Shown: positions 1 to 64,000 of the stretch, piece after piece
How positions within the stretch are numbered: position 1 is the first letter of the stretch
How the letters are laid out: each line of letters opens with the position of its first letter
Assembly (NCBI GenBank): GCA_001464585.1
Contig: LNFF01000025.1
Span: 62,001-126,000 of the forward strand
From: Gammaproteobacteria bacterium Ga0077554
Lineage (GTDB): Bacteria > Pseudomonadota > Gammaproteobacteria > Ga0077554 > Ga007554
Reading direction: 5' to 3'
DNA length: 64,000 nucleotides
The notes under the pieces: model-generated
The model's input: the letters and a program-made list of their open reading frames with translations, nothing else
Told to the model about the DNA's origin: nothing
Database searches by the model: none
Position numbers and translations under genes: made by a program

Positions 1-1229
1 AGCGCCGCTTCATGGAACAGCGGGCCCTCAAAGAGTTTGGTGACGCCGGGGATGGTTGCTAATTTATCTATCAAGTTTAATGTATTGTCATGACATTGCG
101 CGGCGACACGCTCAAGGCCATCGGGCCCTAACAGAGACATGTGGATGGTAGCAGCCGTGACCACCAGACCTTGATTGGTGCAGATATTGGAGGTGGCCTT
201 GGAGCGGCGAATATGCTGTTCGCGTGCCTGCAATGTAAGAGTGAAGCCGGGTTTTCCGTCGAGATCAACAGTTCGACCGACGATGCGGCCCGGCATCTGG
301 CGTACGTGTTCCTGCTTGCAGCATAAAAACCCGAAGTAGGGGCCGCCGGAAGATAGCGGCGCGCCCAACGGTTGCCCTTCACCGCACACAATAGCCGCTC
401 CCGGCTTCGTGCCTCCTGCGGCACTTGCACATCCATGTGCATCGTCCGCACCCACGTTACCCCATTCACCGGGCGACGCTAACACCGCCAGCGAGATCGG
501 GTTGACTACACCAATCACCAGGGCGTTATGCTGATGCGCCCAGTCGGTGAGCGCGTCCACTTCTTCGAGGACGCCAAAGAAATTAGGCTGCGGAATTACC
601 AGTGCGGTGATGTCGTCATGCGCATATTTTTGCAGTGACTCCAGAGTAATGTGCCCGCGCTCGCTGCAATAAGGCAATTCGATGAGTTCGATGCCCTGAT
701 TTTTCACAATGGCGTGAACCACCTTGCGATACACAGGATGCACGGTACTGGGCATCAACACGCGCTTGGTGTTTGATTTACGGTTGGCGCGCACCGCCAT
801 CAACACTGCTTCCGCCAGTGCCGATGCGCCATCGTATAACGATGCGTTGGATACGTCCATGCCGGTGAGGCTCGCCATCATGGTCTGGTATTCATAAAGC
901 AGTTGCAACGTGCCCTGGCTGGCTTCAGCTTGATAGGGTGTGTAGGAGCTGTAGAACTCACCGCGCGTAGCGATTTCCCACACCGCTGCGGGGATGTGAT
1001 GGTCGTACGCGCCCGCGCCCATGAAGCACAGTGGGCGGCCATCCTGTTCGGCACGCGCCATCATCAGGCGGCCAATCTCCATTTCACTGATGCCGGCCGG
1101 GATTTTTGCCAGGCCTCCCATGGTGCGCAAATCCTTGGGGATTTCGTCAAACAGATCGTCGATGCTCGACACGCCCACGGCGTGCAGCATGTCACGTACA
1201 TCGTTTTCGGTATGAGGTATAAAAGGCAT
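1..1229 (-). CDS. gcvPA: Glycine dehydrogenase (decarboxylating) subunit 1, 3' end beyond the window edge
   Basis: This is the first subunit of the split P-protein of the glycine cleavage system; with GcvPB it decarboxylates glycine and passes the aminomethyl group to lipoylated GcvH. The reading frame is open from ATG at 1229 to position 1, giving 409 codons; the family usually has about 440-460, so the C-terminus lies outside. Family signatures seen are GEGQPLGAP followed by SGGPYFGF, then [19 protein letters not shown] and SNICTNQG. Residues 263-279 look like a 17-residue insert just before [10 protein letters not shown], where relatives as I remember them run straight on. It is the fourth gene of lipA-gcvT-gcvH-gcvPA, 36 bases after gcvH. 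gcvPB is presumably just outside. Confidence 0.93.
393..443 (-). other. Probable 51-nt in-frame insertion inside gcvPA
   Basis: Seventeen codons interrupt the conserved block between GEWGNVGAD and [10 protein letters not shown]. The DNA contains two short inverted repeats: TGCACAT/ATGTGCA separated by two bases, and GTGCC/GGCAC separated by six. The frame is kept. That it is an insertion rests on my memory of family sequences, not on an alignment. Confidence 0.45.
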
Positions 1230-1265
1230 GGTTTATCTCGTTACATGTTTACTATGGCTGCGTCA

Positions 1266-1682
1266 TCAATGCGCTTCGGCGGCAATCATTTCGGCATAGG
1301 CCGCTGCAGTCAGTAGTCCATTTAAATCGGCACTGCCATTGCTGGGCTTCAGGCGCATTAGCCAACCCTCACCGTAGGGGTCTTTGTTGACCAGTTCGGG
1401 ATTGCTGGTAAGCGCTTCATTGACGGCGATAACTTCACCCGCCACTGGGCTGTATATATCCGAAGCCGCTTTTACCGATTCGACTACGGCGCATTCCTGC
1501 GCGGCGGCAACATGGCGGCCAATCGCTGGCAGTTCAACAAACACCATGTCGCCGAGCAGATCCTGGGCGTGCGCGGTGATGCCGATGCGTAGCGTGCCAT
1601 CGTCCATGAGTTGGGCCCACTCATGCGTGCGGGTGTATTTTAATTCATTGGGTACGCCGGGGCGTAGGGAAGCAGTGCTCAT
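1266..1682 (-). CDS. gcvH: Glycine cleavage system H protein
   Basis: This is the lipoyl carrier that shuttles the aminomethyl group from the P-protein to GcvT and is reoxidised by the L-protein. The lipoylation site is K71 in ESVKA, within the typical [15 protein letters not shown] block. The 138 residues are slightly longer than the usual 125-130. The N-terminus ([23 protein letters not shown]) matches the family from PxELKYT onwards, so the ATG at 1682 is reasonable. It lies 13 bases after gcvT and shares its operon and riboswitch. LipA, which makes the lipoyl group on this lysine, is encoded at the head of the same operon. Confidence 0.97.
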
Positions 1683-1695
1683 GGTGGTGGCCTCT

Positions 1696-2820
1696 TTAGT
1701 TTTTTGGTTCCAGGCACGATTTGCCGTGCCGTACGAACGGTGGTTTTACAACAGTGGCCGCTACTAACCGGCCACGCATATCAATTTCGCAGCCGCCATT
1801 ATAGATACTGGCCGCATTGGCTGCGATGCCTTCTGTAGATACGCGTGCAAATGCAATCGCGTGACCCAGAGTAGGCGAAAAACTGCCGCTGGTAATTTCG
1901 CCGCAGACACGTCCTTCAATAATGACGTGCTGATGATTGCGCAACACCCCTTTGTCATTCAGGATTAAACCGACCAGCTTATGCTTCACGCCGTTTTTGC
2001 GTTGTGTTTCGAGCGCAGTGCGGCCGATGAAATCACGTGTGGCAGGTTCCCAAGCGACGGTCCAGTCCAGTCCGCATTCCAGTGGACTGATGTTTTCATC
2101 CATATCAGCGCCATATAAATTCATGCCTGCTTCGAGGCGTAATGTGTCGCGTGCGCCCAACCCAATCGGCTTCACGCCAGCGGCATGTAAACCCTGCCAG
2201 AATTTGGCGGCCTGATCCGCCGGTAGAATGATTTCATAGCCATCTTCGCCGGTGTAACCAGTGCGTGCGATAAAAATATCGCGGATTTGCCTGGAATTAA
2301 ACGGTGAGAGTGTCGCCAGCGCATCTTTAACAGCGGTGCCCAGTACGGTATGTACAGCATCGCGCGCCTGAGGGCCTTGTACCGCGATCATAGCCAGATC
2401 CTGACGCTCGGTAACATGCACCTGAAACGCCCGCACCTGATGTTCGAGCCACGCCAGATCTTTGTCATGGGTGGCGGCGTTAACGACCAGACGGAACCAT
2501 TTTTCATGCATGAAATAAACGATCAGGTCGTCAATAACGCCGCCCCGTTCATTCAACATGCACGTGTAAAGTGCTTTGCCGGATTGTTTCAAACGGTCAA
2601 CATTATTCGCCAGCAGGTAACGCAGAAAGCCGCGTACTTTCTCACCTTCCAGATCAACAATGGTCATGTGCGATACATCAAACATGCCCGCACTACGACG
2701 TACAGCGTGGTGTTCTTCAATTTGCGAGCCGTAATGCAACGGCATGTCCCAACCGCTGAAATCAACGATCTTTCCATCCATTGCAACATGCATATCATAC
2801 AGGGGTGTTTTTTTACCCAT
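1696..2820 (-). CDS. gcvT: Aminomethyltransferase (glycine cleavage T protein)
   Basis: It transfers the methylene group from the aminomethyl-lipoyl arm of GcvH to tetrahydrofolate and releases ammonia. The 374 residues match the family length. Visible signatures are the N-terminal [10 protein letters not shown] and [20 protein letters not shown], the folate-fold block [26 protein letters not shown], and the C-terminal [17 protein letters not shown]. The ATG at 2820 places the family-typical N-terminus correctly. The gene is 32 bases after lipA and 13 before gcvH. The C-terminal tail after VKPPFVRHG is unremarkable. Confidence 0.97.
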
Positions 2821-2852
2821 TAGATCCTTCCATTTAATATCAAAAATAACAA

Positions 2853-3767
2853 TTATACCGGCCTGTTTCCCAATCCCTGCTGCTCCTCCGCATGGTATGA
2901 AGACCGCACTAATGCGCCTGCTTTCACCCAGGAAAAGCCCAGGCTACGCGCTTCTTGTTCGTAGTCGTTAAATGTTTCCGGGGTCACGTACTCTTGCACA
3001 GGCAAGTGTTGACGCGTGGGTCGTAAATATTGTCCCAGGCTGACACGTTGCACGCCCACGGCACGCAAGTCACGCAGTACGTCCAGCACTTCAGCGCGGC
3101 TCTCGCCTAATCCTAGCATTAACGACGACTTTGCTTCCACACCGGGTTGGCGCGCGACTTTTTCCAGCAGTTGCAGCGAGCGTTGATATTTGGAGCCTTT
3201 GCGCACGGTGTGATAAAGGCGCGGCACGGTTTCTACGTTGTGCCCCCACACCAGTTGGGATGAGGCGCTGAGAATTGTGTCGATGGCGGCATCCTGGCAT
3301 TGCTGAAAATCCGGGGTGAGCAGCTCCAGGCCAATGCCGGGTTTGCGGCGGCGCAGTTCGCGCAGGGTGTCGGCAAAGACTTGCGCGCCGCCATCGGGCA
3401 GGTCATCGCGGTTGACGGAGGTGAGTACGACATAGTCCAGGCCCATGCCCATTACGGCATCGGCGATGCGACGCGGCTCATCACGGTCATAGCCGCCGGG
3501 CCGTCCGGTTTTAACCGCGCAAAAACCACAGGCGCGCGTGCAGACATCGCCGAGCAACATGAAGGTGGCAGTGCCACGGCTCCAGCATTCACCCCGGTTG
3601 GGGCAGCGTGCTTCTTCGCAAACAGTGTGCAGGGCGTTGCTGCGCACGGCATCGGCGGTGAGTGCGTAATGCGTGTGGTTACCTAACTGCTGGCGTATCC
3701 ACGGCGGCATACGGCTGATGTTAGGTTGCTCTGATGCCGTCGACTCTGAAACAGGAATATGCAACAT
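2853..3767 (-). CDS. lipA: Lipoyl synthase
   Basis: This radical-SAM enzyme inserts two sulfur atoms into the octanoyl chain carried by lipoyl-domain proteins such as GcvH. Both cluster motifs are present: the auxiliary 4Fe-4S CX4CX5C (C50, C55, C61) and the radical-SAM CX3CX2C (C76, C80, C83). [10 protein letters not shown] and [13 protein letters not shown] are family blocks. The 304 residues are near the usual 300-340. It is the first gene after the glycine riboswitch, so supply of the lipoyl cofactor is tied to glycine level together with gcvT, gcvH and gcvPA. The start ATG at 3767 follows GGAG in the leader. Confidence 0.97.
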
Positions 3768-3789
3768 AAATCTCCAAAGTTATGGGCAT

Positions 3790-3840
3790 AAAAAAAGGGC
3801 GGCGCATGCAGCATAGTAAAATATGCTGCATGCGCCGCCC
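3790..3840 (-). terminator. Riboswitch expression-platform terminator
   Basis: A perfect 19-bp stem (3797-3815 with 3822-3840) with a 6-nt loop is followed on the minus strand by seven T residues (3796-3790). It lies between the second glycine aptamer and lipA, so it is a leader terminator and not an end-of-operon signal. The stem begins right where helix P1 of the aptamer ends. Confidence 0.88.
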
Positions 3841-4005
3841 CTCTGTCCTGCTTGCCTGAGAGCTTAGCCCCTTCGGCGGATTGGTGTGCCCAATCTCTCT
3901 CCAGAGTAACTTTTCCGTGCGGTCCTTTTGCCTGAGCGATTCCGGGCGGTTTGCGCCTTCGGCGTTCCGTGACAGTAGCAGTCACAGAATCTCTCCCACA
4001 CGGGT
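3841..4005 (-). ncRNA. Tandem glycine riboswitch
   Basis: Read on the minus strand, two consecutive glycine aptamers are visible. The first has GGGAGAGA, the GCCGAAGGCGCAA core and CTCAGGCAAAAGGACCGC. The second has GGAGAGAG, CCGCCGAAGGGGC and CTCTCAGGCAAGCAGGACAGAG. The pair is followed by a strong intrinsic terminator and then lipA-gcvT-gcvH-gcvPA. Known members turn on glycine-degradation genes when glycine is bound; the terminator layout suits that ON logic. An open reading frame across it is an artefact. Confidence 0.95.
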
Positions 4006-4025
4006 ACAGTTATGGCCTGATTGTA

Positions 4026-5693
4026 CTATTTCCCGGAACGCCTGACCAGTAATATGACAGGAATCAGCCCCACCAGCACCAGGGTCAGAGCCGGTAAGGC
4101 GGCGCGTTCCCATTCGCCTTCGGAGGTCATTTCGAAAATGCGGATCGCCAGGGTGTCCCAGTCAAATGGGCGCAACAGCAGGGTGGCGGGCATTTCTTTC
4201 ATGATGTCGACAAACACCAGCAACGCGGCGGTGAGCAGGCCGGGGCGCAACACCGGCAGGTAAATGCGCCACAGCACTTCGCGGTGGCTTGCGCCCAGGC
4301 TGCGCGCGGCCTGCTGGATGGACGGCGTGATGCGTTCCAGCGCGCTTTCTACCGGGCCATGCGCCACGGCCAGAAAACGCACCAGATAGGCGAACAGCAG
4401 GGCGATCACACTGCTGCTTAACAGCAGACCCGTTCCTCCTGTCATGATTTCGATCCCTGCGTCCATCCAGGTGAAAAGCAGCATAATGCCCACCGCCAGC
4501 ACTGCGCCGGGCATGGCATAGCCGAGGGTGGCAAGCTGGGTGGAAAAACGCGTGATATTGTCCGGCCATTGTTTGCGGATGTAGGCCAACAGCAACGCAC
4601 AGGCGACGGTGAGCAACGCCCCCATGACTCCTAACAACAACGTGTGGCTGACAAATTCCAGATAGCGTTCGTCAAGGTCGGCCATGCCGGTGCGAACCAC
4701 CCACACGACCAATTGTGCGACGGGAATTAAAAATGCCAGTGCCAGCACCAGCGCAGCGCTGCCGCTGGCGAGCCAGGCATGTTTGCCGGTGAGTTGATAG
4801 CGCTGTGCGCTGGCGTGTTTGCCGCCGCTGTAGAAGCGCGCGCGTCCCCGGCTTTGGCGCTCGGCCACCAGCGCAAGTGCAACAAACAGTAACAGCAGTG
4901 TGGAAAGTTGCGCAGCGGCAGGCAGGTTAAACAGGTCAAACCAGGCTTTGTAAATGGCGGTAGTAAACGTGTCGTAATTGAAAATGGTCATGGCGCCGAA
5001 GTCCGCCAGGGTTTCCATCAGCGCCAGCGCCACGCCTGCGGCAATCGCAGGGCGCGCCATTGGCAATGAGATGCGAAAAAATACTTGCCAGGGATTAAGC
5101 CCCAGCACGCGGCCGCTTTCCAGTACGTTGCGGCCTTGGCCGAGAAAGGCGGCGCGCGCCAGCATGTATACATAAGGATAGAGCGCCAGCACCATCACCG
5201 CGATTACGCCGCCTTCAGAACGGATCGGCGGAAACCACAGCGTGTCGGTATCAAATAGCGTGCGCAGACTGCTTTGTATCGGCCCACTGAAATCCAGAAA
5301 ACCGATAAAGACAAACGCCAGCACGTAAGTGGGAATGCCCAGCGGCAGCATCAGCGCCCAGTCGAAAATGCGGCGCCCAGGAAATTCGCACATCGCCGTC
5401 AGCCACGCCAGGCCAACCCCCAACACGAAAACACCCACGCCCACACCCAGCGTGAGTACCGCAGTATTGCGCAGCAGATCAACCAGCAGAGTGTCGGCCA
5501 GATGCCGCCATACCTCGTCTTCGGCGGTGAGCCAGGCCGGCAGCAACATCAACAGCGGCAGGGCGGTGAGCACGGCGATCAACACGCCAGTCAGTCGCCA
5601 TGCGCCGCCATGACTGAATAACCATCCCCGCCGCTTTGCAACGGGAACGGTGTACGCTACGCGTACCTGCTCAATCGCAGGCTGCGTGGTCAT
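4026..5693 (-). CDS. fbpB: Iron(III) ABC transporter permease
   Basis: This inner-membrane permease should carry ferric iron delivered by the periplasmic FbpA. The 555 residues hold two homologous permease halves with about twelve hydrophobic segments. Each half has an EAA-type loop that contacts the ATPase: SGRVLGLNPWQVFFRISLP in the first and AARSLGASHREVLWRIYLP in the second. This fused layout is typical of the FbpB/HitB/SfuB group. Its ATG overlaps the fbpA stop in ATGA, so the two are translationally coupled. No ATP-binding subunit (FbpC) gene is next to it; the next minus-strand element is the glycine riboswitch. Confidence 0.92.
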   Translation of the reverse strand: MTTQPAIEQVRVAYTVPVAKRRGWLFSHGGAWRLTGVLIAVLTALPLLMLLPAWLTAEDEVWRHLADTLLVDLLRNTAVLTLGVGVGVFVLGVGLAWLTAMCEFPGRRIFDWALMLPLGIPTYVLAFVFIGFLDFSGPIQSSLRTLFDTDTLWFPPIRSEGGVIAVMVLALYPYVYMLARAAFLGQGRNVLESGRVLGLNPWQVFFRISLPMARPAIAAGVALALMETLADFGAMTIFNYDTFTTAIYKAWFDLFNLPAAAQLSTLLLLFVALALVAERQSRGRARFYSGGKHASAQRYQLTGKHAWLASGSAALVLALAFLIPVAQLVVWVVRTGMADLDERYLEFVSHTLLLGVMGALLTVACALLLAYIRKQWPDNITRFSTQLATLGYAMPGAVLAVGIMLLFTWMDAGIEIMTGGTGLLLSSSVIALLFAYLVRFLAVAHGPVESALERITPSIQQAARSLGASHREVLWRIYLPVLRPGLLTAALLVFVDIMKEMPATLLLRPFDWDTLAIRIFEMTSEGEWERAALPALTLVLVGLIPVILLVRRSGK

Positions 5694-6700
5694 TTATACC
5701 CGGCTCGATCCATCAACATGACCGCCCTGGTTTGCAGTTTGCCGGCCTCGGCAAGATTAATAGTGTCCTGTTTGAACGGCCCCCAAGAAGTAACGATGGG
5801 GTCGGGTTTCACCTTGGGATTGGCCGGGAATTCCAGATTGGCGTCAGCGAACAGATTTTGCGCCTTGTCGGATGACAGCCACTCAAGGAACTTCACGGCG
5901 GCATTACGGTGCTTGGCGTGTTTTGTGACACCCGCGCCAGAGACGTTGACATGCACGCCGTTGCTGGCCTGATTGGCCCAGAATATGTTCACGGGCGCGT
6001 CAGGTGTTTTGCGCTGGAAGCGCCCAAAATAATAATTGTTTACAATGCCCACATCACACTGTCCTGCCGCCATGGCATTCAGCAGGCTGTCGTCATCGGA
6101 AAAAGGCGTGGTCGCCAGATTCTTCACCCACGACTTCACCACTGCTTCAGTTTGAGCCTCGCCGTGGTGTGCAATCATCATCGCCACCATCGACTGGTTA
6201 TACACTTTCTTCGAGCTGCGCAGGCATAAACGGCCCTGCCACTTGGCATCCCCCAGTGCTTCATAGGTGGAAAGATCAGCGGGTTTCACTTTTTTGGTGT
6301 TGTAAACAATGGTGCGCGCCCGCACCGACAGGCCGTACCACTGGCCGTCAGGATCACGCAGATGAGCGGGGATATTTTCGTTGAGGATTCTGGAATCGAC
6401 TTTTGCCAGCAAACCACTCTGCGCCGCCTGCCATAAATTACCCGCATCGACAGTCATCAAAATATCGGCAGGTGTCCTTGCGCCCTCGGCCTTGAGGCGC
6501 TCCAGCAGCGGGCCTTCCTTGCCAGTTAAAAATTTGATATGGGTGCCCGTTTCCTTTTCGTAAGCGTCAAACAGCGGCTTGATCAACTGCTCATTGCGCG
6601 CGGAATAAACCACCAGATCATCGGCGGCGTGTACATTGGAGATCATCGCTAACCAGCCGCAGAGTGCGATACCGAGTGCGTTACGTTTAAGGTGAGTCAT
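5690..6700 (-). CDS. fbpA: Periplasmic iron(III)-binding protein of an ABC transporter
   Basis: This solute-binding protein captures ferric iron in the periplasm for FbpB. I place the start at ATG 6700 (MTHLKRNALG), which gives a normal 25-residue signal peptide ending in VHA before ADDLVVYSARNEQL; the longer frame to 6802 runs back through the Fur box. The mature protein shows the family features VYSARNEQLI, the PADILMTVDAGNL block and the paired iron-ligand tyrosines in NNYYFGRFQR. It has 336 residues, normal for the family. A consensus Fur site 51 bases upstream indicates iron repression. Confidence 0.94.
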   Translation of the reverse strand: MTHLKRNALGIALCGWLAMISNVHAADDLVVYSARNEQLIKPLFDAYEKETGTHIKFLTGKEGPLLERLKAEGARTPADILMTVDAGNLWQAAQSGLLAKVDSRILNENIPAHLRDPDGQWYGLSVRARTIVYNTKKVKPADLSTYEALGDAKWQGRLCLRSSKKVYNQSMVAMMIAHHGEAQTEAVVKSWVKNLATTPFSDDDSLLNAMAAGQCDVGIVNNYYFGRFQRKTPDAPVNIFWANQASNGVHVNVSGAGVTKHAKHRNAAVKFLEWLSSDKAQNLFADANLEFPANPKVKPDPIVTSWGPFKQDTINLAEAGKLQTRAVMLMDRAGYK

Positions 6701-6750
6701 GGTGGATTCTCCAGGTAAAGTCCTTGTGAACAGTGCAAGAATTAGTGACA

Positions 6751-6773
6751 GATAATGATAATGATTCTCATTA
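6751..6773 (-). promoter_or_regulatory. Fur box upstream of fbpA
   Basis: GATAATGATAATGATTCTC followed by ATTA closely matches the repeated GATAAT hexamer arrangement of Fur operators. It lies 51 bases upstream of the chosen fbpA start and within the longer, rejected frame. The divergent lipoprotein gene starts about 190 bases away and may or may not be affected. Confidence 0.88.
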
Positions 6774-6959
6774 GTAAATGCAACTGCTTTTACAGTAGCC
6801 ATGCCAAATTATTTTGCAGCGCCCGGTTACAGGTTTTTCTAATGATTACGTTCAGAATTCTGGAAATGCTGCCGATAAATTCATACAACAACCCTTTTTC
6901 AGTGAGCGCTTGGCCTGGTTGGGCGATATGGAGCCGCATTTCAAAGTGTACCGGAGACT

Positions 6960-8591
6960 ATGGAAATGAATAAAATGGTAGCAAAATTAATAGCTTTAGT
7001 GATGGTGATGCTGCTGGCGGGGTGTGGGGGTGGGGATGAGGCGTTTGAGACGCCGGGTGCCACTACACCGCCGGGAGGTGGGGCCGGAACCGCCACCGAC
7101 GTCCAGATGGCGTTGACGGTTGGCGTAGGCACGCTTTCTGCTGGTGGTAGCGCAAGTGTTACCGCTGTCCTTACCGACGTCATTTCAGGAACCCCGTATA
7201 CTACGGACACGGACGTTACTTTTACCTCCGCATGCAGCACAGCACAGAGCGCTTCTTTGACGTCGCCCATCACCACATCGGGCGGTTCAGCCATCAGCAC
7301 CTACGTTGCCAAGGGGTGTGAAGGTGTGGACACCATCACGGCCACGGCTACGGCGGGCAGCGGCACGGTCATCGCCACGACCACCGTCACGGTATTGCCA
7401 GCCGTATTGGGGTCTGTCCAGTTTGTTTCCGCCACGCCAAAGAGTATTGCACTTAAGGGAACCGGAGGCGCCGGATTGTCTGAAACCTCAACGGTGGTAT
7501 TCAAAGTATTGAATTCAGTGGGTGGTCCGGTTCCTAATCGTGATGTGACTTTTGTACTGGATACCACAGTCGGTGGTGTGTCCATTAGCCCTGCGACCGC
7601 ACGAACCGATGCCAATGGACAGGCGCAAACCGTAGTCCAGTCGGGCACTATACCCACACCGGTGCGCGTTACCGCGACGATTGTCGGCACCAGCCCGGTT
7701 ATTGCCACTCAATCTGATCAATTAGCAATTACTACCGGAATACCCAATCAAAAGAATATATCCCTGAGCGCGGAGACACTTAACCCGGAGGCCTGGCGCA
7801 TTGATGGCGTAGTCGTGAAAATTACCGCCCGTCTTGCCGACCGCTTTAATAACCCGGTGCCGGATGGAACAGCGGTGACATTTACTACTGAGGGTGGTTC
7901 CATCGGTGGCTCATGCACCACTACTGTCGGCGCTTGCTCCGTGGATTGGATCAGCCAGGATTTTCGTCCCTCCACTGGTCGGGCGACCATTTTGGCGACG
8001 GTTATTGGTGAGGAAAGTTTCGTGGATACCAATGGGAACGGCAAATTCGACAATGCGGATACTTTCTCCCCCGCAAATGATTTCCCTGAAGCATTTCGTG
8101 ACGATAATGAAAATGGCGTATATGATGCCGGGGAGTTTTTCTCTGATTTCACCGTGAACGCTGTGTATGATGCGGCAGATGGGAAATTCAACGGGATACT
8201 GTGCGAGCACGCTACTTTATGCGGTACCGCCAAGACTGTGAGTGTGCGTGATGACTTGGTGCTGGTAATGGCAGACTCGTTTGCAACTATAGGTATAAGT
8301 CCAAGCCCCACAGTCAATGTGAGCGGGGCGCCTCAGACGGTAACGATCACAGTTGGTGATTTTGCCCACAACCAGCCGATGCCCAAGGGCACAACCATCG
8401 TTATCTCGAGCAGTAATGGTACACTTTCTGGCTCCACCAGCTACACTGTCGGCAACACCAGTTTCAATGGGCCATTGAGCTATAGCGTAGGTCTTGCCAG
8501 TGATGGTACCGCGAGCACGGGTACATTGACCGTGACCGTGACCGCGCCCAGTGGCGAACCGCGCTCTGCCACAGTTAGTGTGATTGATTGA
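6960..8591 (+). CDS. Lipoprotein with bacterial Ig-like (Big-1 type) repeats
   Basis: A 543-residue envelope lipoprotein. The N-terminus has a short signal peptide and a lipobox LLAGC with the acylated cysteine at position 22. After a Gly/Pro-rich linker come about three Ig-like repeats of the invasin/Big-1 type, recognisable by blocks such as NRDVTFVLDTTVGG, TDANGQAQTVVQSG and VPDGTAVTFTTEGGS. Around residues 350-400 are Asp/Asn/Gly-rich stretches (DTNGNGKFDNAD, DDNENGVYDAGE) that resemble calcium-binding loops. A GGAG ribosome site precedes the ATG, and a terminator follows. The role is probably adhesive or structural; no enzyme domain is seen. Confidence 0.8.
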   Translation: MEMNKMVAKLIALVMVMLLAGCGGGDEAFETPGATTPPGGGAGTATDVQMALTVGVGTLSAGGSASVTAVLTDVISGTPYTTDTDVTFTSACSTAQSASLTSPITTSGGSAISTYVAKGCEGVDTITATATAGSGTVIATTTVTVLPAVLGSVQFVSATPKSIALKGTGGAGLSETSTVVFKVLNSVGGPVPNRDVTFVLDTTVGGVSISPATARTDANGQAQTVVQSGTIPTPVRVTATIVGTSPVIATQSDQLAITTGIPNQKNISLSAETLNPEAWRIDGVVVKITARLADRFNNPVPDGTAVTFTTEGGSIGGSCTTTVGACSVDWISQDFRPSTGRATILATVIGEESFVDTNGNGKFDNADTFSPANDFPEAFRDDNENGVYDAGEFFSDFTVNAVYDAADGKFNGILCEHATLCGTAKTVSVRDDLVLVMADSFATIGISPSPTVNVSGAPQTVTITVGDFAHNQPMPKGTTIVISSSNGTLSGSTSYTVGNTSFNGPLSYSVGLASDGTASTGTLTVTVTAPSGEPRSATVSVID

Positions 8592-8630
8592 TCAAACCTT
8601 ACAAATAATTATTATTATTTACTTTGTATG

Positions 8631-8660
8631 AAAGGCCGCTTTTGCGGCCTTTCCCTTTTC
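8631..8660 (+). terminator. Intrinsic terminator after the Ig-like lipoprotein gene
   Basis: A 9-bp stem AAAGGCCGC/GCGGCCTTT with a TTTT loop is followed by CCCTTTTC. It lies 40 bases after the lipoprotein stop and within the 5' extension of the aroK frame, which supports a later aroK start. Confidence 0.8.
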
Positions 8661-8690
8661 ATTTCTCCCCATTCGGCATACTATTTGCTG

Positions 8691-9269
8691 ATGAGCACAC
8701 CAAGCAACGCAACCAAATCCGACAATATCTTCCTGATTGGCCCGATGGGCGCGGGCAAAACCACCATTGGCCGCCAGCTCGCCAAGTCGCTGGGGCTGGA
8801 TTTTATGGACAGTGACCATGAGATCGAGAGCCGCACGGGCGCGAGTATCCCTTTGATTTTTGAGGTGGAAGGCGAAGCAGGCTTTCGCCGCCGCGAGCGC
8901 GAGATGATCGACGAGCTGACCCAGCGTAGCGGCATTGTGCTGGCCACTGGCGGTGGCGCGGTGCTGGATGCGGCTAACCGCGCGCACTTGGCCGCACGCG
9001 GGCAGGTGGTTTATTTGCGCGCCTCGCTGGAACACCTGCTGAAACGTACCGCCAAAGACCACAACCGCCCGTTGTTACAGACGGATGACCCGCGTGCGCG
9101 ACTACAACAGATTCTGGAGCAGCGTGATCCGCTGTACCGCGAGATTGCTGATCTGGTGGTGGAGACAGACCGTTGCAGCGTGCGCGCCACTTTGAACGCG
9201 ATCGAAGGCTGGTTGCGGCATGGCACACAATCTATCGCGCAGCCCCCAACAAAAAGTAAAGCATTATGA
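8691..9269 (+). CDS. aroK: Shikimate kinase
   Basis: It phosphorylates shikimate at the 3-hydroxyl in the chorismate pathway. I choose ATG 8691 ([12 protein letters not shown]) because the longer frame from 8628 runs through a transcription terminator; this gives 192 residues. The P-loop GPMGAGKTT is at residues 17-25. The substrate-binding DSDHEIE, the FRRRERE arginine and the GGGAVL loop are present, and so is a lid arginine region [13 protein letters not shown]. Its stop overlaps the aroB start in ATGA, the usual aroK-aroB coupling in gammaproteobacteria. Confidence 0.95.
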
Positions 9270-10369
9270 ATAATATTAAAACTTTGCGCGTCGAGCTTGG
9301 TGAGCGTCATTACCCGATTTATATTGGCAGTGGATTGCTGGGGCAGTCTGAGTTATTCACGCGGCACATTGCTGGAAAACAGGTGCTGGTGGTGACGAAT
9401 GACACGGTAGCGCCGCTGTATCTGGAAAAGACCCTGGCCACATTGCGCGGCGCGAGCGCGGTTCGGCGCTACGACACGGTAATTTTACCCGATGGCGAGC
9501 AGTACAAAACGCTGGAAGTTCTCAACCGCATTTTTGACAGCCTGCTCAGCAAGCAGTTTGACCGTAGCGTCACGCTGGTGGCGCTGGGCGGCGGGGTGAT
9601 CGGTGACATGACGGGCTTTGCCGCAGCGTGTTATCAGCGCGGCGTGGATTTTATTCAGATCCCTACCACACTGCTGGCACAAGTGGATTCATCCGTCGGC
9701 GGTAAAACCGGCGTCAATCATGCGCTGGGTAAAAATATGATAGGCGCGTTTCATCAGCCGCGTTGCGTGATTGCCGATATTGACACACTGAATACCTTGC
9801 CCGACCGGGAGCTGAGCGCGGGTCTCGCCGAGGTGATTAAATATGGCTTGATAGGCGACCCGGAATTTTTTGGCTGGCTGGAAGTTAATATACATAAGTT
9901 ACTGGCGCGCGACCCAGCGTCACTGATGGTTGCCGTGGAACGCTCGTGTTTTGATAAAGCCCAGGTAGTCATCGCCGACGAGCGTGAAAGTGGCGTGCGT
10001 GCCTTGCTCAATCTTGGCCACACGTTTGGCCATGCTATCGAAACCGGCATGGGCTACGGAGTGTGGCTGCATGGCGAAGCAGTGGCGACAGGCATGTGCA
10101 TGGCAGCGCGCATGTCGGCACGGCTGGGTAGGCTGAGTCATGCCGATGTGGCGCGCACCGAGGCTTTGATACAGCGTGCCAATCTGCCCATCCGCGCGCC
10201 AGCAGTATTAGACACAGCACGCTTTATTGATCTGATGGGCGTAGATAAAAAAGTCAAAGATGGCAGGATTCGCTTGGTGTTGCTCGAAGCCATCGGTAAG
10301 GCCATCGTCACAGATGATTTTGCGCCAGAGTTACTCGCGGCAGTCATCAACGAATGTCGTGAGCCTTGA
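9266..10369 (+). CDS. aroB: 3-dehydroquinate synthase
   Basis: This NAD- and metal-dependent enzyme converts DAHP to 3-dehydroquinate, the second step of the shikimate pathway. The 367 residues match the family. Signatures include [10 protein letters not shown], the nucleotide-binding [14 protein letters not shown], the [18 protein letters not shown] block, and the metal-binding [12 protein letters not shown] and WLHGEAV. The start ATG overlaps the aroK stop. The next gene, a dGTPase, follows after 17 bases and may share the transcript. Confidence 0.97.
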
Positions 10370-10386
10370 TAAATAATGGCTAAATC

Positions 10387-11547
10387 ATGAACGCGCCACT
10401 GCATCTCGCACCTTACGCCGCCCATCCCGAAAAATCGCGTGGCCGCCGTTACGCGGAGGTGCCGCCCACTTACCGCAGCGAATACCAGCGCGACCGGGAT
10501 CGCATTGTGCATTCCGCTGCGTTTCGCCGCCTCGAATATAAAACCCAGGTGTTTGTTAATCACGAAGGCGATATGTTTCGCACGCGCCTGACGCACTCAA
10601 TTGAAGTGGCGCAAATCGGACGCTCCATTGCGCGTGTGCTAAGCCTCAATGAAGATCTTACCGAAGCGATTTCCCTGGCGCATGATTTAGGCCACACGCC
10701 TTTTGGACACGCCGGCCAGGATGCCTTGAATCAATGTATGAACGCCTTCGATGGTTTTGAACATAACCTGCAATCATTGCGCGTGGTCGATAAACTTGAA
10801 GAACGCTACGCGGAATTTCCCGGGCTGAATCTTACCTTTGAAACGCGCGAAGGCATATTGAAGCATTGTTCATTGCGCAAGGCGGCAGAGTTGGGCGATA
10901 TTGGCCAGCGTTTTATTAACAGGCAACAAGCCGGACTTGAAGCGCAGTTAGCCAATTTAGCCGATGAGATTGCCTATAATAATCACGATATTGATGATGG
11001 CCTGCGTGCCGGATTAATTGATATGCAGCAATTACAGAGTGTTTCATTATTTCGTGAACAATATGACATCGTGAAAACTGCCTATCCTGATTTGGCGGAG
11101 CGGCGTATCGTACATGAAGTTGTGCGGCGCATGATTAATCGTCAAGTGGTTGATCTTGTGGAGACCAGCCAGGCACAGCTTACAGGAGGGCAGCTTGCGG
11201 ACAGTGACGCAGCGCGCAGATTACCGCAACCTTTGATAGGCTTCAGCCCTGCGATGCATGCACAAAACCTTGAGTTAAAGCAATTCCTGCGTAAAAACCT
11301 CTATCAGCATTACCGGGTACGGCGCATGACATCCAAGGCCGCGCGGGTGATTAATGGATTGTTCGAGGCTTTTATGGGTGATCCACATTTGTTACCGCCA
11401 GAATCCTTACGTAATGTCCAGGCGTTTGAGCAGAGCAGGGGGGACGGGGGTCGGGCGCGCGCTGTGGCAGATTATATTGCGGGGATGACGGATCGGTTTG
11501 CCATTAAAGAATACGACCGGTTATTTAACCCATTTCAGTTGACTTGA
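10387..11547 (+). CDS. Deoxyguanosinetriphosphate triphosphohydrolase-like protein (HD domain)
   Basis: It is a predicted dNTP triphosphohydrolase that cleaves triphosphate from deoxynucleotides. The 386 residues carry the N-terminal [24 protein letters not shown] block and the HD-type metal site: H70 in [15 protein letters not shown] and H99-D100 in [13 protein letters not shown], with a later histidine/aspartate region at [14 protein letters not shown]. This is the shorter type-2 (Dgt-like) family, not the 500-residue E. coli Dgt. It lies directly after aroB and is followed by a hairpin facing the convergent ppk gene. Confidence 0.92.
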
Positions 11548-11552
11548 CCCTT

Positions 11553-11574
11553 CCTCTCCCGCTTGTGGGAGAGG
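11553..11574. terminator. Hairpin between convergent dGTPase and ppk genes
   Basis: An 8-bp perfect stem CCTCTCCC/GGGAGAGG with a 6-nt loop sits between two convergent genes. It lacks a clear T-tract on either strand, so it may be a weak bidirectional terminator or simply a small repeat. Confidence 0.4.
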
Positions 11575-11595
11575 GCGCTGCGGCCTTGCATAGGC

Positions 11596-13695
11596 CTACA
11601 CATTTTCCGCCAGCTTTTCCAGCAAAACCATTTGCACTGAATAAGGCTTGCGATTACCGGCAGTAGTGCGCTGATATTGGCCATCGCTCTGCAGAATCCA
11701 TGTCTGCGTATCATCTTGAAGATAGGCGGTCAATGTTTCCTGTATCAGGCGTTTGCGCAACATTTTTCCTTCGATAGGAAAAGCCACTTCCACGCGGCGG
11801 AAAAAATTACGGTCCATCCAGTCCGCGCTGGCGCAGTATACTTTAATGTCGCCGTTGTTATGAAAATAAAAAACGCGGCTGTGTTCAAGAAAGCGGCCTA
11901 CTATAGAGCGTACACTGATATTGTCGGAAACATCAGGGATGCCGGGGCGCAGGCAGCATACGCCGCGTATTACCAAATCAATTTTTACGCCCGCCTGTGA
12001 AGCGCGATATAAAGCGCGAATAATGTTTGGTTCGACCAGCGCATTCATTTTTGCCATGATATGCGCCGGGCGGCCATGCAGCGCGTGCCCGATTTCATGC
12101 TCAATCTGCTCAAGAAGATGTTTATGCAGCTTGAAGGGCGCCTGCAATAACTTGCGCAACGTGGTGAAGCGCCCCAGGCTGGTCAGTTGCAGGAACATCT
12201 TGTGCACGTCTTCGCCGATAATTTCATTGCCGGTGAGCAACCCTATATCGGTATATTGCCGTGCAGTACGCGCATGATAATTGCCCGTGCCCAGATGTAC
12301 ATAGTTACGCAGCCCGTCTTTTTCGCGCCGCACCACCAGAATCATTTTCGCGTGGGTTTTGTAGCCCACCACACCGTATACCACATGCGCACCTGCTTCC
12401 TGCAGCAGCGTCGCCATATTGATGTTGGTTTCTTCGTCGAAGCGCGCCAGCAATTCAATAACCACAGTTACTTCTTTACCAGCGTGCGCAGCCGCCAATA
12501 ACGCATCAACCAATACCGAATCACGGCCGGTACGATACAAAGTTTGTTTAATGGCTAATACATTCGGGTCAGCCGCTGCCTGGCGCACAAAATCAATTAC
12601 CGGCGCGAATGATTCAAAAGGGTGGTGCAACAGAATATCACCCTGGCGCAATGTGCGGAAAATATTCGTGCTGCGTTTTAGCCGTGTGGGTATACCGGGT
12701 GTGAACGCCGGGTATTTAAGATCGGGCCGGTCTACAGAGTCGGGAATGGTTATCAGGCGCGCCAGGTTCACTGGCCCCTGGACTTGATAGGCATCCTCCT
12801 GGCCCAAGTCAAATTGCTTGAGTAGATAGTCCACCATTTCAGGAGGGCAATTGTCTGCAACTTCAAGGCGCACTGCCTCCCCATAACGGCGTGAAGGCAA
12901 CTCGCCCTCTACCGCCTGTAACAGATTCTCGGTTTCTTCAACAAATAATTCACTATTACGCGTGATGCGGAATTGATAACAGCCGGTGACTTTCATGCCA
13001 GGGAAAAGATCATTGATATGGGCATGAATGATAGAGGTCAAAAACACAAAATCGTGGGTTCCTGTGGAGCATTCGGCGGACATTTTTATTAACCGCGGCA
13101 AAGCGCGCGGCGCTTGCAGGACAGCCACACCATTGCTGCGGCCGAAGGCGTCTTTGCCAGTAAGCGAAATAATAAAATTCAGGCTTTTGTTAAGCACTTT
13201 AGGGAAGGGGTGCGCAGGATCCAGCCCTAGCGGACTTAATACCGGCAACAATTCATTTTCAAAAAAATGTTTTACCCAGCGTTTCTGCTTTGCATTCCAA
13301 TGATTGCGGCGCACAAAATGAATGTCGTGTTCCGCCAATTTTGGAATCAGCACGTCATTAAGCATGCGGTATTGTTCGGCGAGCAGCGCGCGCACTTCAA
13401 TGCTGATCTGACGCAAGGTTTCTTGTGGGCTGAGATTGTCGGGGCCGACATAGGTTGCCGAATTGAGATTAGTCCACTCCTGGAGGCTGGCGACGCGCGT
13501 CTCAAAAAATTCATCAAGGTTATTGCTGAGGATGCACAGAAAACGCAACCGTTCCAACAAGGGGACAGCTTCGTCGCTGGCCTGTTCCAGCACGCGTCGA
13601 TTGAACTGCAGCAGGCTCAGCTCGCGGTTGATATAGAGCGCGGGCTGTTTTAGGTCGGCATCATTCATTATTATTGGCAAGCTTGATTGCGACAC
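11596..13695 (-). CDS. ppk: Polyphosphate kinase 1
   Basis: It reversibly polymerises the gamma-phosphate of ATP into inorganic polyphosphate at the inner membrane. The 699 residues match PPK1. The N-terminal block INRELSLLQFNRRVLEQA, the phosphohistidine loop GYKTHAKM (H448), HLGTGNYHARTA and the C-terminal IVGRFLEHSRVFYF region are all present. The frame can begin at GTG 13695 or at ATG 13668 (MNDADLKQP); neither has a clear ribosome site, so the start is uncertain by nine residues. The gene is transcribed alone, convergent with the dGTPase gene. Confidence 0.97.
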   Translation of the reverse strand: MSQSSLPIIMNDADLKQPALYINRELSLLQFNRRVLEQASDEAVPLLERLRFLCILSNNLDEFFETRVASLQEWTNLNSATYVGPDNLSPQETLRQISIEVRALLAEQYRMLNDVLIPKLAEHDIHFVRRNHWNAKQKRWVKHFFENELLPVLSPLGLDPAHPFPKVLNKSLNFIISLTGKDAFGRSNGVAVLQAPRALPRLIKMSAECSTGTHDFVFLTSIIHAHINDLFPGMKVTGCYQFRITRNSELFVEETENLLQAVEGELPSRRYGEAVRLEVADNCPPEMVDYLLKQFDLGQEDAYQVQGPVNLARLITIPDSVDRPDLKYPAFTPGIPTRLKRSTNIFRTLRQGDILLHHPFESFAPVIDFVRQAAADPNVLAIKQTLYRTGRDSVLVDALLAAAHAGKEVTVVIELLARFDEETNINMATLLQEAGAHVVYGVVGYKTHAKMILVVRREKDGLRNYVHLGTGNYHARTARQYTDIGLLTGNEIIGEDVHKMFLQLTSLGRFTTLRKLLQAPFKLHKHLLEQIEHEIGHALHGRPAHIMAKMNALVEPNIIRALYRASQAGVKIDLVIRGVCCLRPGIPDVSDNISVRSIVGRFLEHSRVFYFHNNGDIKVYCASADWMDRNFFRRVEVAFPIEGKMLRKRLIQETLTAYLQDDTQTWILQSDGQYQRTTAGNRKPYSVQMVLLEKLAENV

Positions 13696-13746
13696 AAATA
13701 AGGAAATGATACCAAAGGAATGTTACGAAAATATTATGACCAGGAT

Positions 13747-14544
13747 TCAAAAAAATGTGCCATCTAATGGTGAAGATGCGTTAGCGTAAAGTTTACGCGG
13801 TATGCGGCCGGCAAGATACGCCTCACGGCCTGCTTCGATGGCTTTTCCCATGGCAGAAGCCATCAGTACTGGATTTTTGGCGCAGGCAATTGCAGTGTTC
13901 ATCAGCACGCCGTCACAGCCCAGCTCCATCGCCACAGCGGCGTCAGAGGCGGTGCCCACGCCTGCATCCACCAAGATCGGCACCTTGGCGTTTTCAACAA
14001 TAATGCGGATATTGTAAGGGTTGCGTATCCCCAGACCCGAGCCGATCGGCGCGGCGAGTGGCATCACCGCCACGCAGCCCATTTCTTCGAGGCGCTTGGC
14101 GGCGATGGGGTCATCGTTGGTATACACCATGACTTTGAAGCCATCTTTAATCAAAATCTCAGCGGCCTTGAAGGTGGCGCTGATGTCCGGAAACAGCGTC
14201 TTGGGATCACCGAGCACTTCCAGCTTTACCAGGTCATGGCCGTCCAGGAGTTCACGCGCCAGGTGGCAGGTGCGTACAGCATCGTCGGCGGTATAGCAGC
14301 CAGCGGTGTTGGGCAGCAAGGTATATTTGTCCAGCGGCAACACATCCAGCAGGTTCGGCTCGCCGGGCGTCTGGCCAATATTGGTGCGGCGTACCGCAAC
14401 CGTAACAATCTGCGCGCCGCTGGCTTCAGTTGCCAGACGCGTTTCTTCAAGATCGCGGTATTTGCCCGTGCCCACCAGCAGGCGAGAATGATAGGTGACT
14501 CCGGCGATAATCAGCGGGTCGTTACTAAGAGGCGTGTGCGGCAT
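13747..14544 (-). CDS. thiG: Thiazole synthase
   Basis: It forms the thiazole phosphate of thiamine from deoxyxylulose phosphate, dehydroglycine and the sulfur carried on ThiS. The 265 residues hold the Schiff-base lysine K107 in LVKLEVLGD, the [10 protein letters not shown] block, and the phosphate-binding [13 protein letters not shown] and [11 protein letters not shown] motifs. A CAGGA ribosome site precedes ATG 14544. It follows thiS by 57 bases and is probably co-transcribed with it. Confidence 0.97.
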
Positions 14545-14601
14545 GAGTATAGTCCTGAAAAATGGGGGGTTAATATGTAAGGGGCGAGGTGCAACTCGCG
14601 G

Positions 14602-14802
14602 CTAACCGCCACCGATGGCGTGCACAATCTCCACCCGGTCGCCGGGTTGCAAAAGGTGCGCGCCATGCTGGCTGCGCGGCACAATGCCAAGGTTAACTTC
14701 CACGGCGATGCGCTTGTCCATCAGCGCCATGTCTTCAATCAAGTCTGCGATACTAAAACCATCACGCACTTGGCGCGATGCGCCATTAACTAAAATTTCC
14801 AT
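14602..14802 (-). CDS. thiS: Thiamine biosynthesis sulfur carrier protein
   Basis: This small ubiquitin-fold protein has a C-terminal Gly-Gly (IVHAIGGG) that is adenylated and thiocarboxylated to deliver sulfur to ThiG. The 66 residues are typical, with MEILVNGASRQV at the N-terminus and LQPGDRVEIVHAIGGG at the end. The start ATG 14802 is only four bases from the end of a 165-bp MITE-like element, and no ribosome site is visible upstream because that sequence is the element's terminal repeat. Expression may depend on a promoter in, or beyond, the element. Confidence 0.93.
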   Translation of the reverse strand: MEILVNGASRQVRDGFSIADLIEDMALMDKRIAVEVNLGIVPRSQHGAHLLQPGDRVEIVHAIGGG

Positions 14803-14806
14803 ACAC

Positions 14807-14971
14807 TAGTACCGTGAATCATAAATATCGGAACATAAAACGGCGTCTTTTTCCGCCATGCATCGTTGCAACCCCTTGCCGCACAATGAGTGCGGCGGCG
14901 GGTCTGCGCCTGGCCTGGCGAAAAAATCCATCCGTTTTATCCTATTCCGATATTTATGATTCACGGTACTA
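14807..14971. mobile_element. MITE-like element with 26-bp perfect terminal inverted repeats
   Basis: A 165-bp element with identical inverted ends (14807-14832 and 14946-14971) starts and ends in TA, consistent with TA target duplication as in IS630/mariner-type elements. Nearby internal positions also pair partly (ATAAAACGG with CCGTTTTAT). It encodes nothing credible. It lies between tRNA-Gly and thiS, almost touching the thiS start codon. Confidence 0.85.
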
Positions 14972-15053
14972 TCCAGAAAAACGAATTGCAAAAAACATTG
15001 ACTCCATCATTGACGGGGGCCGCGAAACGCGCAAAAATGCCAGATTGCTGAAC

Positions 15054-15127
15054 GCGGGTGTAGTTCAATGGTAGAACTTCAGCTTCCCAAGCTGATAGCG
15101 TGGGTTCGATTCCCATCACCCGCTCCA
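15054..15127 (+). tRNA. tRNA-Gly(CCC)
   Basis: A cloverleaf folds with acceptor GCGGGTG/CACCCGC, anticodon stem TCAGC/GCTGA with loop TTCCCAA (anticodon CCC), T-arm GTGGGTTCGATTCCCAT and encoded CCA. Length is 74 nt. The antisense frame over it gives the well-known spurious peptide containing GIEPTLSAWEAEVLPLNYTR. Confidence 0.96.
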
Positions 15128-15147
15128 TTTTGAGCAGGCTCCGGGAT

Positions 15148-15255
15148 TTAATCTGTCGGGCCAATGACTCCCAACGCATACAGCCCGGTGACCACCATGC
15201 CGGTGAAGGTCAGTAACAGCACAGCTAAAAGAAAAACAGCAAATACGCCACGCAT
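15148..15255 (-). CDS. Small single-pass membrane protein, 35 residues
   Basis: A short frame from ATG 15255 to TAA 15148 encodes a 35-residue peptide beginning MRGVFAVFLLAVLLLTFTG and ending in LGVIGPTD. It has one strongly hydrophobic segment (about residues 4-27), short polar ends and a net positive N-terminus. A perfect GGAGG ribosome site lies seven bases before the ATG. It follows the zinc-ribbon membrane protein gene by 34 bases on the same strand. No function is known to me; it could be a small subunit or regulator of its neighbour. Confidence 0.6.
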   Translation of the reverse strand: MRGVFAVFLLAVLLLTFTGMVVTGLYALGVIGPTD

Positions 15256-15289
15256 GGCACGCCTCCAATAAATAAAGTTTGAATAGAGT

Positions 15290-15670
15290 CTATTTTACAT
15301 CTATGTGTACTGGCGCGCTGCATTTCGGGCAGTATTTCCACATCGGCAAGTGATCCGCCGTTTGCAGGGCAAGTTTGATGTCCTGCTTGCACGTGGGGCA
15401 CACCCCAGTTACATGGTTGGCGGCTACACTGGTTTTATAGCGTTTATACGCCACCACGGGTCCGGCGATCAAGAACGCGGGTATCAGCACAAGATGTATA
15501 GGAGGGACAGGTATCAATAACACCGCCAGCCCCCACAATCCCCCCAGCGCTTTGATGGCCCTGACGCGGCGGTCGTGCGGGGTATAATGGGTCTCGAAAA
15601 ATACCCCATCGCAGGCAGTAACGCCATCATTGACTTTGATCCGTACGTCTTGTTCTTCAATGGTCGCCAT
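15290..15670 (-). CDS. Membrane protein with C-terminal zinc ribbon, unknown function
   Basis: I do not recognise this 126-residue protein. I prefer ATG 15670 (MATIEEQDVRIKV) over TTG 15688. A hydrophilic N-terminal part (about 1-45) is followed by two hydrophobic segments (about 46-80, containing GGLWGLAVLLIPVPPIHLVL and IPAFLIAGPVVAY). A cytoplasmic tail with paired CPTC and CPKC knuckles, about 20 residues apart, looks like a zinc ribbon. It precedes a 35-residue membrane peptide gene and is divergent from mutY. Confidence 0.65.
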   Translation of the reverse strand: MATIEEQDVRIKVNDGVTACDGVFFETHYTPHDRRVRAIKALGGLWGLAVLLIPVPPIHLVLIPAFLIAGPVVAYKRYKTSVAANHVTGVCPTCKQDIKLALQTADHLPMWKYCPKCSAPVHIDVK

Positions 15671-15769
15671 TACACTATCGTTATACAATAAACCAGAACA
15701 TTAGCATACCATATGAGTTTATTACTAGGCTTATCACTATTATGGTGCGCTCGTTGAGGATGATCATTA

Positions 15770-16819
15770 ATGTCCATTGCGCAGTTTAGCGATCAGGTTC
15801 TGGAATGGTTTGATGACCACGGCCGCACCACACTGCCATGGCAGCGCGAGCCTACACCCTATCGTGTGTGGGTGTCTGAAGTAATGTTACAGCAAACCCA
15901 GGTTGTAACAGTTATTCCATATTTTCAAAGGTTTATGGAGCATTTTCCGGCCGTTTTCACGCTTGCGGCGGCGCCTCTGGACGAGGTGCTGCACCTGTGG
16001 ACGGGGCTGGGCTACTATGCCCGCGCGCGTAATCTGCACCGTGCCGCCGGGGTGATTATGGCGCAGCACGGCGGCGAGTTTCCGCAGCACATTGACGCAG
16101 TGCAGGCCTTGCCGGGGATTGGGCGATCCACGGCTGCTGCGATTCTTGCCCTGTCGACCGGTCAGCGCCACGCGATTCTCGATGGCAACGTCAAGCGCGT
16201 GCTGGCGCGTTTTCATGCCGTGGACGGCTGGCCGGGGCAGGCCGTTGTCGAGCAAACCCTGTGGGGCTGGGCCGAACAGCACACCGCCACCGTGCCGGAG
16301 CAACGTGTAGCGCATTACACCCAGGCGATGATGGATCTGGGTGCGACGTTATGCACGCGCGCCAATCCGGCATGTGCGCGCTGTCCGCTACAAGCTGATT
16401 GCGCCGCCCATCAGCAGAATCGCGTCGGCGATTTCCCCACCCCCAAGCCGCGCAAAACCCTGCCAGTGCGCGCGACTACACTACTGATGCTGCACGACGC
16501 CAATCACCATGTGCTGCTAATCCAGCGCCCGCCCACTGGCATCTGGGGCGGACTATGGAGTTTTCCCGAATGCCCGACCGGGTGGGACATTCAAGACTGG
16601 TGCGAGCAAAAAATGCGTTGCCGCATCGACAGCGTGGAAGCCTGGCCCGTGCTGCGCCACACCTTCAGCCATTTTCACCTCGACATCACCCCGGTGCGCG
16701 CCCGTGTGCAACACACCAGCGGCGTCATGGATGCAGGTGCCAGCGTCTGGTACAATCCCGCATCACCCCAGGCGCTAGGATTAGCGGCGCCCGTTCAGCG
16801 GCTGTTAGAGAGGCTCTGA
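15770..16819 (+). CDS. mutY: A/G-specific adenine DNA glycosylase
   Basis: It removes adenine mispaired with 8-oxoguanine or guanine, starting base-excision repair. The 349 residues show the catalytic glutamate E37 ([11 protein letters not shown]), the helix-hairpin-helix [12 protein letters not shown], catalytic aspartate D138 ([13 protein letters not shown]) and a 4Fe-4S cluster CX6CX2CX5C (C195, C202, C205, C211). The C-terminal part (about 225-349) is the NUDIX-like 8-oxoG recognition domain. yggX follows, as in many gammaproteobacteria. Confidence 0.97.
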
Positions 16820-16904
16820 AATATGCGTCATTAAATTAACTGTCATTTCGACAGCAGGTTTTGCATCAGAGATTCCTGACTACACACACCGGAGAACACA
16901 CCAC

Positions 16905-17180
16905 ATGGCACGCATGATTCACTGCATCAAACTCAACAAAGAAGCCGAAGCCCTCGACCTGCCGCCGTATCCCGGCGTGCTGGGCAAAAAGATTTATGAA
17001 ACCGTCTCCAAAGAAGCCTGGCAAATGTGGATCAAACACCAGACCATGCTGATTAACGAAAACCGCCTGGCACTTGCCGATCCCAAAGCCCGGCAGTTTT
17101 TGCAGGCCGAACTCGAAAAATACTTTTTTGGCGAAGGCTCGGACGTGCCATCGGGGTATGTGGCGCCGAAGGGTAGTTAG
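16905..17180 (+). CDS. yggX: Probable Fe(2+)-trafficking protein / oxidative damage protection protein
   Basis: This small cytoplasmic protein is implicated in protecting iron-sulfur clusters and iron trafficking; its partner MutY is itself an Fe-S enzyme. The 91 residues match the family throughout: [46 protein letters not shown] and a C-terminal [23 protein letters not shown] site lies upstream of the ATG. The last 10 codons and the bases after them reappear in degenerate form at 18228-18259. Confidence 0.96.
17145..17174 (+). repeat. Direct repeat copy 1 (3' end of yggX)
   Basis: Thirty bases at the end of yggX match 18228-18257 at 28 of 30 positions. Weaker similarity continues to an ATCTCA followed by an ATG in both places (17182 and 18268 onwards). 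The two copies bracket the 17187-17900 gene, REP palindromes and a transposase remnant. Confidence 0.8.
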
Positions 17181-17186
17181 ATCTCA

Positions 17187-17900
17187 ATGGATGAATCAGA
17201 GCGGCTCGTAGAGAAGTACCTCTTGGCTCTCGGCCGGGGTGCTGTGGTTTTCGAGCCAGACGGCAATATTCCACCGGACTTCTCCTTGGACGGCAGCATT
17301 GGTGTTGAGGTGCGTCGTCTCAATGAGAACTACGAACGACCTGATGGTTCGGCGGAAGGGCTCGAAGAATTGGCCATTCCATTGTTGCAGCGCTTGCAGC
17401 AAGCTCTACCTATGCTGGGCTCATCTATCGATGGTGAGAGTTGGTTCGTCTGCATAGACTTCCGGCGCCCAATCGGCCAGTGGAAGCCGCTTCAAGCCAA
17501 GATTGAACAGGCCCTTCTCTCTTTCATGCGTAGTACGTCCCGAACTGCCACAACTATCAAAATCGCCCAAAACTTCGAGCTGGATCTGCTTCGTGCGGGG
17601 AAAGACCAAGGAAGCTTTTTTCTCCTCGGTGCAAGTAGCGACGAGGATTCAGGCGGGTGGGTCATGTGTGAGATGGAGAAGAATCTTCGACTTTGTCTTT
17701 CGGTGAAGGAGCGCAAGATTGCACCGTACCGAGACAAGTATCCAGAGTGGTGGCTTGTTCTTACAGATCACATTAACTACGGCATGGACGTGGAGGATCT
17801 CGAAGTGTTCAGGGTCGAAGTAATGCCAAGTATTCAGCACGCCTTTGACAAGATCATCTTGATTGATCCGCGAGACCACAGCCGTGTGTTTGAGGTCTGA
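17187..17900 (+). CDS. Hypothetical protein with PD-(D/E)XK-like motif
   Basis: I do not recognise this 237-residue soluble protein. Near the N-terminus PPDFSLDGSIGVEVRRLN places Pro30-Asp31 ten residues before Glu41-Val-Arg43, the spacing of a PD-(D/E)XK nuclease core with the lysine changed to arginine; this is inference from a short motif. The rest is mixed, with no membrane segment, and ends in DKIILIDPRDHSRVFEV. It starts six bases after yggX, without a clear ribosome site. It lies between direct repeats together with a RAYT remnant, so it is likely acquired. It could be a defence or repair nuclease. Confidence 0.5.
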   Translation: MDESERLVEKYLLALGRGAVVFEPDGNIPPDFSLDGSIGVEVRRLNENYERPDGSAEGLEELAIPLLQRLQQALPMLGSSIDGESWFVCIDFRRPIGQWKPLQAKIEQALLSFMRSTSRTATTIKIAQNFELDLLRAGKDQGSFFLLGASSDEDSGGWVMCEMEKNLRLCLSVKERKIAPYRDKYPEWWLVLTDHINYGMDVEDLEVFRVEVMPSIQHAFDKIILIDPRDHSRVFEV

Positions 17901-17919
17901 TCTCCTTCGAAATCGCTCC

Positions 17920-17950
17920 GTAGGTCGGGTTAGCGTAGCGTAACCCGACA
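17920..17950 (+). repeat. REP palindrome, left copy
   Basis: The palindrome GTCGGGTTAGCGTAGCGTAA followed by CCCGACA is a repetitive extragenic palindrome. A matching copy in the opposite orientation lies at 18193-18222, and a REP-associated transposase remnant lies between them. Confidence 0.75.
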
Positions 17951-17957
17951 AACAGCC

Positions 17958-18146
17958 TGGGAACACATGCTGCGGGATGAAGCGGATTTTTCCCGGCACG
18001 TTGATTACATTCATTTCAATCCGGTGAAGCATGGGTTGGTTTCATCCGCAATGGAATGGCCATATTCCAGCCTTCATCGGTATGTGGAGGCGGGCGTGTA
18101 TCCAGCGGATTGGGGGTGCGATGAATTTGGATGGGGTGGGGCATGA
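17958..18146 (+). pseudogene. C-terminal remnant of a REP-associated tyrosine transposase (RAYT)
   Basis: One frame reads WEHMLRDEADFSRHVDYIHF then NPVKHGLV, WPYSSLHRYV and GVYPADWG before TGA at 18144. These are conserved C-terminal blocks of Y1 (TnpA-REP) transposases. The catalytic HUH motif and tyrosine lie in the missing N-terminal two-thirds, so the gene is dead. It is flanked by inverted REP palindromes, the sequences such transposases recognise. Confidence 0.85.
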
Positions 18147-18192
18147 GTGATGGGGTTGGATTGTTTGATTGTGGTTGGCATGTCGGGAAATC

Positions 18193-18222
18193 GTCGGGTT
18201 ACGCTACGCTAACCCCACCTAC
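18193..18222 (-). repeat. REP palindrome, right copy (inverted)
   Basis: GTCGGGTTACGCTACGCTAA followed by CCCCACCTAC is the inverted counterpart of the REP at 17920-17950. Together the two bracket the RAYT remnant. Confidence 0.75.
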
Positions 18223-18227
18223 GGACT

Positions 18228-18257
18228 GTGCCGTCGGGGTACGTGGCGCCGAAGGGT
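18228..18257 (+). repeat. Direct repeat copy 2 (yggX 3'-end-like)
   Basis: This degenerate copy of yggX codons for [10 protein letters not shown] has two mismatches to 17145-17174. It leads straight into the L,D-transpeptidase start. It suggests that the 1.05 kb between the copies arrived by duplication or recombination. Confidence 0.8.
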
Positions 18258-18271
18258 TAATTCGAAATCTC

Positions 18272-18751
18272 ATGCGCATCTTGCTCTGCATACTGTTATG
18301 TCTTTATCTATCCGTATCTTTTGCGCAGGCGCCTGTTGACCTGGTGCGTGTCATAAAGTCTGAGCGCAAGCTCATGCTTTTTTCCGAAGGCAAAGTTATC
18401 CATGAGTTCAGGGTGGCGCTTGGCGGCAATCCCAAAGGACACAAACAACAAGAAGGGGATAAGCGAACGCCGGAAGGCCGCTACACGCTGGATTACAAGA
18501 AAGCCGATAGCGCATTTTACAAGGCCATCCATATTTCTTACCCAAGTCCAGACGATGTGGCTTCCGCAAAAAAGCGTGGCGTGAGCCCAGGCGGCCAGAT
18601 CATGATTCACGGTCAGAACGGTCTCGGTTGGCTCGGTTTTTTATCCAGGCATCGAGATTGGACAGAGGGTTGTATCTCGTTGAAGAACGATGAAATGGAT
18701 GTGGTTTGGAATCTGGTTAAAGAAGGTACCCAGGTTGAGATTTTGCCGTAA
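18272..18751 (+). CDS. L,D-transpeptidase (YkuD family), periplasmic
   Basis: It is predicted to cross-link peptidoglycan or attach proteins to it. I place the start at ATG 18272 (MRILLCILLCLYLSVSFAQA), which gives a clear 20-residue signal peptide; the longer frame from 18131 runs through the RAYT/REP scar. The mature domain holds the YkuD catalytic set: H113 in IMIHGQ and C134 in WTEGCISLKN, with GGNPKGHKQQEGDKRTPEGRY as the substrate-side block. At 159 residues it is a minimal single-domain member of the ErfK/YafK type. Confidence 0.88.
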   Translation: MRILLCILLCLYLSVSFAQAPVDLVRVIKSERKLMLFSEGKVIHEFRVALGGNPKGHKQQEGDKRTPEGRYTLDYKKADSAFYKAIHISYPSPDDVASAKKRGVSPGGQIMIHGQNGLGWLGFLSRHRDWTEGCISLKNDEMDVVWNLVKEGTQVEILP

Positions 18752-18934
18752 ATCGCCAGTCCAGCACGTGATAACACACCACTTCACCAAGCATGTTTCA
18801 ACAGGGTTAGCCAGTTGCCGCATTTTAGTGTGACGCAAGCCTTTGTAACTATTGTTTTATCGTGCGCTACTGTCTTTCAGTTCGATCGAATTTTTAGAGA
18901 TCCCCGTAATCCCTGTGTCCCTGGTTTCCTTTCT

Positions 18935-18963
18935 TTGTCAAACCCTATGAAATTTGCTAAAAT
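18935..18963 (+). promoter_or_regulatory. Sigma-70 promoter for cvpA-purF
   Basis: TTGTCA and TAAAAT are separated by exactly 17 bases. The only features in the 378-base gap between the L,D-transpeptidase and cvpA are this promoter and an overlapping 7-bp inverted repeat AAACCCT/AGGGTTT that could serve as an operator. The transcript leader would be about 155 bases. I see no good PurR site. Confidence 0.65.
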
Positions 18964-19129
18964 GAGGGTTTTTCACCGTGGCTGAATCGTTCCAGCGCAC
19001 GCGAGGGTTGTGGCCAGTTCACGGCAATACGGTATTTGATTTTTTTGGATGCAAGGGTGATTTTTTGCGGTATCTATGGATAGTAGTTACAGGGCGCAAT
19101 GATGCGCCAGGTTCATGGTTAAGTCAGGC

Positions 19130-19630
19130 ATGAGTTGGGTCGACATTTCCATTTTCGTCATCATTAGCCTTTCAGTGTTGGTGGGTGTGTTGCGCGGTTT
19201 TGTGCGCGAAGTGTTGTCGCTGCTGGTATGGGTGCTGGCCTTCTGGGTGGCGCTGGAATACACGCCTAAACTTGCCGATCTTTTTGCCGATGTTATAACG
19301 GCAGCCTCGCCCCGGTTGGTGATGTCGTTTGTGATTCTTTTTTTGGTGACCCTGATCCTGGGCGGGGTCATTGGCTACATTATTAACAAGTTTGTACGTA
19401 AAACCAGTCTCAGCAGCCTTGATCGCTCCATCGGCATGTTTTTTGGGTTGGCGCGTGGCGTAGTCATCATTACCGTGCTGGTGATGATAATGAATGTGAC
19501 GCCGCTGGTGCGCGCCCCGTGGTGGGAAGCCTCTATATTTGTCGATTATTTTAAAACGCTGCTGGTATGGGTTGGCGACGTGTTGCCGCGTGGTGTCGCG
19601 CGTAGTTTTATTGAAAGATTCAAGAGCTAG
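19130..19630 (+). CDS. cvpA: CvpA family inner-membrane protein
   Basis: This family is linked to colicin V production and envelope tolerance; the molecular role is still unclear. I choose ATG 19130 (MSWVDISIFVIISL), which matches the usual family N-terminus; a GTTAAGTCAGG stretch lies before it, and the frame also allows ATG 19115. The 166 residues contain four hydrophobic segments and the conserved GVLRGFVREVLSLLVW and a second-half RSIGMFFGLARG. It sits 40 bases before purF, the classic cvpA-purF arrangement. Confidence 0.93.
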   Translation: MSWVDISIFVIISLSVLVGVLRGFVREVLSLLVWVLAFWVALEYTPKLADLFADVITAASPRLVMSFVILFLVTLILGGVIGYIINKFVRKTSLSSLDRSIGMFFGLARGVVIITVLVMIMNVTPLVRAPWWEASIFVDYFKTLLVWVGDVLPRGVARSFIERFKS

Positions 19631-19670
19631 TATCCTGATTTATCCCGAATTATTACAGTAGGTAACCCTC

Positions 19671-21188
19671 ATGTGCGCCATTATCGGTATCATCGCTACC
19701 AGCAGTGTTAATCAGTCCTTGTATGACGGGCTCACTGTGCTGCAACATCGCGGGCAAGACGCTGCGGGCATCGTTACGTGTGATGCCAACGGCAAGTTTT
19801 ATCTGCGCAAGGATAATGGCCTGGTGCGTGACGTGTTTCGTTCCCGGCACATGATGAACTTGCGCGGTAACATGGGCATTGGGCATACGCGCTACCCTAC
19901 CGCAGGGCGCGCCAACTCTGCCGAGGCGCAACCTTTTTATGTCAACTCACCGTTTGGTATTGCGCTTGCGCATAATGGCAACCTGACCAATGCCGCACAG
20001 CTTAAGCAGGAGCTCTTCATTGAAGATCGCCGTCACATCAACACGGATTCTGACACTGAAATCCTGCTCAATATTTTCGCCCATGAATTACAGGCGCAAG
20101 GCAAACTCAAGATAAGTGAGCGTGACATTTTCAATGCGGTGGCGGGTGTGCATCGCCGTTGCCGTGGCAGCTATGCCGTGGTGGTATTAATTGCAGGGTA
20201 TGGCATTGTCGGCTTTCGTGATCCTTATGGTATACGCCCGGTAGTCTTCGGCAAGCGTGACACCGACATCGGTGCGGAATACATGATCGCCTCTGAAAGC
20301 GTCGCCCTTGATGCGCTGGGCTTTCATCGCATCCGTGACATTGCCCCGGGTGAGGCTGTGGCAGTGGACATGGAAGGCCGTTTGCATACGCAACAGTGTG
20401 CGGACGCTCCGGTGTATGCGCCCTGTATTTTTGAATATGTTTACCTGGCGCGTCCGGATTCAATTATTGATGATGTATCGGTATATAAAGCGCGTCTGCG
20501 GATGGGCGACAAACTCGCCGATAAAATCCTGCGCGAATGGCCAGATCACGACATCGACGTGGTCATCCCCATCCCGGATACCAGCCGCACGGCCGCGTTG
20601 CAACTCGCCAATCGCCTGGATGTGAATTACCGTGAGGGGTTTATTAAAAACCGCTACATTGGCCGCACCTTCATCATGCCCGGACAAAAGCAACGCAAGA
20701 AATCCGTGCGCCAAAAACTTAATCCCATTGCTCTCGAATTCAAGCGCAAAAATGTATTGCTGGTCGATGACTCGATTGTGCGTGGCACTACCTCACAACA
20801 AATTATTCAAATGGCACGCGAAGCAGGCGCCCGTAAAGTCTATTTCGCCTCTGCCTCGCCGCCGGTGCGTTATCCCAATGTTTATGGCATTGACATGCCT
20901 GCGGCAGATGAACTTATTGCCCATGGTAGAAGTGATGCGGAAGTGGCGACAGAAATTGGCGCCGACCGTTTAATATTCCAGGATCTTGCCGATCTGATTG
21001 AATCGGTGCGCAAAGGCAATCCGCGCCTGGAGCATTTTGATGCCTCGGTGTTTACTGGCGAGTATGTGACGGGCGATGTGACTAAAGACTATCTTGACCA
21101 TCTTGAGCAGCGCCGCAGTGATTTGAATAAAATGGCGCAAATCCGCGATGCGGAAGCGTCGATGATTGATCTGTATAATGTTTCCTGA
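19671..21188 (+). CDS. purF: Amidophosphoribosyltransferase
   Basis: It catalyses the first step of purine synthesis, PRPP plus glutamine to phosphoribosylamine. The 505 residues have the N-terminal nucleophile cysteine exposed after Met1 (MCAIIGI), the glutamine-site GHTRYPTAG, and the PRPP-binding loop [17 protein letters not shown] in the C-terminal phosphoribosyltransferase domain. It is co-transcribed with cvpA. metZ follows, the order known from Pseudomonas and relatives. Confidence 0.98.
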
Positions 21189-21285
21189 TATAGATCATAT
21201 CTATAGCTTCGGCTAGGGTCGCCGCATTAAAAATCAACCCGAAAAATCCATCATGGCGATTTATTATTAATAATTCTCTCAAAGC

Positions 21286-21372
21286 CAGGATCCCTCACTG
21301 CGTTCGGGATGACAACCCTCTGTCATTTCGACCACCGGGAGAAATCCTTGTCTCGACCGCAGAGAGATCTTT
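21286..21372. repeat. Dispersed palindromic repeat, copy 1
   Basis: This copy contains GGATCCCTCACTGCGTTCGG and GATGACA facing CTGTCATTTCGACCACCGGG and AGAAATCCTTGTCTCGA. It belongs to the family also seen at 27391, 31442, 33717, 39345 and 49457. It is noncoding and lies downstream of purF. Confidence 0.75.
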
Positions 21373-21425
21373 TCATTTTCGTGCTCGTTTTTTGATGAAG
21401 TGACCTTGTAGCTTCGGCGATTTTT

Positions 21426-21455
21426 TTGACAGATCGCCGATAATGTTAGTATTAT
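21426..21455 (+). promoter_or_regulatory. Sigma-70 promoter for metZ
   Basis: A consensus TTGACA is followed after 18 bases by TATTAT, putting the transcription start at about 21462, right at the 5' edge of the SAM-II-like aptamer. The promoter overlaps an inverted repeat CGGCGAT/ATCGCCG that surrounds the -35 box. Confidence 0.6.
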
Positions 21456-21463
21456 AATCCTAT

Positions 21464-21516
21464 TGCGCCGATTTGATTCAGCTTGCGGGCGCGTAATAAA
21501 TGCAGCTAAAGAGGGT
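21464..21516 (+). ncRNA. SAM-II-type riboswitch upstream of metZ
   Basis: GCGCC-GATTTGATTCA-GCTTGC-GGGCGC forms the P1 hairpin. It is followed by an A-rich link and GCAGCTAAAGAGGG. These are the conserved SAM-II elements (ATTTGA, GCTTGC, GCTAAAG) that form the H-type pseudoknot around S-adenosylmethionine. It lies about 80 bases before metZ, a methionine-pathway gene. SAM-V is similar and cannot be fully excluded by eye. Confidence 0.8.
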
Positions 21517-21598
21517 AACCTGCTTTGGCGAATGCTGCGAGCGGGTTTTTTTATGCCCGTTTTTAAGTCAAAAAGGTAAGTCATAAAGGAGCATATCC

Positions 21599-22804
21599 AT
21601 GTCACATCCTGAATTTGAAGAATACGGTTTTGATACCCTGGCGGTGCGCGCGGGTCAGGTGCGCACGCATGAAGGTGAGCAATCCGAGCCGATTTTTACC
21701 ACCGCCAGCTATGTCTTTGCCAGTGCCGCTGAGGCGGCCGCACGTTTTTCCGGAAGTTCGCCAGGCAATATCTATTCGCGCTTTACCAATCCTACCGTGC
21801 GTACTTTTGAGCAGCGCCTGGCCGCACTGGAAGGCGGTGAACGCTGTGTGGCCACCGCCTCGGGCATGGCCGCCATTGCCACTACGTGCCTGGGCCTGTT
21901 AAAGGCGGGTGATCACATTGTTGCGTCACGTAGCGTGTTCGGCCCTACCGTATTGCTGTTCAGTAATATCCTGGCGCGCTTTGGCATTGACACCACGTTT
22001 GTGTCGCTCACTGATACGAACGCCTGGGAGCAGGCGATACGCCCCAATACAAAATTGCTGTTTCTTGAAACGCCGTCGAACCCGTTGATGGAGATAGGTG
22101 ACATCGCAGCGATCGCGGAAATTGCCCATCGTCATGGCTGTGTGCTGGCGGTAGATAATTGTTTCTGCACGCCTGCCTTGCAGAAACCGCTGGCGCTGGG
22201 CGCAGATATTGTCGTGCATTCCGCTACCAAATTTATTGATGGGCAGGGGCGATGCGTAGGCGGCGCCATCGTGGGCAGTGAGGCGTTGGTAGGAGGCGGT
22301 ATTTATAGCTTTTTGCGTACCGCCGGGCCGAGCATGAGCCCGTTTAACGCCTGGGTATTTCTGAAAGGCCTGGAAACCTTGCGTCTGCGCATGTACGCGC
22401 ATTGCGCCAGCGCCCTGCATTTGGCGCAATGGCTGGAGAAACAATCGCAAATCATCACAGTCAATTATCCCGGCCTTGCCTCGCATCCGCAGCATGCGCT
22501 TGCGGCGCGCCAGCAATCAGGATTTGGCGGCGTGCTGTCTTTTGAGGTAAAAGGTGGGCGAGAGGCCGCGTGGGCGCTGATTGACGCCACCAAAATGATC
22601 TCCATCACCGCGAATCTGGGTGACAGCAAGAGCACCATCACCCATCCCGCCACCACCACGCATGGCCGCATCACGCCTGAAGCGCGCGCGCAGGCCGGCA
22701 TTACCGAAGGATTGGTACGGGTTGCCGTGGGACTGGAAGATGTGGCGGATTTACAGGCGGATTTGCAGCGTGGTCTGAGCGCAGTCGCGCAACTTGGAGC
22801 ATAA
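21599..22804 (+). CDS. metZ: O-succinylhomoserine sulfhydrylase
   Basis: This PLP enzyme makes homocysteine directly from O-succinylhomoserine and sulfide in methionine synthesis. The 401 residues belong to the Cys/Met-metabolism family: FTTASYVFASAAEAAARFSG, YSRFTNPTV, ATASGMAAI, and the PLP lysine K211 in VVHSATKFIDGQGR. The MetZ-type N-terminus and the cvpA-purF-metZ order favour MetZ over MetB or MetY. An AAGGAG ribosome site lies eight bases before the ATG. A SAM-II-like leader should repress it when SAM is high. Confidence 0.94.
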   Translation: MSHPEFEEYGFDTLAVRAGQVRTHEGEQSEPIFTTASYVFASAAEAAARFSGSSPGNIYSRFTNPTVRTFEQRLAALEGGERCVATASGMAAIATTCLGLLKAGDHIVASRSVFGPTVLLFSNILARFGIDTTFVSLTDTNAWEQAIRPNTKLLFLETPSNPLMEIGDIAAIAEIAHRHGCVLAVDNCFCTPALQKPLALGADIVVHSATKFIDGQGRCVGGAIVGSEALVGGGIYSFLRTAGPSMSPFNAWVFLKGLETLRLRMYAHCASALHLAQWLEKQSQIITVNYPGLASHPQHALAARQQSGFGGVLSFEVKGGREAAWALIDATKMISITANLGDSKSTITHPATTTHGRITPEARAQAGITEGLVRVAVGLEDVADLQADLQRGLSAVAQLGA

Positions 22805-22847
22805 TACGCTACAATGCAGTATGTAAGCAGGTCACCAAGGCGGTATC

Positions 22848-23468
22848 GTGTCATCCCCTAACCGAAAGTCGTCCATTACCCTGTATTCGCGCGGCACCTG
22901 CGCGTATTCGCATCGGGTGCGTCTGGCGCTTGCCGAAAAGAACATCCGCGCCGAAATCATTGATGTGGGTAATGATAACTTACCGGAAGATTTGCTCGAC
23001 CTTAATCCTTACAACACCCTGCCGACCATGGTGGAGCGCGATCTGGTGTTATACAGCTCAAACATCATCATGGAATATGTTGAGGAGCGTTACCCCCATC
23101 CACCCTTGATGCCTGTCGATCCGATTTCACGCGCGCGCACCCGCAGCTATTTATACCGTATGGATAATGACTGGTATAGCCTGCTGGCTGATCTTCAGGG
23201 CAGCGACAGCAAGAAAATAGCCAGCGCGCGCAAACAGCTACGCGATGGATTAACCTTGATCGCCCCGGCGCTTCTGCAGAAACCTTTTTTCATGAGCAAT
23301 GAAATTTCTTTGGCAGATTGCAGCCTGTTGCCCTTGCTGTGGCGCTTGCCCATGTTTGGTGTTGAATTACCGGATCAAGCCAAGCCATTGCAGCAATACG
23401 CAGACCGCATGTTTGTCCGCGAAGGATTTCGCGCCAGCCTGTCATTTGCCGAACGCTCCATGAGATGA
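22848..23468 (+). CDS. sspA: Stringent starvation protein A homologue
   Basis: This is a glutathione-transferase-fold protein that binds RNA polymerase and alters transcription under starvation and acid stress. The 206 residues show an N-terminal thioredoxin-like domain (ITLYSRGTCAYSHRVRLALAEK, LNPYNTLPTMVERDLVLY) and a helical C-terminal domain. The start is GTG 22848. The usual petABC upstream and sspB downstream neighbours are missing; a decayed restriction locus follows instead, so the normal neighbourhood has been broken. Confidence 0.93.
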   Translation: MSSPNRKSSITLYSRGTCAYSHRVRLALAEKNIRAEIIDVGNDNLPEDLLDLNPYNTLPTMVERDLVLYSSNIIMEYVEERYPHPPLMPVDPISRARTRSYLYRMDNDWYSLLADLQGSDSKKIASARKQLRDGLTLIAPALLQKPFFMSNEISLADCSLLPLLWRLPMFGVELPDQAKPLQQYADRMFVREGFRASLSFAERSMR

Positions 23469-23575
23469 TCCTGAAATGGCAGTTGGACGGGGGACAGGGT
23501 GTGCGGTTTCCAGAATAAACCGCCAAAGCATCAGCATCGGTAGTGCGCGCACCGTTACTGAACGAGAGCAACCTC

Positions 23576-24541
23576 ATGCCGCATAACGAACACCAAAACC
23601 TCATCGGCTTGATCTGGGCCATCGCCAACAAACTGCGTGGCCCTTACCGTCCACCCCAGTACCGCAAAGTGATGCTGCCGTTGATCGTGTTGCGCCGCCT
23701 CGATCTGGTGCTGGCGCCCACCAAGGACAAAGTGCTGGAGTCGCTCAAGGCGTTCAAGGCCAAGGGTCTCAAAGACAACGCACTGGAAAAGGCTTTTTCG
23801 CGCGTGGCGGTGGGGGCGGGGCGCACCCAGCCGCTGTATAACACCAGCAAATTCACCTTTGAAAAACTACTGGGCGACCCGGCCAATATCGCCAGTAACC
23901 TGGTAGCCTATATCCACGCCTTCTCGCCCCAGGGCATCTCCAACCTGCAAATGGGCTAGCTGTTCGAAGAGCTGGTGCGTAAATTCAACGAGCAGGCCAA
24001 CGAAGAGGCGGGGGATCACTTCACCCCGCGCGAAGTCATCCGCCTGATGGTGAATCTGGTGTTCACCAGCGAGCAGGATATTTATAAAAAACAAATCTAC
24101 AAAAGCATCTACGACCCCACCGCTGGCACGGGCGGCATGCTCTCGGTGAGTCAGGAGTTTATCCAAGAACAGAACTCTGATGCGCACATCGAATTGTTCG
24201 GCCAGGAATACAACCCCGAGGCTTACGCCATCTGTTGCTCCGATCTCTTGATCAAGGACGAGTCCATCGACAACCTGGTGTATGGCGACACCCTCGGCAT
24301 CAAGAACGCCAAACGGCTTACGGGCAACTTCGTGCCCCACGATGGCCACCCCGCCAGACAGTTTCATTACATGTTCGCCAACCCGCCCTTCGGCGTGGAA
24401 TGGAAACCGGAAAAAAATTTTGTCGAAGAGGAATGCACGGAGCAGGGCTTCAATGGCATCCCGCTCAACCGCCATTTCTATGGTTACCAGCCGCCGCGCG
24501 CCCTGGGCGAGATCGAGGCCGACATCAAGGCGCTAGAGAGC
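23576..24541 (+). pseudogene. hsdM: Type I restriction-modification methyltransferase (HsdM), degenerate
   Basis: The frame starts at ATG 23576 (MPHNEHQNLIGLIWAIANKL), the normal HsdM N-terminus. It meets TAG at 23957-23959 where relatives have an aromatic residue before LFEELVRKFNEQ. The same frame resumes through FTPREVIRLMVNLV, the SAM-binding DPTAGTGGML and the catalytic NPPFGVEW. After CTEQGFNG it jumps to the C-terminal block LNRHFYGYQPPRALGEIEAD, so a large internal piece is missing. One amber codon plus a deletion makes it non-functional. No hsdR is nearby. Confidence 0.85.
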
Positions 24542-25183
24542 GGGATCTATGCGGTATCCCCAAAAGCTGGGGAATCAAACGTCTTAAATTCACGGTTAAC
24601 CTCATTGGCGAGAAACTTGATGCAGACGCACCAGAACTCGATTACATGGGTTTGGAACATATTGAATCTTGGAGCGGTAAGCAGGTTGACGATGAGAGTG
24701 CGAGTAGCGAAGGAATAGCGGCGCGATTCCTTAGTTTATCTGGCTGAACACGAAGGTCTTGTTTCAACTGAGGCGTTAGTGCTCCGACCGACCAATCAGG
24801 TGCATGAAGGTTTTTTGCGTTATTCCATGGTCTCACGTGATTTCGTTCGCATGGTGGATTCATCCACCTATGGCAGCAAGATGCCCCGCGCAAGCTGGAA
24901 TTACATTGGCAATTTGCCAATGCTGCTACCTGAATATGAAGAACAACACACCATCGCCCGCTTTCTCGATCACAAAACCGCGCAGACCGACGCCCTCATT
25001 GCCAAAAAAGAAGCGCTTCTGGAAAAGCTCACGGAAAAGCGCACCGCCCTCATCAGCCATGCCTTCACCAAGGGTCTTGATCCCCAGGCAAAGATGAAAG
25101 ACTCCGGCGTGGAGTGGTTGGGGGAGGTGCCGGAGCATTGGGAGGTGAAACGTCTCAAGTTTGCCGTCATGTTAATTAACTGA
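24542..25183 (+). pseudogene. hsdS: Type I restriction specificity subunit (HsdS), degenerate
   Basis: Specificity-subunit sequence is spread over two frames. The first piece (to about 24717) reads PKSWGIKRLKFTVNLIGEKL and YMGLEHIESWSG. A short deletion and frameshift follow. The second piece (from about 24734) reads [34 protein letters not shown], the coiled-coil [19 protein letters not shown] and [19 protein letters not shown], then stops. The second target-recognition domain is gone. It is joined directly to the hsdM remnant and is certainly inactive as written. Confidence 0.85.
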
Positions 25184-25370
25184 TGTTACGCAGCCCGCAA
25201 AATCTGAAGTTTTAAATAAGCCTGTCGGGTTGCTTTGAGAAAGAGCTTCACTCGTATTCCAAAGTGGCCTATTTTGTGCCTGATATTGAGGCACTCCAAT
25301 TTGAATACGGCATAAATTGACAGGAACACAGGGTTGTTTTGCGTTGTCACTGTGCGCGTGGGGGATTTCG

Positions 25371-25689
25371 CTAACCCAGCGTTGGACTTTTTAGCTTGCC
25401 GCGGCAGGTCAGGAAGTTGAGAAACCAGCGGTTGTTGGCATTGTACAGGCGATAGCCGTGCCGCCGGAGGTGTCCGTCCAGCGGGCGTGCCCACCCATTA
25501 AAGCCTTCCATGGCTCACGGCCACCGGCCGTGGATAACGCTTTTCGATGGCTTCGATCCGCTGGAAGAATTCGTCAAAACCGCTACTGGGGTGGCTGATA
25601 TTGAATTCTTCGGGGATTTTGCCATCCGGCAGGCCGGCCGCCACAAAGTGACGATCACTGCCGACATCAATGGCCACTCGGATTGAGGG
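25371..25689 (-). pseudogene. IS110-family transposase remnant
   Basis: On the minus strand one frame reads VAIDVGSDRHFVAAGLPDGK and then FDEFFQRIEAIEKRYPRPVAV, which is the N-terminal DEDD domain of IS110-type transposases. A one-base frameshift near 25512 leads into MEGFNGWARPLDGHLRRHGY and NRWFLNFLTCRGKLKSPTLG, ending at TAG 25371. Only about 105 of more than 300 residues remain. From 25690 to the tRNA promoter at 25892 I see nothing recognisable. Confidence 0.8.
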
Positions 25690-25891
25690 GAGAGGGAGGG
25701 TTCATCAATGACGCCTGATTAAAGACAAGCCAAATGGAGAGATCATCCCTGCGGCTCGTCCACTTACAGAGCCACGATCAATTGCGTCAGAAAGTGATGC
25801 TACGCTTCTCGCCAATGGGCGCCATCCACAATTTCAATGGTAGACCCGCGTAAGAGGGGGGAAGGATTGTTGGTTAGAAGCCTCAAAAAAA

Positions 25892-25920
25892 TTGACGTGG
25901 TGGGCTATAATAAGTATTAT
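25892..25920 (+). promoter_or_regulatory. Sigma-70 promoter for the tRNA operon
   Basis: TTGACG and TATTAT are 17 bases apart, 60 bases upstream of tRNA-Pro. The four tRNA genes downstream have no other obvious promoter. Confidence 0.6.
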
Positions 25921-25979
25921 TACTGGCTTCGTGCCGCAGGCTGGGTGTTTTTAGGGTTGCGGTGGGATGAGTACACGTT

Positions 25980-26056
25980 CGGGGTATAGCGCAGCCTGGT
26001 AGCGCGCCTGCTTTGGGAGCAGGATGTCGAGAGTTCGAATCCCTCTACCCCGACCA
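25980..26056 (+). tRNA. tRNA-Pro(TGG)
   Basis: Acceptor CGGGGTA pairs with TACCCCG. The anticodon stem CCTGC/GCAGG has loop TTTGGGA (anticodon TGG), and the T-arm reads GAGAGTTCGAATCCCTC. CCA is encoded. It is first of a four-tRNA run. Confidence 0.97.
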
Positions 26057-26217
26057 TTTTCTGTTGTAATTTCAGTAACTTTGCAGGTTTTTGCCCGCTA
26101 TTCTGAAGATGGCGCTGAGTGTTTGCGGTGAGCGTGCAAGAGTGCAAAATGCTCTGATACATTCGCCGTAGGTCACCTCCGCTGTTTTTAGGGGTATACT
26201 GCCCGCTTTGGCTGTTA

Positions 26218-26294
26218 GCGCCCGTAGCTCATCCGGATAGAGCATCGGCCTTCTAAGCCGAGGGTAGCAGGTTCGAGTCCTGCCGGGCGCGCCA
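26218..26294 (+). tRNA. tRNA-Arg(TCT)
   Basis: Acceptor GCGCCCG pairs with CGGGCGC. The anticodon stem TCGGC/GCCGA has loop CTTCTAA (anticodon TCT). Encoded CCA is present; length is 77 nt. Confidence 0.97.
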
Positions 26295-26338
26295 GTATTG
26301 AACATGCTCGCGGGCATCCGCGCGGGCAGCACACTTAT

Positions 26339-26415
26339 GGTGGCCGTAGCTCAGTTGGTAGAGTCCCGGATTGTGATTCCGGTTGTCGTGGGTTCGAGCC
26401 CCATCGGTCACCCCA
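26339..26415 (+). tRNA. tRNA-His(GTG)
   Basis: The acceptor GTGGCCG pairs with CGGTCAC, and an extra G(-1) faces C73, the histidine identity element. The anticodon loop ATTGTGATT carries GTG. CCA is encoded. Confidence 0.96.
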
Positions 26416-26434
26416 TTTTCTGTCTTATTTCTTC

Positions 26435-26510
26435 GGGCCGTTAGCTCAGTTGGTAGAGCTGCTGACTCTTAATCAGTAGGTCGCAGGTTCGAATCCCGCA
26501 CGGCCCACCA
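26435..26510 (+). tRNA. tRNA-Lys(CTT)
   Basis: Acceptor GGGCCGT pairs with ACGGCCC. The anticodon stem GCTGA/TCAGT has loop CTCTTAA, giving anticodon CTT. CCA is encoded; length is 76 nt. Confidence 0.95.
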
Positions 26511-26600
26511 CATTCCACGACTTACCACAGTTTGTTTACGGCCAATAAAGCAGGTTAGGCCTCTTGATGCCATAAGGCACACGGGTGTAAGATCATCCAC

Positions 26601-26888
26601 GTGAAGCCTGTGAACTGGAACACCGATAAAAATATCCGCCTCAAAGCTGAGCGAGGCGTGTCTTTTGAGGAGGTGCTATCGGCCATGTCGAATGGTGGCC
26701 TTCTCGTCGTGCTGGATCATCCGAACACAGATCAATATCCGAACCAACGTATGTTTGTGGTTCGCATTCGTGGCTATGCCTATCTGGTACCGTTTGTGGA
26801 GACAAAACAAGAGGTCTTCCTGAAAACAATAATCCCGAGCCGAAAAGCCACACGTATTTATCTTGATGAGGAGCGTTGCAATGGATAA
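26601..26888 (+). CDS. BrnT-like toxin of a type II toxin-antitoxin pair
   Basis: A 95-residue protein starting at GTG 26601. It resembles the BrnT (DUF497) RelE-fold ribonucleases: WNTDKNIRLKAERGVSFEEV near the N-terminus and IIPSRKATRIYLDEE near the C-terminus match the typical K..LKHGVSFEEA and SARKAT..ER blocks. The predicted role is mRNA cleavage at the ribosome, neutralised by the next gene. The last codons overlap the antitoxin start by eight bases, so expression is coupled, toxin first. It lies 90 bases after the tRNA array, a common landing place for such modules. Confidence 0.72.
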   Translation: MKPVNWNTDKNIRLKAERGVSFEEVLSAMSNGGLLVVLDHPNTDQYPNQRMFVVRIRGYAYLVPFVETKQEVFLKTIIPSRKATRIYLDEERCNG

Positions 26889-27222
26889 AGAACCTAAACT
26901 GGATAAAGAACGTAAACTTGAGGAAGAAATTTTGGCTTCTTTTGAGAGAGGCGAATGGCAACCTTCGCCAAAAGGCAAAAGTGAAATTGCACGTTTTGCG
27001 GCAATGGCTTCTGCATCTCTGGCAAAAGACAAGCGCGTCAATATTCGCATCTCCTCCCGAGACCTTGATGATATTCAAGCAAAGGCCGCAGAAGAAGCGA
27101 TTCCTTATCAAACACTAATGGCCAGCGTCCTTCACAAATATGTCACAGGGCGTCTTGTCGAACCGAAAACCGGCCTAACCCCTCGCGCAAGAGGGACGCG
27201 CCAAAAGCGGCGCTCCCCTTAA
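26881..27222 (+). CDS. CopG-like (BrnA-type) antitoxin
   Basis: A 113-residue protein starting at ATG 26881 inside the toxin stop region. The N-terminal half is highly charged (MDKEPKLDKERKLEEEILAS), the part likely to bind toxin. The second half KRVNIRISSRDLDDIQAKAA and IPYQTLMASVLHKYV is a ribbon-helix-helix DNA-binding domain that probably represses the operon. The C-terminal tail TPRARGTRQKRRSP is basic. Order, overlap and size fit a BrnT/BrnA-type system. Confidence 0.75.
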   Translation: MDKEPKLDKERKLEEEILASFERGEWQPSPKGKSEIARFAAMASASLAKDKRVNIRISSRDLDDIQAKAAEEAIPYQTLMASVLHKYVTGRLVEPKTGLTPRARGTRQKRRSP

Positions 27223-27390
27223 CTCCAACGTTATCCAATAGAATTTGGATAACCTGCGCAGTTTCCCGTAACCCTGTACCATTTCCAGCTTTTTTACAGA
27301 GAATGACAGGGTGAGAGGGAGGTCTCGGTTTTTTATTAAACCCAGTTCTCGACATGCAAGCCAGCAATTTGACAAAACGCCCATATTTAC

Positions 27391-27493
27391 TGTCATTTCG
27401 AGCGTAGCGAGAAATCCTTGTCTCGAGTCTCGAACGCAGGTGAGAGATCTTTGGGAGATCTTCAAGGATTCCTCACATGCGTTCGGAATGACA
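27391..27493. repeat. Dispersed palindromic repeat, copy 2
   Basis: This is the clearest copy. TGTCATTTCGAGCGTAGCGA and GAAATCCTT at the left face GGATTCCTCACATGCGTTCG and GAATGACA at the right, an imperfect inverted repeat of about 29 bases around a 45-base centre (CTCGAGTCTCGAACGCAGG and AGATCTTTGGGAGATCTT). It has no coding potential. The rest of the 580-base gap up to 27802 holds only the palindrome at 27692. Confidence 0.85.
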
Positions 27494-27691
27494 GGTGTTG
27501 TTTTTCACAACAATCCGGCCGGCTCGCTCACCTATGCTCTCTGGCCTCACTGAGAAGTGGCGTAATTATAATCATGGCGATAGAGGAGGCTGCATGTTCG
27601 CTTTGATGTGCTGATCAAGTTTTTTACAAGCGCTAATAGATGAGATAAAGTTTTAAATTTAAGAGTAGACTATTGTGTTGACACAGAATTA

Positions 27692-27722
27692 TAGGTGGCG
27701 CATGTTAAATATGCGCCACCTA
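27692..27722. promoter_or_regulatory. 12-bp palindrome upstream of the KaiC-like operon
   Basis: TAGGTGGCGCAT and ATGCGCCACCTA form a perfect inverted repeat around a 7-base centre. There is no T-tract after it, so it is not a normal terminator. A consensus -35 TTGACA (27678-27683) is nine bases upstream, so the palindrome overlaps the expected -10 region and could be an operator. The first gene starts 80 bases downstream. Confidence 0.5.
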
Positions 27723-27802
27723 ACTGATTGTCTGAATTGGGGGAGCGATTGTATTCCACTACGGTCGTTATTTAGATATCAACTAATCATGGATGTATCC
27801 CG

Positions 27803-28222
27803 ATGGAAGCCCGTGGATCGCCGCGCCACCTGATAATCGACGCCCGCCTGGCGCGCCCGGCTGAAGGTGGCGCGGACGCCGCGATTCTGGCATGGGAACC
27901 CCTGGCGACGCACATTATCGCGATCGTGGGGGAAGGCGGTTTTGCTTCGCTGTATGCGCGCAGTGTCTTCCTCGCCGCGTCCACCTTTCCCTGGCTGGCC
28001 GCCAGCGCGCGTTCACCCCCGGCCCCTCAGCGCTTCGCGGACTTGAAAATAAACCTGGCAGGCCACCCCCCCGCCGAGGCCCGCGCCGCGAATCGTTTAC
28101 TCCTCATTACCTTCACCGATATCCTGGCCTCGCTGATTGGCGAGCCGTTAACCACGCGTATTTTACAGTCGGCGTGGGGCAGTGATGCCGCGCCGGACGC
28201 CAACCAAGGAAGTCAACCATGA
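27803..28222 (+). CDS. Hypothetical protein, first gene of the KaiC-like/GGDEF-EAL operon
   Basis: I do not recognise this 139-residue protein. It contains a central block IIAIVGEGGFASLYARSVFL and FPWLAASARS, and a second block RLLLITFTDILASLIGEPLT that looks helical and amphipathic; both contain the words GE.GF or IGE.LT. It has no signal peptide and no certain membrane segment. The stop overlaps the start of the KaiC-like gene in ATGA, so the two are coupled and probably stoichiometric partners. It could be a sensor or adaptor for the ATPase. Confidence 0.7.
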   Translation: MEARGSPRHLIIDARLARPAEGGADAAILAWEPLATHIIAIVGEGGFASLYARSVFLAASTFPWLAASARSPPAPQRFADLKINLAGHPPAEARAANRLLLITFTDILASLIGEPLTTRILQSAWGSDAAPDANQGSQP

Positions 28223-29712
28223 GCCACAAGGTAAGCATACGGCGCCTGGCCACCGGCGTGCCGGGGCTGGACAATCTGTTGGGCGGCGGCCTGCCGGAAT
28301 TTTCGTTCAACCTGATCGCGGGCACGCCGGGCAGCGGCAAAACCACGCTCGCGCACCAGATCATGTTCGCCCTGGCCACCCCGGACAACCGCGCGCTGTT
28401 CTTCACGGTGCTCGGCGAACCGGCGTTGAAGATGCTGCGTTACCAGCAGCAATTTGCGTTTTTTGATGTCGCCAAAATCAATGAGGCGATCCGCTTCGTC
28501 AATCTCTCGGCCGACCTGCTGGAAGGCGATTTTGACCGCGTCCTGGCGCGCATCGCCGAAGAAGTGCAAGACTTCGCCCCCAGTCTGGTGTTTGTCGATT
28601 CGTTCCGCTCCGTGGTGCAGTCAACCCAGCAAGTGAACCAGGGCGCGTCCGCGTTGCAGCGCTTCGTGCAACAGCTCGGCATGCAAATGACCAGTTGGCA
28701 GGCCACCACCTTTTTGATCGGGGAATACTTGTTGCCGGAAGCCGAGTCCAGCCCGGTGTTTACCGTGGCGGACGGCATCCTGTGGCTGTCACAGAACCTG
28801 CACCGCAATTCCATGGTGCGCAAGATGCAGGTGGTGAAAATGCGCGGCCAGGGCCACGCGCCGGGGCTGCATACCTTCCGCATCAATGAAACCGGCCTCC
28901 AGGTGTTCCCGCGGGCGATTGTCGGGTCGGGCGGAATTCCGGAGGCGGCCGCGCCCGCCGCCCCGGCGTACGCGCGTCTGGCGATGGGCGTGGCGGGCCT
29001 GGACGAGATGCTGGGCGGCGGCCTGCCGGTGGGCTATTCGCTGCTGCTGGTCGGGCCCTCGGGGTCGGGGAAAACCATACTCGCCACCGAATTTCTCGCC
29101 GAAGGCGTACGGCGCGGCGAACCGGGGGTGATGGCGGCGTTCGAGAAGACCCCCAGCCAACTGCTGAGCACCACGCTGCATCGCCTGGTCACGTCGCACC
29201 AGGTGGGGGTGATCGACACGCGCTCGCTGGACCTGTCGATCGATCAAACCCTGCATGACCTGATCGAAATGATCCAGCGCATGCAGGCAAAACGCGTCGT
29301 CATCGACTCCCTGTCGGGGTTTGAACTGGCGCTGGCGCCCGAGTTCCGCGAAGACTTTCGCGGCTCGCTGTACCGGATGATCGCCGAGCTGACCGGCATG
29401 GGCGTCACCATTTTGATGCTCGCCGAACTGGAAGACCGCTACACCGATTTGCGCTTCAGCCCGTATGGCAGCGCGTTTCTCGCGGACGCGATTATCGTGC
29501 AGCGCTATATCGAACTCGCGGGCCAGTTCAAGCGCGTGATATCGGTGGTGAAAGTGCGCGGCAGTGAACACAGCAAGGACATTCGCCTGTTTGACATCAC
29601 CGACCAGGGCATCGTGCTGGGCGAGACCCTGAGCGAATATGACGGCATCATGTCGGGGCGGCCCACGGTCAGCCTGCCGCCCGACCCCCCGGCTGACGGA
29701 GGGCGCCCATGA
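28219..29712 (+). CDS. KaiC-like two-domain RecA-family ATPase
   Basis: A cytoplasmic ATPase of 497 residues with two RecA/KaiC domains. Domain 1 has Walker A GTPGSGKT (35-42) and Walker B LVFVD (D127). Domain 2 has Walker A GPSGSGKT (279-286), a catalytic glutamate in FEKT (E309) and Walker B VVIDSLSG (D363). VKVRGSEHSKDIR near the end is a KaiC hallmark. The serine-threonine autophosphorylation pair of cyanobacterial KaiC is replaced (GSAFLAD at about 417-423), so it is unlikely to run the clock phosphorylation cycle. It overlaps both neighbours by four bases. There is no kaiA or kaiB. Confidence 0.9.
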   Translation: MSHKVSIRRLATGVPGLDNLLGGGLPEFSFNLIAGTPGSGKTTLAHQIMFALATPDNRALFFTVLGEPALKMLRYQQQFAFFDVAKINEAIRFVNLSADLLEGDFDRVLARIAEEVQDFAPSLVFVDSFRSVVQSTQQVNQGASALQRFVQQLGMQMTSWQATTFLIGEYLLPEAESSPVFTVADGILWLSQNLHRNSMVRKMQVVKMRGQGHAPGLHTFRINETGLQVFPRAIVGSGGIPEAAAPAAPAYARLAMGVAGLDEMLGGGLPVGYSLLLVGPSGSGKTILATEFLAEGVRRGEPGVMAAFEKTPSQLLSTTLHRLVTSHQVGVIDTRSLDLSIDQTLHDLIEMIQRMQAKRVVIDSLSGFELALAPEFREDFRGSLYRMIAELTGMGVTILMLAELEDRYTDLRFSPYGSAFLADAIIVQRYIELAGQFKRVISVVKVRGSEHSKDIRLFDITDQGIVLGETLSEYDGIMSGRPTVSLPPDPPADGGRP

Positions 29713-31412
29713 ACGGCACGGACAAGAACGGCGCTTTTGATACCGGTGACCTGCGTCAACCGGGCCAGATCGAAGACAGATCGGCAGATGTCCTCGACAA
29801 AGATATCACGCATAGGGAAAGCGCCGTCGTTGACGATGAAGCGGCGGTTTTAAGCCGCGAGAAATCGGCCACGGCACGAGAAGATGCTGCCGACTTGCGT
29901 GAAGACGCTGCCCATGTGCGCGAGGGAGTGGTGCAGATACGGGAAGGAGAAGCCCATGCGCGCGAAAGGGCAGCCACCTCGCGCGAGCATGAAATTCGCG
30001 CGGCAGAGATGCAGACAGCGCCCGCCCACATCATTATGTTGCAGCAAGCAAACGCACATCTGGTCACTGCTGCCATTGAAGCACAGAAACTGACTGAACA
30101 AGTCCTTACGGTTAAGGTTGAGCTGGATCATTTGGCCCATCACGATGTGCTCACCGACTTGCCTAATCGTATATTGCTGCAAGACCGGCTTAACCAGGCG
30201 ATTGAGTTGGCGCGTCGTCAAGGCAGGCAACTTGCGGTGATGTTTATGGATCTGGATCAATTTAAATATATCAACGATTCCCTTGGGCATGCGGTGGGCG
30301 ACCAATTATTGCGGTCGGTGGCGCAACGCCTGGTGAGTTGTGTGCGTCACTCAGACACCGTCAGTCGCCGGGGTGGGGACGAATTTGTACTGCTGTTTCC
30401 CACTATTGAGCGCGCAGAAGACGCGGCGCTGTCCGCGCAAAAGATACTCGCGGCGCTCGCGCTGCCGCACAACATTGACCGGCACGATCTCCATATCGGC
30501 GCGAGTATCGGCATCAGCATTTACCCCGACGATGGTCAGGACGCGGAAACCCTGATCATGAGCGCCGACACGGCGATGTACAGCGCCAGGGAAAACGGCC
30601 GGAACAATTACAAATTTTTCGAGCAGAGCATGAATGTTCGGGCCGTCCAGCGGCAGTCCATCGAAGCCAGCCTGCGCCGCGCGCTGGAACGGCAGGAATT
30701 TGTGTTGCACTACCAGCCGAAAATAAATCTTCACAGCGGCGCGATTGTCGGCGTCGAGGCGCTCATTCGCTGGCAGCATCCGGAGCGCGGGTTGCTGCTG
30801 CCCGGACATTTCGTGCCCATCGCCGAAGATTGTGGCCTGATCCTGCCGATGGGTCGCTGGGTGCTGCGCGAAGCCTGCCGCCAGGCTCGGGTCTGGCTGC
30901 AGGCGGGCTTGCCGCCGATCACTGTCGCCGTCAACACCTCCGCGCTCGAATTCCGCGCCAAGGATTTTATCGAAAATATACAGGCGACACTTTTGGACAC
31001 GGGTTTGGAGCCACGCTATCTGGAGCTCGAATTGACTGAAAGCGTCCTGATGCGCGATGCGGACGCTACCAATCGCATGCTGCATGCACTCGCAGACTTG
31101 GGGGTAAAGCTTACGGTGGATGACTTCGGCACTGGCTATTCCAGCCTGAGTTATCTGCGGCGGTTTCCCATCAATACCCTGAAGATCGACCAGTCGTTCG
31201 TCAATGACATGACTTGTAACCCAGGTGACGCCAGCCTCGTCAGTGCCGTGATCAGTATGGGTAAAAGCCTCAAGCACCGCGTGATTGCGGAAGGTGTCGA
31301 AACCTCGGAGCAGCATGCAATGCTGCTGGCGCGGCAGTGCGACGAAGGCCAAGGCTACTATTTCGGTCGGCCAGTGGCGGCAGAGGCGTTTGCCTCTTTA
31401 TTGAGAACTTAA
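29709..31412 (+). CDS. GGDEF-EAL protein (c-di-GMP synthesis and hydrolysis) with heptad-repeat N-terminus
   Basis: The 567 residues have three parts. Residues about 45-100 are tandem 7-residue repeats of the type xxxREDA (AREDA, LREDA, VREGV, IREGE, ARERA, SREHE), a likely coiled coil. Residues about 140-305 are a diguanylate cyclase domain with intact GGDEF (222-226) and an inhibitory I-site RHSD (213-216). Residues about 315-567 are a phosphodiesterase domain with EAL (350-352) and the later motifs NTSA, ELTES, DDFGTG, KIDQSF and EGVET. Both activities are therefore plausible. There is no membrane segment. The start overlaps the KaiC-like gene, suggesting direct control by that ATPase. Confidence 0.95.
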   Translation: MNGTDKNGAFDTGDLRQPGQIEDRSADVLDKDITHRESAVVDDEAAVLSREKSATAREDAADLREDAAHVREGVVQIREGEAHARERAATSREHEIRAAEMQTAPAHIIMLQQANAHLVTAAIEAQKLTEQVLTVKVELDHLAHHDVLTDLPNRILLQDRLNQAIELARRQGRQLAVMFMDLDQFKYINDSLGHAVGDQLLRSVAQRLVSCVRHSDTVSRRGGDEFVLLFPTIERAEDAALSAQKILAALALPHNIDRHDLHIGASIGISIYPDDGQDAETLIMSADTAMYSARENGRNNYKFFEQSMNVRAVQRQSIEASLRRALERQEFVLHYQPKINLHSGAIVGVEALIRWQHPERGLLLPGHFVPIAEDCGLILPMGRWVLREACRQARVWLQAGLPPITVAVNTSALEFRAKDFIENIQATLLDTGLEPRYLELELTESVLMRDADATNRMLHALADLGVKLTVDDFGTGYSSLSYLRRFPINTLKIDQSFVNDMTCNPGDASLVSAVISMGKSLKHRVIAEGVETSEQHAMLLARQCDEGQGYYFGRPVAAEAFASLLRT

Positions 31413-31441
31413 ACCTTGAAAAAGTTTTGTAGGTTAAGTCA

Positions 31442-31545
31442 TGTCATTCCGAGCGTAGCGAGGAATCCAGGATTTCTCCCGGCAACTGCTCCTGCGTTGC
31501 TCTACCTTCCGCCATCCATGGCGGTCGCCTTTGGTCGAAATGACA
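31442..31545. repeat. Dispersed palindromic repeat, copy 3
   Basis: TGTCATTCCGAGCGTAGCGA with GGAATCC at the left faces GGTCGAAATGACA at the right. The centre has CTGCGTTGCTCTACCTTCCG and CATCCATGG, shared with the copy at 39345. It lies between the convergent GGDEF-EAL and PilZ-like genes. Confidence 0.85.
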
Positions 31546-31577
31546 GCCTCGAGGAAATACCGGGAATCGCGATGGGA

Positions 31578-33380
31578 TTAAATGGTTGCCCACAGTGACT
31601 CGAATTCTTTTTGCTTGTCTTCGGTGCTGGCAGACATCAATGGTTCACTGAGATTGGGCGCCAGTGAAAAGCGGAATTGATTGAAAATACCGGTATCCTC
31701 CACGAGTTCATGGAGGATGAAATGCTGGGTGCAATTATTGATCTTCACCAATATTTTATCACCTGAAGTGAATAGTTGCGCGGGTACGATTAATGTGGCG
31801 GCCTGGTTGATGACTTTTAATTCCGGCAAAAGTAACCCCGCTAAAAACTCGTTTATTTCCGTGTCTGCACGCCGTATCTGCACGGCCTCAGCGGTGGGGG
31901 TGAGCATCTGAATGCCAAACTCGAGCGTTGTGGGTGTGGTGTTTTTCATCCAGCGAATAGTGGCGATGCCCCATTCGCTGGTATCTTCTTCGCGGGTGCC
32001 ATGCACGGCAATAATTTCGCCAATGCGTAACGCGGTAGTGAGCGTATCTGTCCATGATAAGCACGCGCCGCCAGCACTTTCATTGACTACCTTGCAGTTG
32101 TAAGTGGCATACACTGACATGCCCTGGATGGATTTTCCGATATCCTCGTCATTAGTTAAGCCTTGTTGGGTTCGGGCATAAGCGGTTTGATGAGATCTAT
32201 TCCATACATCATGTGCTGGCGCGGTAGTTTCTGCGCCACCTAATTCACGGCTGGTAAATTGGGCCACGTTGGGGGCTGGGATATGGTGAGGCCGCACTTT
32301 ATCAGGATCAAGATTATTAGCCGTGACATGATGGGCTGTTTTTAAGCCCAGACCAATAATCAGCGTTGCATTTTTTTGAATACGCGAAAGATTGCGTTTG
32401 GATGTCATTGACCAGGCGGATATCAGCCGCCGCACCAGCGCGGGGGATAGCTGGGCTTCTGCAGGCAGCAGGGCCTGGGGAGTGGTTTGATTGGCGATGC
32501 TGTGCAGGTGAGCGACCAAGTCCGTGGTGTTAAGCGCTAGACAGCCGCTCAGGATGCGGTTTTTGTCGCGCCGCAGGCGGTTAGCTGTTAAAAAAGCCGT
32601 GGGTTCATCCTTGTCTTGATTAATGATGTAGGCCTCGGGTAGGTCATCCGCGTTTAGCATGGGTGTTAAGGTGCTGTGTGCGGCCCATTGATCAAGTGCT
32701 GAAAATGCTGTGCTGATCTCACTCTGAGATAAGTGATAAGGCCCGGCGATGCTTAAGAGCAGAATTTTTTTATAGAGGTTACCAATATTATGATGGGGCG
32801 GCATTTTATGGCTGCCATCATGAATAGGGCTTTGATCGAGCACTTTCAGTTCGGCGTGGTGGTGTAACTGATGAATATCGTGCCACGTAGTTGCAGGGCA
32901 AGGAGTGTAGGTTTGATAGGATGTAATCAGTAACTCAGTTAGATAATGCATGGCACGATGCAAGGGTATTAAGGATTTTCCAGCCGTAAATACCGGTGTC
33001 TGATTGGTTAAAAGACTGCTCAGCACAATTTTATAACCGTTCGCCATTTCCGAGTGCAGTTCGCGCGCCAGCATCGCTGCTTTATAATTTTTGTCAGCCA
33101 GGGGAAATGCCTGGCCAATGTAGTATTTTTTCAGGGTTTCAGTAATGTGGTGAGTGGGCTCCCGGAATAATTCCAGAATTTGACTGCGATGCTGCATGGC
33201 AATCAGCGTTCTATTCATGGTGACCAGGGCATGGTAAATCATGCGCGCGGATCTGCCGACATCGGCAAGAGGTAATTTCTCAACCCACGCTTTAACTTTG
33301 GTGGGATGTGCATCAAATCCTAAATCGTGAGATTCCCGGATGGACGGGATTTGTAAGTGAGTCGTGCTGTGATGTCCCAT
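31578..33380 (-). CDS. Large protein with C-terminal PilZ-like domain, paralogue A
   Basis: A 600-residue soluble protein; I know no function for the N-terminal 400 residues. About residue 432 the segment VVNESAGGACLSW matches the NxSxxG motif of PilZ c-di-GMP receptors. It is followed by beta-rich IRWMKN and LEFGIQMLTPTAEAV, usual in PilZ proteins, but the RxxxR motif is not evident. The N-terminal part has helical blocks such as KVKAWVEKLPLADVG and ARELHSEMANGYKIVL, shared with paralogue B. It is convergent with the GGDEF-EAL gene, so it may read the second messenger made by that protein. The start at 33380 has no strong ribosome site. Confidence 0.75.
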   Translation of the reverse strand: MGHHSTTHLQIPSIRESHDLGFDAHPTKVKAWVEKLPLADVGRSARMIYHALVTMNRTLIAMQHRSQILELFREPTHHITETLKKYYIGQAFPLADKNYKAAMLARELHSEMANGYKIVLSSLLTNQTPVFTAGKSLIPLHRAMHYLTELLITSYQTYTPCPATTWHDIHQLHHHAELKVLDQSPIHDGSHKMPPHHNIGNLYKKILLLSIAGPYHLSQSEISTAFSALDQWAAHSTLTPMLNADDLPEAYIINQDKDEPTAFLTANRLRRDKNRILSGCLALNTTDLVAHLHSIANQTTPQALLPAEAQLSPALVRRLISAWSMTSKRNLSRIQKNATLIIGLGLKTAHHVTANNLDPDKVRPHHIPAPNVAQFTSRELGGAETTAPAHDVWNRSHQTAYARTQQGLTNDEDIGKSIQGMSVYATYNCKVVNESAGGACLSWTDTLTTALRIGEIIAVHGTREEDTSEWGIATIRWMKNTTPTTLEFGIQMLTPTAEAVQIRRADTEINEFLAGLLLPELKVINQAATLIVPAQLFTSGDKILVKINNCTQHFILHELVEDTGIFNQFRFSLAPNLSEPLMSASTEDKQKEFESLWATI

Positions 33381-33425
33381 GGCGCGGCAGTCCTGGATGG
33401 CCCCCCGCAGGTGTGTGAGGGCATA

Positions 33426-33572
33426 TTAGAGCCTATTCAATATCTCGCTGAAGGGCGCATCGCGGCGTTAAAAGTGCCCTCAAAATGCTCATGTACTGCG
33501 TGTACACTCCGCTTTTTCGGTCACTTTTGCCTTGCGCTGCATCCCTTGATCGAGATATTGAACAGGCTCTAA
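33426..33572. mobile_element. MITE-like element with 22-bp terminal inverted repeats
   Basis: The 147-bp element has ends TTAGAGCCTATTCAATATCT(CG) and its complement, with one mismatch, and TA near both outer edges. It is noncoding and differs from the element at 14807. It lies between the two PilZ-like paralogues. Confidence 0.8.
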
Positions 33573-33716
33573 AGGAATAGCGGCAGGTGTGGCGAATACT
33601 TAAGCAATAACTTGGCGCGTTTTGGGGTTCTGTGAAAGAGGCCTGCGCGCCTCCCTATTTAATCTCTTCGGGTTTGGCCCCCTCCCGATGCTCTCCCCGC
33701 AGCTTGCTGCGTGTAT

Positions 33717-33795
33717 TGTCATCCCGAGTCTCGAACGAATGTGAGAGAACTTTGAGGGATCTTGCTTAAGATTCCTCGCTGTGCTCGGAATGACA
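33717..33795. repeat. Dispersed palindromic repeat, copy 4
   Basis: TGTCATCCCGAGTCTCGAAC faces CTGTGCTCGGAATGACA with a shortened centre. Copies of a CAGCTTGCTGCG word flank it (33700 and 33807). The rest of 33573-33841 shows nothing else. Confidence 0.8.
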
Positions 33796-33841
33796 TAGAA
33801 ATACCCCAGCTTGCTGCGGGGATTTTTATTATCGAATATTT

Positions 33842-35689
33842 CTACAGCGCAGCCCATAGGCTCTCGAAGTCCCGGTCATGGGTTTGATTGATGGATGCAA
33901 GAATTTCATCGGCTGTTTGCACGGGCATAAAGCGAAATTGCGTAAAACCAGCGGTATTTTCCAAGGTTTCCGTTAATAAGGCATGGCGTGTTCCACAGCT
34001 CATGCTAATGGTAACTTCAGCGCCAATCGGGAAGGCGTTGGCCGGTGTAATGAGAGAGATGGATTGGTTATCGTTTTTTACTTCAGGTAACAATAAGGCA
34101 GGAATGGCGGGTTCACCGTTTCTTTCTGCAATCAGGGTGCGCACAAACACGGCTTCTGCGGTGGGCGCCAGCATTTGAATGCCAAATTCAAGTTCTTCGG
34201 GCATTGAATTTCTTACCCAGCGTATCACTGCCAGTTCCCATTCAGATGAACCTTGGTCGTTGGCAATTTTAATGCTGACGATTTCTCCGGTGCGAAATTT
34301 CTTTTGCTGATTATCACCTTTCCATGCCAGGCCTGCGCCGCCGGTACTTTCATTAATGACCGTGCAGGTGTAAGTGGGAGGTGTTGCTTCATTCCCTTGT
34401 AATTTTGCCGTGAGATTTTTATCGCCGGAATTGTTATCGGTGAGCTGTCTTTTGAAGTAATCGCCACGCACACTATTGTTGCGTGTTGCCGTGGATTTTT
34501 CAGCGCCGTTATAGGTGGGGTTGGTCAATAATACCAGGGATTTTCCGGGATTTTTATTGCGTGCAGGCGCCGCTTTTCCCTGCACGGCGGTCGCTTCCGG
34601 CATCCTGCCTCTGGCGACACTTGTGCATCCCTGCACGGCGAAGTGGTACGCAGCCTGAAACCCTATCGACAGCGTAAATGCGCCAGTTTTTCTCAGGCGC
34701 GGAAAAGTGCGTCGGGACACAATGCCCCACGCCGAAATTAACCAGCGTAATAAACCGGGCGCCAAGGCAGGCGCAGTGGCCTCAGGGATGGATTGTTCGG
34801 GCGGGCCATCAGCAAGCTTATGTAAATATTCCACCAGGGCAGTGGTGTCCAATGCGCGGCACGATTCCATCGGGCAGTCTTTGCTATACGCCAACGCGCT
34901 GGGCGGTTCATCCTGGGTGAGGTTTACAATAAATGCGCCTGACACGCTGTTGGGGTCGGTTGCCACAGTGAGTCCGCTATATAAAGGCCAGTCGCCGCTG
35001 AGAGCCGCATAAATATCGGTGATGCCTGCCTGGGATAATTGATAGGGATTGGTCAAGGCCAATAACAGGCATTGCTTGTAAATGCTGTTGATGCTGCGAT
35101 AGCTGTCAACGGGATTATCATGGTCTTCTATCGGGCTGTCGTGCAGTTTTTTTTGCTCGGCATAACGATAGAGTTGATGAATGTCGTGCCATACGGTAGG
35201 CGGGCAAGTGGCGCACATCTGGTAAGACGTGAGTATCACGCGGTTCAGGTAGCTGATGGCGCGATGCAGATGGATCAGCATCATGCTGGCGGTGGCATTA
35301 TTGATTAACAGATTATCAATGATAATCTTGTAGCCGTTGGCCATTTCCATGTGCAATTCACGGCTTAAATGCGCTGCTTTCAGGTTGATTTCAGTTAACG
35401 GTAACGGCACGCCCAGATAATGTTTTTTTAATTCAGTGGTGACGTGCTGCACTGGCGCCCTGAAAAATTCGAGGATTTGCAAGCGGTGTTGCGCGGGAAT
35501 AGTGGAACGGTTCAGGGTGGTTAATTCCTGATAGACCAGGCGCGTTGTTTCGCCGCTGTTTTCCCCAGTGTTTGACAGGCGCAAACGATCCAGCCAGTCT
35601 TTTACTTTGACTGGATGAGTTTGTCCGGGGTTCTCAAGGCGTTCATGTTTTTGCGGGAAATGTAATTTGATAATACTGCTATTTTCCAT
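33842..35689 (-). CDS. Large protein with C-terminal PilZ-like domain, paralogue B
   Basis: A 615-residue paralogue of the protein at 31578. Shared blocks include KVKDWLDRLRL, HRLQILEFFRAPVQHVT, SRELHMEMANGYKII and TVWHDIHQLYRYAE. At about residue 440 VINESTGGAGLAW again gives NxSxxG, followed by IRWVRNSMPEELEFGIQML; again no clear RxxxR. A poorly conserved linker rich in Asn, Lys and Thr precedes the domain. The tandem pair is separated by a MITE and a repeat, so they may be transcribed separately. The functional guess is a c-di-GMP or protein-binding effector. Confidence 0.75.
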   Translation of the reverse strand: MENSSIIKLHFPQKHERLENPGQTHPVKVKDWLDRLRLSNTGENSGETTRLVYQELTTLNRSTIPAQHRLQILEFFRAPVQHVTTELKKHYLGVPLPLTEINLKAAHLSRELHMEMANGYKIIIDNLLINNATASMMLIHLHRAISYLNRVILTSYQMCATCPPTVWHDIHQLYRYAEQKKLHDSPIEDHDNPVDSYRSINSIYKQCLLLALTNPYQLSQAGITDIYAALSGDWPLYSGLTVATDPNSVSGAFIVNLTQDEPPSALAYSKDCPMESCRALDTTALVEYLHKLADGPPEQSIPEATAPALAPGLLRWLISAWGIVSRRTFPRLRKTGAFTLSIGFQAAYHFAVQGCTSVARGRMPEATAVQGKAAPARNKNPGKSLVLLTNPTYNGAEKSTATRNNSVRGDYFKRQLTDNNSGDKNLTAKLQGNEATPPTYTCTVINESTGGAGLAWKGDNQQKKFRTGEIVSIKIANDQGSSEWELAVIRWVRNSMPEELEFGIQMLAPTAEAVFVRTLIAERNGEPAIPALLLPEVKNDNQSISLITPANAFPIGAEVTISMSCGTRHALLTETLENTAGFTQFRFMPVQTADEILASINQTHDRDFESLWAAL

Positions 35690-35838
35690 GTCGCGCTTCC
35701 CGTTTAGTGATGTAAGACTCGTGTGCCACAGTCAGCGCAGCCCGCGCTATTTTATTTATCGGCGGGAGTGATTAATTATTTAGCAGTTTGTGGGAAGGAC
35801 GCGCGGGAATTTATGCAAGCGCTACGGCATAGGGTGCG

Positions 35839-36846
35839 TTAATAAACCGGCAGTTTGCTGGGGGCGCCCGCGTGTTCATGCACTAGCCGTGGCACTAAAT
35901 AACCCGGCAGGCAATTCCGCAGATCTTGCATAAGTTGTTGAGCCTGGGCGGGGTTTACGTCAAAATGGCTGGCGCCTTGCACTTTGTCGAGCAGATGCAG
36001 GTAATAGGGAGTAACGCCCGCCTCAAACAGGCGCTCGCTAAGCTCGGCCAGGGCGCGTACGCTATCATTGACGCCGCGTAATAGCACGGACTGATTGAGT
36101 AGCACCACGCCCGCCTGGGTGAGGCGTGACAGGGCCGTGGCGACGGTGGCGTCGATCTCGTTGGCGTGATTGGCGTGGATGACCATTACGGTTTTGAGGC
36201 GGGAACCATGGAGCCAGTCCAGCAAGGCTTCGTCCACCCGTTCTGGCAACACAATCGGCAGGCGAGTGTGGAGGCGCAGCCGCCGCAGGTGGGGAATGTC
36301 AGACAGGCGCTGTGCCAGCGGTGCGAGGCGTTGATCCGAGAGCGTCAATGGGTCGCCACCGCTCAAAATCACCTCGTTTATTGTGGCGTCAGATGCGATA
36401 TACTGCAGCGCGGCGTCCCAGTCATGGTTGGCGGGGTTGGCGTCGCTATAGGGGAAATGCCGCCGGAAGCAATAACGGCAATGAATCGCGCAGGCGCCGG
36501 TAGTGACCAGCAGCACCCGCCCGTGGTATTTATGCAATAGCCCCGGCACCGGCATGGCGGCAAGGTCGCCCACCGGATCAGCGCTATAGCCCGGCAGCAG
36601 AATTTCTTCATCATGCAAAGGGAAAACCTGGCGCAGCAGGGGATCATCCGGGTCGCCCTTGCGCATGCGCGCCACATAGCCGCGCGGCACGCGTAGCGCA
36701 AATTGGCGACCGGCCAATTGCCCGAGCGGCAGGGCGTTGGCGGGTAAATGCAACATCTCCAGTAGCTCGCTGGGGCTATTAATGGCCTGGGCCAGCAGTT
36801 TTTGCCATGTGGCAGTCTGCCCAGAAACGGAGATTCGCGGTAACAT
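35839..36846 (-). CDS. epmB: EF-P lysine 2,3-aminomutase
   Basis: This radical-SAM, PLP-dependent enzyme makes (R)-beta-lysine for attachment to EF-P. The 335 residues hold the CX3CX2C cluster motif in HCRYCFRRHFPY, preceded by GRVLLVTTGACA, plus the LSGGDPLTLSD block and a C-terminal YYLHLLDKVQGASHF. This is the short YjeK type rather than clostridial lysine aminomutase. It is divergent from efp, 100 bases away, and epmA follows efp, so the whole modification pathway is here. Confidence 0.96.
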   Translation of the reverse strand: MLPRISVSGQTATWQKLLAQAINSPSELLEMLHLPANALPLGQLAGRQFALRVPRGYVARMRKGDPDDPLLRQVFPLHDEEILLPGYSADPVGDLAAMPVPGLLHKYHGRVLLVTTGACAIHCRYCFRRHFPYSDANPANHDWDAALQYIASDATINEVILSGGDPLTLSDQRLAPLAQRLSDIPHLRRLRLHTRLPIVLPERVDEALLDWLHGSRLKTVMVIHANHANEIDATVATALSRLTQAGVVLLNQSVLLRGVNDSVRALAELSERLFEAGVTPYYLHLLDKVQGASHFDVNPAQAQQLMQDLRNCLPGYLVPRLVHEHAGAPSKLPVY

Positions 36847-36946
36847 GGGAACAGTTTAACGGAACAGGGCGCGCAGCGCTTGTAATTCTGGCGCAAAGCG
36901 CTTGTAATTACCCCGAATATTTACAACTTTTAATAATGAGGATGCC

Positions 36947-37516
36947 ATGGGCACAGTCAGCACTAATGAATTCAAATCAGGTCTCAAAGTCATGCTCGAC
37001 GGTGATCCCTGCTCAATTGTGGAAAACGAATTTGTAAAACCTGGCAAGGGACAGGCGTTCAGCCGCGTTAAAATTCGTAATTTGAAAAATGGCCGTATCA
37101 TCGAGCGTACTTTCAAGTCGGGCGATACCCTGGAAGCGGCGGATGTCATTGACGTAGAAATGCAATATCTCTACAACGATGGTCAGCACTGGTATTTCAT
37201 GAATCCTGAAAATTTTGAACAAATCGGCGCTGACGCACCGGCGGTGGAAGACGTCATGAAATGGCTGAAAGCCGAGGATGTGTGCATGATTACCCTGTGG
37301 AATGGCGTGCCGCTGGCCGTCACTCCGCCCAATACCGTGATCCTCAAGGTGACAGAAACCGATCCTGGTCTGCGTGGCGATACGTCGGGCGGCGGTGGCA
37401 AGCCTGCTACGCTCGAAACCGGTGCTGTGGTGCGCGTGCCCTTGTTTGTTGAAATCGGTGATTTGCTCAAGGTCAATACCCGTACTGGCGAATATTTGTC
37501 GCGCAGTAAAGCTTAG
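36947..37516 (+). CDS. efp: Elongation factor P
   Basis: It rescues ribosomes stalled on polyproline. The 189 residues are typical, with three beta-barrel domains. The modified lysine is K34 in VKPGKGQAF, and [10 protein letters not shown] and the C-terminal [11 protein letters not shown] are conserved. The lysine context fits beta-lysylation by EpmA. ATG 36947 follows a GAGGATGCC stretch. Confidence 0.98.
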
Positions 37517-37521
37517 TAGTA

Positions 37522-38535
37522 GTGAAAGCGGCTGTCCTGCAGCACGAATGGCGGCCCAGCGCAACGTTCGAAAAACTGCGTTTGCGCGCCCGTTTACTGG
37601 CGAACGTGCGGCGTTTTTTTGCTGAGCGTGAGGTGCTGGAGGTGGAGACACCGCTGCTGTATCCGGCCACTGTCACGGATCCTCTCCTGCACAGTTTTGC
37701 CACCCGTTACACCGGCCCCGGCGCTCCGGCGGGGCGTACGCTGTATCTGCAAACTTCGCCGGAATTTGCCATGAAGCGCCTGCTCGCGGCCGGCAGTGGG
37801 CCGATCTATCAGTTAGGCAAGGCGTTCCGCGATGGCGAGGCCGGACGGCGCCATAATCCCGAATTCACCTTGCTGGAATGGTATCGTCCCGGCTTTACCC
37901 TCGCCGAGTTGATGGCCGAAGTCGATGCGCTGGTGCGTCAGATAGTGGGCGCATCGCTTGCCCTGGGTTCCACCCAATATCTGAGTTATGCTGACGCATT
38001 CATTCGCTATGTGGGCATAAACCCGCACACCGCCAGCGTAAGCGCCTTACGTCAGTGCGCCACACAACATGGCATTACGCCGCCTCCGGGATTGACGGAC
38101 GAAATGCGTGACGGCTGGTTAGACCTGCTGCTTACCCATCTCATAGAACCCCAGCTTGGTCGGCCATATGATACCCTGGCCCCCCTGTTTTTATTCGACT
38201 ACCCGCCCTCCCAAGCCGCACTGGCGCGAATTCGTCCTGGTAATCCGGCGGTGGCGGAGCGTTTTGAGCTGTATATTCAGGGGTTGGAGCTGGCTAACGG
38301 TTATCACGAATTAGGTGATGCCGCCGAACAACGCCGCCGCTTTGAGGCAGACAGGGTGACGCGCCAGGCGGCAGGTCTATCGGTTTCTCCCCTTGATGAG
38401 CGCTTGCTTGCGGCATTAGAGGCCGGGCTACCCGCCTGTTGCGGTGTCGCTTTGGGTATGGATCGGCTGATCATGTTAGTGGCAGGTGTATCTACCATTG
38501 ACGATATCACTGCTTTTCCTTTAGCGTATCTGTAG
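37522..38535 (+). CDS. epmA: EF-P--(R)-beta-lysine ligase
   Basis: This class II lysyl-tRNA-synthetase-like enzyme attaches beta-lysine to EF-P. The 337 residues lack the anticodon-binding domain of LysS, as expected for EpmA/GenX. Motif 2 is seen in QLGKAFRDGEAGRRHNPEFT and motif 3 in GVALGMDRLIML; ELANGYHELGD is also typical. It starts at GTG 37522, five bases after efp. Confidence 0.96.
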   Translation: MKAAVLQHEWRPSATFEKLRLRARLLANVRRFFAEREVLEVETPLLYPATVTDPLLHSFATRYTGPGAPAGRTLYLQTSPEFAMKRLLAAGSGPIYQLGKAFRDGEAGRRHNPEFTLLEWYRPGFTLAELMAEVDALVRQIVGASLALGSTQYLSYADAFIRYVGINPHTASVSALRQCATQHGITPPPGLTDEMRDGWLDLLLTHLIEPQLGRPYDTLAPLFLFDYPPSQAALARIRPGNPAVAERFELYIQGLELANGYHELGDAAEQRRRFEADRVTRQAAGLSVSPLDERLLAALEAGLPACCGVALGMDRLIMLVAGVSTIDDITAFPLAYL

Positions 38536-38867
38536 AGGGTTTTGCCTGAAAAATCGCCGAAAAGTGTCGGAAAACTTTACACGGGGTGGGCGCATAGTTC
38601 CCTAAAAACGCGTATCTCCTGGAAGGTGGAATATAAAAATATCTATAAAATATAAACTTACATGGATATTCCCGGTGTGTGGCATAAATAAGGCGTAAAT
38701 ATTGCATTATTATTTCAGGTGTCGGTTTTTGGGCGCCGTGCCCTATAACGCAGTAATAACTAAAAAAATAGTGTGAAATTGGGACGTATCAGCAGTGTTT
38801 CAACCCAAAACGGCGAATGCAGCCAGACTGGAATGGTTAACCTGAAAGATTGAGAGTGGGGGTGGTA
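38536..38867 (+). other. Intergenic leader between epmA and the PilZ gene
   Basis: This AT-rich stretch of about 330 bases has no credible gene. GTGTGGCATAAATAAGGCGT (about 38678) has GG and GC spaced like a sigma-54 site, but -12 is AGGC rather than TTGC, so I do not call it. The region probably contains the PilZ promoter. Confidence 0.35.
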
Positions 38868-39197
38868 ATGATCGAACGTCGCTGGACTGCACGCACGCCG
38901 ATTAATCTGGATGTTGAAGTGCTTAGCCATGGAGCCGGGATGGTAGCCTGTAAGGCGCTTGATATTGGATTAGGTGGAGTTTTTCTGAAAATAAACCCCG
39001 ATGAAATACTGCCGGACTCAAATGTAGAGCTGTATTTCCTGCTGGGTGCGGGCGAGGCTCGCCTCAAACATAAAATCAAAGCTAAAGTAGTGCGTGCCAC
39101 AACGCACGGGATAGGGTTGATGTTTAGGGATTTTGATGCGACCGCCTTTCGTTCGTTGCAAGAGGTGTTGCATTACAAAGACATACCAACGCAGTAG
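38868..39197 (+). CDS. PilZ domain protein (c-di-GMP receptor)
   Basis: A 109-residue single-domain PilZ protein. RRWTAR near the N-terminus supplies RxxxR, and DIGLGGVFL supplies the second motif with Gly in place of the usual Ser (D-x-G-x-x-G). The remaining beta-barrel includes VELYFLLG and GIGLMFRDFD. I choose ATG 38868, preceded by GGGGGTGG, over TTG 38850. Free PilZ proteins of this size often control motility, type IV pili or polysaccharide export; here it stands before the polysaccharide locus. Confidence 0.88.
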   Translation: MIERRWTARTPINLDVEVLSHGAGMVACKALDIGLGGVFLKINPDEILPDSNVELYFLLGAGEARLKHKIKAKVVRATTHGIGLMFRDFDATAFRSLQEVLHYKDIPTQ

Positions 39198-39344
39198 TTT
39201 TTAGGATTATAGATTATCTATGTCCACTTCCCATAAAAGCCTGTAGCAAGGCCGATGCTTTGCCAGTAAAATAAAAACCCCCCGGGACACGAATGAATCT
39301 GGCTGGTTTCAGGTTATTGAAGGAACCTCTGATATGTGGCGTCC

Positions 39345-39501
39345 TGTCATTTCGACCCTCGCGAAAGCGGGGGAGAAATCCTGGATCTCTCAAAGTTCTC
39401 TCGCCTTCGTTCGAGACTCGAGACAAGGATTTCTCGGCAACCGCTCCCTGCGTTGCTCTACCTCCTGCATCCATGCAGTCGTCGCTACGCTCGAAATGAC
39501 A
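39345..39501. repeat. Dispersed palindromic repeat, copy 5
   Basis: TGTCATTTCGACCCTCGCGA at the left faces TCGCTACGCTCGAAATGACA at the right. This is the longest copy (157 bp), with the internal CTGCGTTGCTCTACCTCCTG block shared with copy 3. It runs into the 5' extension of the next frame, so translation from 39336 is an artefact. Confidence 0.85.
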
Positions 39502-39524
39502 TTCAGGGAATTCTTAAAATCGTG

Positions 39525-40748
39525 ATGCCAACATTCGCCTTGATTACAATCTTTTGCGCCGTAATTTTAACAGTGTGGACCATATTGCTTTGGTATTATC
39601 GTGGCGTGCTGCTGGCGCTCTGGCGTGAACCCGTACTGCGGCATCCCATACTGATTATTGAAAGCGATGATTGGGGACCGGGTCCCAAGGCCCACGGGCA
39701 ACAACTGCACCGCATCGCTAAAATATTGGAGCGCCATCATGACGCGCGTGGCAATGCCGCAGTAATGACGCTGGGGGTTGCGTTGGCTTTGCCCGATGTA
39801 AAACGCATGGCATTAAATGATTACGCACAATATTATCGCCAGTTGTTCTCGCCTCTGTTGTGCCCGGCAATCTGCGAGGTAATGCGGCGTGGTACGGCAT
39901 CCGGCATATTTGCCGTGCATATGCAGGGCTTGGAACATTACTGGCCGCCCACGCTGTTGTGGGCAATCAAAGCCAATGAAAAAGTTAAAGCATGGTTGTT
40001 GAGTGACGAATTTCCCAGAACCGAAGAGCTGCCTCCCCATCTGCGCAGCCGCTGGACGAATGCTACCAGCCTGCCATCGCGTCCTCTCCCTGAAGAACAA
40101 ATTAAAGCGGCTGTATCGCTGGAAGCAAAAATATTTTCCAGAATCTTTAGCGTAATGCCCGAGGTCGTGGTGCCCCCCGCATTTTGCTGGAATAACCTGG
40201 TGGAAAAAGCCTGGGCGGACGTGGGCGTGCGTATCATCGTTACCCCTGGCTACCGCTGTGAATCACATGACCGCGATGGTGGCATGACGGCGAAAGGATC
40301 GCTTATCTATAATGGCCAGATCAATGCGTATGGTCAGGTGTATGTGGTACGTGACGATTACTTTGAGCCAGGGTTAGGTCACCTGGCTGAAAAAGGATTG
40401 GCAGCGTTAGTTAAAAAAAGTAGTTTAGGCCGTCCTACGCTTTTGGAATCCCACCGGTTTAACTATGTTGATGATCCTGATGTTGCGGATGCCGCGCTGT
40501 CTCAACTGGATCATTTTCTGGAAGAAACAACCAAGCATTTTCCCAGTGTGCTTTTTATGTCTACTGCGAAATTGGTGGAAGTATTCGTGGCGGCCGATCC
40601 CGATTTTATTCAACGGAAAATTATGCGGCGCATAGGCGTATGGTTGTTACGCGCGCGTGAAGTACCAGCGTTGTGGAGAGTAGCCTGCCTGAGTGGTATG
40701 GTCATACCGGCATTCTTGTTATATAAAATCACTAAGCCTGCCCGCTGA
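39525..40748 (+). CDS. Membrane-anchored polysaccharide deacetylase-like protein
   Basis: A 407-residue protein that I start at ATG 39525 (MPTFALITIFCAVIL) because the longer frame is made of repeat DNA. One N-terminal membrane segment (about 4-30) is followed by LIIESDDWGPGP, the SDDWG metal-site variant found in NodB-like deacetylase relatives. GVFAVH-type and ITPGYRCESHD blocks, and a later HRFNYVDDP, resemble the other NodB-fold strands. It may deacetylate or otherwise trim a surface polysaccharide; catalysis is not certain. Its end overlaps the convergent glycosyltransferase gene by 17 bases. Confidence 0.65.
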   Translation: MPTFALITIFCAVILTVWTILLWYYRGVLLALWREPVLRHPILIIESDDWGPGPKAHGQQLHRIAKILERHHDARGNAAVMTLGVALALPDVKRMALNDYAQYYRQLFSPLLCPAICEVMRRGTASGIFAVHMQGLEHYWPPTLLWAIKANEKVKAWLLSDEFPRTEELPPHLRSRWTNATSLPSRPLPEEQIKAAVSLEAKIFSRIFSVMPEVVVPPAFCWNNLVEKAWADVGVRIIVTPGYRCESHDRDGGMTAKGSLIYNGQINAYGQVYVVRDDYFEPGLGHLAEKGLAALVKKSSLGRPTLLESHRFNYVDDPDVADAALSQLDHFLEETTKHFPSVLFMSTAKLVEVFVAADPDFIQRKIMRRIGVWLLRAREVPALWRVACLSGMVIPAFLLYKITKPAR

Positions 40749-41967
40749 CATTAAGTAACTTCTGATATACGTCCGTAATTTTCCTGACGTGTTCCTCTAC
40801 AGAAAATGTATGTAACGCATGGGTGCGGGCGGACTGCCCAAGATTTTTGCGTTGTTCCGGATCCAGATAGAGGCTGCGAATTTTTTCTGCAAGATCCTCC
40901 GCATCCCCTGCCTTGAATAGCAATCCGGTTTTTCCATCCTCGATCATCTCAACGGCTCCGCCATGATCCGGGGCTATCAGGGGACGCGCCATGGTCATGG
41001 CTTCAATAATCATGGTGCCAAGCGGTTCGGGAGACGTGGAGGCAGACACTACCACATCCAGGCTATTATAAACTGCGGCCATATCACTGACATGGCCGGT
41101 AAAGACTACGCTGCCATTCAGGGCGGGATTTTCCGCAACTTTCTTTAGCTCAGCGTCGTAAGCGCGAAACTCGTCGGGGGTTCCTCCGACAATTGCAAAT
41201 ATCACATGCGGCATGTCTTGATGTAGTTTTTTTGCTGCCTGGATAAATAGTTGCTGTCCTTTCCAGGGAATAAGCAGGCCAACCAGGCCTACCACAAACG
41301 CGTCATCCGCAATGGCATGTTGCCTGCGAAAAACGCGCCCGTCAGCCGCCGTATCAAGTTTTTGCAGTTCGATGCCATCGTAGATATAAGTGCGCTTGTG
41401 CAATGGTACGCCGAGTTGTCCGATGCTGTCTGAAACCCAACGCGATACGGCAATGAAATAATCTGGCATTTTGAACAATGAATGCATCAACGCCGAGCCT
41501 TGCTGATCACCACGAACATGAGCCACTACAGGAATTCCCACTATTTTCCCGGCCAATATTGCCGCACGATTACATAACGGCTCATTATTGACATGGATTA
41601 AATCAGGTTTGAAGCGCATGACTGCCCGCAGCGTCTGGATAAAAGCCGGCAGGAAATTAACCACGTCATCCAGTCGTGACAGGCCTTGATTCATGATCCA
41701 TCGTAGACCTGGCAAGACATTCGGCCATCGCGCCGCGTCGAGTTTGCGTTTCATGGATACAATATCAAGGCGCCGGTCTGGAATATGTTTCCAATACGCT
41801 TCCGTGGCTATTTCTTCATACTCTCGGCCAATGATCCCGGTGATGACCATAGGCTCAAATTGATTGCGGTCCAGGTTTCTCACTAAATGCCGCAGGCAAA
41901 TGATGGCGCCGCCGTAACCGATGCCATTTTCGACATACAGAATCCGCTTTCGTAACTGTTTAGTCAT
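40732..41967 (-). CDS. Glycosyltransferase, GT4 family
   Basis: A 411-residue GT-B glycosyltransferase. I start at ATG 41967 (MTKQLRKRILYVENGIGYGG), since the 21 residues upstream are encoded by a repeat. The N-terminal domain has GIGYGGAIICLRHL; the C-terminal donor domain has GLVGLLIPWKGQ, STSPEPLGTMIIEAMTMARP and APDHGGAVEMIEDGKTGLL, with the E-x7-E pair of GT4 enzymes. Donor and acceptor are unknown. It is the last gene on the minus strand of this part of the locus. Confidence 0.92.
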   Translation of the reverse strand: MTKQLRKRILYVENGIGYGGAIICLRHLVRNLDRNQFEPMVITGIIGREYEEIATEAYWKHIPDRRLDIVSMKRKLDAARWPNVLPGLRWIMNQGLSRLDDVVNFLPAFIQTLRAVMRFKPDLIHVNNEPLCNRAAILAGKIVGIPVVAHVRGDQQGSALMHSLFKMPDYFIAVSRWVSDSIGQLGVPLHKRTYIYDGIELQKLDTAADGRVFRRQHAIADDAFVVGLVGLLIPWKGQQLFIQAAKKLHQDMPHVIFAIVGGTPDEFRAYDAELKKVAENPALNGSVVFTGHVSDMAAVYNSLDVVVSASTSPEPLGTMIIEAMTMARPLIAPDHGGAVEMIEDGKTGLLFKAGDAEDLAEKIRSLYLDPEQRKNLGQSARTHALHTFSVEEHVRKITDVYQKLLNVSGQA

Positions 41968-41993
41968 AGTTAAACCCAAATAATCCATTAACC

Positions 41994-42119
41994 CGTCATT
42001 CCCGCGCAGGCGGGAATCCAGCAAAGACAAACATCCGGGAAGCGAACAAAACCGCGATGTTGTCCCGCTTCGCGGGAGATTTTTTTATCATCTGGATTCC
42101 CGCCTGCGCGGGAATGACG
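41994..42119. repeat. Palindromic repeat, 28-bp perfect arms
   Basis: CGTCATTCCCGCGCAGGCGG(GAATCCAG) at 41994-42021 has a perfect complement at 42092-42119. A further hairpin TCCCGC-TTC-GCGGGA with a T-tract (42063-42082) lies inside and may stop transcription from 43 kb. It is related to, but distinct from, the TGTCATTYCGA family. Confidence 0.85.
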
Positions 42120-42171
42120 CTGTGGTAGGGGATCTGAATAGCCGCATATTTTCTACAAAAAGGCATCTGTC

Positions 42172-43140
42172 TCAACGCATAGTTTTCTGTTTGATGCGGC
42201 GCAGCTTGCTAATCATGCTGGCGGGAATCAGGCTTAGCCAAACATAAATGAGTGTACGCAGCGAAAAGTTCTCTCTAAAACTTTCCATGAAAAGTGCATG
42301 AGCGCGCTGTGGGGTCGTTGAGGTGAAATACCAATAGCCTAAATCCCAAAGTGATTGGGCGACCACCTGATTGGCATTCAAGCCTTCTTTGCTTAAAGCA
42401 TCCGCGCCCCACACGCGGATGCTTTTCATGACGCGCACCATGTCGAGCAGCAACTTTTCTGTGGCTTGGGTGGCATTGTTGCCGTGTTGACGATAATGTA
42501 TCAGGACGTCTGCAAGACAAATAATGTCATACTCTATGGCAAGGCGCACCCATAACTCCAGGTCTTCACCATAGCGAATCGACGTATCGAACCCCCCCAC
42601 TTTTTCAAGCGCGGCTTTTCGTACCATAACGCTGCTGGTGGGAATAAAATTAACCTGTACCAGGCGGCTCAGGGCGGCTGGAATGGGTTGTCCGTTCAGC
42701 CCGGCAAACAGGGGGTAAAGGCCCTGTTTTTTAAACAATGAGTCGAGTAGCAGATTGCCGTGGGTATCTATATCGGCGCGATCAGTCGCCACCAGTCCCG
42801 CACGTGGATTGTCGATAAATATTTGCAACTGCCGTGCAGTTTTTTCAGGAAGCCAACGGTCATCAGCATCCAGAAAGGCAATGAGTTCTCCACTGGCGAT
42901 ACTAATTCCCCGATTGCGTGCTGCGGATACCCCTGCATTGGCCTGACGTATATAGGTAACATTGTTGCCCAACGCACTGATGACATGTTCAGTGTCATCG
43001 GTTGAGCCATCATCCACAACAATAATCTCATGTACGGGGCAGGTCTGTTGCAAGACACTTTCAATCGCTTCGGGCAAGAAGCGCGCGGCGTTGTGGGCGG
43101 GGATAACGACACTCACTCGATGATGATTATTGCCCCGCAT
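42172..43140 (-). CDS. Glycosyltransferase, GT2 family
   Basis: A 322-residue GT-A enzyme. The start ATG 43140 (MRGNNHHRVSVVIPAHNAAR) overlaps the end of the upstream fusion gene by 14 bases. Signatures are VVIPAHN, IIVVDDGSTDDTE, RNRGISIASGELIAFLDADD (DxD) and a downstream GEDLELW. A C-terminal basic tail ends in SKLRRIKQKTMR. It adds one sugar to the polysaccharide; specificity is unknown. Confidence 0.92.
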   Translation of the reverse strand: MRGNNHHRVSVVIPAHNAARFLPEAIESVLQQTCPVHEIIVVDDGSTDDTEHVISALGNNVTYIRQANAGVSAARNRGISIASGELIAFLDADDRWLPEKTARQLQIFIDNPRAGLVATDRADIDTHGNLLLDSLFKKQGLYPLFAGLNGQPIPAALSRLVQVNFIPTSSVMVRKAALEKVGGFDTSIRYGEDLELWVRLAIEYDIICLADVLIHYRQHGNNATQATEKLLLDMVRVMKSIRVWGADALSKEGLNANQVVAQSLWDLGYWYFTSTTPQRAHALFMESFRENFSLRTLIYVWLSLIPASMISKLRRIKQKTMR

Positions 43141-46100
43141 GGTGAATGTCCACGGTGTTCTGCGGGTCTGCATCGGGCTTCGGCGCAAGAAATGGGTGAT
43201 CAGGGTTCCATTGATGGGTGCGGGCATCCTTGAGTAACCATTGGTCAAGCAGCGCGCTCATTTTTTTCACGATGTCGGGGTGCAACGCTGACACATCATG
43301 TTGGCAGCCTGCGTCAGTGTCGAGATCAAATAGCCGCCGTGAAACACCCTGATGCATGGGAAGATACACCAGCTTCCAGCGGTCGGTACGTACCATGCGA
43401 TCCTTGGCGCTGATAATCATGTCTTTATAAATCGCTTTAATGGTCAGTGTTCCATCGCGCTTATCGGGAATTTCCAGCAGATCAGGCAGATCAGGATAGG
43501 TGATGTGATCTTCTTCCAGACTGGGAACGCGGGTCACCCAAATGCCGGTTTCAGCATAGGCGGCAAGGCCTGGATCGGTGATCTGGCCATGGATGCATTT
43601 CTTCAGTGACACGCCTTCCATTTCTTCGGGTATCGGCAAGCCCACCATATCCAGGAGGGTAGGCACCACATCAATGCTGCGCACGGTATGGCTGATGGTG
43701 CGACTTTGCGCATGATGCGGGTCAACGACAATGATCGGTATGCGTGAACTGTCATCGATGATGACACTATTGCCCTGGCCCCAGGTTTCCCGCTCGAAGA
43801 ATTCCATGCCGTGATCGCTATAGATCACAATAATGGTGTTATCAGTCATTCCGCATTGATCAAGGTGGTTGATGATGCGCGCCACTTCGTCGTCAAAGTT
43901 GCGCACACAGCCATCATACAGGTTAAGAATCTGTTCGAAATCGAAAAAGGCTTTACCTTGTTTTTGGCGCTGGATAACCTCGAAGGGTTCATTGAGGCCA
44001 CTCATCACATATTTTGAACCGCCGGCATATTGCTGGGAGGTATATTGGGTGTAGTAAGGATATTCCGAGCCAAACGGTGCGTGTGTGGCAGACATGAACA
44101 CATTCATGAAGAACGGCGCATCGTCTTTGGCGTAGTGGCTAATGGCTTCACGGGTACGCTTTCCCAGCTCGGATGTCATCGGCACACCCGCCAGATAATA
44201 GAGTTCAGGCAAAAAACGGCGACCGAAATTATTATGCGTAAAAAACGTCAAAAACAGCCGCAGATCTTTTGGCCCCTGGCGAATCAGATAGCGGATATTC
44301 CACTGGTCTTTCGGCAGGTCGAGATGCTCAAAGCCAAAGGGGAACTTGCCGAGATCCGAGCCACACCAGTCGCTGATCGCCAGCGTATGGTAACCTTGTT
44401 CGCGCAATAAACGCGGCAGTGGCCGGTGCCCGAGGTTGGATTCCTTGAGGGTGGTAAAGTTATCGCGAATGCCATGGCTATGTGGCCAGCGACCACACAG
44501 CAGCGAAGCCAGGCTGGGGGCAGTGCGTGCGCAGGGTACGTAGCATTGCTGAAAAAAAGTGCCGCGTTGCGCCAGTGCATCAAGTGTCGGCGTTAATCCG
44601 CGTTGATTGCCGTCCACGCCCAGGCGATCAGAACGTAACGAGTCCGATCCGATCATCAGAATATTTGGGCGACCGGTGGTGCGATCTGAGCGGTGCGGAC
44701 GCGGCTCCTTTTCTGGCTGCGCCCAGAAGGCAGGCAGCAGAAATGCCGCCGCTATCGCCAGTAATCCTAGTGCGAACTCAGTCTGATCTTGTAAAGCCGA
44801 ACGTACGCTTCCCGCAATCGCAACCGCCGCGAAGAGCAACAGCAGCAGTTGGCGTGCGCCTTTGATACGCTTCGGTGTCAGAAGCGCCCAGAGCGGATAG
44901 AAGCGGCTCATACGATAATTTGATGAAGCTTCGATGCTGCCGGGAATATGCAGTAGTTGGCGGCAGAACTGCAGGGCTGTGATAATTAAGATGCTCAGCA
45001 AGCCAAAACCTGCGGCGCTGTATTGATGTATGGGCTGATCTATGGAAAAATCCAGCGCCGTGGCCAGAGACCAATAAAAAATGATTCCTGCCATTGCCAT
45101 TAGCGTGCAGAGCACGAAGGCCCATGCGCTTAAACGGAACACAGCATAGAGCGAGTATGGCAGGTAATACTGCTTTATTTCTGCTTTGAGTTGGGGGCCG
45201 GTGCGCGTAAAGTTAAAAGCTGATTTGATTACCAGGCCGCTGACAAACAGCCCTGCAACAATCATGGCGATGACAGCGCCGGTTTCCAGCAGGGGTTTTA
45301 TCCACGTAATGGCGAGTCCTGTCAGGATTATGGGCGCTGCAATATTCGTTAACAACCCTAACCATTTGCCGGGCCATTTTCCGTGAAGGGGAAGGCGGCG
45401 CGGATGGGCTGCCGTATTTACTTCATGCAGTCCCTTGATTTCTCCCAGGGTTGCCGCTACGCGCATCAGAAAAAAGCGACGCCGATTTGATGCAAAGGAA
45501 AATAGGGTATGGGTAATATAAGTCGCAAGCTTTCGCCACATGTAGGCAGGCATTCTGCCCGTGCCGGATCCTAATCGCACCGCCGCATAGGTGCGGTGAA
45601 AGGCAAAGCGCATCAGAAAACCAAGCCTTAGCCGCTTGGGGTCAACGTAATGGTATTGAACAATATCAGGCACGTAATAGAGGCGTTCGCCCTGCGCGAG
45701 CGCCTTGAGAATATAGGCGGTATCTTCGCCTCCTCCGAGGTTATGGCCGCGTGGGCCCAGATCTGTTGAGAATTGCCCGACGCGCGCAAAGACCTCGGCT
45801 CTGATCATAAGGTTTCCCCCCGGCGGGGTGGTTTCCTCGGCTGAAACATAATGCGCCACCGCGCCTAATTCGAAATCAGGAATGGGCGGTGGGTATACCT
45901 TATAAGCGCCCTCATCACGCACCCATTCAGGTTCGGTGCCATCCCAATCGGGCAATATTCTGCCGCAGAACAGGGTAGCTTCAGGGTGAGTTTCTGCGGC
46001 GCGGCAGATATTAATTAAAAAATCTTCAGCCACTCTTTGGTCATCATCCACCAACACCACAAGCTCAGATGAGATACGCGGCAGCGCGCTGTTGAGGGCG

Positions 46101-46336
46101 TAAGATTTTCCCGCAGTAGGTTCCGCAAACCACTCAAGGGGTAAAGAATTGTTTATGGATGTGCGATCTTGATAAGTATCCAGCAACGCGTGAGTCTGAT
46201 CCGTGCAGGCATTGGCGGCGATAAGAATATCAACCTTGCACTCCAAGGGACGGCGGGCTGAATTGAGAGATTGCAGCAGGGGTTCAAGTAGATTACAGCG
46301 ATTATGCGTGCAGACAAGAACAGTAATACGTTTCAT
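43127..46336 (-). CDS. Fusion of GT2 glycosyltransferase, membrane region and sulfatase-superfamily domain
   Basis: A 1069-residue protein. Residues 1-300 are a GT2 domain (ITVLVCTHNRC, VVLVDDDQRV at about 92-101, GGGEDTAYI). Residues about 325-540 contain several membrane segments. Residues 557-1050 are an alkaline-phosphatase/sulfatase-fold domain: metal-site D565 in MIGSDSLRSDRLG, the nucleophile region CARTAPSLASLLCGRWPHSHG, and SDHGME. The position of the formylglycine-forming Cys/Ser is Thr605, so sulfate-ester hydrolysis of the usual kind is doubtful; a Thr nucleophile occurs in phospho-group transferases of this superfamily. It may extend and also modify the polysaccharide. The domain order could be confirmed by structure prediction. 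Confidence 0.85.
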   Translation of the reverse strand: MKRITVLVCTHNRCNLLEPLLQSLNSARRPLECKVDILIAANACTDQTHALLDTYQDRTSINNSLPLEWFAEPTAGKSYALNSALPRISSELVVLVDDDQRVAEDFLINICRAAETHPEATLFCGRILPDWDGTEPEWVRDEGAYKVYPPPIPDFELGAVAHYVSAEETTPPGGNLMIRAEVFARVGQFSTDLGPRGHNLGGGEDTAYILKALAQGERLYYVPDIVQYHYVDPKRLRLGFLMRFAFHRTYAAVRLGSGTGRMPAYMWRKLATYITHTLFSFASNRRRFFLMRVAATLGEIKGLHEVNTAAHPRRLPLHGKWPGKWLGLLTNIAAPIILTGLAITWIKPLLETGAVIAMIVAGLFVSGLVIKSAFNFTRTGPQLKAEIKQYYLPYSLYAVFRLSAWAFVLCTLMAMAGIIFYWSLATALDFSIDQPIHQYSAAGFGLLSILIITALQFCRQLLHIPGSIEASSNYRMSRFYPLWALLTPKRIKGARQLLLLLFAAVAIAGSVRSALQDQTEFALGLLAIAAAFLLPAFWAQPEKEPRPHRSDRTTGRPNILMIGSDSLRSDRLGVDGNQRGLTPTLDALAQRGTFFQQCYVPCARTAPSLASLLCGRWPHSHGIRDNFTTLKESNLGHRPLPRLLREQGYHTLAISDWCGSDLGKFPFGFEHLDLPKDQWNIRYLIRQGPKDLRLFLTFFTHNNFGRRFLPELYYLAGVPMTSELGKRTREAISHYAKDDAPFFMNVFMSATHAPFGSEYPYYTQYTSQQYAGGSKYVMSGLNEPFEVIQRQKQGKAFFDFEQILNLYDGCVRNFDDEVARIINHLDQCGMTDNTIIVIYSDHGMEFFERETWGQGNSVIIDDSSRIPIIVVDPHHAQSRTISHTVRSIDVVPTLLDMVGLPIPEEMEGVSLKKCIHGQITDPGLAAYAETGIWVTRVPSLEEDHITYPDLPDLLEIPDKRDGTLTIKAIYKDMIISAKDRMVRTDRWKLVYLPMHQGVSRRLFDLDTDAGCQHDVSALHPDIVKKMSALLDQWLLKDARTHQWNPDHPFLAPKPDADPQNTVDIHHAGQ

Positions 46337-46678
46337 GCAGGTTTTGTCCGTGTCATAATAATCTATGGTTATAGAGGTGCCCTGTAGTGAATTGCCGCTC
46401 CGCCGCCGTTATGGGTTATCCTCCCTTGTCATTGGTGGATATGAGGGATCCTTAACGAAAAATAGCCGAAAAATGAAGCGCATGGCCGCTTTTGCGGCAG
46501 ATTCTCTATAAGTCCGATAGTCGGCCCAATAAGGGGTCAAGCAAGCGGTTGCCAGAGTTTATCCCATGTTGTAGATTATATACAAACACGCTGCCAGATG
46601 CGCGTAAGTTAAGGATATACTTTGGGTTCTACAATGTTGATGCAGTAGCCATCCAGAACCAAGTTCGCAGGAGAATGT
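46337..46678. other. Divergent intergenic region
   Basis: 342 bases separate the minus-strand fusion gene from the plus-strand TPR gene and must hold both promoters. I see no strong consensus promoter, repeat or RNA structure apart from a small GCCGC-TTTT-GCGGC hairpin near 46487. Confidence 0.4.
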
Positions 46679-47461
46679 ATGATTAAATGGTGCCTTATGG
46701 GGGTGCTTCTCCCCGTCGCAGTGGCGCAGGCCGTCAGTGATTTTGGGGCGACGCCGAGCGAGCAGGCCATGTGTCAGGCCGTGATTTATGATGGTCGGGA
46801 TACTTCAGATCGTGCAAACTGGGGGCATATGCACCACTTTTGCGACTGTGTGCGGTTCACCAATCGGGCTATTACGAAAACCGGGGTTGAGCGTGCCCAC
46901 GAAATCTCACGGGCCATAGATAATTGCGACTATGTTTTGAGTCATACCACGCCTGATTTTAATATGCGTGGCGAGGTTCACCTGCAAAAAGGCAAGGCGT
47001 TCAGCTTGCAAGGCAAAGGGTCGCAGGCCTCTTCGGAGTTTGTTCGGGCGCTTTCGATAAATCCCGATCTGATTCCTGCCTACGTGGCGCTGAGCGATCA
47101 TTATGCGCGGCTCGGCATACGCAAAGAAGCATTGAATTTTGCTGTTGAGGGCCTGAAACGTGCGCCTAACTCGCGGGTTTTACAACGCCGCTATACCGAG
47201 TTAGGCGGTAAGCTCCCTTTTCCTGAACCCTTAAAGAGAGAGCCGCCTGCAGTAGTGCCTGAGCAGGCCTCGCCTGCCGCTGAGGTGCAGCCAAATACCA
47301 CGAATAGTCAGCCTGCCGATGACAAGAAGACAGAGGTTGCTCCTTCAAGCAACGCTCCGGCTGCGGACAGTGCGGTTCCTGTCCCGCCTGCGCCCACTGA
47401 TGCAGCGCCTGTTATAGGAACACCTGCCAGTCCGTGGTGCCGGTTTTGTCCGCCTCCCTGA
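46679..47461 (+). CDS. Exported TPR protein of the polysaccharide locus
   Basis: A 260-residue protein with an N-terminal signal sequence (MIKWCLMGVLLPVAVAQA). Cysteine pairs in MCQAVIYDG and HMHHFCDCVRF resemble a small periplasmic domain I have seen next to TPR repeats in polysaccharide loci. TPR-like helices follow (VHLQKGKAFSLQGKGSQASS, ALSINPDLIPAYVALSDHYA). The last 70 residues are Pro/Ala-rich and probably unstructured. AGGAG lies six bases before the ATG. It is the only plus-strand gene inside this stretch, and its end is five bases from the end of the convergent sulfotransferase gene. Confidence 0.75.
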   Translation: MIKWCLMGVLLPVAVAQAVSDFGATPSEQAMCQAVIYDGRDTSDRANWGHMHHFCDCVRFTNRAITKTGVERAHEISRAIDNCDYVLSHTTPDFNMRGEVHLQKGKAFSLQGKGSQASSEFVRALSINPDLIPAYVALSDHYARLGIRKEALNFAVEGLKRAPNSRVLQRRYTELGGKLPFPEPLKREPPAVVPEQASPAAEVQPNTTNSQPADDKKTEVAPSSNAPAADSAVPVPPAPTDAAPVIGTPASPWCRFCPPP

Positions 47462-47465
47462 GGGA

Positions 47466-48437
47466 TTATTTACTACGCTTCCAGGTCACAAAGTGGTTAT
47501 GCACGCGCATTGCGGCTCTTATGGGCAAGGGTAACCTGCGGGCGGGGGTCATAAGCGCATAGCCATGCTCCTGAAGTGTGCCACCCGCCGCGCTTTCAAA
47601 TACACGGATTTGTGTCGAACTCATTTGGCTACGCCATTTATCAGCATTGTCAGATTGCACGGGTTTTTGCAGGAGAGGGGTTTTCCCCACCTCACCGGAT
47701 TTTTTGAATTCCAGCAAAGACTCGTTGAATTCCTCGCCGAGAAAATCGCAGATTTTCTGAAGCGCATTTTTTTGATTTGATAAAATATCTTCATAACGCA
47801 TTTCAAGGTATTGGCCAGGATTAAGCTTTGCCCCCTGTTCTCGTCCTGTTTCGACATACTGCTGCCAATATTTTGCGGCAAAGTAGGTATTGTAAACACC
47901 GAAATCATCCTGCCGGGCAAATAAGGAAAGCGCCACATCGCGCCCATCCCGAATCAAATGGATGATCTGCGCATCAGGAAACCACTCGATTATCTTTGAC
48001 AGATGCAACACGTAGTACGGCGTTTTATCACCCCAGCGGGCTTTCCCTTCGCCACGCGCATTTTTCCCGAACAAGCCAGTGATAATAGCCTGCATCGTAT
48101 GACGACCCTGGGTATGTAATTCCTGCGCCAGCGTGTCGATATCGAACTTCATGCCGTGCAAATCGGTGTCGAGAAAATCTGCGCTACGGCGATACATTTC
48201 TGCCAGCACGGCGCGGATGTTTTCCAGGCGTGTCAAATCGCCGTAGGTATCCACTGCGCGAAACAGCGGAATAAAGAAATGTGACTCACCTGTTGGCAGC
48301 GAAATACGCGGATGGGAACGCAACATATATTGCAGCAATGTAGTGCCAGAACGCGGTGCGCCAACGATAAAAATGGGGCCATTGTGCACATGAGTGGCCT
48401 GTGCAACACTTGTTTTATTGTGTGTATTTTCGGGCAT
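47466..48437 (-). CDS. Sulfotransferase (PAPS-dependent)
   Basis: It is predicted to move sulfate from PAPS to a carbohydrate hydroxyl. The 323 residues (ATG 48437, MPENTHNKTSV; GTG 48491 is the alternative) contain the 5'-phosphosulfate loop IVGAPRSGTTLLQYMLRSHP, IHLIRDGRDVALS with the 3'-phosphate-binding Arg and Ser region, and YEDILSN. These match the Sulfotransfer_3 group. With the sulfatase-fold fusion nearby this points to a sulfated polysaccharide. It appears to be the last gene of the long minus-strand transcript. Confidence 0.88.
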   Translation of the reverse strand: MPENTHNKTSVAQATHVHNGPIFIVGAPRSGTTLLQYMLRSHPRISLPTGESHFFIPLFRAVDTYGDLTRLENIRAVLAEMYRRSADFLDTDLHGMKFDIDTLAQELHTQGRHTMQAIITGLFGKNARGEGKARWGDKTPYYVLHLSKIIEWFPDAQIIHLIRDGRDVALSLFARQDDFGVYNTYFAAKYWQQYVETGREQGAKLNPGQYLEMRYEDILSNQKNALQKICDFLGEEFNESLLEFKKSGEVGKTPLLQKPVQSDNADKWRSQMSSTQIRVFESAAGGTLQEHGYALMTPARRLPLPIRAAMRVHNHFVTWKRSK

Positions 48438-48477
48438 GATTGTTACCGTATTAATTTTTGAAAGTGGTTTTTTTATG

Positions 48478-49404
48478 CTACTTTTTTCCACGCTGTCCCA
48501 AGCCCCAGCCTACCAAATAACCGATAAAATAAGCTGCATTCATTTCCCGGCGCAAGGTTACATTCGGGCCTTCGCGCAGTCGCTGCCCCAATGCCCCAAT
48601 GGCGGCCCTCCACAATTGAGGCAACAGATAAGCTGGTGGAATTTTCGATTTGTCGGCGCGTTCATGGTTGCCCTCTATGCGGCCCTGACGAAAGTGCAGG
48701 TCAAGGAAATAACTGCGCCGCAATTTAGGGGTTTGAATGCGATGCTGGATGATGGCGTCGGGCACCCAACGTACATGGCAACCGTGCGCGAGCAGACGCT
48801 GATAAATCTCTGTGTCTTCGCCACCGATATTGGCGGCGCCCTGGCGACCGAGGCGCGCATCAAAATTGCCAATCCGTGCGAACACACTGCGGCGGAAAGC
48901 GAAGTTACCACCGAAAATGGGGGTGGTGCTTTCCGTCAACCAGCGAGCAGTGCCGTGATTAAGTTTGCCAAGGAAACCCAGCAATTCATCTTGCAACCAG
49001 CTTGGGCGCGCACCATCTTCAAACAACACTTCTATACGCCCGCCTAACGCATCCGGCTGGTGTTCGAGCATCGCTTGTTCATAGGCGATTAACCAGGCAG
49101 GGTCGGGAGTTTCGTCATCGTCCATGAATAGCAGATAATCACCGCGCGCTTCCTGCAATGCACGGTTACGCGCATTTGACAACCCAAGTTTTTCTTCGCG
49201 CACAATGCGTATTTCAACCCCCGCAGGCCGCCAGTCCATTGTGGCGAGCAACTCCGGGGTGCCATCACTGCTGGCATTGTCGATGACGAGAAATTCCCAC
49301 GGCTGGCGGGGATGTTGTACGTGCGCCAGATCGGCCAGTGTCCGCGCCAGACGGTCGGCATGGTTATGGGTGCACAGGGCAACAGTGAGAAAGGGTTGAT
49401 TCAT
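48478..49404 (-). CDS. Glycosyltransferase, GT2 family
   Basis: A 308-residue GT-A enzyme with VALCTHNHADRLARTL at the N-terminus, FLVIDNASSDGT, LGLSNARNRALQEARGDYLL, the metal-site MDDDETPDPAW, and GGNFAFRRSVF plus IGGEDTEIYQRLL further on. The C-terminus (about 250-308) has one hydrophobic stretch. Its N-terminal half is similar in style to the GT2 part of the fusion at 43127. It lies 40 bases before the sulfotransferase gene. Confidence 0.92.
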   Translation of the reverse strand: MNQPFLTVALCTHNHADRLARTLADLAHVQHPRQPWEFLVIDNASSDGTPELLATMDWRPAGVEIRIVREEKLGLSNARNRALQEARGDYLLFMDDDETPDPAWLIAYEQAMLEHQPDALGGRIEVLFEDGARPSWLQDELLGFLGKLNHGTARWLTESTTPIFGGNFAFRRSVFARIGNFDARLGRQGAANIGGEDTEIYQRLLAHGCHVRWVPDAIIQHRIQTPKLRRSYFLDLHFRQGRIEGNHERADKSKIPPAYLLPQLWRAAIGALGQRLREGPNVTLRREMNAAYFIGYLVGWGLGQRGKK

Positions 49405-49456
49405 GTTTTTCTGCCAATCTCTTTGGGTTGAGTTGCCATCTGCTTGCGGCGTTTAC

Positions 49457-49548
49457 TGTCATTCCGAACGTAAGAATAACTGTCATCCCGAACGCAGAGA
49501 GGGATCTTCAAGAATTCCTCCCCCCGCTTTCGCTGTGCTCGGAATGAT
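49457..49548. repeat. Dispersed palindromic repeat, copy 6
   Basis: TGTCATTCCGAACGTAAGAA and a second TGTCATCCCGAACGCAGAGA face CGCTGTGCTCGGAATGATA. Two left ends in a row suggest a partial second insertion. It separates the GT2 gene from the deacetylase gene. Confidence 0.8.
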
Positions 49549-49555
49549 ATGGAAA

Positions 49556-50353
49556 TTATTCATTGCGGCGCATGCCCAGCCGTGCCAATAGTCGACTTGC
49601 GGCATAGGCGGCGGTATGGGTCAGACTGCCATCGTTGCTGCCGAGGGTGATTTTTCTGCGTAGCGCTGTGGCGCTGTCCGTGCCGAATACATCCAGGCGA
49701 CGCAAACGGAAACGGTCGATGTCGCGGCGATTAAATCCCGGTTGCACTGAAAAGGCCGCGCGATAACCCGCCGCCTGTGTCGCGTGCAATACGCGGTCAT
49801 CGTAACGGCCATACGGGTAAGCGAGATAATCAACTGTATCATCCAGTAGAGCTTGCAGGTCATTACGCGCACCCGCGAGCTGATCGCGCAATGCGCTGTC
49901 ATCAAGCGTTGGCAGATCAGCGTGATTGCGGGTGTGGGAATGAAAACTGAAGCCACTGGCACGCAGTTCACGGATATGCGATGCGTCCATTAAAGGGTAA
50001 GTGATTCCGCTGGGATTATGTTCCTCACACCACGCATCACGTTGACCAATCAATTGACTCACCAGGAATACTGTGGCCGGCCAGCCCAATGTTTTCAACA
50101 CTGGTGCGGCATGTTCATGCACGCCGAGGAAGCCATCGTCAAATGTGAGCAAAAAAGATTGGTTCGGCAATTCTTTTCGGCCGTCGAGCCAGGCAAAGAA
50201 GTTGTCTATGGTCACTGCTTGCCAGCCAGCGCGTGCCAGCGTATGCATGTGTTCGGCAAAACGCTGCGGACTGACGCAATACTTGCGTTCCCAATCATTA
50301 TGCGCATCACCGATGCGGTGATACATGAGTATGGGAATCCGTTCGGCGTTCAT
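49556..50353 (-). CDS. Polysaccharide deacetylase (NodB fold)
   Basis: It is predicted to remove acetyl groups from N-acetylated sugars. The 265 residues show ILMYHRIGD, the metal-site Asp pair in LLTFDDGFLG, the two metal histidines in FHSHTRNHADLPTL and a catalytic LAYPYGRYDD block. No signal peptide is visible, so action may be cytoplasmic or on lipid-linked precursor. Its start overlaps the stop of the upstream GT2 gene in ATGA. Confidence 0.93.
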   Translation of the reverse strand: MNAERIPILMYHRIGDAHNDWERKYCVSPQRFAEHMHTLARAGWQAVTIDNFFAWLDGRKELPNQSFLLTFDDGFLGVHEHAAPVLKTLGWPATVFLVSQLIGQRDAWCEEHNPSGITYPLMDASHIRELRASGFSFHSHTRNHADLPTLDDSALRDQLAGARNDLQALLDDTVDYLAYPYGRYDDRVLHATQAAGYRAAFSVQPGFNRRDIDRFRLRRLDVFGTDSATALRRKITLGSNDGSLTHTAAYAASRLLARLGMRRNE

Positions 50354-51315
50354 GTATGTTTCTCTTTAGGACGGTCGGCCGCACTGACCACCCACTGAAA
50401 AAGTGGCATGGGGAGCAGGGCGGGTATCAGGTATTTCAAATCGCTTACTTTCCAGTGGCCTTGGGTGAGGGCGTGGCGAAACAATTTTTGCGCGTCAAGC
50501 AGGTTGCGTTGCCAGTAGGCACGATACGCTTCACGCAGCAGGAAACCATCGGACAGTTCGCACACTTTGTTTGTTGATAGATGCGCAACACGTTCAGGAT
50601 ATTGAGCCACAAAATCGCGGCGCACCCGCAGGGCATCGAGCACCTGCTTCCATTTGGTTTTTGAAATTTGCCCTTTGTCATGCCAGCGGTAAAAGGCCAT
50701 TACTTCCGGCACCCGAACAATTTTCTGGGTGTGCGCATAAAGCCGCAGCCATAGATCGTAATCCATCGCTGAAAAACACCGCTCTGAAAACCCTTTCACA
50801 GCGTCAATAGCTTTGCGTTGTACCAGCGCCGCGTGAATGGGCCAAGGGCATGAAAGCAGAAACTCCGTAGCCATATCCATATGGCTGTAGTCCGGCGGAA
50901 TATAAGGTTCTGTTCCGGGGGCGCCGATACCAACATTCTGCCAGCCGCAATAGGCGATGTCGGCTTGATATGTATCGAGTGCAGTTGCGAGTTTTTGCAA
51001 TGCGTCGGGAGTCCAGTAATCGTCCGCGTCGAGAAACGCAATTCGCCCGCCCCGCGCATGTTGTAGCCCAAGATTACGCGCTGGGTAGGGGCCTTTGTGG
51101 TCTTGAAACAGTAGACTCAGGCGTTGCGAGTGTTGCGCGGCAAGCTGTTGCAGAATATCGACACTACCGTCAGTGGAGCCGTCATCCACGACAATCAGTT
51201 CCACATCGGCGTAGGTCTGGTTCATGACAGAATTCACCGCCTCTGCGACAAAGGCGGCGGCATTATAGCAGGGCATGATGACGCTGATGCGGTCAGAGAT
51301 TATCGGCTCATTCAT
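50350..51315 (-). CDS. Glycosyltransferase, GT2 family
   Basis: A 321-residue GT-A enzyme started at ATG 51315 (MNEPIISDRISVIMPCYNAA); the longer frame to 51420 reads through a hairpin repeat. Signatures are VIMPCYNAAAF, LIVVDDGSTDGSVDIL, PARNLGLQHARGGRIAFLDADD and AMDYDLWLRLYAH. The C-terminal 100 residues are helical. It is translationally coupled to the deacetylase gene that follows. Confidence 0.92.
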   Translation of the reverse strand: MNEPIISDRISVIMPCYNAAAFVAEAVNSVMNQTYADVELIVVDDGSTDGSVDILQQLAAQHSQRLSLLFQDHKGPYPARNLGLQHARGGRIAFLDADDYWTPDALQKLATALDTYQADIAYCGWQNVGIGAPGTEPYIPPDYSHMDMATEFLLSCPWPIHAALVQRKAIDAVKGFSERCFSAMDYDLWLRLYAHTQKIVRVPEVMAFYRWHDKGQISKTKWKQVLDALRVRRDFVAQYPERVAHLSTNKVCELSDGFLLREAYRAYWQRNLLDAQKLFRHALTQGHWKVSDLKYLIPALLPMPLFQWVVSAADRPKEKHT

Positions 51316-51341
51316 GAACATGATTTTATCATAAAAGGGCA

Positions 51342-51393
51342 CTTCTAATAATTCGTCATTCCCGCCTTTACGAGAATGACGAATTATTAGAGG
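51342..51393. repeat. Compact hairpin repeat
   Basis: CTAATAATTCGTCATTC (51345-51361) is perfectly complementary to GAATGACGAATTATTAG (51374-51390), with a 12-base loop containing CCGCCTTTACGA. It looks like a miniature form of the GTCATTC repeats. It separates asnB from the next gene in the cluster and may affect mRNA stability. Confidence 0.8.
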
Positions 51394-51407
51394 AAGTAGA
51401 TGGCGAG

Positions 51408-53258
51408 CTACATCAGGCATGCGCGCATTTCGGGGACGCGATGCAATAACGTGTATGCCCAGCGGCGGCTGTCGCGGATATGGGATTGTTTCAGCAGCGG
51501 CACCTGCTTCCAGGCAGAAAGCTCGGGATGGTGCCGCAACCAGCGCCAGGTGGGTACGACAAATCCTGTTTTGGGACGATGCAATACCCGGTCCGGCAAG
51601 GGGCGGGACAGGGTCTGTGGGAGCAAGGCTTTGCCTGCTCCCAGCCGTCCGCTGGCGGCCAGGCCGATGACGGCTTCGGTGAGGACGCTGTCGACCAGCG
51701 GCACGCGGATTTCCAACGAATGCGCCATGCTTATCCAGTCGGAGTCGCGCAGCAACTGGTTACGCATGTAACGCACGGATTCCAGGCAGGCGACCTGCTG
51801 GAAGGCATTGAGATGCTCCAGCGATTCTTGATATGCAGCGTCTTCTGTTGCCAGCGCTTGCATCCCGGCGGCGATGAAGTCGCGATCCAGTACGGCGGAG
51901 AGTTCCCAGGGCATGAACACGCCTTTGGCCAAATGATAGGCGCCTTCCGCTGTCTTGCCGTATTGAGGAATGCCTGCGTTGTTGGCCGGCCATTTGAACC
52001 GGGCGCCCAATCGGGTATGCAGCCTGCGGTATAGCGGTGCGTACTGACTCCAGGGGGAGTGCCGCGCTTGCGCCATGAGATCAGGCACTTGCCGAAAGGT
52101 GGCGTATCCCCCCAGCAATTCATCGCCGCCCAAGCCGGACAGCGCCACTTTCAGTCCGGCTTGGGCGGCGGCATGACTGACCAGCCAGGTGTTGATGCCG
52201 TCCACCGTGGGCTGATCCATGGCGGCAAAAAAACGATCCAGCTCACGATCCAATTCACCCGATGCGAGGACGATGCAGCGGTGCGTGACATCAAGATGTC
52301 GGGCAATGTCCGTCGCCATCGGGCACTCGTCATGGGCGGTGTTTTGAAAATCGTCGAAGCTCAGCGTCAGGGTTTGCAGCGGCGCGCGTGTGGCTTCGCG
52401 CGCCAATCCCACCAGGGTGGATGAATCCAGCCCGGCGGAAAGAAAGGCGCCCACCGGCACATCGGCGAGCAGATGGGCTTGTACGCTGTCGAGCAATTGC
52501 GCGCGCAGGTAATCCCGTTCTTCGCCGCGCGGAATAGCATCTGCCTGCAGGGCGGCGCGTTGCATGAGAGAAGACAGGTGCCAGTAACGCTTGGGATGGG
52601 TCGTCCCTGTTTGCGTAACTCGAAGCGTACTGCCCGCAGGCAGCAGGCGGATGCCCTTGTGCAGCGTGAAAGGCTCGGGTACAGAACCCCACAGCAGAAA
52701 GCCAACCGCGCCGCCGGGGTCGGGAGTGAGATCGACATTCCCTCCCGCCTTGAGTGCAGCGACCTGTGAAGCGAAGCGGAAGGTATGGCTGTCATCCGCA
52801 TAGTAAAGCGGCTTGATGCCGTGCGGGTCACGGGCGAGAAACAGGCTACGGGTGTGGGCATCCCACAGCGCAAAGGCAAACATGCCGCGCAGTTTTTCCA
52901 CCATCGCCGCGCCGTCGCGGTGGTAAAGATGCAGGAGTACCTCAGTGTCGGAATGCGAGCGGAAAATCACGCCTTCTTTTTCGAGCGTGACGCGCAACGC
53001 CGGATAGTTGTAGATTTCACCGTTGAAGGTGACGGTGTAACGGCCATCTGCGCTGTGCATTGGTTGCGCGCCGGCTTCGGTCAAGTCGATGATGGCAAGC
53101 CGCCGGTGCGCCAGTCCCAGATGACCGTCATCAGAAAACCACATGCCCGTTCCGTCAGGCCCACGCGCGGCCATGCTGTCGCGGCTGCGCAGCAGCGCTT
53201 CCCGGTCTACCGGGGACGCGTCAGATGAATAGGCGTAGTGTCCAGCGATGCCGCACAT
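51408..53258 (-). CDS. asnB: Asparagine synthase (glutamine-hydrolysing) family amidotransferase
   Basis: The 616 residues start at ATG 53258, which places the nucleophile Cys2 (MCGIAGHYAYSS) correctly; the longer frame overlaps the upstream gene. The N-terminal glutaminase domain has LAHRRLAIIDLT and VTFNGEIYNYP. The synthase domain (from about 210) has the ATP loop as FLSAGLDSS, with Ala where Gly is common, and SGLGGDELLGGY. Copies within polysaccharide clusters are thought to amidate uronic acids or other sugars rather than supply asparagine; that is likely here. Confidence 0.93.
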   Translation of the reverse strand: MCGIAGHYAYSSDASPVDREALLRSRDSMAARGPDGTGMWFSDDGHLGLAHRRLAIIDLTEAGAQPMHSADGRYTVTFNGEIYNYPALRVTLEKEGVIFRSHSDTEVLLHLYHRDGAAMVEKLRGMFAFALWDAHTRSLFLARDPHGIKPLYYADDSHTFRFASQVAALKAGGNVDLTPDPGGAVGFLLWGSVPEPFTLHKGIRLLPAGSTLRVTQTGTTHPKRYWHLSSLMQRAALQADAIPRGEERDYLRAQLLDSVQAHLLADVPVGAFLSAGLDSSTLVGLAREATRAPLQTLTLSFDDFQNTAHDECPMATDIARHLDVTHRCIVLASGELDRELDRFFAAMDQPTVDGINTWLVSHAAAQAGLKVALSGLGGDELLGGYATFRQVPDLMAQARHSPWSQYAPLYRRLHTRLGARFKWPANNAGIPQYGKTAEGAYHLAKGVFMPWELSAVLDRDFIAAGMQALATEDAAYQESLEHLNAFQQVACLESVRYMRNQLLRDSDWISMAHSLEIRVPLVDSVLTEAVIGLAASGRLGAGKALLPQTLSRPLPDRVLHRPKTGFVVPTWRWLRHHPELSAWKQVPLLKQSHIRDSRRWAYTLLHRVPEMRACLM

Positions 53259-53263
53259 GGGTT

Positions 53264-55045
53264 TTATCCTTGCCCGGGAAAGCGTGAGTGTTTGCCTGCC
53301 TGGCCGGGGGGCGGCAGTACTGATTGATATTGCATGAACCAGTCCGAGTATCCATGTGCTCCGTGTTCGGGGCCAATCGCGCCTGTCGCTTTGTCCAAAG
53401 CCTGGAAAGTGGCGGCAAGCGTCGGATGGGTACAGGTTTTTGTGGTGTCCAGAATGAGCATTGCCTCTCCACCCGCGCCACGGGCAACTTTGAAACAGTA
53501 CGTCTGAACCTGTCCGGCGCCAGCGGGGCGTAGCGCCGTCAACCAACTGAAATATTCAAACCAGAGCCTGGGCTCTTTCATGCCATTCGCCGTGCGTACA
53601 TTCATTGCCAGACTGAGATTGCGCACTGGAATGGCGAGGCAGGCATGGTCTGCGAAGCGGAAGCGTTCCCAGGTGAAGGGTATGGAATTTTCTTTGCCGT
53701 GATAAAACCAGGAAATCACATCCCAGCCGTCATTTGTGCTGCGCCCAAAGTAATAGCCAAGATTTTGCAGCGTGAGTTGATTGAGCTCGATGATGTGGCA
53801 GTTCTTGGGTGTCGCTTCAGCGATAAGACGCGCCTTCTCATAGTAGCGGCCTTTGGACGCGTGCATGGGCAGAATGGATTCGTGCAGATTCCACCATGCT
53901 AATCCCACTAACGTTGCGGCAGCGGCGAGGCAGGCGATCATCGCGCCAGGGATGCGTGCTGGAAACGGTATGATATCGTGCAAAGCCCAGATGCCCAGCA
54001 ATAACAGCGGCGGCATGTTGACCAGCAAATAGGCGTCTTCGGTCGGGTTTGCCCAGAGATAGAACAGTAGCATGGTGGTGAGCCATGCCAGCAGAAAGAC
54101 GCGCACGGCGCGTGACCGCCCGCGTATTGCCTGGGTGAGGTGCCAGATCAACAGAAACGCCAGCAGTGCGCCGAAGGTCAGCACCGCCACGTTACGCAAT
54201 CGCCAGGGCGGCAGGAAGAAATTCTCAAACTGATATTTCAGCAGTGAAAACAAGCCATCCGCGCTGAAATTCGCCAGAGTGGAGAAGGTGGGATCAGGGA
54301 TGGAGGCGTAGCGCGTGGCGAACTTCAGCAATGCGGCGAAACCGATATCGCCAACACCATAGATATGCACGAACGCCGCAATATACAAGATCAGAACGGG
54401 CACACCTGAAAGTAACGCGACCCCCATCATGCTACGGATACGCGACCCTGCCGGATAAAGTAACCACAGGTAAATCCAGATGGGCAGGATGAGCAGTACG
54501 GCGGCCTGGTGGTACAACACAGCCAAAGTATAGGCGCTGACAAGCAGTGCGAACCGCAACTTTGAAGTGGGGTTGGCTTCAAGCAGTACGGCTGCGAGCG
54601 CAAGCAGGGCGAGCGCGCCAACCATCGGCACATAGGGCGACACCTGCATGGTGTAAACCCAGAATGTATTAGAGACGATCAAGGTCAGGGAAATGGCTAC
54701 AGCCAGCCAGGAAGATCCCGTCAATCTGCGCGTAGCTGCAAAGGTCGCCGCTACAGCGATCAAACCCCAGGCGACAGAGTGGATTTGGGCTGCAATGATG
54801 GAGTTGCAGTCAGTGCAAATCTGCGAAAGCACAACATAAATGACACGGGAAACTGGCAGATAGATGAGGTGATGGGGGTTGTAAAGCGAATACAGATCGT
54901 TGCCGTCCCGTATTACCATAGCCCAGAACAGGCTGTCCCGGATTTGATCCAGGGGTGGATAGGCGAGAGGTACAATCAGGCCGACCGTCACCACTAGTAT
55001 CAGCGGCAGTAGCCAGCGAGTGCGGGAGATGCTGGGTGAGGTCAT
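53264..55045 (-). CDS. Polytopic membrane protein, possible glycosyltransferase (GT-C like)
   Basis: A 593-residue inner-membrane protein with about ten hydrophobic segments in the first 400 residues and a 190-residue soluble tail. The early loop YPPLDQIRDSLFWAMVIRDG and the HHLIYLPVSRV region resemble the first periplasmic loop of GT39/GT-C enzymes, which use lipid-linked sugars. That matches the neighbouring GtrA/GtrB-type pair, which would supply such a donor. The start overlaps the gtrB stop by four bases. The identity is inference; it could instead be a polysaccharide-modifying protein. Confidence 0.6.
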   Translation of the reverse strand: MTSPSISRTRWLLPLILVVTVGLIVPLAYPPLDQIRDSLFWAMVIRDGNDLYSLYNPHHLIYLPVSRVIYVVLSQICTDCNSIIAAQIHSVAWGLIAVAATFAATRRLTGSSWLAVAISLTLIVSNTFWVYTMQVSPYVPMVGALALLALAAVLLEANPTSKLRFALLVSAYTLAVLYHQAAVLLILPIWIYLWLLYPAGSRIRSMMGVALLSGVPVLILYIAAFVHIYGVGDIGFAALLKFATRYASIPDPTFSTLANFSADGLFSLLKYQFENFFLPPWRLRNVAVLTFGALLAFLLIWHLTQAIRGRSRAVRVFLLAWLTTMLLFYLWANPTEDAYLLVNMPPLLLLGIWALHDIIPFPARIPGAMIACLAAAATLVGLAWWNLHESILPMHASKGRYYEKARLIAEATPKNCHIIELNQLTLQNLGYYFGRSTNDGWDVISWFYHGKENSIPFTWERFRFADHACLAIPVRNLSLAMNVRTANGMKEPRLWFEYFSWLTALRPAGAGQVQTYCFKVARGAGGEAMLILDTTKTCTHPTLAATFQALDKATGAIGPEHGAHGYSDWFMQYQSVLPPPGQAGKHSRFPGQG

Positions 55046-56079
55046 GATGATATCTCTGATGACGCTTCAAGGCGCGAGCTTGTTGGCGCTGTTCTGGCTG
55101 ACGTGTCTTTCCGGGTCTGGGCGGGAACCAGTTTGTTTAACAGATATAGCGGTCTGTTCTTGGTTTCATCGAACATGCGGCCAAGGTACTCGCCGATTAC
55201 GCCCAGCGCGGCCAATTGCACGCCGCCAAGAAACAGGACCACGACCATCAAGGAAGGATAGCCGCGTACCTCATCACCAAAGGCGAGTGTTTTGTAAATG
55301 ATGATGGCCGCATAAATGAAGGCTGCAAGGGAAACCGTCAGCCCGAGGTAGGTCGCGATCTTGAGCGGGGCGGTGGTGAACGATGTAATGCCGTCGAGCG
55401 CGAAATTCCAGAGCTTCCAATAATTCCATTTGGTTTCTCCGGCGAAGCGCGGATCTCTGCGATAGGGCACCGCCACTTGCCGATAACCAATCCATGCGAA
55501 GAGACCCTTCATGAAACGGTGTTGCTCGCGCAGGCCGCCGAGTCCGTCCATGGCGCGTCGGCTGAGTAGCCTGAAATCACCCGTATCCGCTGGAATCTGT
55601 ACGCGGCTGACCCGTCGGATCAAGCGATAGAAAGCTGCGGACGTGAACTTCTTGAGCCAGGTCTCACCCTCGCGCAGGGTGCGTTTGGCATACACTACGT
55701 CGGCGCCCTCTTGCCAATGCCGGATCAGTTCAGGAATTAATTCAGGTGGATCCTGCAAATCCACATCAATCACCACCACGGCATCACCGCTGGCGTAATC
55801 CAACCCCGCCGTCATGGCGATTTCCTTGCCGAAATTGCGGCTTAAATCCACCAGGGCGACACGCGGGTCACGGGATATCAAATCGCTGATGACAGACACG
55901 GTTTTATCGCTGCTTCCGTCGTTCACGTAAACCACCTCCAGCGTATACGGAAGTGGGTTGAACACTTCTGTCAGTCGGCGATGGAATTCCAGCAGCACTT
56001 CCTCTTCGTTGTAAGCGGGCACTACCACCGAAATGAGTAGTGGAGAGATAGCGGCAATCGTCGTGCTGTCGTGCGGCAT
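55042..56079 (-). CDS. Undecaprenyl/dolichyl-phosphate sugar synthase (GtrB type, GT2)
   Basis: It is predicted to load a sugar onto undecaprenyl phosphate at the inner face of the membrane. The 345 residues start at ATG 56079. The GT2 domain has ISVVVPAYNEEEVLLEF, VVYVNDGSSDKT, NFGKEIAMTAGLDYASGDAV, the DVDLQDPPELI metal site and RRDPRFAGETKWNYWKL. Two C-terminal membrane segments follow (about 245-310). It is two bases after a gtrA-type gene, the standard partner. Confidence 0.92.
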   Translation of the reverse strand: MPHDSTTIAAISPLLISVVVPAYNEEEVLLEFHRRLTEVFNPLPYTLEVVYVNDGSSDKTVSVISDLISRDPRVALVDLSRNFGKEIAMTAGLDYASGDAVVVIDVDLQDPPELIPELIRHWQEGADVVYAKRTLREGETWLKKFTSAAFYRLIRRVSRVQIPADTGDFRLLSRRAMDGLGGLREQHRFMKGLFAWIGYRQVAVPYRRDPRFAGETKWNYWKLWNFALDGITSFTTAPLKIATYLGLTVSLAAFIYAAIIIYKTLAFGDEVRGYPSLMVVVLFLGGVQLAALGVIGEYLGRMFDETKNRPLYLLNKLVPAQTRKDTSARTAPTSSRLEASSEISS

Positions 56080-56081
56080 AG

Positions 56082-56489
56082 TTACTTTCTGAATGTCCAG
56101 ATTCGATTGGCCATGAAGTTCCAGACCAGAACGATACCAGTAGCGATCACCTGGCTCACAAGATAATGCAGATTTACGTGATGGATCAGGATGGACATGA
56201 GCGCCGCGTTGATCAAAGCGCCGATCAAGGCCGCCACGAAGAATTTCCACATGGTTACGCGGTGAGGTTTGGTGCTACGGAAAGTGTAACGGTAATTGAG
56301 CGTGTAATTGATCACAGCGCCCAGCACGAAACCGGCGCTGGAGGCCGCAACTGGCGGGCTCCCCCAGCCCTGTACCAGCAACACCAACAGGAGATAGTGG
56401 GCCAGTGTGCCGACTGCGCCGCAGGCGGCAAAACGCGTGAATTGCTTGCCCAATTGCCCAATGTTCCAGTCAGCCGGGTTATGTTGCAT
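56082..56489 (-). CDS. GtrA-family flippase-like membrane protein
   Basis: A 135-residue protein with four membrane segments, started at ATG 56489 (MQHNPADWNIGQLGKQFTRF). FAACGAVGTLAHYLLLVLL, AGFVLGAVINYTLNYRYTF and the C-terminal VLVWNFMANRIWTF are GtrA hallmarks. It probably flips the lipid-linked sugar made by the next gene. The longer frame from 56873 is a shadow over the upstream GT4 gene, which it truly overlaps by only 11 bases. Confidence 0.92.
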   Translation of the reverse strand: MQHNPADWNIGQLGKQFTRFAACGAVGTLAHYLLLVLLVQGWGSPPVAASSAGFVLGAVINYTLNYRYTFRSTKPHRVTMWKFFVAALIGALINAALMSILIHHVNLHYLVSQVIATGIVLVWNFMANRIWTFRK

Positions 56490-57669
56490 GTGTCCGCCCA
56501 CTGACGGTATGTGCCATTCGGGTTTGATAGAACGCTGCAACGCGCTCGGCAATATGCACCCAGCGATAGGGTTCAGGCCGGGCGCGGATGGCAGCGGCAT
56601 CGAAGCGGTCACGGCCTTCGAAGTATCGGACCAGCGCGGCTTCGATGCCGTCGGCATCGGGCGTGTCCACATAAATGCCGTTTTCGCCATCCACCACATA
56701 GTCGCGCATGCCGCCGTCACGCGAGGTGAGCACGGGCACGCCGCAGGCGTTGGCTTCGAGAAAGACAATGCCGAAACCTTCAAAATTTTTCGCCTCGGAA
56801 TACGATACCAGGATGAATAGGCCTGTGTCGTGATAGAGGTCGAGCAGCTCATCGTCGGTCTTGCGGCCGACAATGGCGACGTGGTTGGTGAGACCCAGAT
56901 CGCGGATCATGTTTTCCAACTCGGTTTTATAACCGCCAGTGACAGTACCGCTGACGATCTGATAGTGAAAATCGTAGCGATCTTTCAGGCGTCCCAGCGC
57001 AGCGATGACGTTATGCACGTTCTTGATACGGTCGCATCCATCCAGCCGGGTCACCGTGAGCAGATGGGCACGAGAATGACAACTGGGGCGCAGTTCAAAG
57101 AAACGTTCGGACACGCCTGGCGGAATGATAGTGGACTTACTCGCTACGCCACGATAGCGTTCACCGAAACGGTCGCGCGTGAAGCTACTGACTGTGACGA
57201 TACCGGCGAGCTTGTCCACGGCTTGCTGGTAAACATGACGATTGTAGATGTCTTCTATAGGGTTGATCGCCGTGTCCACCGCAAATTTGACGCGATTCGG
57301 CAGTCGCCACAGCAGATGGCGCGCCAGGGCATCGCGACCAGGCAGACGCAGGCGCAACTGGAAACTGAAGCCGTCATCGCCATGTATGGTCGCAAACACG
57401 TTGGGCCGATGCAATGCCAGCGGCGCATGGTAAAAATATAGTGAGTGCCACACGTCCATATCGTGTTGTAGCAGCAGTGGAATATCCCGTTCCAGGGTGC
57501 GGGTGAGGACGGGGTGCAAGCGATACGCCGGGTCTTCCAGCGCGCCCGGAATGGAAAACACATGTACCTCATGGCCAAGTTTACCCAGTGCGCATGCCAG
57601 CTCATAACCATATAGGCAGGCGCCGCCGATTTCCGGCATAAAAAAGGGAGCAATCAGACCGATTTTCAT
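56479..57669 (-). CDS. Glycosyltransferase, GT4 family
   Basis: A 396-residue GT-B enzyme. ATG 57669 (MKIGLIAPFFMPEIGGACLY) is preferred to GTG 57675. N-terminal PEIGGACLYGYELACALGKL and C-terminal VSYSEAKNFEGFGIVFLEAN, CGVPVLTSRDGGMRDYVVDG and ENGIYVDTPD are typical GT4 features. The gene precedes the gtrA/gtrB-type pair and follows a 563-residue unknown by 21 bases. Confidence 0.92.
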   Translation of the reverse strand: MKIGLIAPFFMPEIGGACLYGYELACALGKLGHEVHVFSIPGALEDPAYRLHPVLTRTLERDIPLLLQHDMDVWHSLYFYHAPLALHRPNVFATIHGDDGFSFQLRLRLPGRDALARHLLWRLPNRVKFAVDTAINPIEDIYNRHVYQQAVDKLAGIVTVSSFTRDRFGERYRGVASKSTIIPPGVSERFFELRPSCHSRAHLLTVTRLDGCDRIKNVHNVIAALGRLKDRYDFHYQIVSGTVTGGYKTELENMIRDLGLTNHVAIVGRKTDDELLDLYHDTGLFILVSYSEAKNFEGFGIVFLEANACGVPVLTSRDGGMRDYVVDGENGIYVDTPDADGIEAALVRYFEGRDRFDAAAIRARPEPYRWVHIAERVAAFYQTRMAHTVSGRTHAT

Positions 57670-57690
57670 AGGCACTCAGTATAGCAAGTT

Positions 57691-59382
57691 TCAGGCCGTC
57701 GGGGCGGGAGGGCGCGCGAGTACGGCTTCAGCATTGCCACCCAATGAGGAGGGCGGCAATCCCATATTCATCGCCTCCAGGTCGGCACAGGCCTCCTCAT
57801 ACCAGTCAAGGTATTCGGTATGGTCGGGAAATTCTTGGCACAGATGCCATAAAGCTTCAGCCCAGAAGCCCAGCGCATAGCGCTCGTATTTCAGCTCTTT
57901 CCAGCGTCCGCGTACGCCACTGGTTTGGGCGAATTGTGCAGCTTCATTGATGGCCGTATCAAATCGGGTACCACCGAAGCGCCGCCGCGCGCGCACCAGA
58001 TCCATGAGATTGACCGTGTGATAGTGAAACGCCCAACTGCCCAGCCCCAGATGGCGGTCAATATAACCACCCGGCATGACCAGACGCGGAAAACGGTTCT
58101 TGATGCGGTACAGATTGGGAATGAATACTTGCCAGCCGATGCGTTTCCACAGGCGTTGCCACAACGGCAGGCGCATGGCCTGTGCAGTGGGCAGGAGCGT
58201 TAGATTGATGGCCGAGAAAAGCAGTCGATAAAGCCACTCTGCGGATCTCAGCGCCAACACTGCCTGCGCACTTGTCACGCCGGAATCGACCAATGGGGCA
58301 TATTGCGCGTCGCCGCTCAGTTGACGGTAGCGATCCAGCGCGATCAGGATATCCAGGTGAGTGTTGAGGACCAGCATATTCTGCGGCGACTTGCCCAGCG
58401 CCTGCCCCGGCAACCACTTGAAGGGCGCACCATTCATGCCGGCTTCGGTCAATTCCAGTTCGTCATGAAAGAACCACGCGCCCGCTTCTGTTGAGTCATG
58501 CTTATCCGAAATAAAGCGCATGCCCCGTGCCAGCGCAGTCCGCACAGCCAGGTCATCAGTTTCGCTCAACGCATCCATCATCAAGTGCATGGCCGAACAG
58601 TGCAGGCGGTAGTGGGATTCCATGTCCTCTGTCCACTCGCCGTGGCGGAAGCCACCGTCTTCACTCTGACGTGAAAGCACGGATAACAGCAACTGGGTTT
58701 TTAACAGACCATAAATGCGCTTGCCCGTAGCGCGATGTAGACCATTAAAAATCAGATGCAATGCGTGCGCATCGTTCTCCGAACAAATGCGGCGTTTGTG
58801 CGGCCACGCGTAGCGGTCTTCATATACCCAGCCGTGAATCAGATGGCGATACAGATCAGCAGGTTTTCCGTAACGGGTGTGCGAACCAAGCAGGAAATAG
58901 CCGTGTATTTCCACCGGCGTCAGTGTTTGCAATTCGTCAATCAGTGATGGATCGTTGAGCCGCCAGATCACCGCATCAAGTGTCCAATTCTCCGAGGTAT
59001 TTTTGGGCAGCGTGGCAAAGGCAATTTTCACGCCACTTGAATCCAGGTTGAAATCTTCCCATGCGGCAGCGCGTTCTTCGAGAATATGGCCTTGCGCGCT
59101 GACACGTCGTAGCGTCGCCGGAGTAGGCAGCCAGTAACTCGGCATAGCCGCATCGCGGCTACGTAGCAGCCAGCCACCCGCAGCACAGCGTTGCAGCGCG
59201 TAGTTTCCATCCAGCCGGAAACTGATGGCGGCGTCGGTACGCAAAAACACACAATCCGCGTTTTCGAATGTGTCTTGTACGCGTTGTATGTCGTCGGCAA
59301 GGATAGTGCCGCGTTGCCCGTGAGACAAGCGTAGATGAGACGCATCTGCGGTAAAGAATGTATTGATATCGAATTCGGCCAT
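57691..59382 (-). CDS. Hypothetical protein of the polysaccharide locus, possible alpha/alpha-toroid enzyme
   Basis: I do not recognise this 563-residue soluble protein with confidence. Residues about 200-540 are helical and rich in Trp, His and Tyr (SEDGGFRHGEWTEDMESHYR, AGAWFFHDELELTEAGMN, VLNTHLDILIALDRYRQLSG), with the spacing seen in (alpha/alpha)6-toroid enzymes such as glucuronyl epimerases, unsaturated glucuronyl hydrolases and polysaccharide lyases. The N-terminal 190 residues are beta-rich. No signal peptide is seen. It lies between two GT4 genes, overlapping neither. An epimerase or lyase role is inference only. Confidence 0.6.
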   Translation of the reverse strand: MAEFDINTFFTADASHLRLSHGQRGTILADDIQRVQDTFENADCVFLRTDAAISFRLDGNYALQRCAAGGWLLRSRDAAMPSYWLPTPATLRRVSAQGHILEERAAAWEDFNLDSSGVKIAFATLPKNTSENWTLDAVIWRLNDPSLIDELQTLTPVEIHGYFLLGSHTRYGKPADLYRHLIHGWVYEDRYAWPHKRRICSENDAHALHLIFNGLHRATGKRIYGLLKTQLLLSVLSRQSEDGGFRHGEWTEDMESHYRLHCSAMHLMMDALSETDDLAVRTALARGMRFISDKHDSTEAGAWFFHDELELTEAGMNGAPFKWLPGQALGKSPQNMLVLNTHLDILIALDRYRQLSGDAQYAPLVDSGVTSAQAVLALRSAEWLYRLLFSAINLTLLPTAQAMRLPLWQRLWKRIGWQVFIPNLYRIKNRFPRLVMPGGYIDRHLGLGSWAFHYHTVNLMDLVRARRRFGGTRFDTAINEAAQFAQTSGVRGRWKELKYERYALGFWAEALWHLCQEFPDHTEYLDWYEEACADLEAMNMGLPPSSLGGNAEAVLARPPAPTA

Positions 59383-59384
59383 GG

Positions 59385-60743
59385 CTATTTTGTCTGTTTA
59401 CCGAAAATCCGCCGGGCAAATCTGGCCAGGGGATTGTCGAGCAGCAATTGCGCCGCACGTTCCGCTTTTTTCAACCGCTCCTCCATGTCCGTCACTTTCT
59501 CCCCGAGATAACCTATCTCGGAGGCGGTCTGGAGAAACAGGTCGACGGCATAGGAGCCTGGTGTGGGCGATGGCTCGTCAAGTATTTCTTGGTAAACCTG
59601 CATGAGCTTGTCCACCGAGTTGCGCACATCGAATTCACCGCTGAATACCAGTGCCTTTCCAGCTTCGGCAAAGCGCGTCCGCTTGTTTATATCACGCAGT
59701 AGCTCCAGCAAATGATTTGCCATGCTAGTAGCATCGCCATAATCGACAAGAAATCCCGTCTCTCCGTGCCGGATCACATATTCGACGAATCCACCACATC
59801 GGGTGACGACACACGCACAGCCACATGCCATAGCCTCAATGAGCACATAGGGGCCGCCTTCGGTACGTGAAGTTAGCGCAAACACATCAGCCTCGGCAAG
59901 TATACGTGGAACATCGGCGCGGAAGCCCAAGAGGTGCATGTGGTCAGAAAGCCCCGCCTGTGCAATGCGCGCATGCAAATCTTGTTCGTATTGGGGAGAG
60001 TCTGCCGCACCCGCAATAACGAAATGTGCTTCAGGCATAGATTGCCTGACCTTCGCCGCCGCCTCGACGAAATATTCGAACCCCTTGTCAGGATTGATGC
60101 GGCCCACTGCGGCAATCAACGGTGTATCCCGCGTGATGCCCAATTCACGTCTGACCGAGCCATCAGCAAGGCTGACGGCATCCGCATACTTTTGCAGCTC
60201 CAGCCCATTATGGATCACGCGGATCTTTTCTCTGGATACTGGCGGAGAAAGGCTTGCAGCCACGGGTTCAGCTACAGCGATGAGACGAGAGGACAGATCA
60301 CCCGCCAGTTGCGCGAAGGTCGCGGGTTGAATCGGCATGCGCTGATAAACAGGCAGGTTCGCTTGAAACGGAATATGCACCACCAGCACATGGTGTACCC
60401 CGGCCAGCTTTGCCGCCAATGCACCATCCAGAATCATATTGGAATTGGTATGCACCAGACCGATATTTTCTGCGTGGATGATTTTTTCAAGCTGGCGCAC
60501 CCGTTGCGGCATGTCAGACAGAAAACGGTACCAGGGCGCCGGTGGCTTCAACCAGCCATAATCCGCTGTGACTACCAGACAGCGAATGCCCAGCTCATCC
60601 AGCTTCACCTTGAAAGCACCTTCTCCAGGCAACACCACGAGGGGCGTGAACCGGCTATGATCGAGATGCCTGAATACATCCAGGAGATAGACTTCCCCCC
60701 CGGCAATGTCACTACGGCTTGCAATATAGAGAATGTTAGTCAC
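59385..60743 (-). CDS. Glycosyltransferase, GT4 family
   Basis: A 452-residue GT-B enzyme started at GTG 60743 (VTNILYIASRSDIAGGEVYL), which has an AGGAG ribosome site and overlaps the upstream stop in GTGA. Signatures: DIAGGEVYLLDVFRHLD, GRINPDKGFEYFVEAA, LTSRTEGGPYVLIEAMACGC and GGFVEYVIRHGETGFLVDYG. The last 60 residues are a coiled coil (MEERLKKAERAAQLLL) that could mediate complex formation. Confidence 0.92.
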   Translation of the reverse strand: MTNILYIASRSDIAGGEVYLLDVFRHLDHSRFTPLVVLPGEGAFKVKLDELGIRCLVVTADYGWLKPPAPWYRFLSDMPQRVRQLEKIIHAENIGLVHTNSNMILDGALAAKLAGVHHVLVVHIPFQANLPVYQRMPIQPATFAQLAGDLSSRLIAVAEPVAASLSPPVSREKIRVIHNGLELQKYADAVSLADGSVRRELGITRDTPLIAAVGRINPDKGFEYFVEAAAKVRQSMPEAHFVIAGAADSPQYEQDLHARIAQAGLSDHMHLLGFRADVPRILAEADVFALTSRTEGGPYVLIEAMACGCACVVTRCGGFVEYVIRHGETGFLVDYGDATSMANHLLELLRDINKRTRFAEAGKALVFSGEFDVRNSVDKLMQVYQEILDEPSPTPGSYAVDLFLQTASEIGYLGEKVTDMEERLKKAERAAQLLLDNPLARFARRIFGKQTK

Positions 60744-61669
60744 GGGCGAGTTCTCCTGAAACGTGACCAATACCACGCAGCACGATTACGTACGCTCGCG
60801 GGTATCATGTTGTTAATCGCGCGCCACGGATCCCAGACAGCAGCCTTAAGCGTATAAGCTGCCGCAGCCAACGGCCTGGATTCTGCGCTTGCATAGTGGG
60901 CCATCTGTTCATAGAGCCTGCAGTATCTAAGCTTTCTGTCAGCAACAGGAACGCTTGCACAGGCATCGGGTAGTTTCCGCTCGGCCTTGCGCAGCACCCG
61001 CAAAGTGTATTCGCGTATGGCTACCTGATGGTGGCTGTTATTTTCTGCATGCCAGCGGTAACGTGCGACGGGCTCATCTATATAACCTATGGCATGTTGG
61101 GCCGCAATACGCAGCCATAAGTCGTAATCATCAGCGTATTTGATGGATGGATCAAAACTGCCGATGGTATCTACCACGCTACGGCGAAACACCGCGGCGA
61201 CCGCCATCACCGGGTTGCCCATGTACATACGCACAAAACACCGCCCGGATACCGCCGCCGGAAAATAAGGTTCGTGCGGTAGCGGCTGGCCGTTTGCATC
61301 AATGTAATCCACGTCACCATGCACCAGTCCTGCTTCCGGGTGTGTCTGCATATACGCTATCTGTTTTTCAGCTTTATGTGGCAACCATTCGTCGTCCTGG
61401 TCACACAAGCCAATATACGCGCCAGTTGTATGCTGCAAAGCCGTGTTGCGTGCGGATGCCACGCCCGCGTTTTGTTGTTCGATGTATTTCACGCGCACAT
61501 CAGCGAGATAAGGCCGGATGACGGCGGCGCTGTTGTCCGGTGAGCCGTCATTGACGATGATAAGCTCAATGTCGGAATGGCTTTGCGCCAGCACCGACTC
61601 AATGGCGCGCGCGATAAATCGTTCACCCTTGTAAACCGGCATCAGAATGCTGATACGTGATCCGTTCAT
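60740..61669 (-). CDS. Glycosyltransferase, GT2 family
   Basis: A 309-residue GT-A enzyme. ATG 61669 (MNGSRISILMPVYKGERFIA) is preferred to the frame from 61690. It has LIIVNDGSPDNSAAVI, NAGVASARNTALQHTTGAYI, the metal-site CDQDDEWLP and ADDYDLWLRIA. Its end is RFRRTRP, overlapping the next GT4 start by four bases, so the two should be made together. Confidence 0.92.
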   Translation of the reverse strand: MNGSRISILMPVYKGERFIARAIESVLAQSHSDIELIIVNDGSPDNSAAVIRPYLADVRVKYIEQQNAGVASARNTALQHTTGAYIGLCDQDDEWLPHKAEKQIAYMQTHPEAGLVHGDVDYIDANGQPLPHEPYFPAAVSGRCFVRMYMGNPVMAVAAVFRRSVVDTIGSFDPSIKYADDYDLWLRIAAQHAIGYIDEPVARYRWHAENNSHHQVAIREYTLRVLRKAERKLPDACASVPVADRKLRYCRLYEQMAHYASAESRPLAAAAYTLKAAVWDPWRAINNMIPASVRNRAAWYWSRFRRTRP

Positions 61670-61735
61670 GCGCCTATACGCCACACCCAATGGTAATCGT
61701 AAAAGTATCTGGCCTAACAGGTAGAAATGGCATGC

Positions 61736-63007
61736 TCATCGTGGCGGAAGCCGATGCTTGAGATGCCACAACAGCGCGGCAATGATGATGCGTATTTCTG
61801 AAAGTGACGCGGAAAGCCGCCAAAAAAAACGTTTTAAAGGGTTAGGTGCGTTCGGCTTTGCAGCGAACGAGACCGCCGTCTCAGTAGGCACTGCTGTCAG
61901 CGCGTCGCGTGTCGCCTCAAGATAAGCCCGCCCCCATTTTTGATCGGGTTCCAGATGACAGCCTTCAGCCCATTCATTCCATGCGTTGATAAATACAATC
62001 TGTTCATCACCGCTATGGCGTTGTCGGGTCCTGGCCACAGTTTTACTGAGCCATTGTTTATATATCGTTGGTGTCGAACCGATGAAAATATTGGCATTGG
62101 CGCTACGCCGTGCACTGTTGTCCCACATCGGGGACACACAGCGAAACCAGCGGTAGTGCGGTTCAGGTTTGGATAACATACTTTGTGCGGTGGCAGGATA
62201 GGAATATATCCAGCTATCACGGAAGACAGCGGGCAGCAAGCCAAGTTTCCCCAGCAGGTCGGTCACACGGCCACGAAACAACGCCTTCCTGTTCTTGGAT
62301 GAATTGGGCGCAAATTCAACCGCCGCATCGAATCCTATACTGCCAGGATCAACATCCCTCACAAAATTTTCCACACGCACAAGATAGAGTCCTGGCAACC
62401 CGGCCTGCCTGGCTTCTGCCTGCCAGAGCGCCGCCGTTTTGGCAGGGTCAGGCAGCAGTTCGGTGCGGTACACCAGAAACAGCGGCTTGCCGTCGATGCG
62501 GATATAACGTGGATCCTTGAACGCTGGCATCAGGCTGCGAATGTGTGCCAGGTCGTCTTCATGGTTGTAATGTTGTTCCAGCAATATATTACGTTCGCCA
62601 CCATCCCACACGCGCGTCCAGTTTTCATTTGCCCAGCACAGGCAAAATGGTAAATCTGGTTTACCACTTTCCAGCACTTCATTGAATGGCCGTTCCAGAA
62701 TGCGGCGGCCATTGAACCAGTAGTGGTAATAACAAAAACCATGAATACCATGCTGACGCGCAAGTTCAGCCTGCGCTTCACGTACCTCAGGCAACCGCAA
62801 GTCGTAGAAGCCCAGATCAGCAGGCAAGTGCGGCTGGTAGTGCCCCGGAAACAGCGATTTGGCCTTGGCGACATTGCGCCATTCAGTGAAGCCGCGTCCC
62901 CACCATTCATCGTTTTCAGGAACAGGGTGGAATTGGGGGAGATAAAAGGCAATCAGGCGTGGTTGCCTATCCGTGCTATCCGTACTATCAGCCTGGTTCG
63001 TGCTCAT
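61736..63007 (-). CDS. WbsX-like glycosyltransferase / GH99-like protein
   Basis: A 423-residue protein of the WbsX group found in O-antigen and capsule loci. Signatures are LIAFYLPQFHPVPENDEWWG, GFTEWRNVAKAKSLFPGHYQ, GFCYYHYWFNGRRILERPF, FCLCWANENWTRVWDG and the C-terminal INAWNEWAEGCHLEPD. The fold resembles GH99, whose members act on mannose, but whether WbsX proteins synthesise or trim glycan is not settled. It overlaps the upstream GT4 gene in ATGA. Confidence 0.9.
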   Translation of the reverse strand: MSTNQADSTDSTDRQPRLIAFYLPQFHPVPENDEWWGRGFTEWRNVAKAKSLFPGHYQPHLPADLGFYDLRLPEVREAQAELARQHGIHGFCYYHYWFNGRRILERPFNEVLESGKPDLPFCLCWANENWTRVWDGGERNILLEQHYNHEDDLAHIRSLMPAFKDPRYIRIDGKPLFLVYRTELLPDPAKTAALWQAEARQAGLPGLYLVRVENFVRDVDPGSIGFDAAVEFAPNSSKNRKALFRGRVTDLLGKLGLLPAVFRDSWIYSYPATAQSMLSKPEPHYRWFRCVSPMWDNSARRSANANIFIGSTPTIYKQWLSKTVARTRQRHSGDEQIVFINAWNEWAEGCHLEPDQKWGRAYLEATRDALTAVPTETAVSFAAKPNAPNPLKRFFWRLSASLSEIRIIIAALLWHLKHRLPPR

Positions 63008-64000
63008 GTTCTAAATCTCCAAAGCACGTGCTTGTCCAGGTAGTGCGGGGCAAGCAGTTTCATGCGCTTAATTCTGGATATGCGTTTCGGTGGCTGCGTG
63101 GCTAAACTTTCGAAAATAGGTGCGATAAGGCGAGCTACTGCCTGCTCAGAGTAACGGTCATTGATGAAACTCCAACCATTTCGTCGGACGGTCTCGTAGC
63201 GGTTCCGGTCTCGCCACAATGTTGCGATGGCATCGACGAATGTTTGCGGTGTATCGCATGCCAATACATCTTCGCCGATGCGGAAACCGAACCCTTCGGC
63301 ACCAATCGAAGTTGTTACGACAGGCAAACCGTGCGCCATTGCCTCACCGACCTTTCCCTTGATGCCTCCACCGTAGCGGAGGGGTGCAATGGAAATATCA
63401 CTTGAGAGAAGAAAAGGGGTTGTATCTGGCACAAAACCTACCACTTCTACATCGTCCGCCGCTAAAGCCTTAACTTCGTCGGTAGGCGCGTTGCCCACGA
63501 TACGCAATCGGAAATGTGGGATCGTGTGGCGTAAAAGTGGGAGCATCTCCTGGCAGAAATAAATCATGGCATCAACGTTAGGTAACCATTTATAGCTGCC
63601 GATAAAAATCAGTTCCAATCTGTCAGGCCAGTTGTGAGAAACAAGCGGATGTATCGCATGAATATTGGGGATGACATTGATATCACCACCTAGCCCCTCT
63701 CCGCGTAAAACGCGACTATCATCCTCACTTACTGTAAGTACGAGATCCGCTTTGCGATAGACGCCCAATTCGCTGTCACACACCGTCTCGGCATGTTTCT
63801 GATCTGTTGGCAATCCGGTTAGCCGTGCTTTGGAACGTAGCCGGTGAAAGTGAACGTCTACTGAATCTACAATGATCCGTGCATCTGGTTGCCAGGCTCG
63901 TACGATGTCAAGTAAATCTTCAGCAACGAAGTAGAACTCAAAAAAAACGACGTCGAAACGAGTGCGCCGCAGCAAGTGTTCGAATGCACCCCTTTCGAGT
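63004..64000 (-). CDS. Glycosyltransferase, GT4 family, 5' end beyond the window edge
   Basis: The frame is open to position 64000, so the start is outside; the first in-window start-like codon (TTG 63975) lies within conserved sequence. At least 332 residues are visible. DVVFFEFYFVAEDLL belongs to the N-terminal domain. ELIFIGSYKWLPNVDAMIYF, GYVPDT-like VVGFVPDTTPFLLSS and the donor-site block RYGGGIKGKVGEAMAHGLPV plus TTSIGAEGF mark the C-terminal domain. It is the upstream member of the long minus-strand polysaccharide operon. Confidence 0.9.
   Translation of the reverse strand, partial: LERGAFEHLLRRTRFDVVFFEFYFVAEDLLDIVRAWQPDARIIVDSVDVHFHRLRSKARLTGLPTDQKHAETVCDSELGVYRKADLVLTVSEDDSRVLRGEGLGGDINVIPNIHAIHPLVSHNWPDRLELIFIGSYKWLPNVDAMIYFCQEMLPLLRHTIPHFRLRIVGNAPTDEVKALAADDVEVVGFVPDTTPFLLSSDISIAPLRYGGGIKGKVGEAMAHGLPVVTTSIGAEGFGFRIGEDVLACDTPQTFVDAIATLWRDRNRYETVRRNGWSFINDRYSEQAVARLIAPIFESLATQPPKRISRIKRMKLLAPHYLDKHVLWRFRT

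Follow-up and report, generated by a model that had tools for sequence, protein, structure and literature searches.

Organization of the locus

The window analysed here is a stretch of 64,000 nucleotides from contig LNFF01000025.1 of Gammaproteobacteria bacterium Ga0077554. A single gene on the minus strand (43127-46336, with its ATG at 46336) encodes a 1069-residue fusion of a GT2 glycosyltransferase, a six-helix membrane block and a domain of the alkaline phosphatase superfamily. This three-part architecture, described in an earlier first-pass annotation, is borne out by Pfam matches and by six predicted helices. The exchangeable GT2 head (residues 1-310; 45407-46336, minus strand) has the conserved domain Glycos_transf_2 (residues 5-151, E-value: 3e-11). 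It is an intact-looking GT-A domain (PF00535/PF13641) with an Asp metal motif and an acidic base, corresponding to the conserved residues D97-D98-D99 and E204. The membrane block (residues 322-538; 44723-45373, minus strand) has predicted helices at residues 322-345, 347-374, 385-427, 438-463, 488-515 and 519-538. The sulfatase/alkaline-phosphatase-fold domain (residues 554-1040; 43217-44677, minus strand) has the conserved domain PF00884 (Sulfatase; residues 557-899, E-value: 1.8e-44).

The surrounding genes resemble a polysaccharide cluster. The next gene, also on the minus strand (42172-43248), encodes a GT2 cluster member whose likely start is an ATG near 43140, giving an overlap of approximately 14 nt with the stop of the fusion gene. 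Upstream on the same strand are a Sulfotransfer_3 gene (47466-48491; 33 of 54 assessable loci have a related upstream gene) and two conserved cluster members, a GT2 (48478-49404) and a polysaccharide deacetylase (49556-50353; 37 of 54 loci). A TPR protein with a Cys-Pro tail is encoded on the plus strand (46679-47461); its gene accompanies the fusion in 65 of 80 loci, in varying orientation. Of 33 genomes, 12, this one among them, have a Wzt_C gene 4-25 kb upstream on the contig and strand of the fusion. Some clusters adjoin an XrtA/exosortase locus in a genome entirely without a Wzt_C gene, so export routes differ between clusters. The ABC2_membrane scan was too general on its own and served for linkage only.

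Active site and fold of the sulfatase-type domain

Residue 605 is a threonine within the sequence R604-T-A-P-S608 (codon 44522-44524, minus strand) and is the predicted nucleophile on the basis of conservation and alignment. A multiple alignment that includes canonical sulfatase-family proteins places Thr605 exactly on the Cys of the C-x-P/A-x-R motif (the formylglycine Cys). The first-pass annotation was thus right to place this Thr where sulfatases usually have Cys or Ser: Thr is found in all 84 aligned relatives, none of which has Cys or Ser at the nucleophile position. R604, D565, H752, D841 and H842 are likewise invariant in the 84 relatives. Prediction of the metal site, which had been proposed as a check, gave D565 (44642-44644, minus strand) and D841-H842 (43811-43816, minus strand), so that the Asp/Asp/His-Asn metal ligands of sulfatases are kept. 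These residues match the Asp14/Asp296/His297 metal trio of choline sulfatase (PMC5870055). The Arg of CxPxR is replaced by Leu in 83 of the 84 relatives and by Met in the other, and the Lys and His of GKWH are missing, with D656 and C/A/S658 in their places. Databases name these proteins sulfatases, yet, judged from their sequences, they are without sulfatase chemistry.

The fold comparisons gave VIA Z values of 32-39 to 6hr5, SpAS2 (4upl), choline sulfatase (6fny) and PMH (2vqr), with 6hr5 at Z 38.9 (rmsd 2.6 over 358 residues). By fold, the catalytic domain is nearest to S1 sulfatases and phosphonate monoester hydrolases and not obviously to LtaS, EptA or OpgB; these three are not among the 50 entries listed, which is no evidence of a different fold. 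The NCBIfam models for LtaS, YejM and MCR give only weak local profile matches to the fusion.

Relatives, head exchange and membrane topology

A search for other fusions of the same order found the fused form in 72 of the 84 relatives. A gene merger through sequencing error, which had been raised as a possible artefact, is ruled out because the full-length fusion recurs in genomes of the same family and in many betaproteobacteria. A few tblastn matches (G003, G451, G460 and G479 among them) were flagged with internal stops; in G003, the one that was inspected, the ORF is open from end to end and the reported stop is interpreted as the terminal one. The hosts are environmental bacteria, mainly Thiobacillus, Nitrotoga, Thauera, Aromatoleum and gammaproteobacterial MAGs, and the fusion relatives are located in exopolysaccharide (EPS) clusters. 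In split loci, an unfused core gene directly follows a GT2 gene. In a phylum sample of 397 genomes (E<=1e-60, with at most three candidates per genome scored), the window's own copy was the only one found. Phage or plasmid origin was rejected: no relatives were found in viral_contigs, and plasmids gave only distant sulfatase-domain matches.

The GT2 head is exchanged: heads that are only 22-42% identical are joined to cores that are about 88-92% identical, with the break near residue 320. D97-D99 and E204 are conserved in the GTa and GTb heads; the three GTc heads have DAG and are without the Asp triad. One Nitrotoga relative (L087) carries an extra CDP-glycerol glycerophosphotransferase-like domain, a single case. 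Two other genomes have a match of this type, but on other contigs than the fusion.

The AF2 model of the fusion (pLDDT 88, pTM 0.80) has six helices, and the K+R content per loop in the 72 fusions (5.0/0.7/4.8/0.35/6.2/1.35/3.9) alternates strictly. Because of the six helices and the positive-inside charges, the sulfatase-fold domain is predicted to be cytoplasmic, on the same side as the GT2. Helix 1 is missing from some unfused cores, which begin with short tails.

Proposed function and comparison with known systems

We tentatively propose, at somewhat less than even odds, that the fusion is a bifunctional enzyme, anchored in the membrane and engaged in surface-polysaccharide assembly, in which a cytosol-facing, Thr-dependent phosphoryl enzyme acts with the GT2 on the nascent glycan. 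The GT2 head would add a sugar onto a lipid-linked glycan. The Thr-type domain, working via a phospho-threonine intermediate, would put a phosphate-type substituent (e.g. a phospholipid head group or phosphate) on this glycan at the inner face, ahead of export. Because a constant core carries swapped GT2 heads, the core may recognise something shared (a lipid carrier, a donor lipid or a common acceptor) and the head may determine the sugar. In Wzt_C-type pathways, glycans are finished in the cytoplasm. Cytoplasmic phospho-capping is known from WbdD (PMC3482155), and Thr is the likely nucleophile of MCR-1 and related PEA transferases (PMC5031297).

The first-pass annotation had suggested that a phospho-group is added to the glycan extended by the same enzyme. 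Action on the same glycan has become more plausible, since the predicted topology places both catalytic domains in the cytoplasm. Phospho-transfer itself is our inference. The fold is nearest to sulfatases and phosphonate hydrolases and not to known phosphotransferases. Counted for the proposal as a whole are Thr605 and the metal site, the topology, the GT2 coupling, the head swaps, Wzt_C, the L087 domain and the MZ1T EPS. Counted against it, besides the fold, are the frequent nearby sulfotransferase, which keeps sulfur chemistry possible, the variation in export route between clusters and the glycerophosphotransferase-like fusion being one case.

Several other readings were weighed. A cytosol-facing phosphodiesterase or phosphatase that trims a phosphoryl group (from a lipid-diphosphate carrier, nucleotide or donor-lipid product) without transfer is rather unlikely but would use the same active-site residues; phosphonate monoester hydrolases/phosphodiesterases are among the nearest solved folds, and YejM, a Thr-type relative, is reported to be a phosphatase (PMC7576196). 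The formylglycine of the phosphonate monoester hydrolases is, however, absent from the fusion, and the permanent link with a GT2 and the location in synthesis clusters fit modification at least equally well. Taken together, addition or removal of a phosphate-type group on the growing chain ahead of export is probable. An extracytoplasmic Thr-type domain that, as in LtaS/EptA, modifies the already exported glycan is improbable given the six helices, the cytoplasmic GT2 head and the strict positive-inside alternation, although membrane-bound PEA transferases with Thr do face outward (PMC5031297).

Loss of several canonical sulfate-binding residues would fit a non-catalytic domain that helps the GT2 as a scaffold or length sensor, but even strongly diverged cores all keep the nucleophile, the metal ligands and many polar residues unchanged, which is unexpected for a decayed site and makes this explanation distinctly improbable. 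Most doubtful of all is an unusual sulfatase or sulfate-handling enzyme acting as partner of the neighbouring sulfotransferase. S1 sulfatases are the closest sequence and fold matches and the sulfotransferase gene is often nearby, but the formylglycine residue, the motif Arg and the GKWH Lys (here Asp) are all replaced, 21 of the 54 loci are without a sulfotransferase, and a sulfatase sharing a compartment with a PAPS-type sulfotransferase would be futile.

If the proposed phospho-modification at the cytoplasmic face is correct, polysaccharide assembly inside the cell would be a new role for the superfamily, and the exchange of GT2 heads on a single core would give bacteria a direct means of diversifying their surface polymers. 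Flocculation of Thauera aminoaromatica MZ1T, which matters for sludge settling, requires a homologous cluster, and its EPS has "possible nonsugar substitutes" (PMC4784049). The MZ1T protein mz1t_3253 and Rubrivivax gelatinosus RGS1_10427 are annotated as "sulfatase (wbbL)" (PMC4784049, PMC3684757). Both are named in cluster maps only and were compared through those maps; the clusters are of the same EPS type (asparagine synthase, GT2, deacetylase, GT2, hypothetical, GT2, sulfatase). The relatives from T. aminoaromatica S2 and Thauera sp. 28 (L073 and L064) are fusions. Literature searches found no described GT2-sulfatase fusion; for these two proteins they gave no functional test and no discussion of function, membrane topology, fused state or Thr nucleophile.

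The Leptospira borgpetersenii plasmid sulfatase-like protein WP_004278338.1 (L093; 28% identity over 565 alignment columns) shares the Thr at the same position (RTFPA) and the ETGIW motif, but has no GT2, a different membrane part and no surrounding polysaccharide cluster. S1 formylglycine sulfatases and phosphonate monoester hydrolases share the fold and the Asp/Asp/His metal trio; unlike them, the fusion has Thr for the formylglycine Cys/Ser, lacks the CxPxR Arg and the GKWH Lys/His, is membrane-bound and is joined to a GT2. Thr phosphotransferases of the EptA/MCR-1/LtaS/OpgB type share the Thr nucleophile position, the metal site and a helical membrane block ahead of the catalytic domain. 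LtaS, EptA and OpgB are active outside the cytoplasm, and to our knowledge every known membrane-bound Thr-type relative is outward-facing, whereas the sulfatase-fold domain of the fusion is predicted to lie on the GT2 side. The O-antigen chain terminator WbdD, which phospho-modifies a lipid-linked glycan of a Wzm/Wzt pathway within the cytoplasm (PMC3482155), is a functional precedent for the proposed reaction, but is a kinase/methyltransferase of unrelated fold without a fused glycosyltransferase.

Architecture and distribution of the fusion

The open reading frame at 43127-46336 on the minus strand encodes a protein of 1069 residues with an N-terminal Pfam GT2 domain and a match to the Sulfatase family at residues 557-899. 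Residue 605 is a threonine within the motif RTAPS. This ORF and the Pfam matches bear out the coordinates, the three parts (GT2, membrane block and sulfatase-fold domain) and the threonine of the first-pass annotation, which gave no strand. The same full-length fusion is present in other genomes of the same family (L004, L005, L006 and L008), while in one genome of the same genus (L007) the membrane-sulfatase part is a separate gene with a GT2 gene ahead of it. Screening of GTDB genomes yielded 128 relatives, and 80 loci were retained, from Thiobacillus, Candidatus Nitrotoga, Sulfuriferula, Sulfuricella, Thauera, Aromatoleum, Hydrogenophilales and some gammaproteobacterial MAGs. Among 84 distinct proteins, 72 are fused and 12 unfused (one of the latter, L081, is truncated by its contig end). 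Because most relatives are fused and full-length copies occur in the same family, a sequencing error merging two genes, raised in the first-pass annotation, is excluded.

The core, consisting of the membrane block (322-538) and the sulfatase-fold domain (approximately 554-1040), occurs with three kinds of GT2 head: GTa (n = 56), GTb (n = 13) and GTc (n = 3). The window's head retains its Asp motif (97-99) and E204; in the GTc heads, DAG replaces the Asp triad. Head labels change 18 times on a quick core tree made without bootstrap, and the starred branches alone require at least seven changes for GTb. Two pairs of loci, L061/L043 and L084/L080, have cores that are 88-92% identical and heads that are 42% and 22% identical, respectively, with the break near residue 320, immediately ahead of helix 1. 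Cores that are less closely related can also share one kind of head (77% head identity for L084/L082). Where the locus is split, the gene immediately upstream on the same strand encodes a GT2; if intact, it overlaps the core gene or is separated from it by no more than 86 bp, and in L083 its reading frame is apparently broken. As these upstream GT2s are likewise of several kinds, and heads are swapped on related cores, the sequences indicate that the core is bound to having a GT2 partner and requires no particular one.

Gene neighbourhood

The minus-strand cluster starts outside the window (L100) with ABC transporter genes of the Wzm and Wzt types and a gene for an FkbM methyltransferase, and continues through about a dozen glycosyltransferases, an asparagine synthase, a deacetylase and a sulfotransferase up to the fusion. 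A KilA-N domain gene lies between the two transporter genes, just beyond the window (L100:5633-6463, minus strand). Twelve of 33 genomes encode a Wzt_C domain 4-25 kb upstream of the fusion, on the same strand of the same contig. In much of the Thiobacillus/Thauera group, the Wzt_C gene is absent and an XrtA-type exosortase gene is found roughly 15-40 kb from the fusion. Among 54 assessable loci, a sulfotransferase is found upstream in 33 and a deacetylase is found in 37.

A TPR gene is linked to the fusion in 65 of the 80 loci, in an orientation that varies. In the window (46679-47461, plus strand) it is divergent from the fusion, and in relatives (L004, L005, L006 and L008) it is convergent, with 3' ends overlapping or abutting; its product has a conserved Cys-containing tail (PWCRFCPPP in closer relatives). 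The gene at 39336-40748 (plus strand) encodes a weakly GH57/polysaccharide deacetylase-like protein (PF03065 at threshold), and in most relatives a gene of this type recurs next to those for the TPR protein and the GTs, on the other strand. The 563-residue product of 57691-59382 (minus strand) has no Pfam or NCBIfam match, yet polysaccharide loci of Thiobacillus and Nitrotoga (L043, L071 and L077) contain copies that are 61-67% identical to it; it looks like an uncharacterised polysaccharide enzyme.

Homologous clusters have been described. That of Thauera aminoaromatica MZ1T includes mz1t_3253, "sulfatase [wbbL]", and complementation of its deacetylase gene mz1t_3249 restored flocculation; the MZ1T EPS consists of rhamnose, galacturonic acid, GlcNAc and FucNAc, with "possible nonsugar substitutes esterified" (PMC4784049). 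The name wbbL, the order of the genes and the fact that the Thauera relatives L064 and L073 are fused make it probable that mz1t_3253 corresponds to the fusion. The Rubrivivax gelatinosus counterpart, RGS1_10427, lies within an autoaggregation cluster and is unmarked among the transposon-hit genes (PMC3684757). Each of the two domains is known, and published cluster maps name homologues; the literature searched yielded no study of the fusion protein itself and no description of a cytosol-facing Thr-type arrangement or of exchangeable GT2 heads.

Predicted topology and active site

The six hydrophobic peaks coincide with six helices in a good full-length AlphaFold2 model (pLDDT 88.2, pTM 0.80). 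Averaged over the 72 fusions, the K+R counts per loop run from 5.0 on the N side through 0.7, 4.8, 0.35, 6.2 and 1.35 to 3.9 on the C side, a textbook alternation of inside and outside loops. The GT2 is cytoplasmic, since nucleotide-sugar donors are located there, and with six helices and this alternation the sulfatase-fold domain is predicted to be cytoplasmic too. Several unfused cores (L066, L088, L089, L091 and L092) have no helix 1 and start with a short tail at the N-terminus. If this tail lies outside, the five helices would leave the orientation unchanged.

Sulfatases are characterised by a C/S-X-P/A-X-R motif (PMC12421950). When the protein is aligned with sulfatase-family members from Halomontanus, Persicobacter, Deinococcus and others, T605 occupies the position of the Cys in C-x-P/A-x-R, as the first-pass annotation had placed it, Leu replaces the Arg, and SDWC/A stands where the GKWH strand is expected. 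That formylglycine chemistry is lost speaks against a sulfatase. All 84 relatives share T605, D565, D841, H842, R604 and H752 without exception, which argues against a dead domain, and the metal trio corresponds to Asp14, Asp296 and His297 in choline sulfatase (PMC5870055). A Leptospira borgpetersenii plasmid protein (L093:5116-7569; 28% identity) has the same Thr position and the ETGIW motif and lacks a GT2, which shows that "sulfatase-like" proteins of the Thr type extend to a wider clade.

Proposed phosphoryl transfer or hydrolysis

The comparison with phosphotransferases made at first annotation holds for the type of nucleophile: in MCR-1 and related phosphoethanolamine transferases, Thr is the likely nucleophile, as mutations support (PMC5031297). 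It does not extend to the nearest known folds. AlphaFold2 also gave a model of the domain (pLDDT 83.6, pTM 0.89), and the solved structures that come closest belong to S1 sulfatases and to phosphonate monoester hydrolases (Z-scores: 6hr5, 38.9; SpAS2, 36.6; choline sulfatase and PMH, about 34). The main rival to transfer is that the Thr-type domain hydrolyses a phosphoryl group; YejM, likewise of the Thr type, is reported to be a phosphatase (PMC7576196). In Candidatus Nitrotoga sp. 1052 (L087:10051-11268), the fusion reaches 1454 residues through an added C-terminal domain that matches CDP-glycerol glycerophosphotransferase (E-value: 5.7e-13), a single case that hints at phospho-glycan chemistry.

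In the most likely model, the GT2 would add its sugar to a lipid-linked glycan, and on this same face of the membrane the Thr-type domain would place a phosphate-type substituent on the same glycan before its export. The sequences and models directly show the architecture, the conservation, the exchange of heads and the gene neighbourhood, and predict the topology; the phosphoryl chemistry, transfer over hydrolysis and the substrate are what we infer here. Phosphoethanolamine transferases differ in that their catalytic domain is periplasmic, whereas that of the fusion is predicted to be cytoplasmic. WbdD provides a precedent for the logic of this scheme, although not for the enzyme (PMC3482155).
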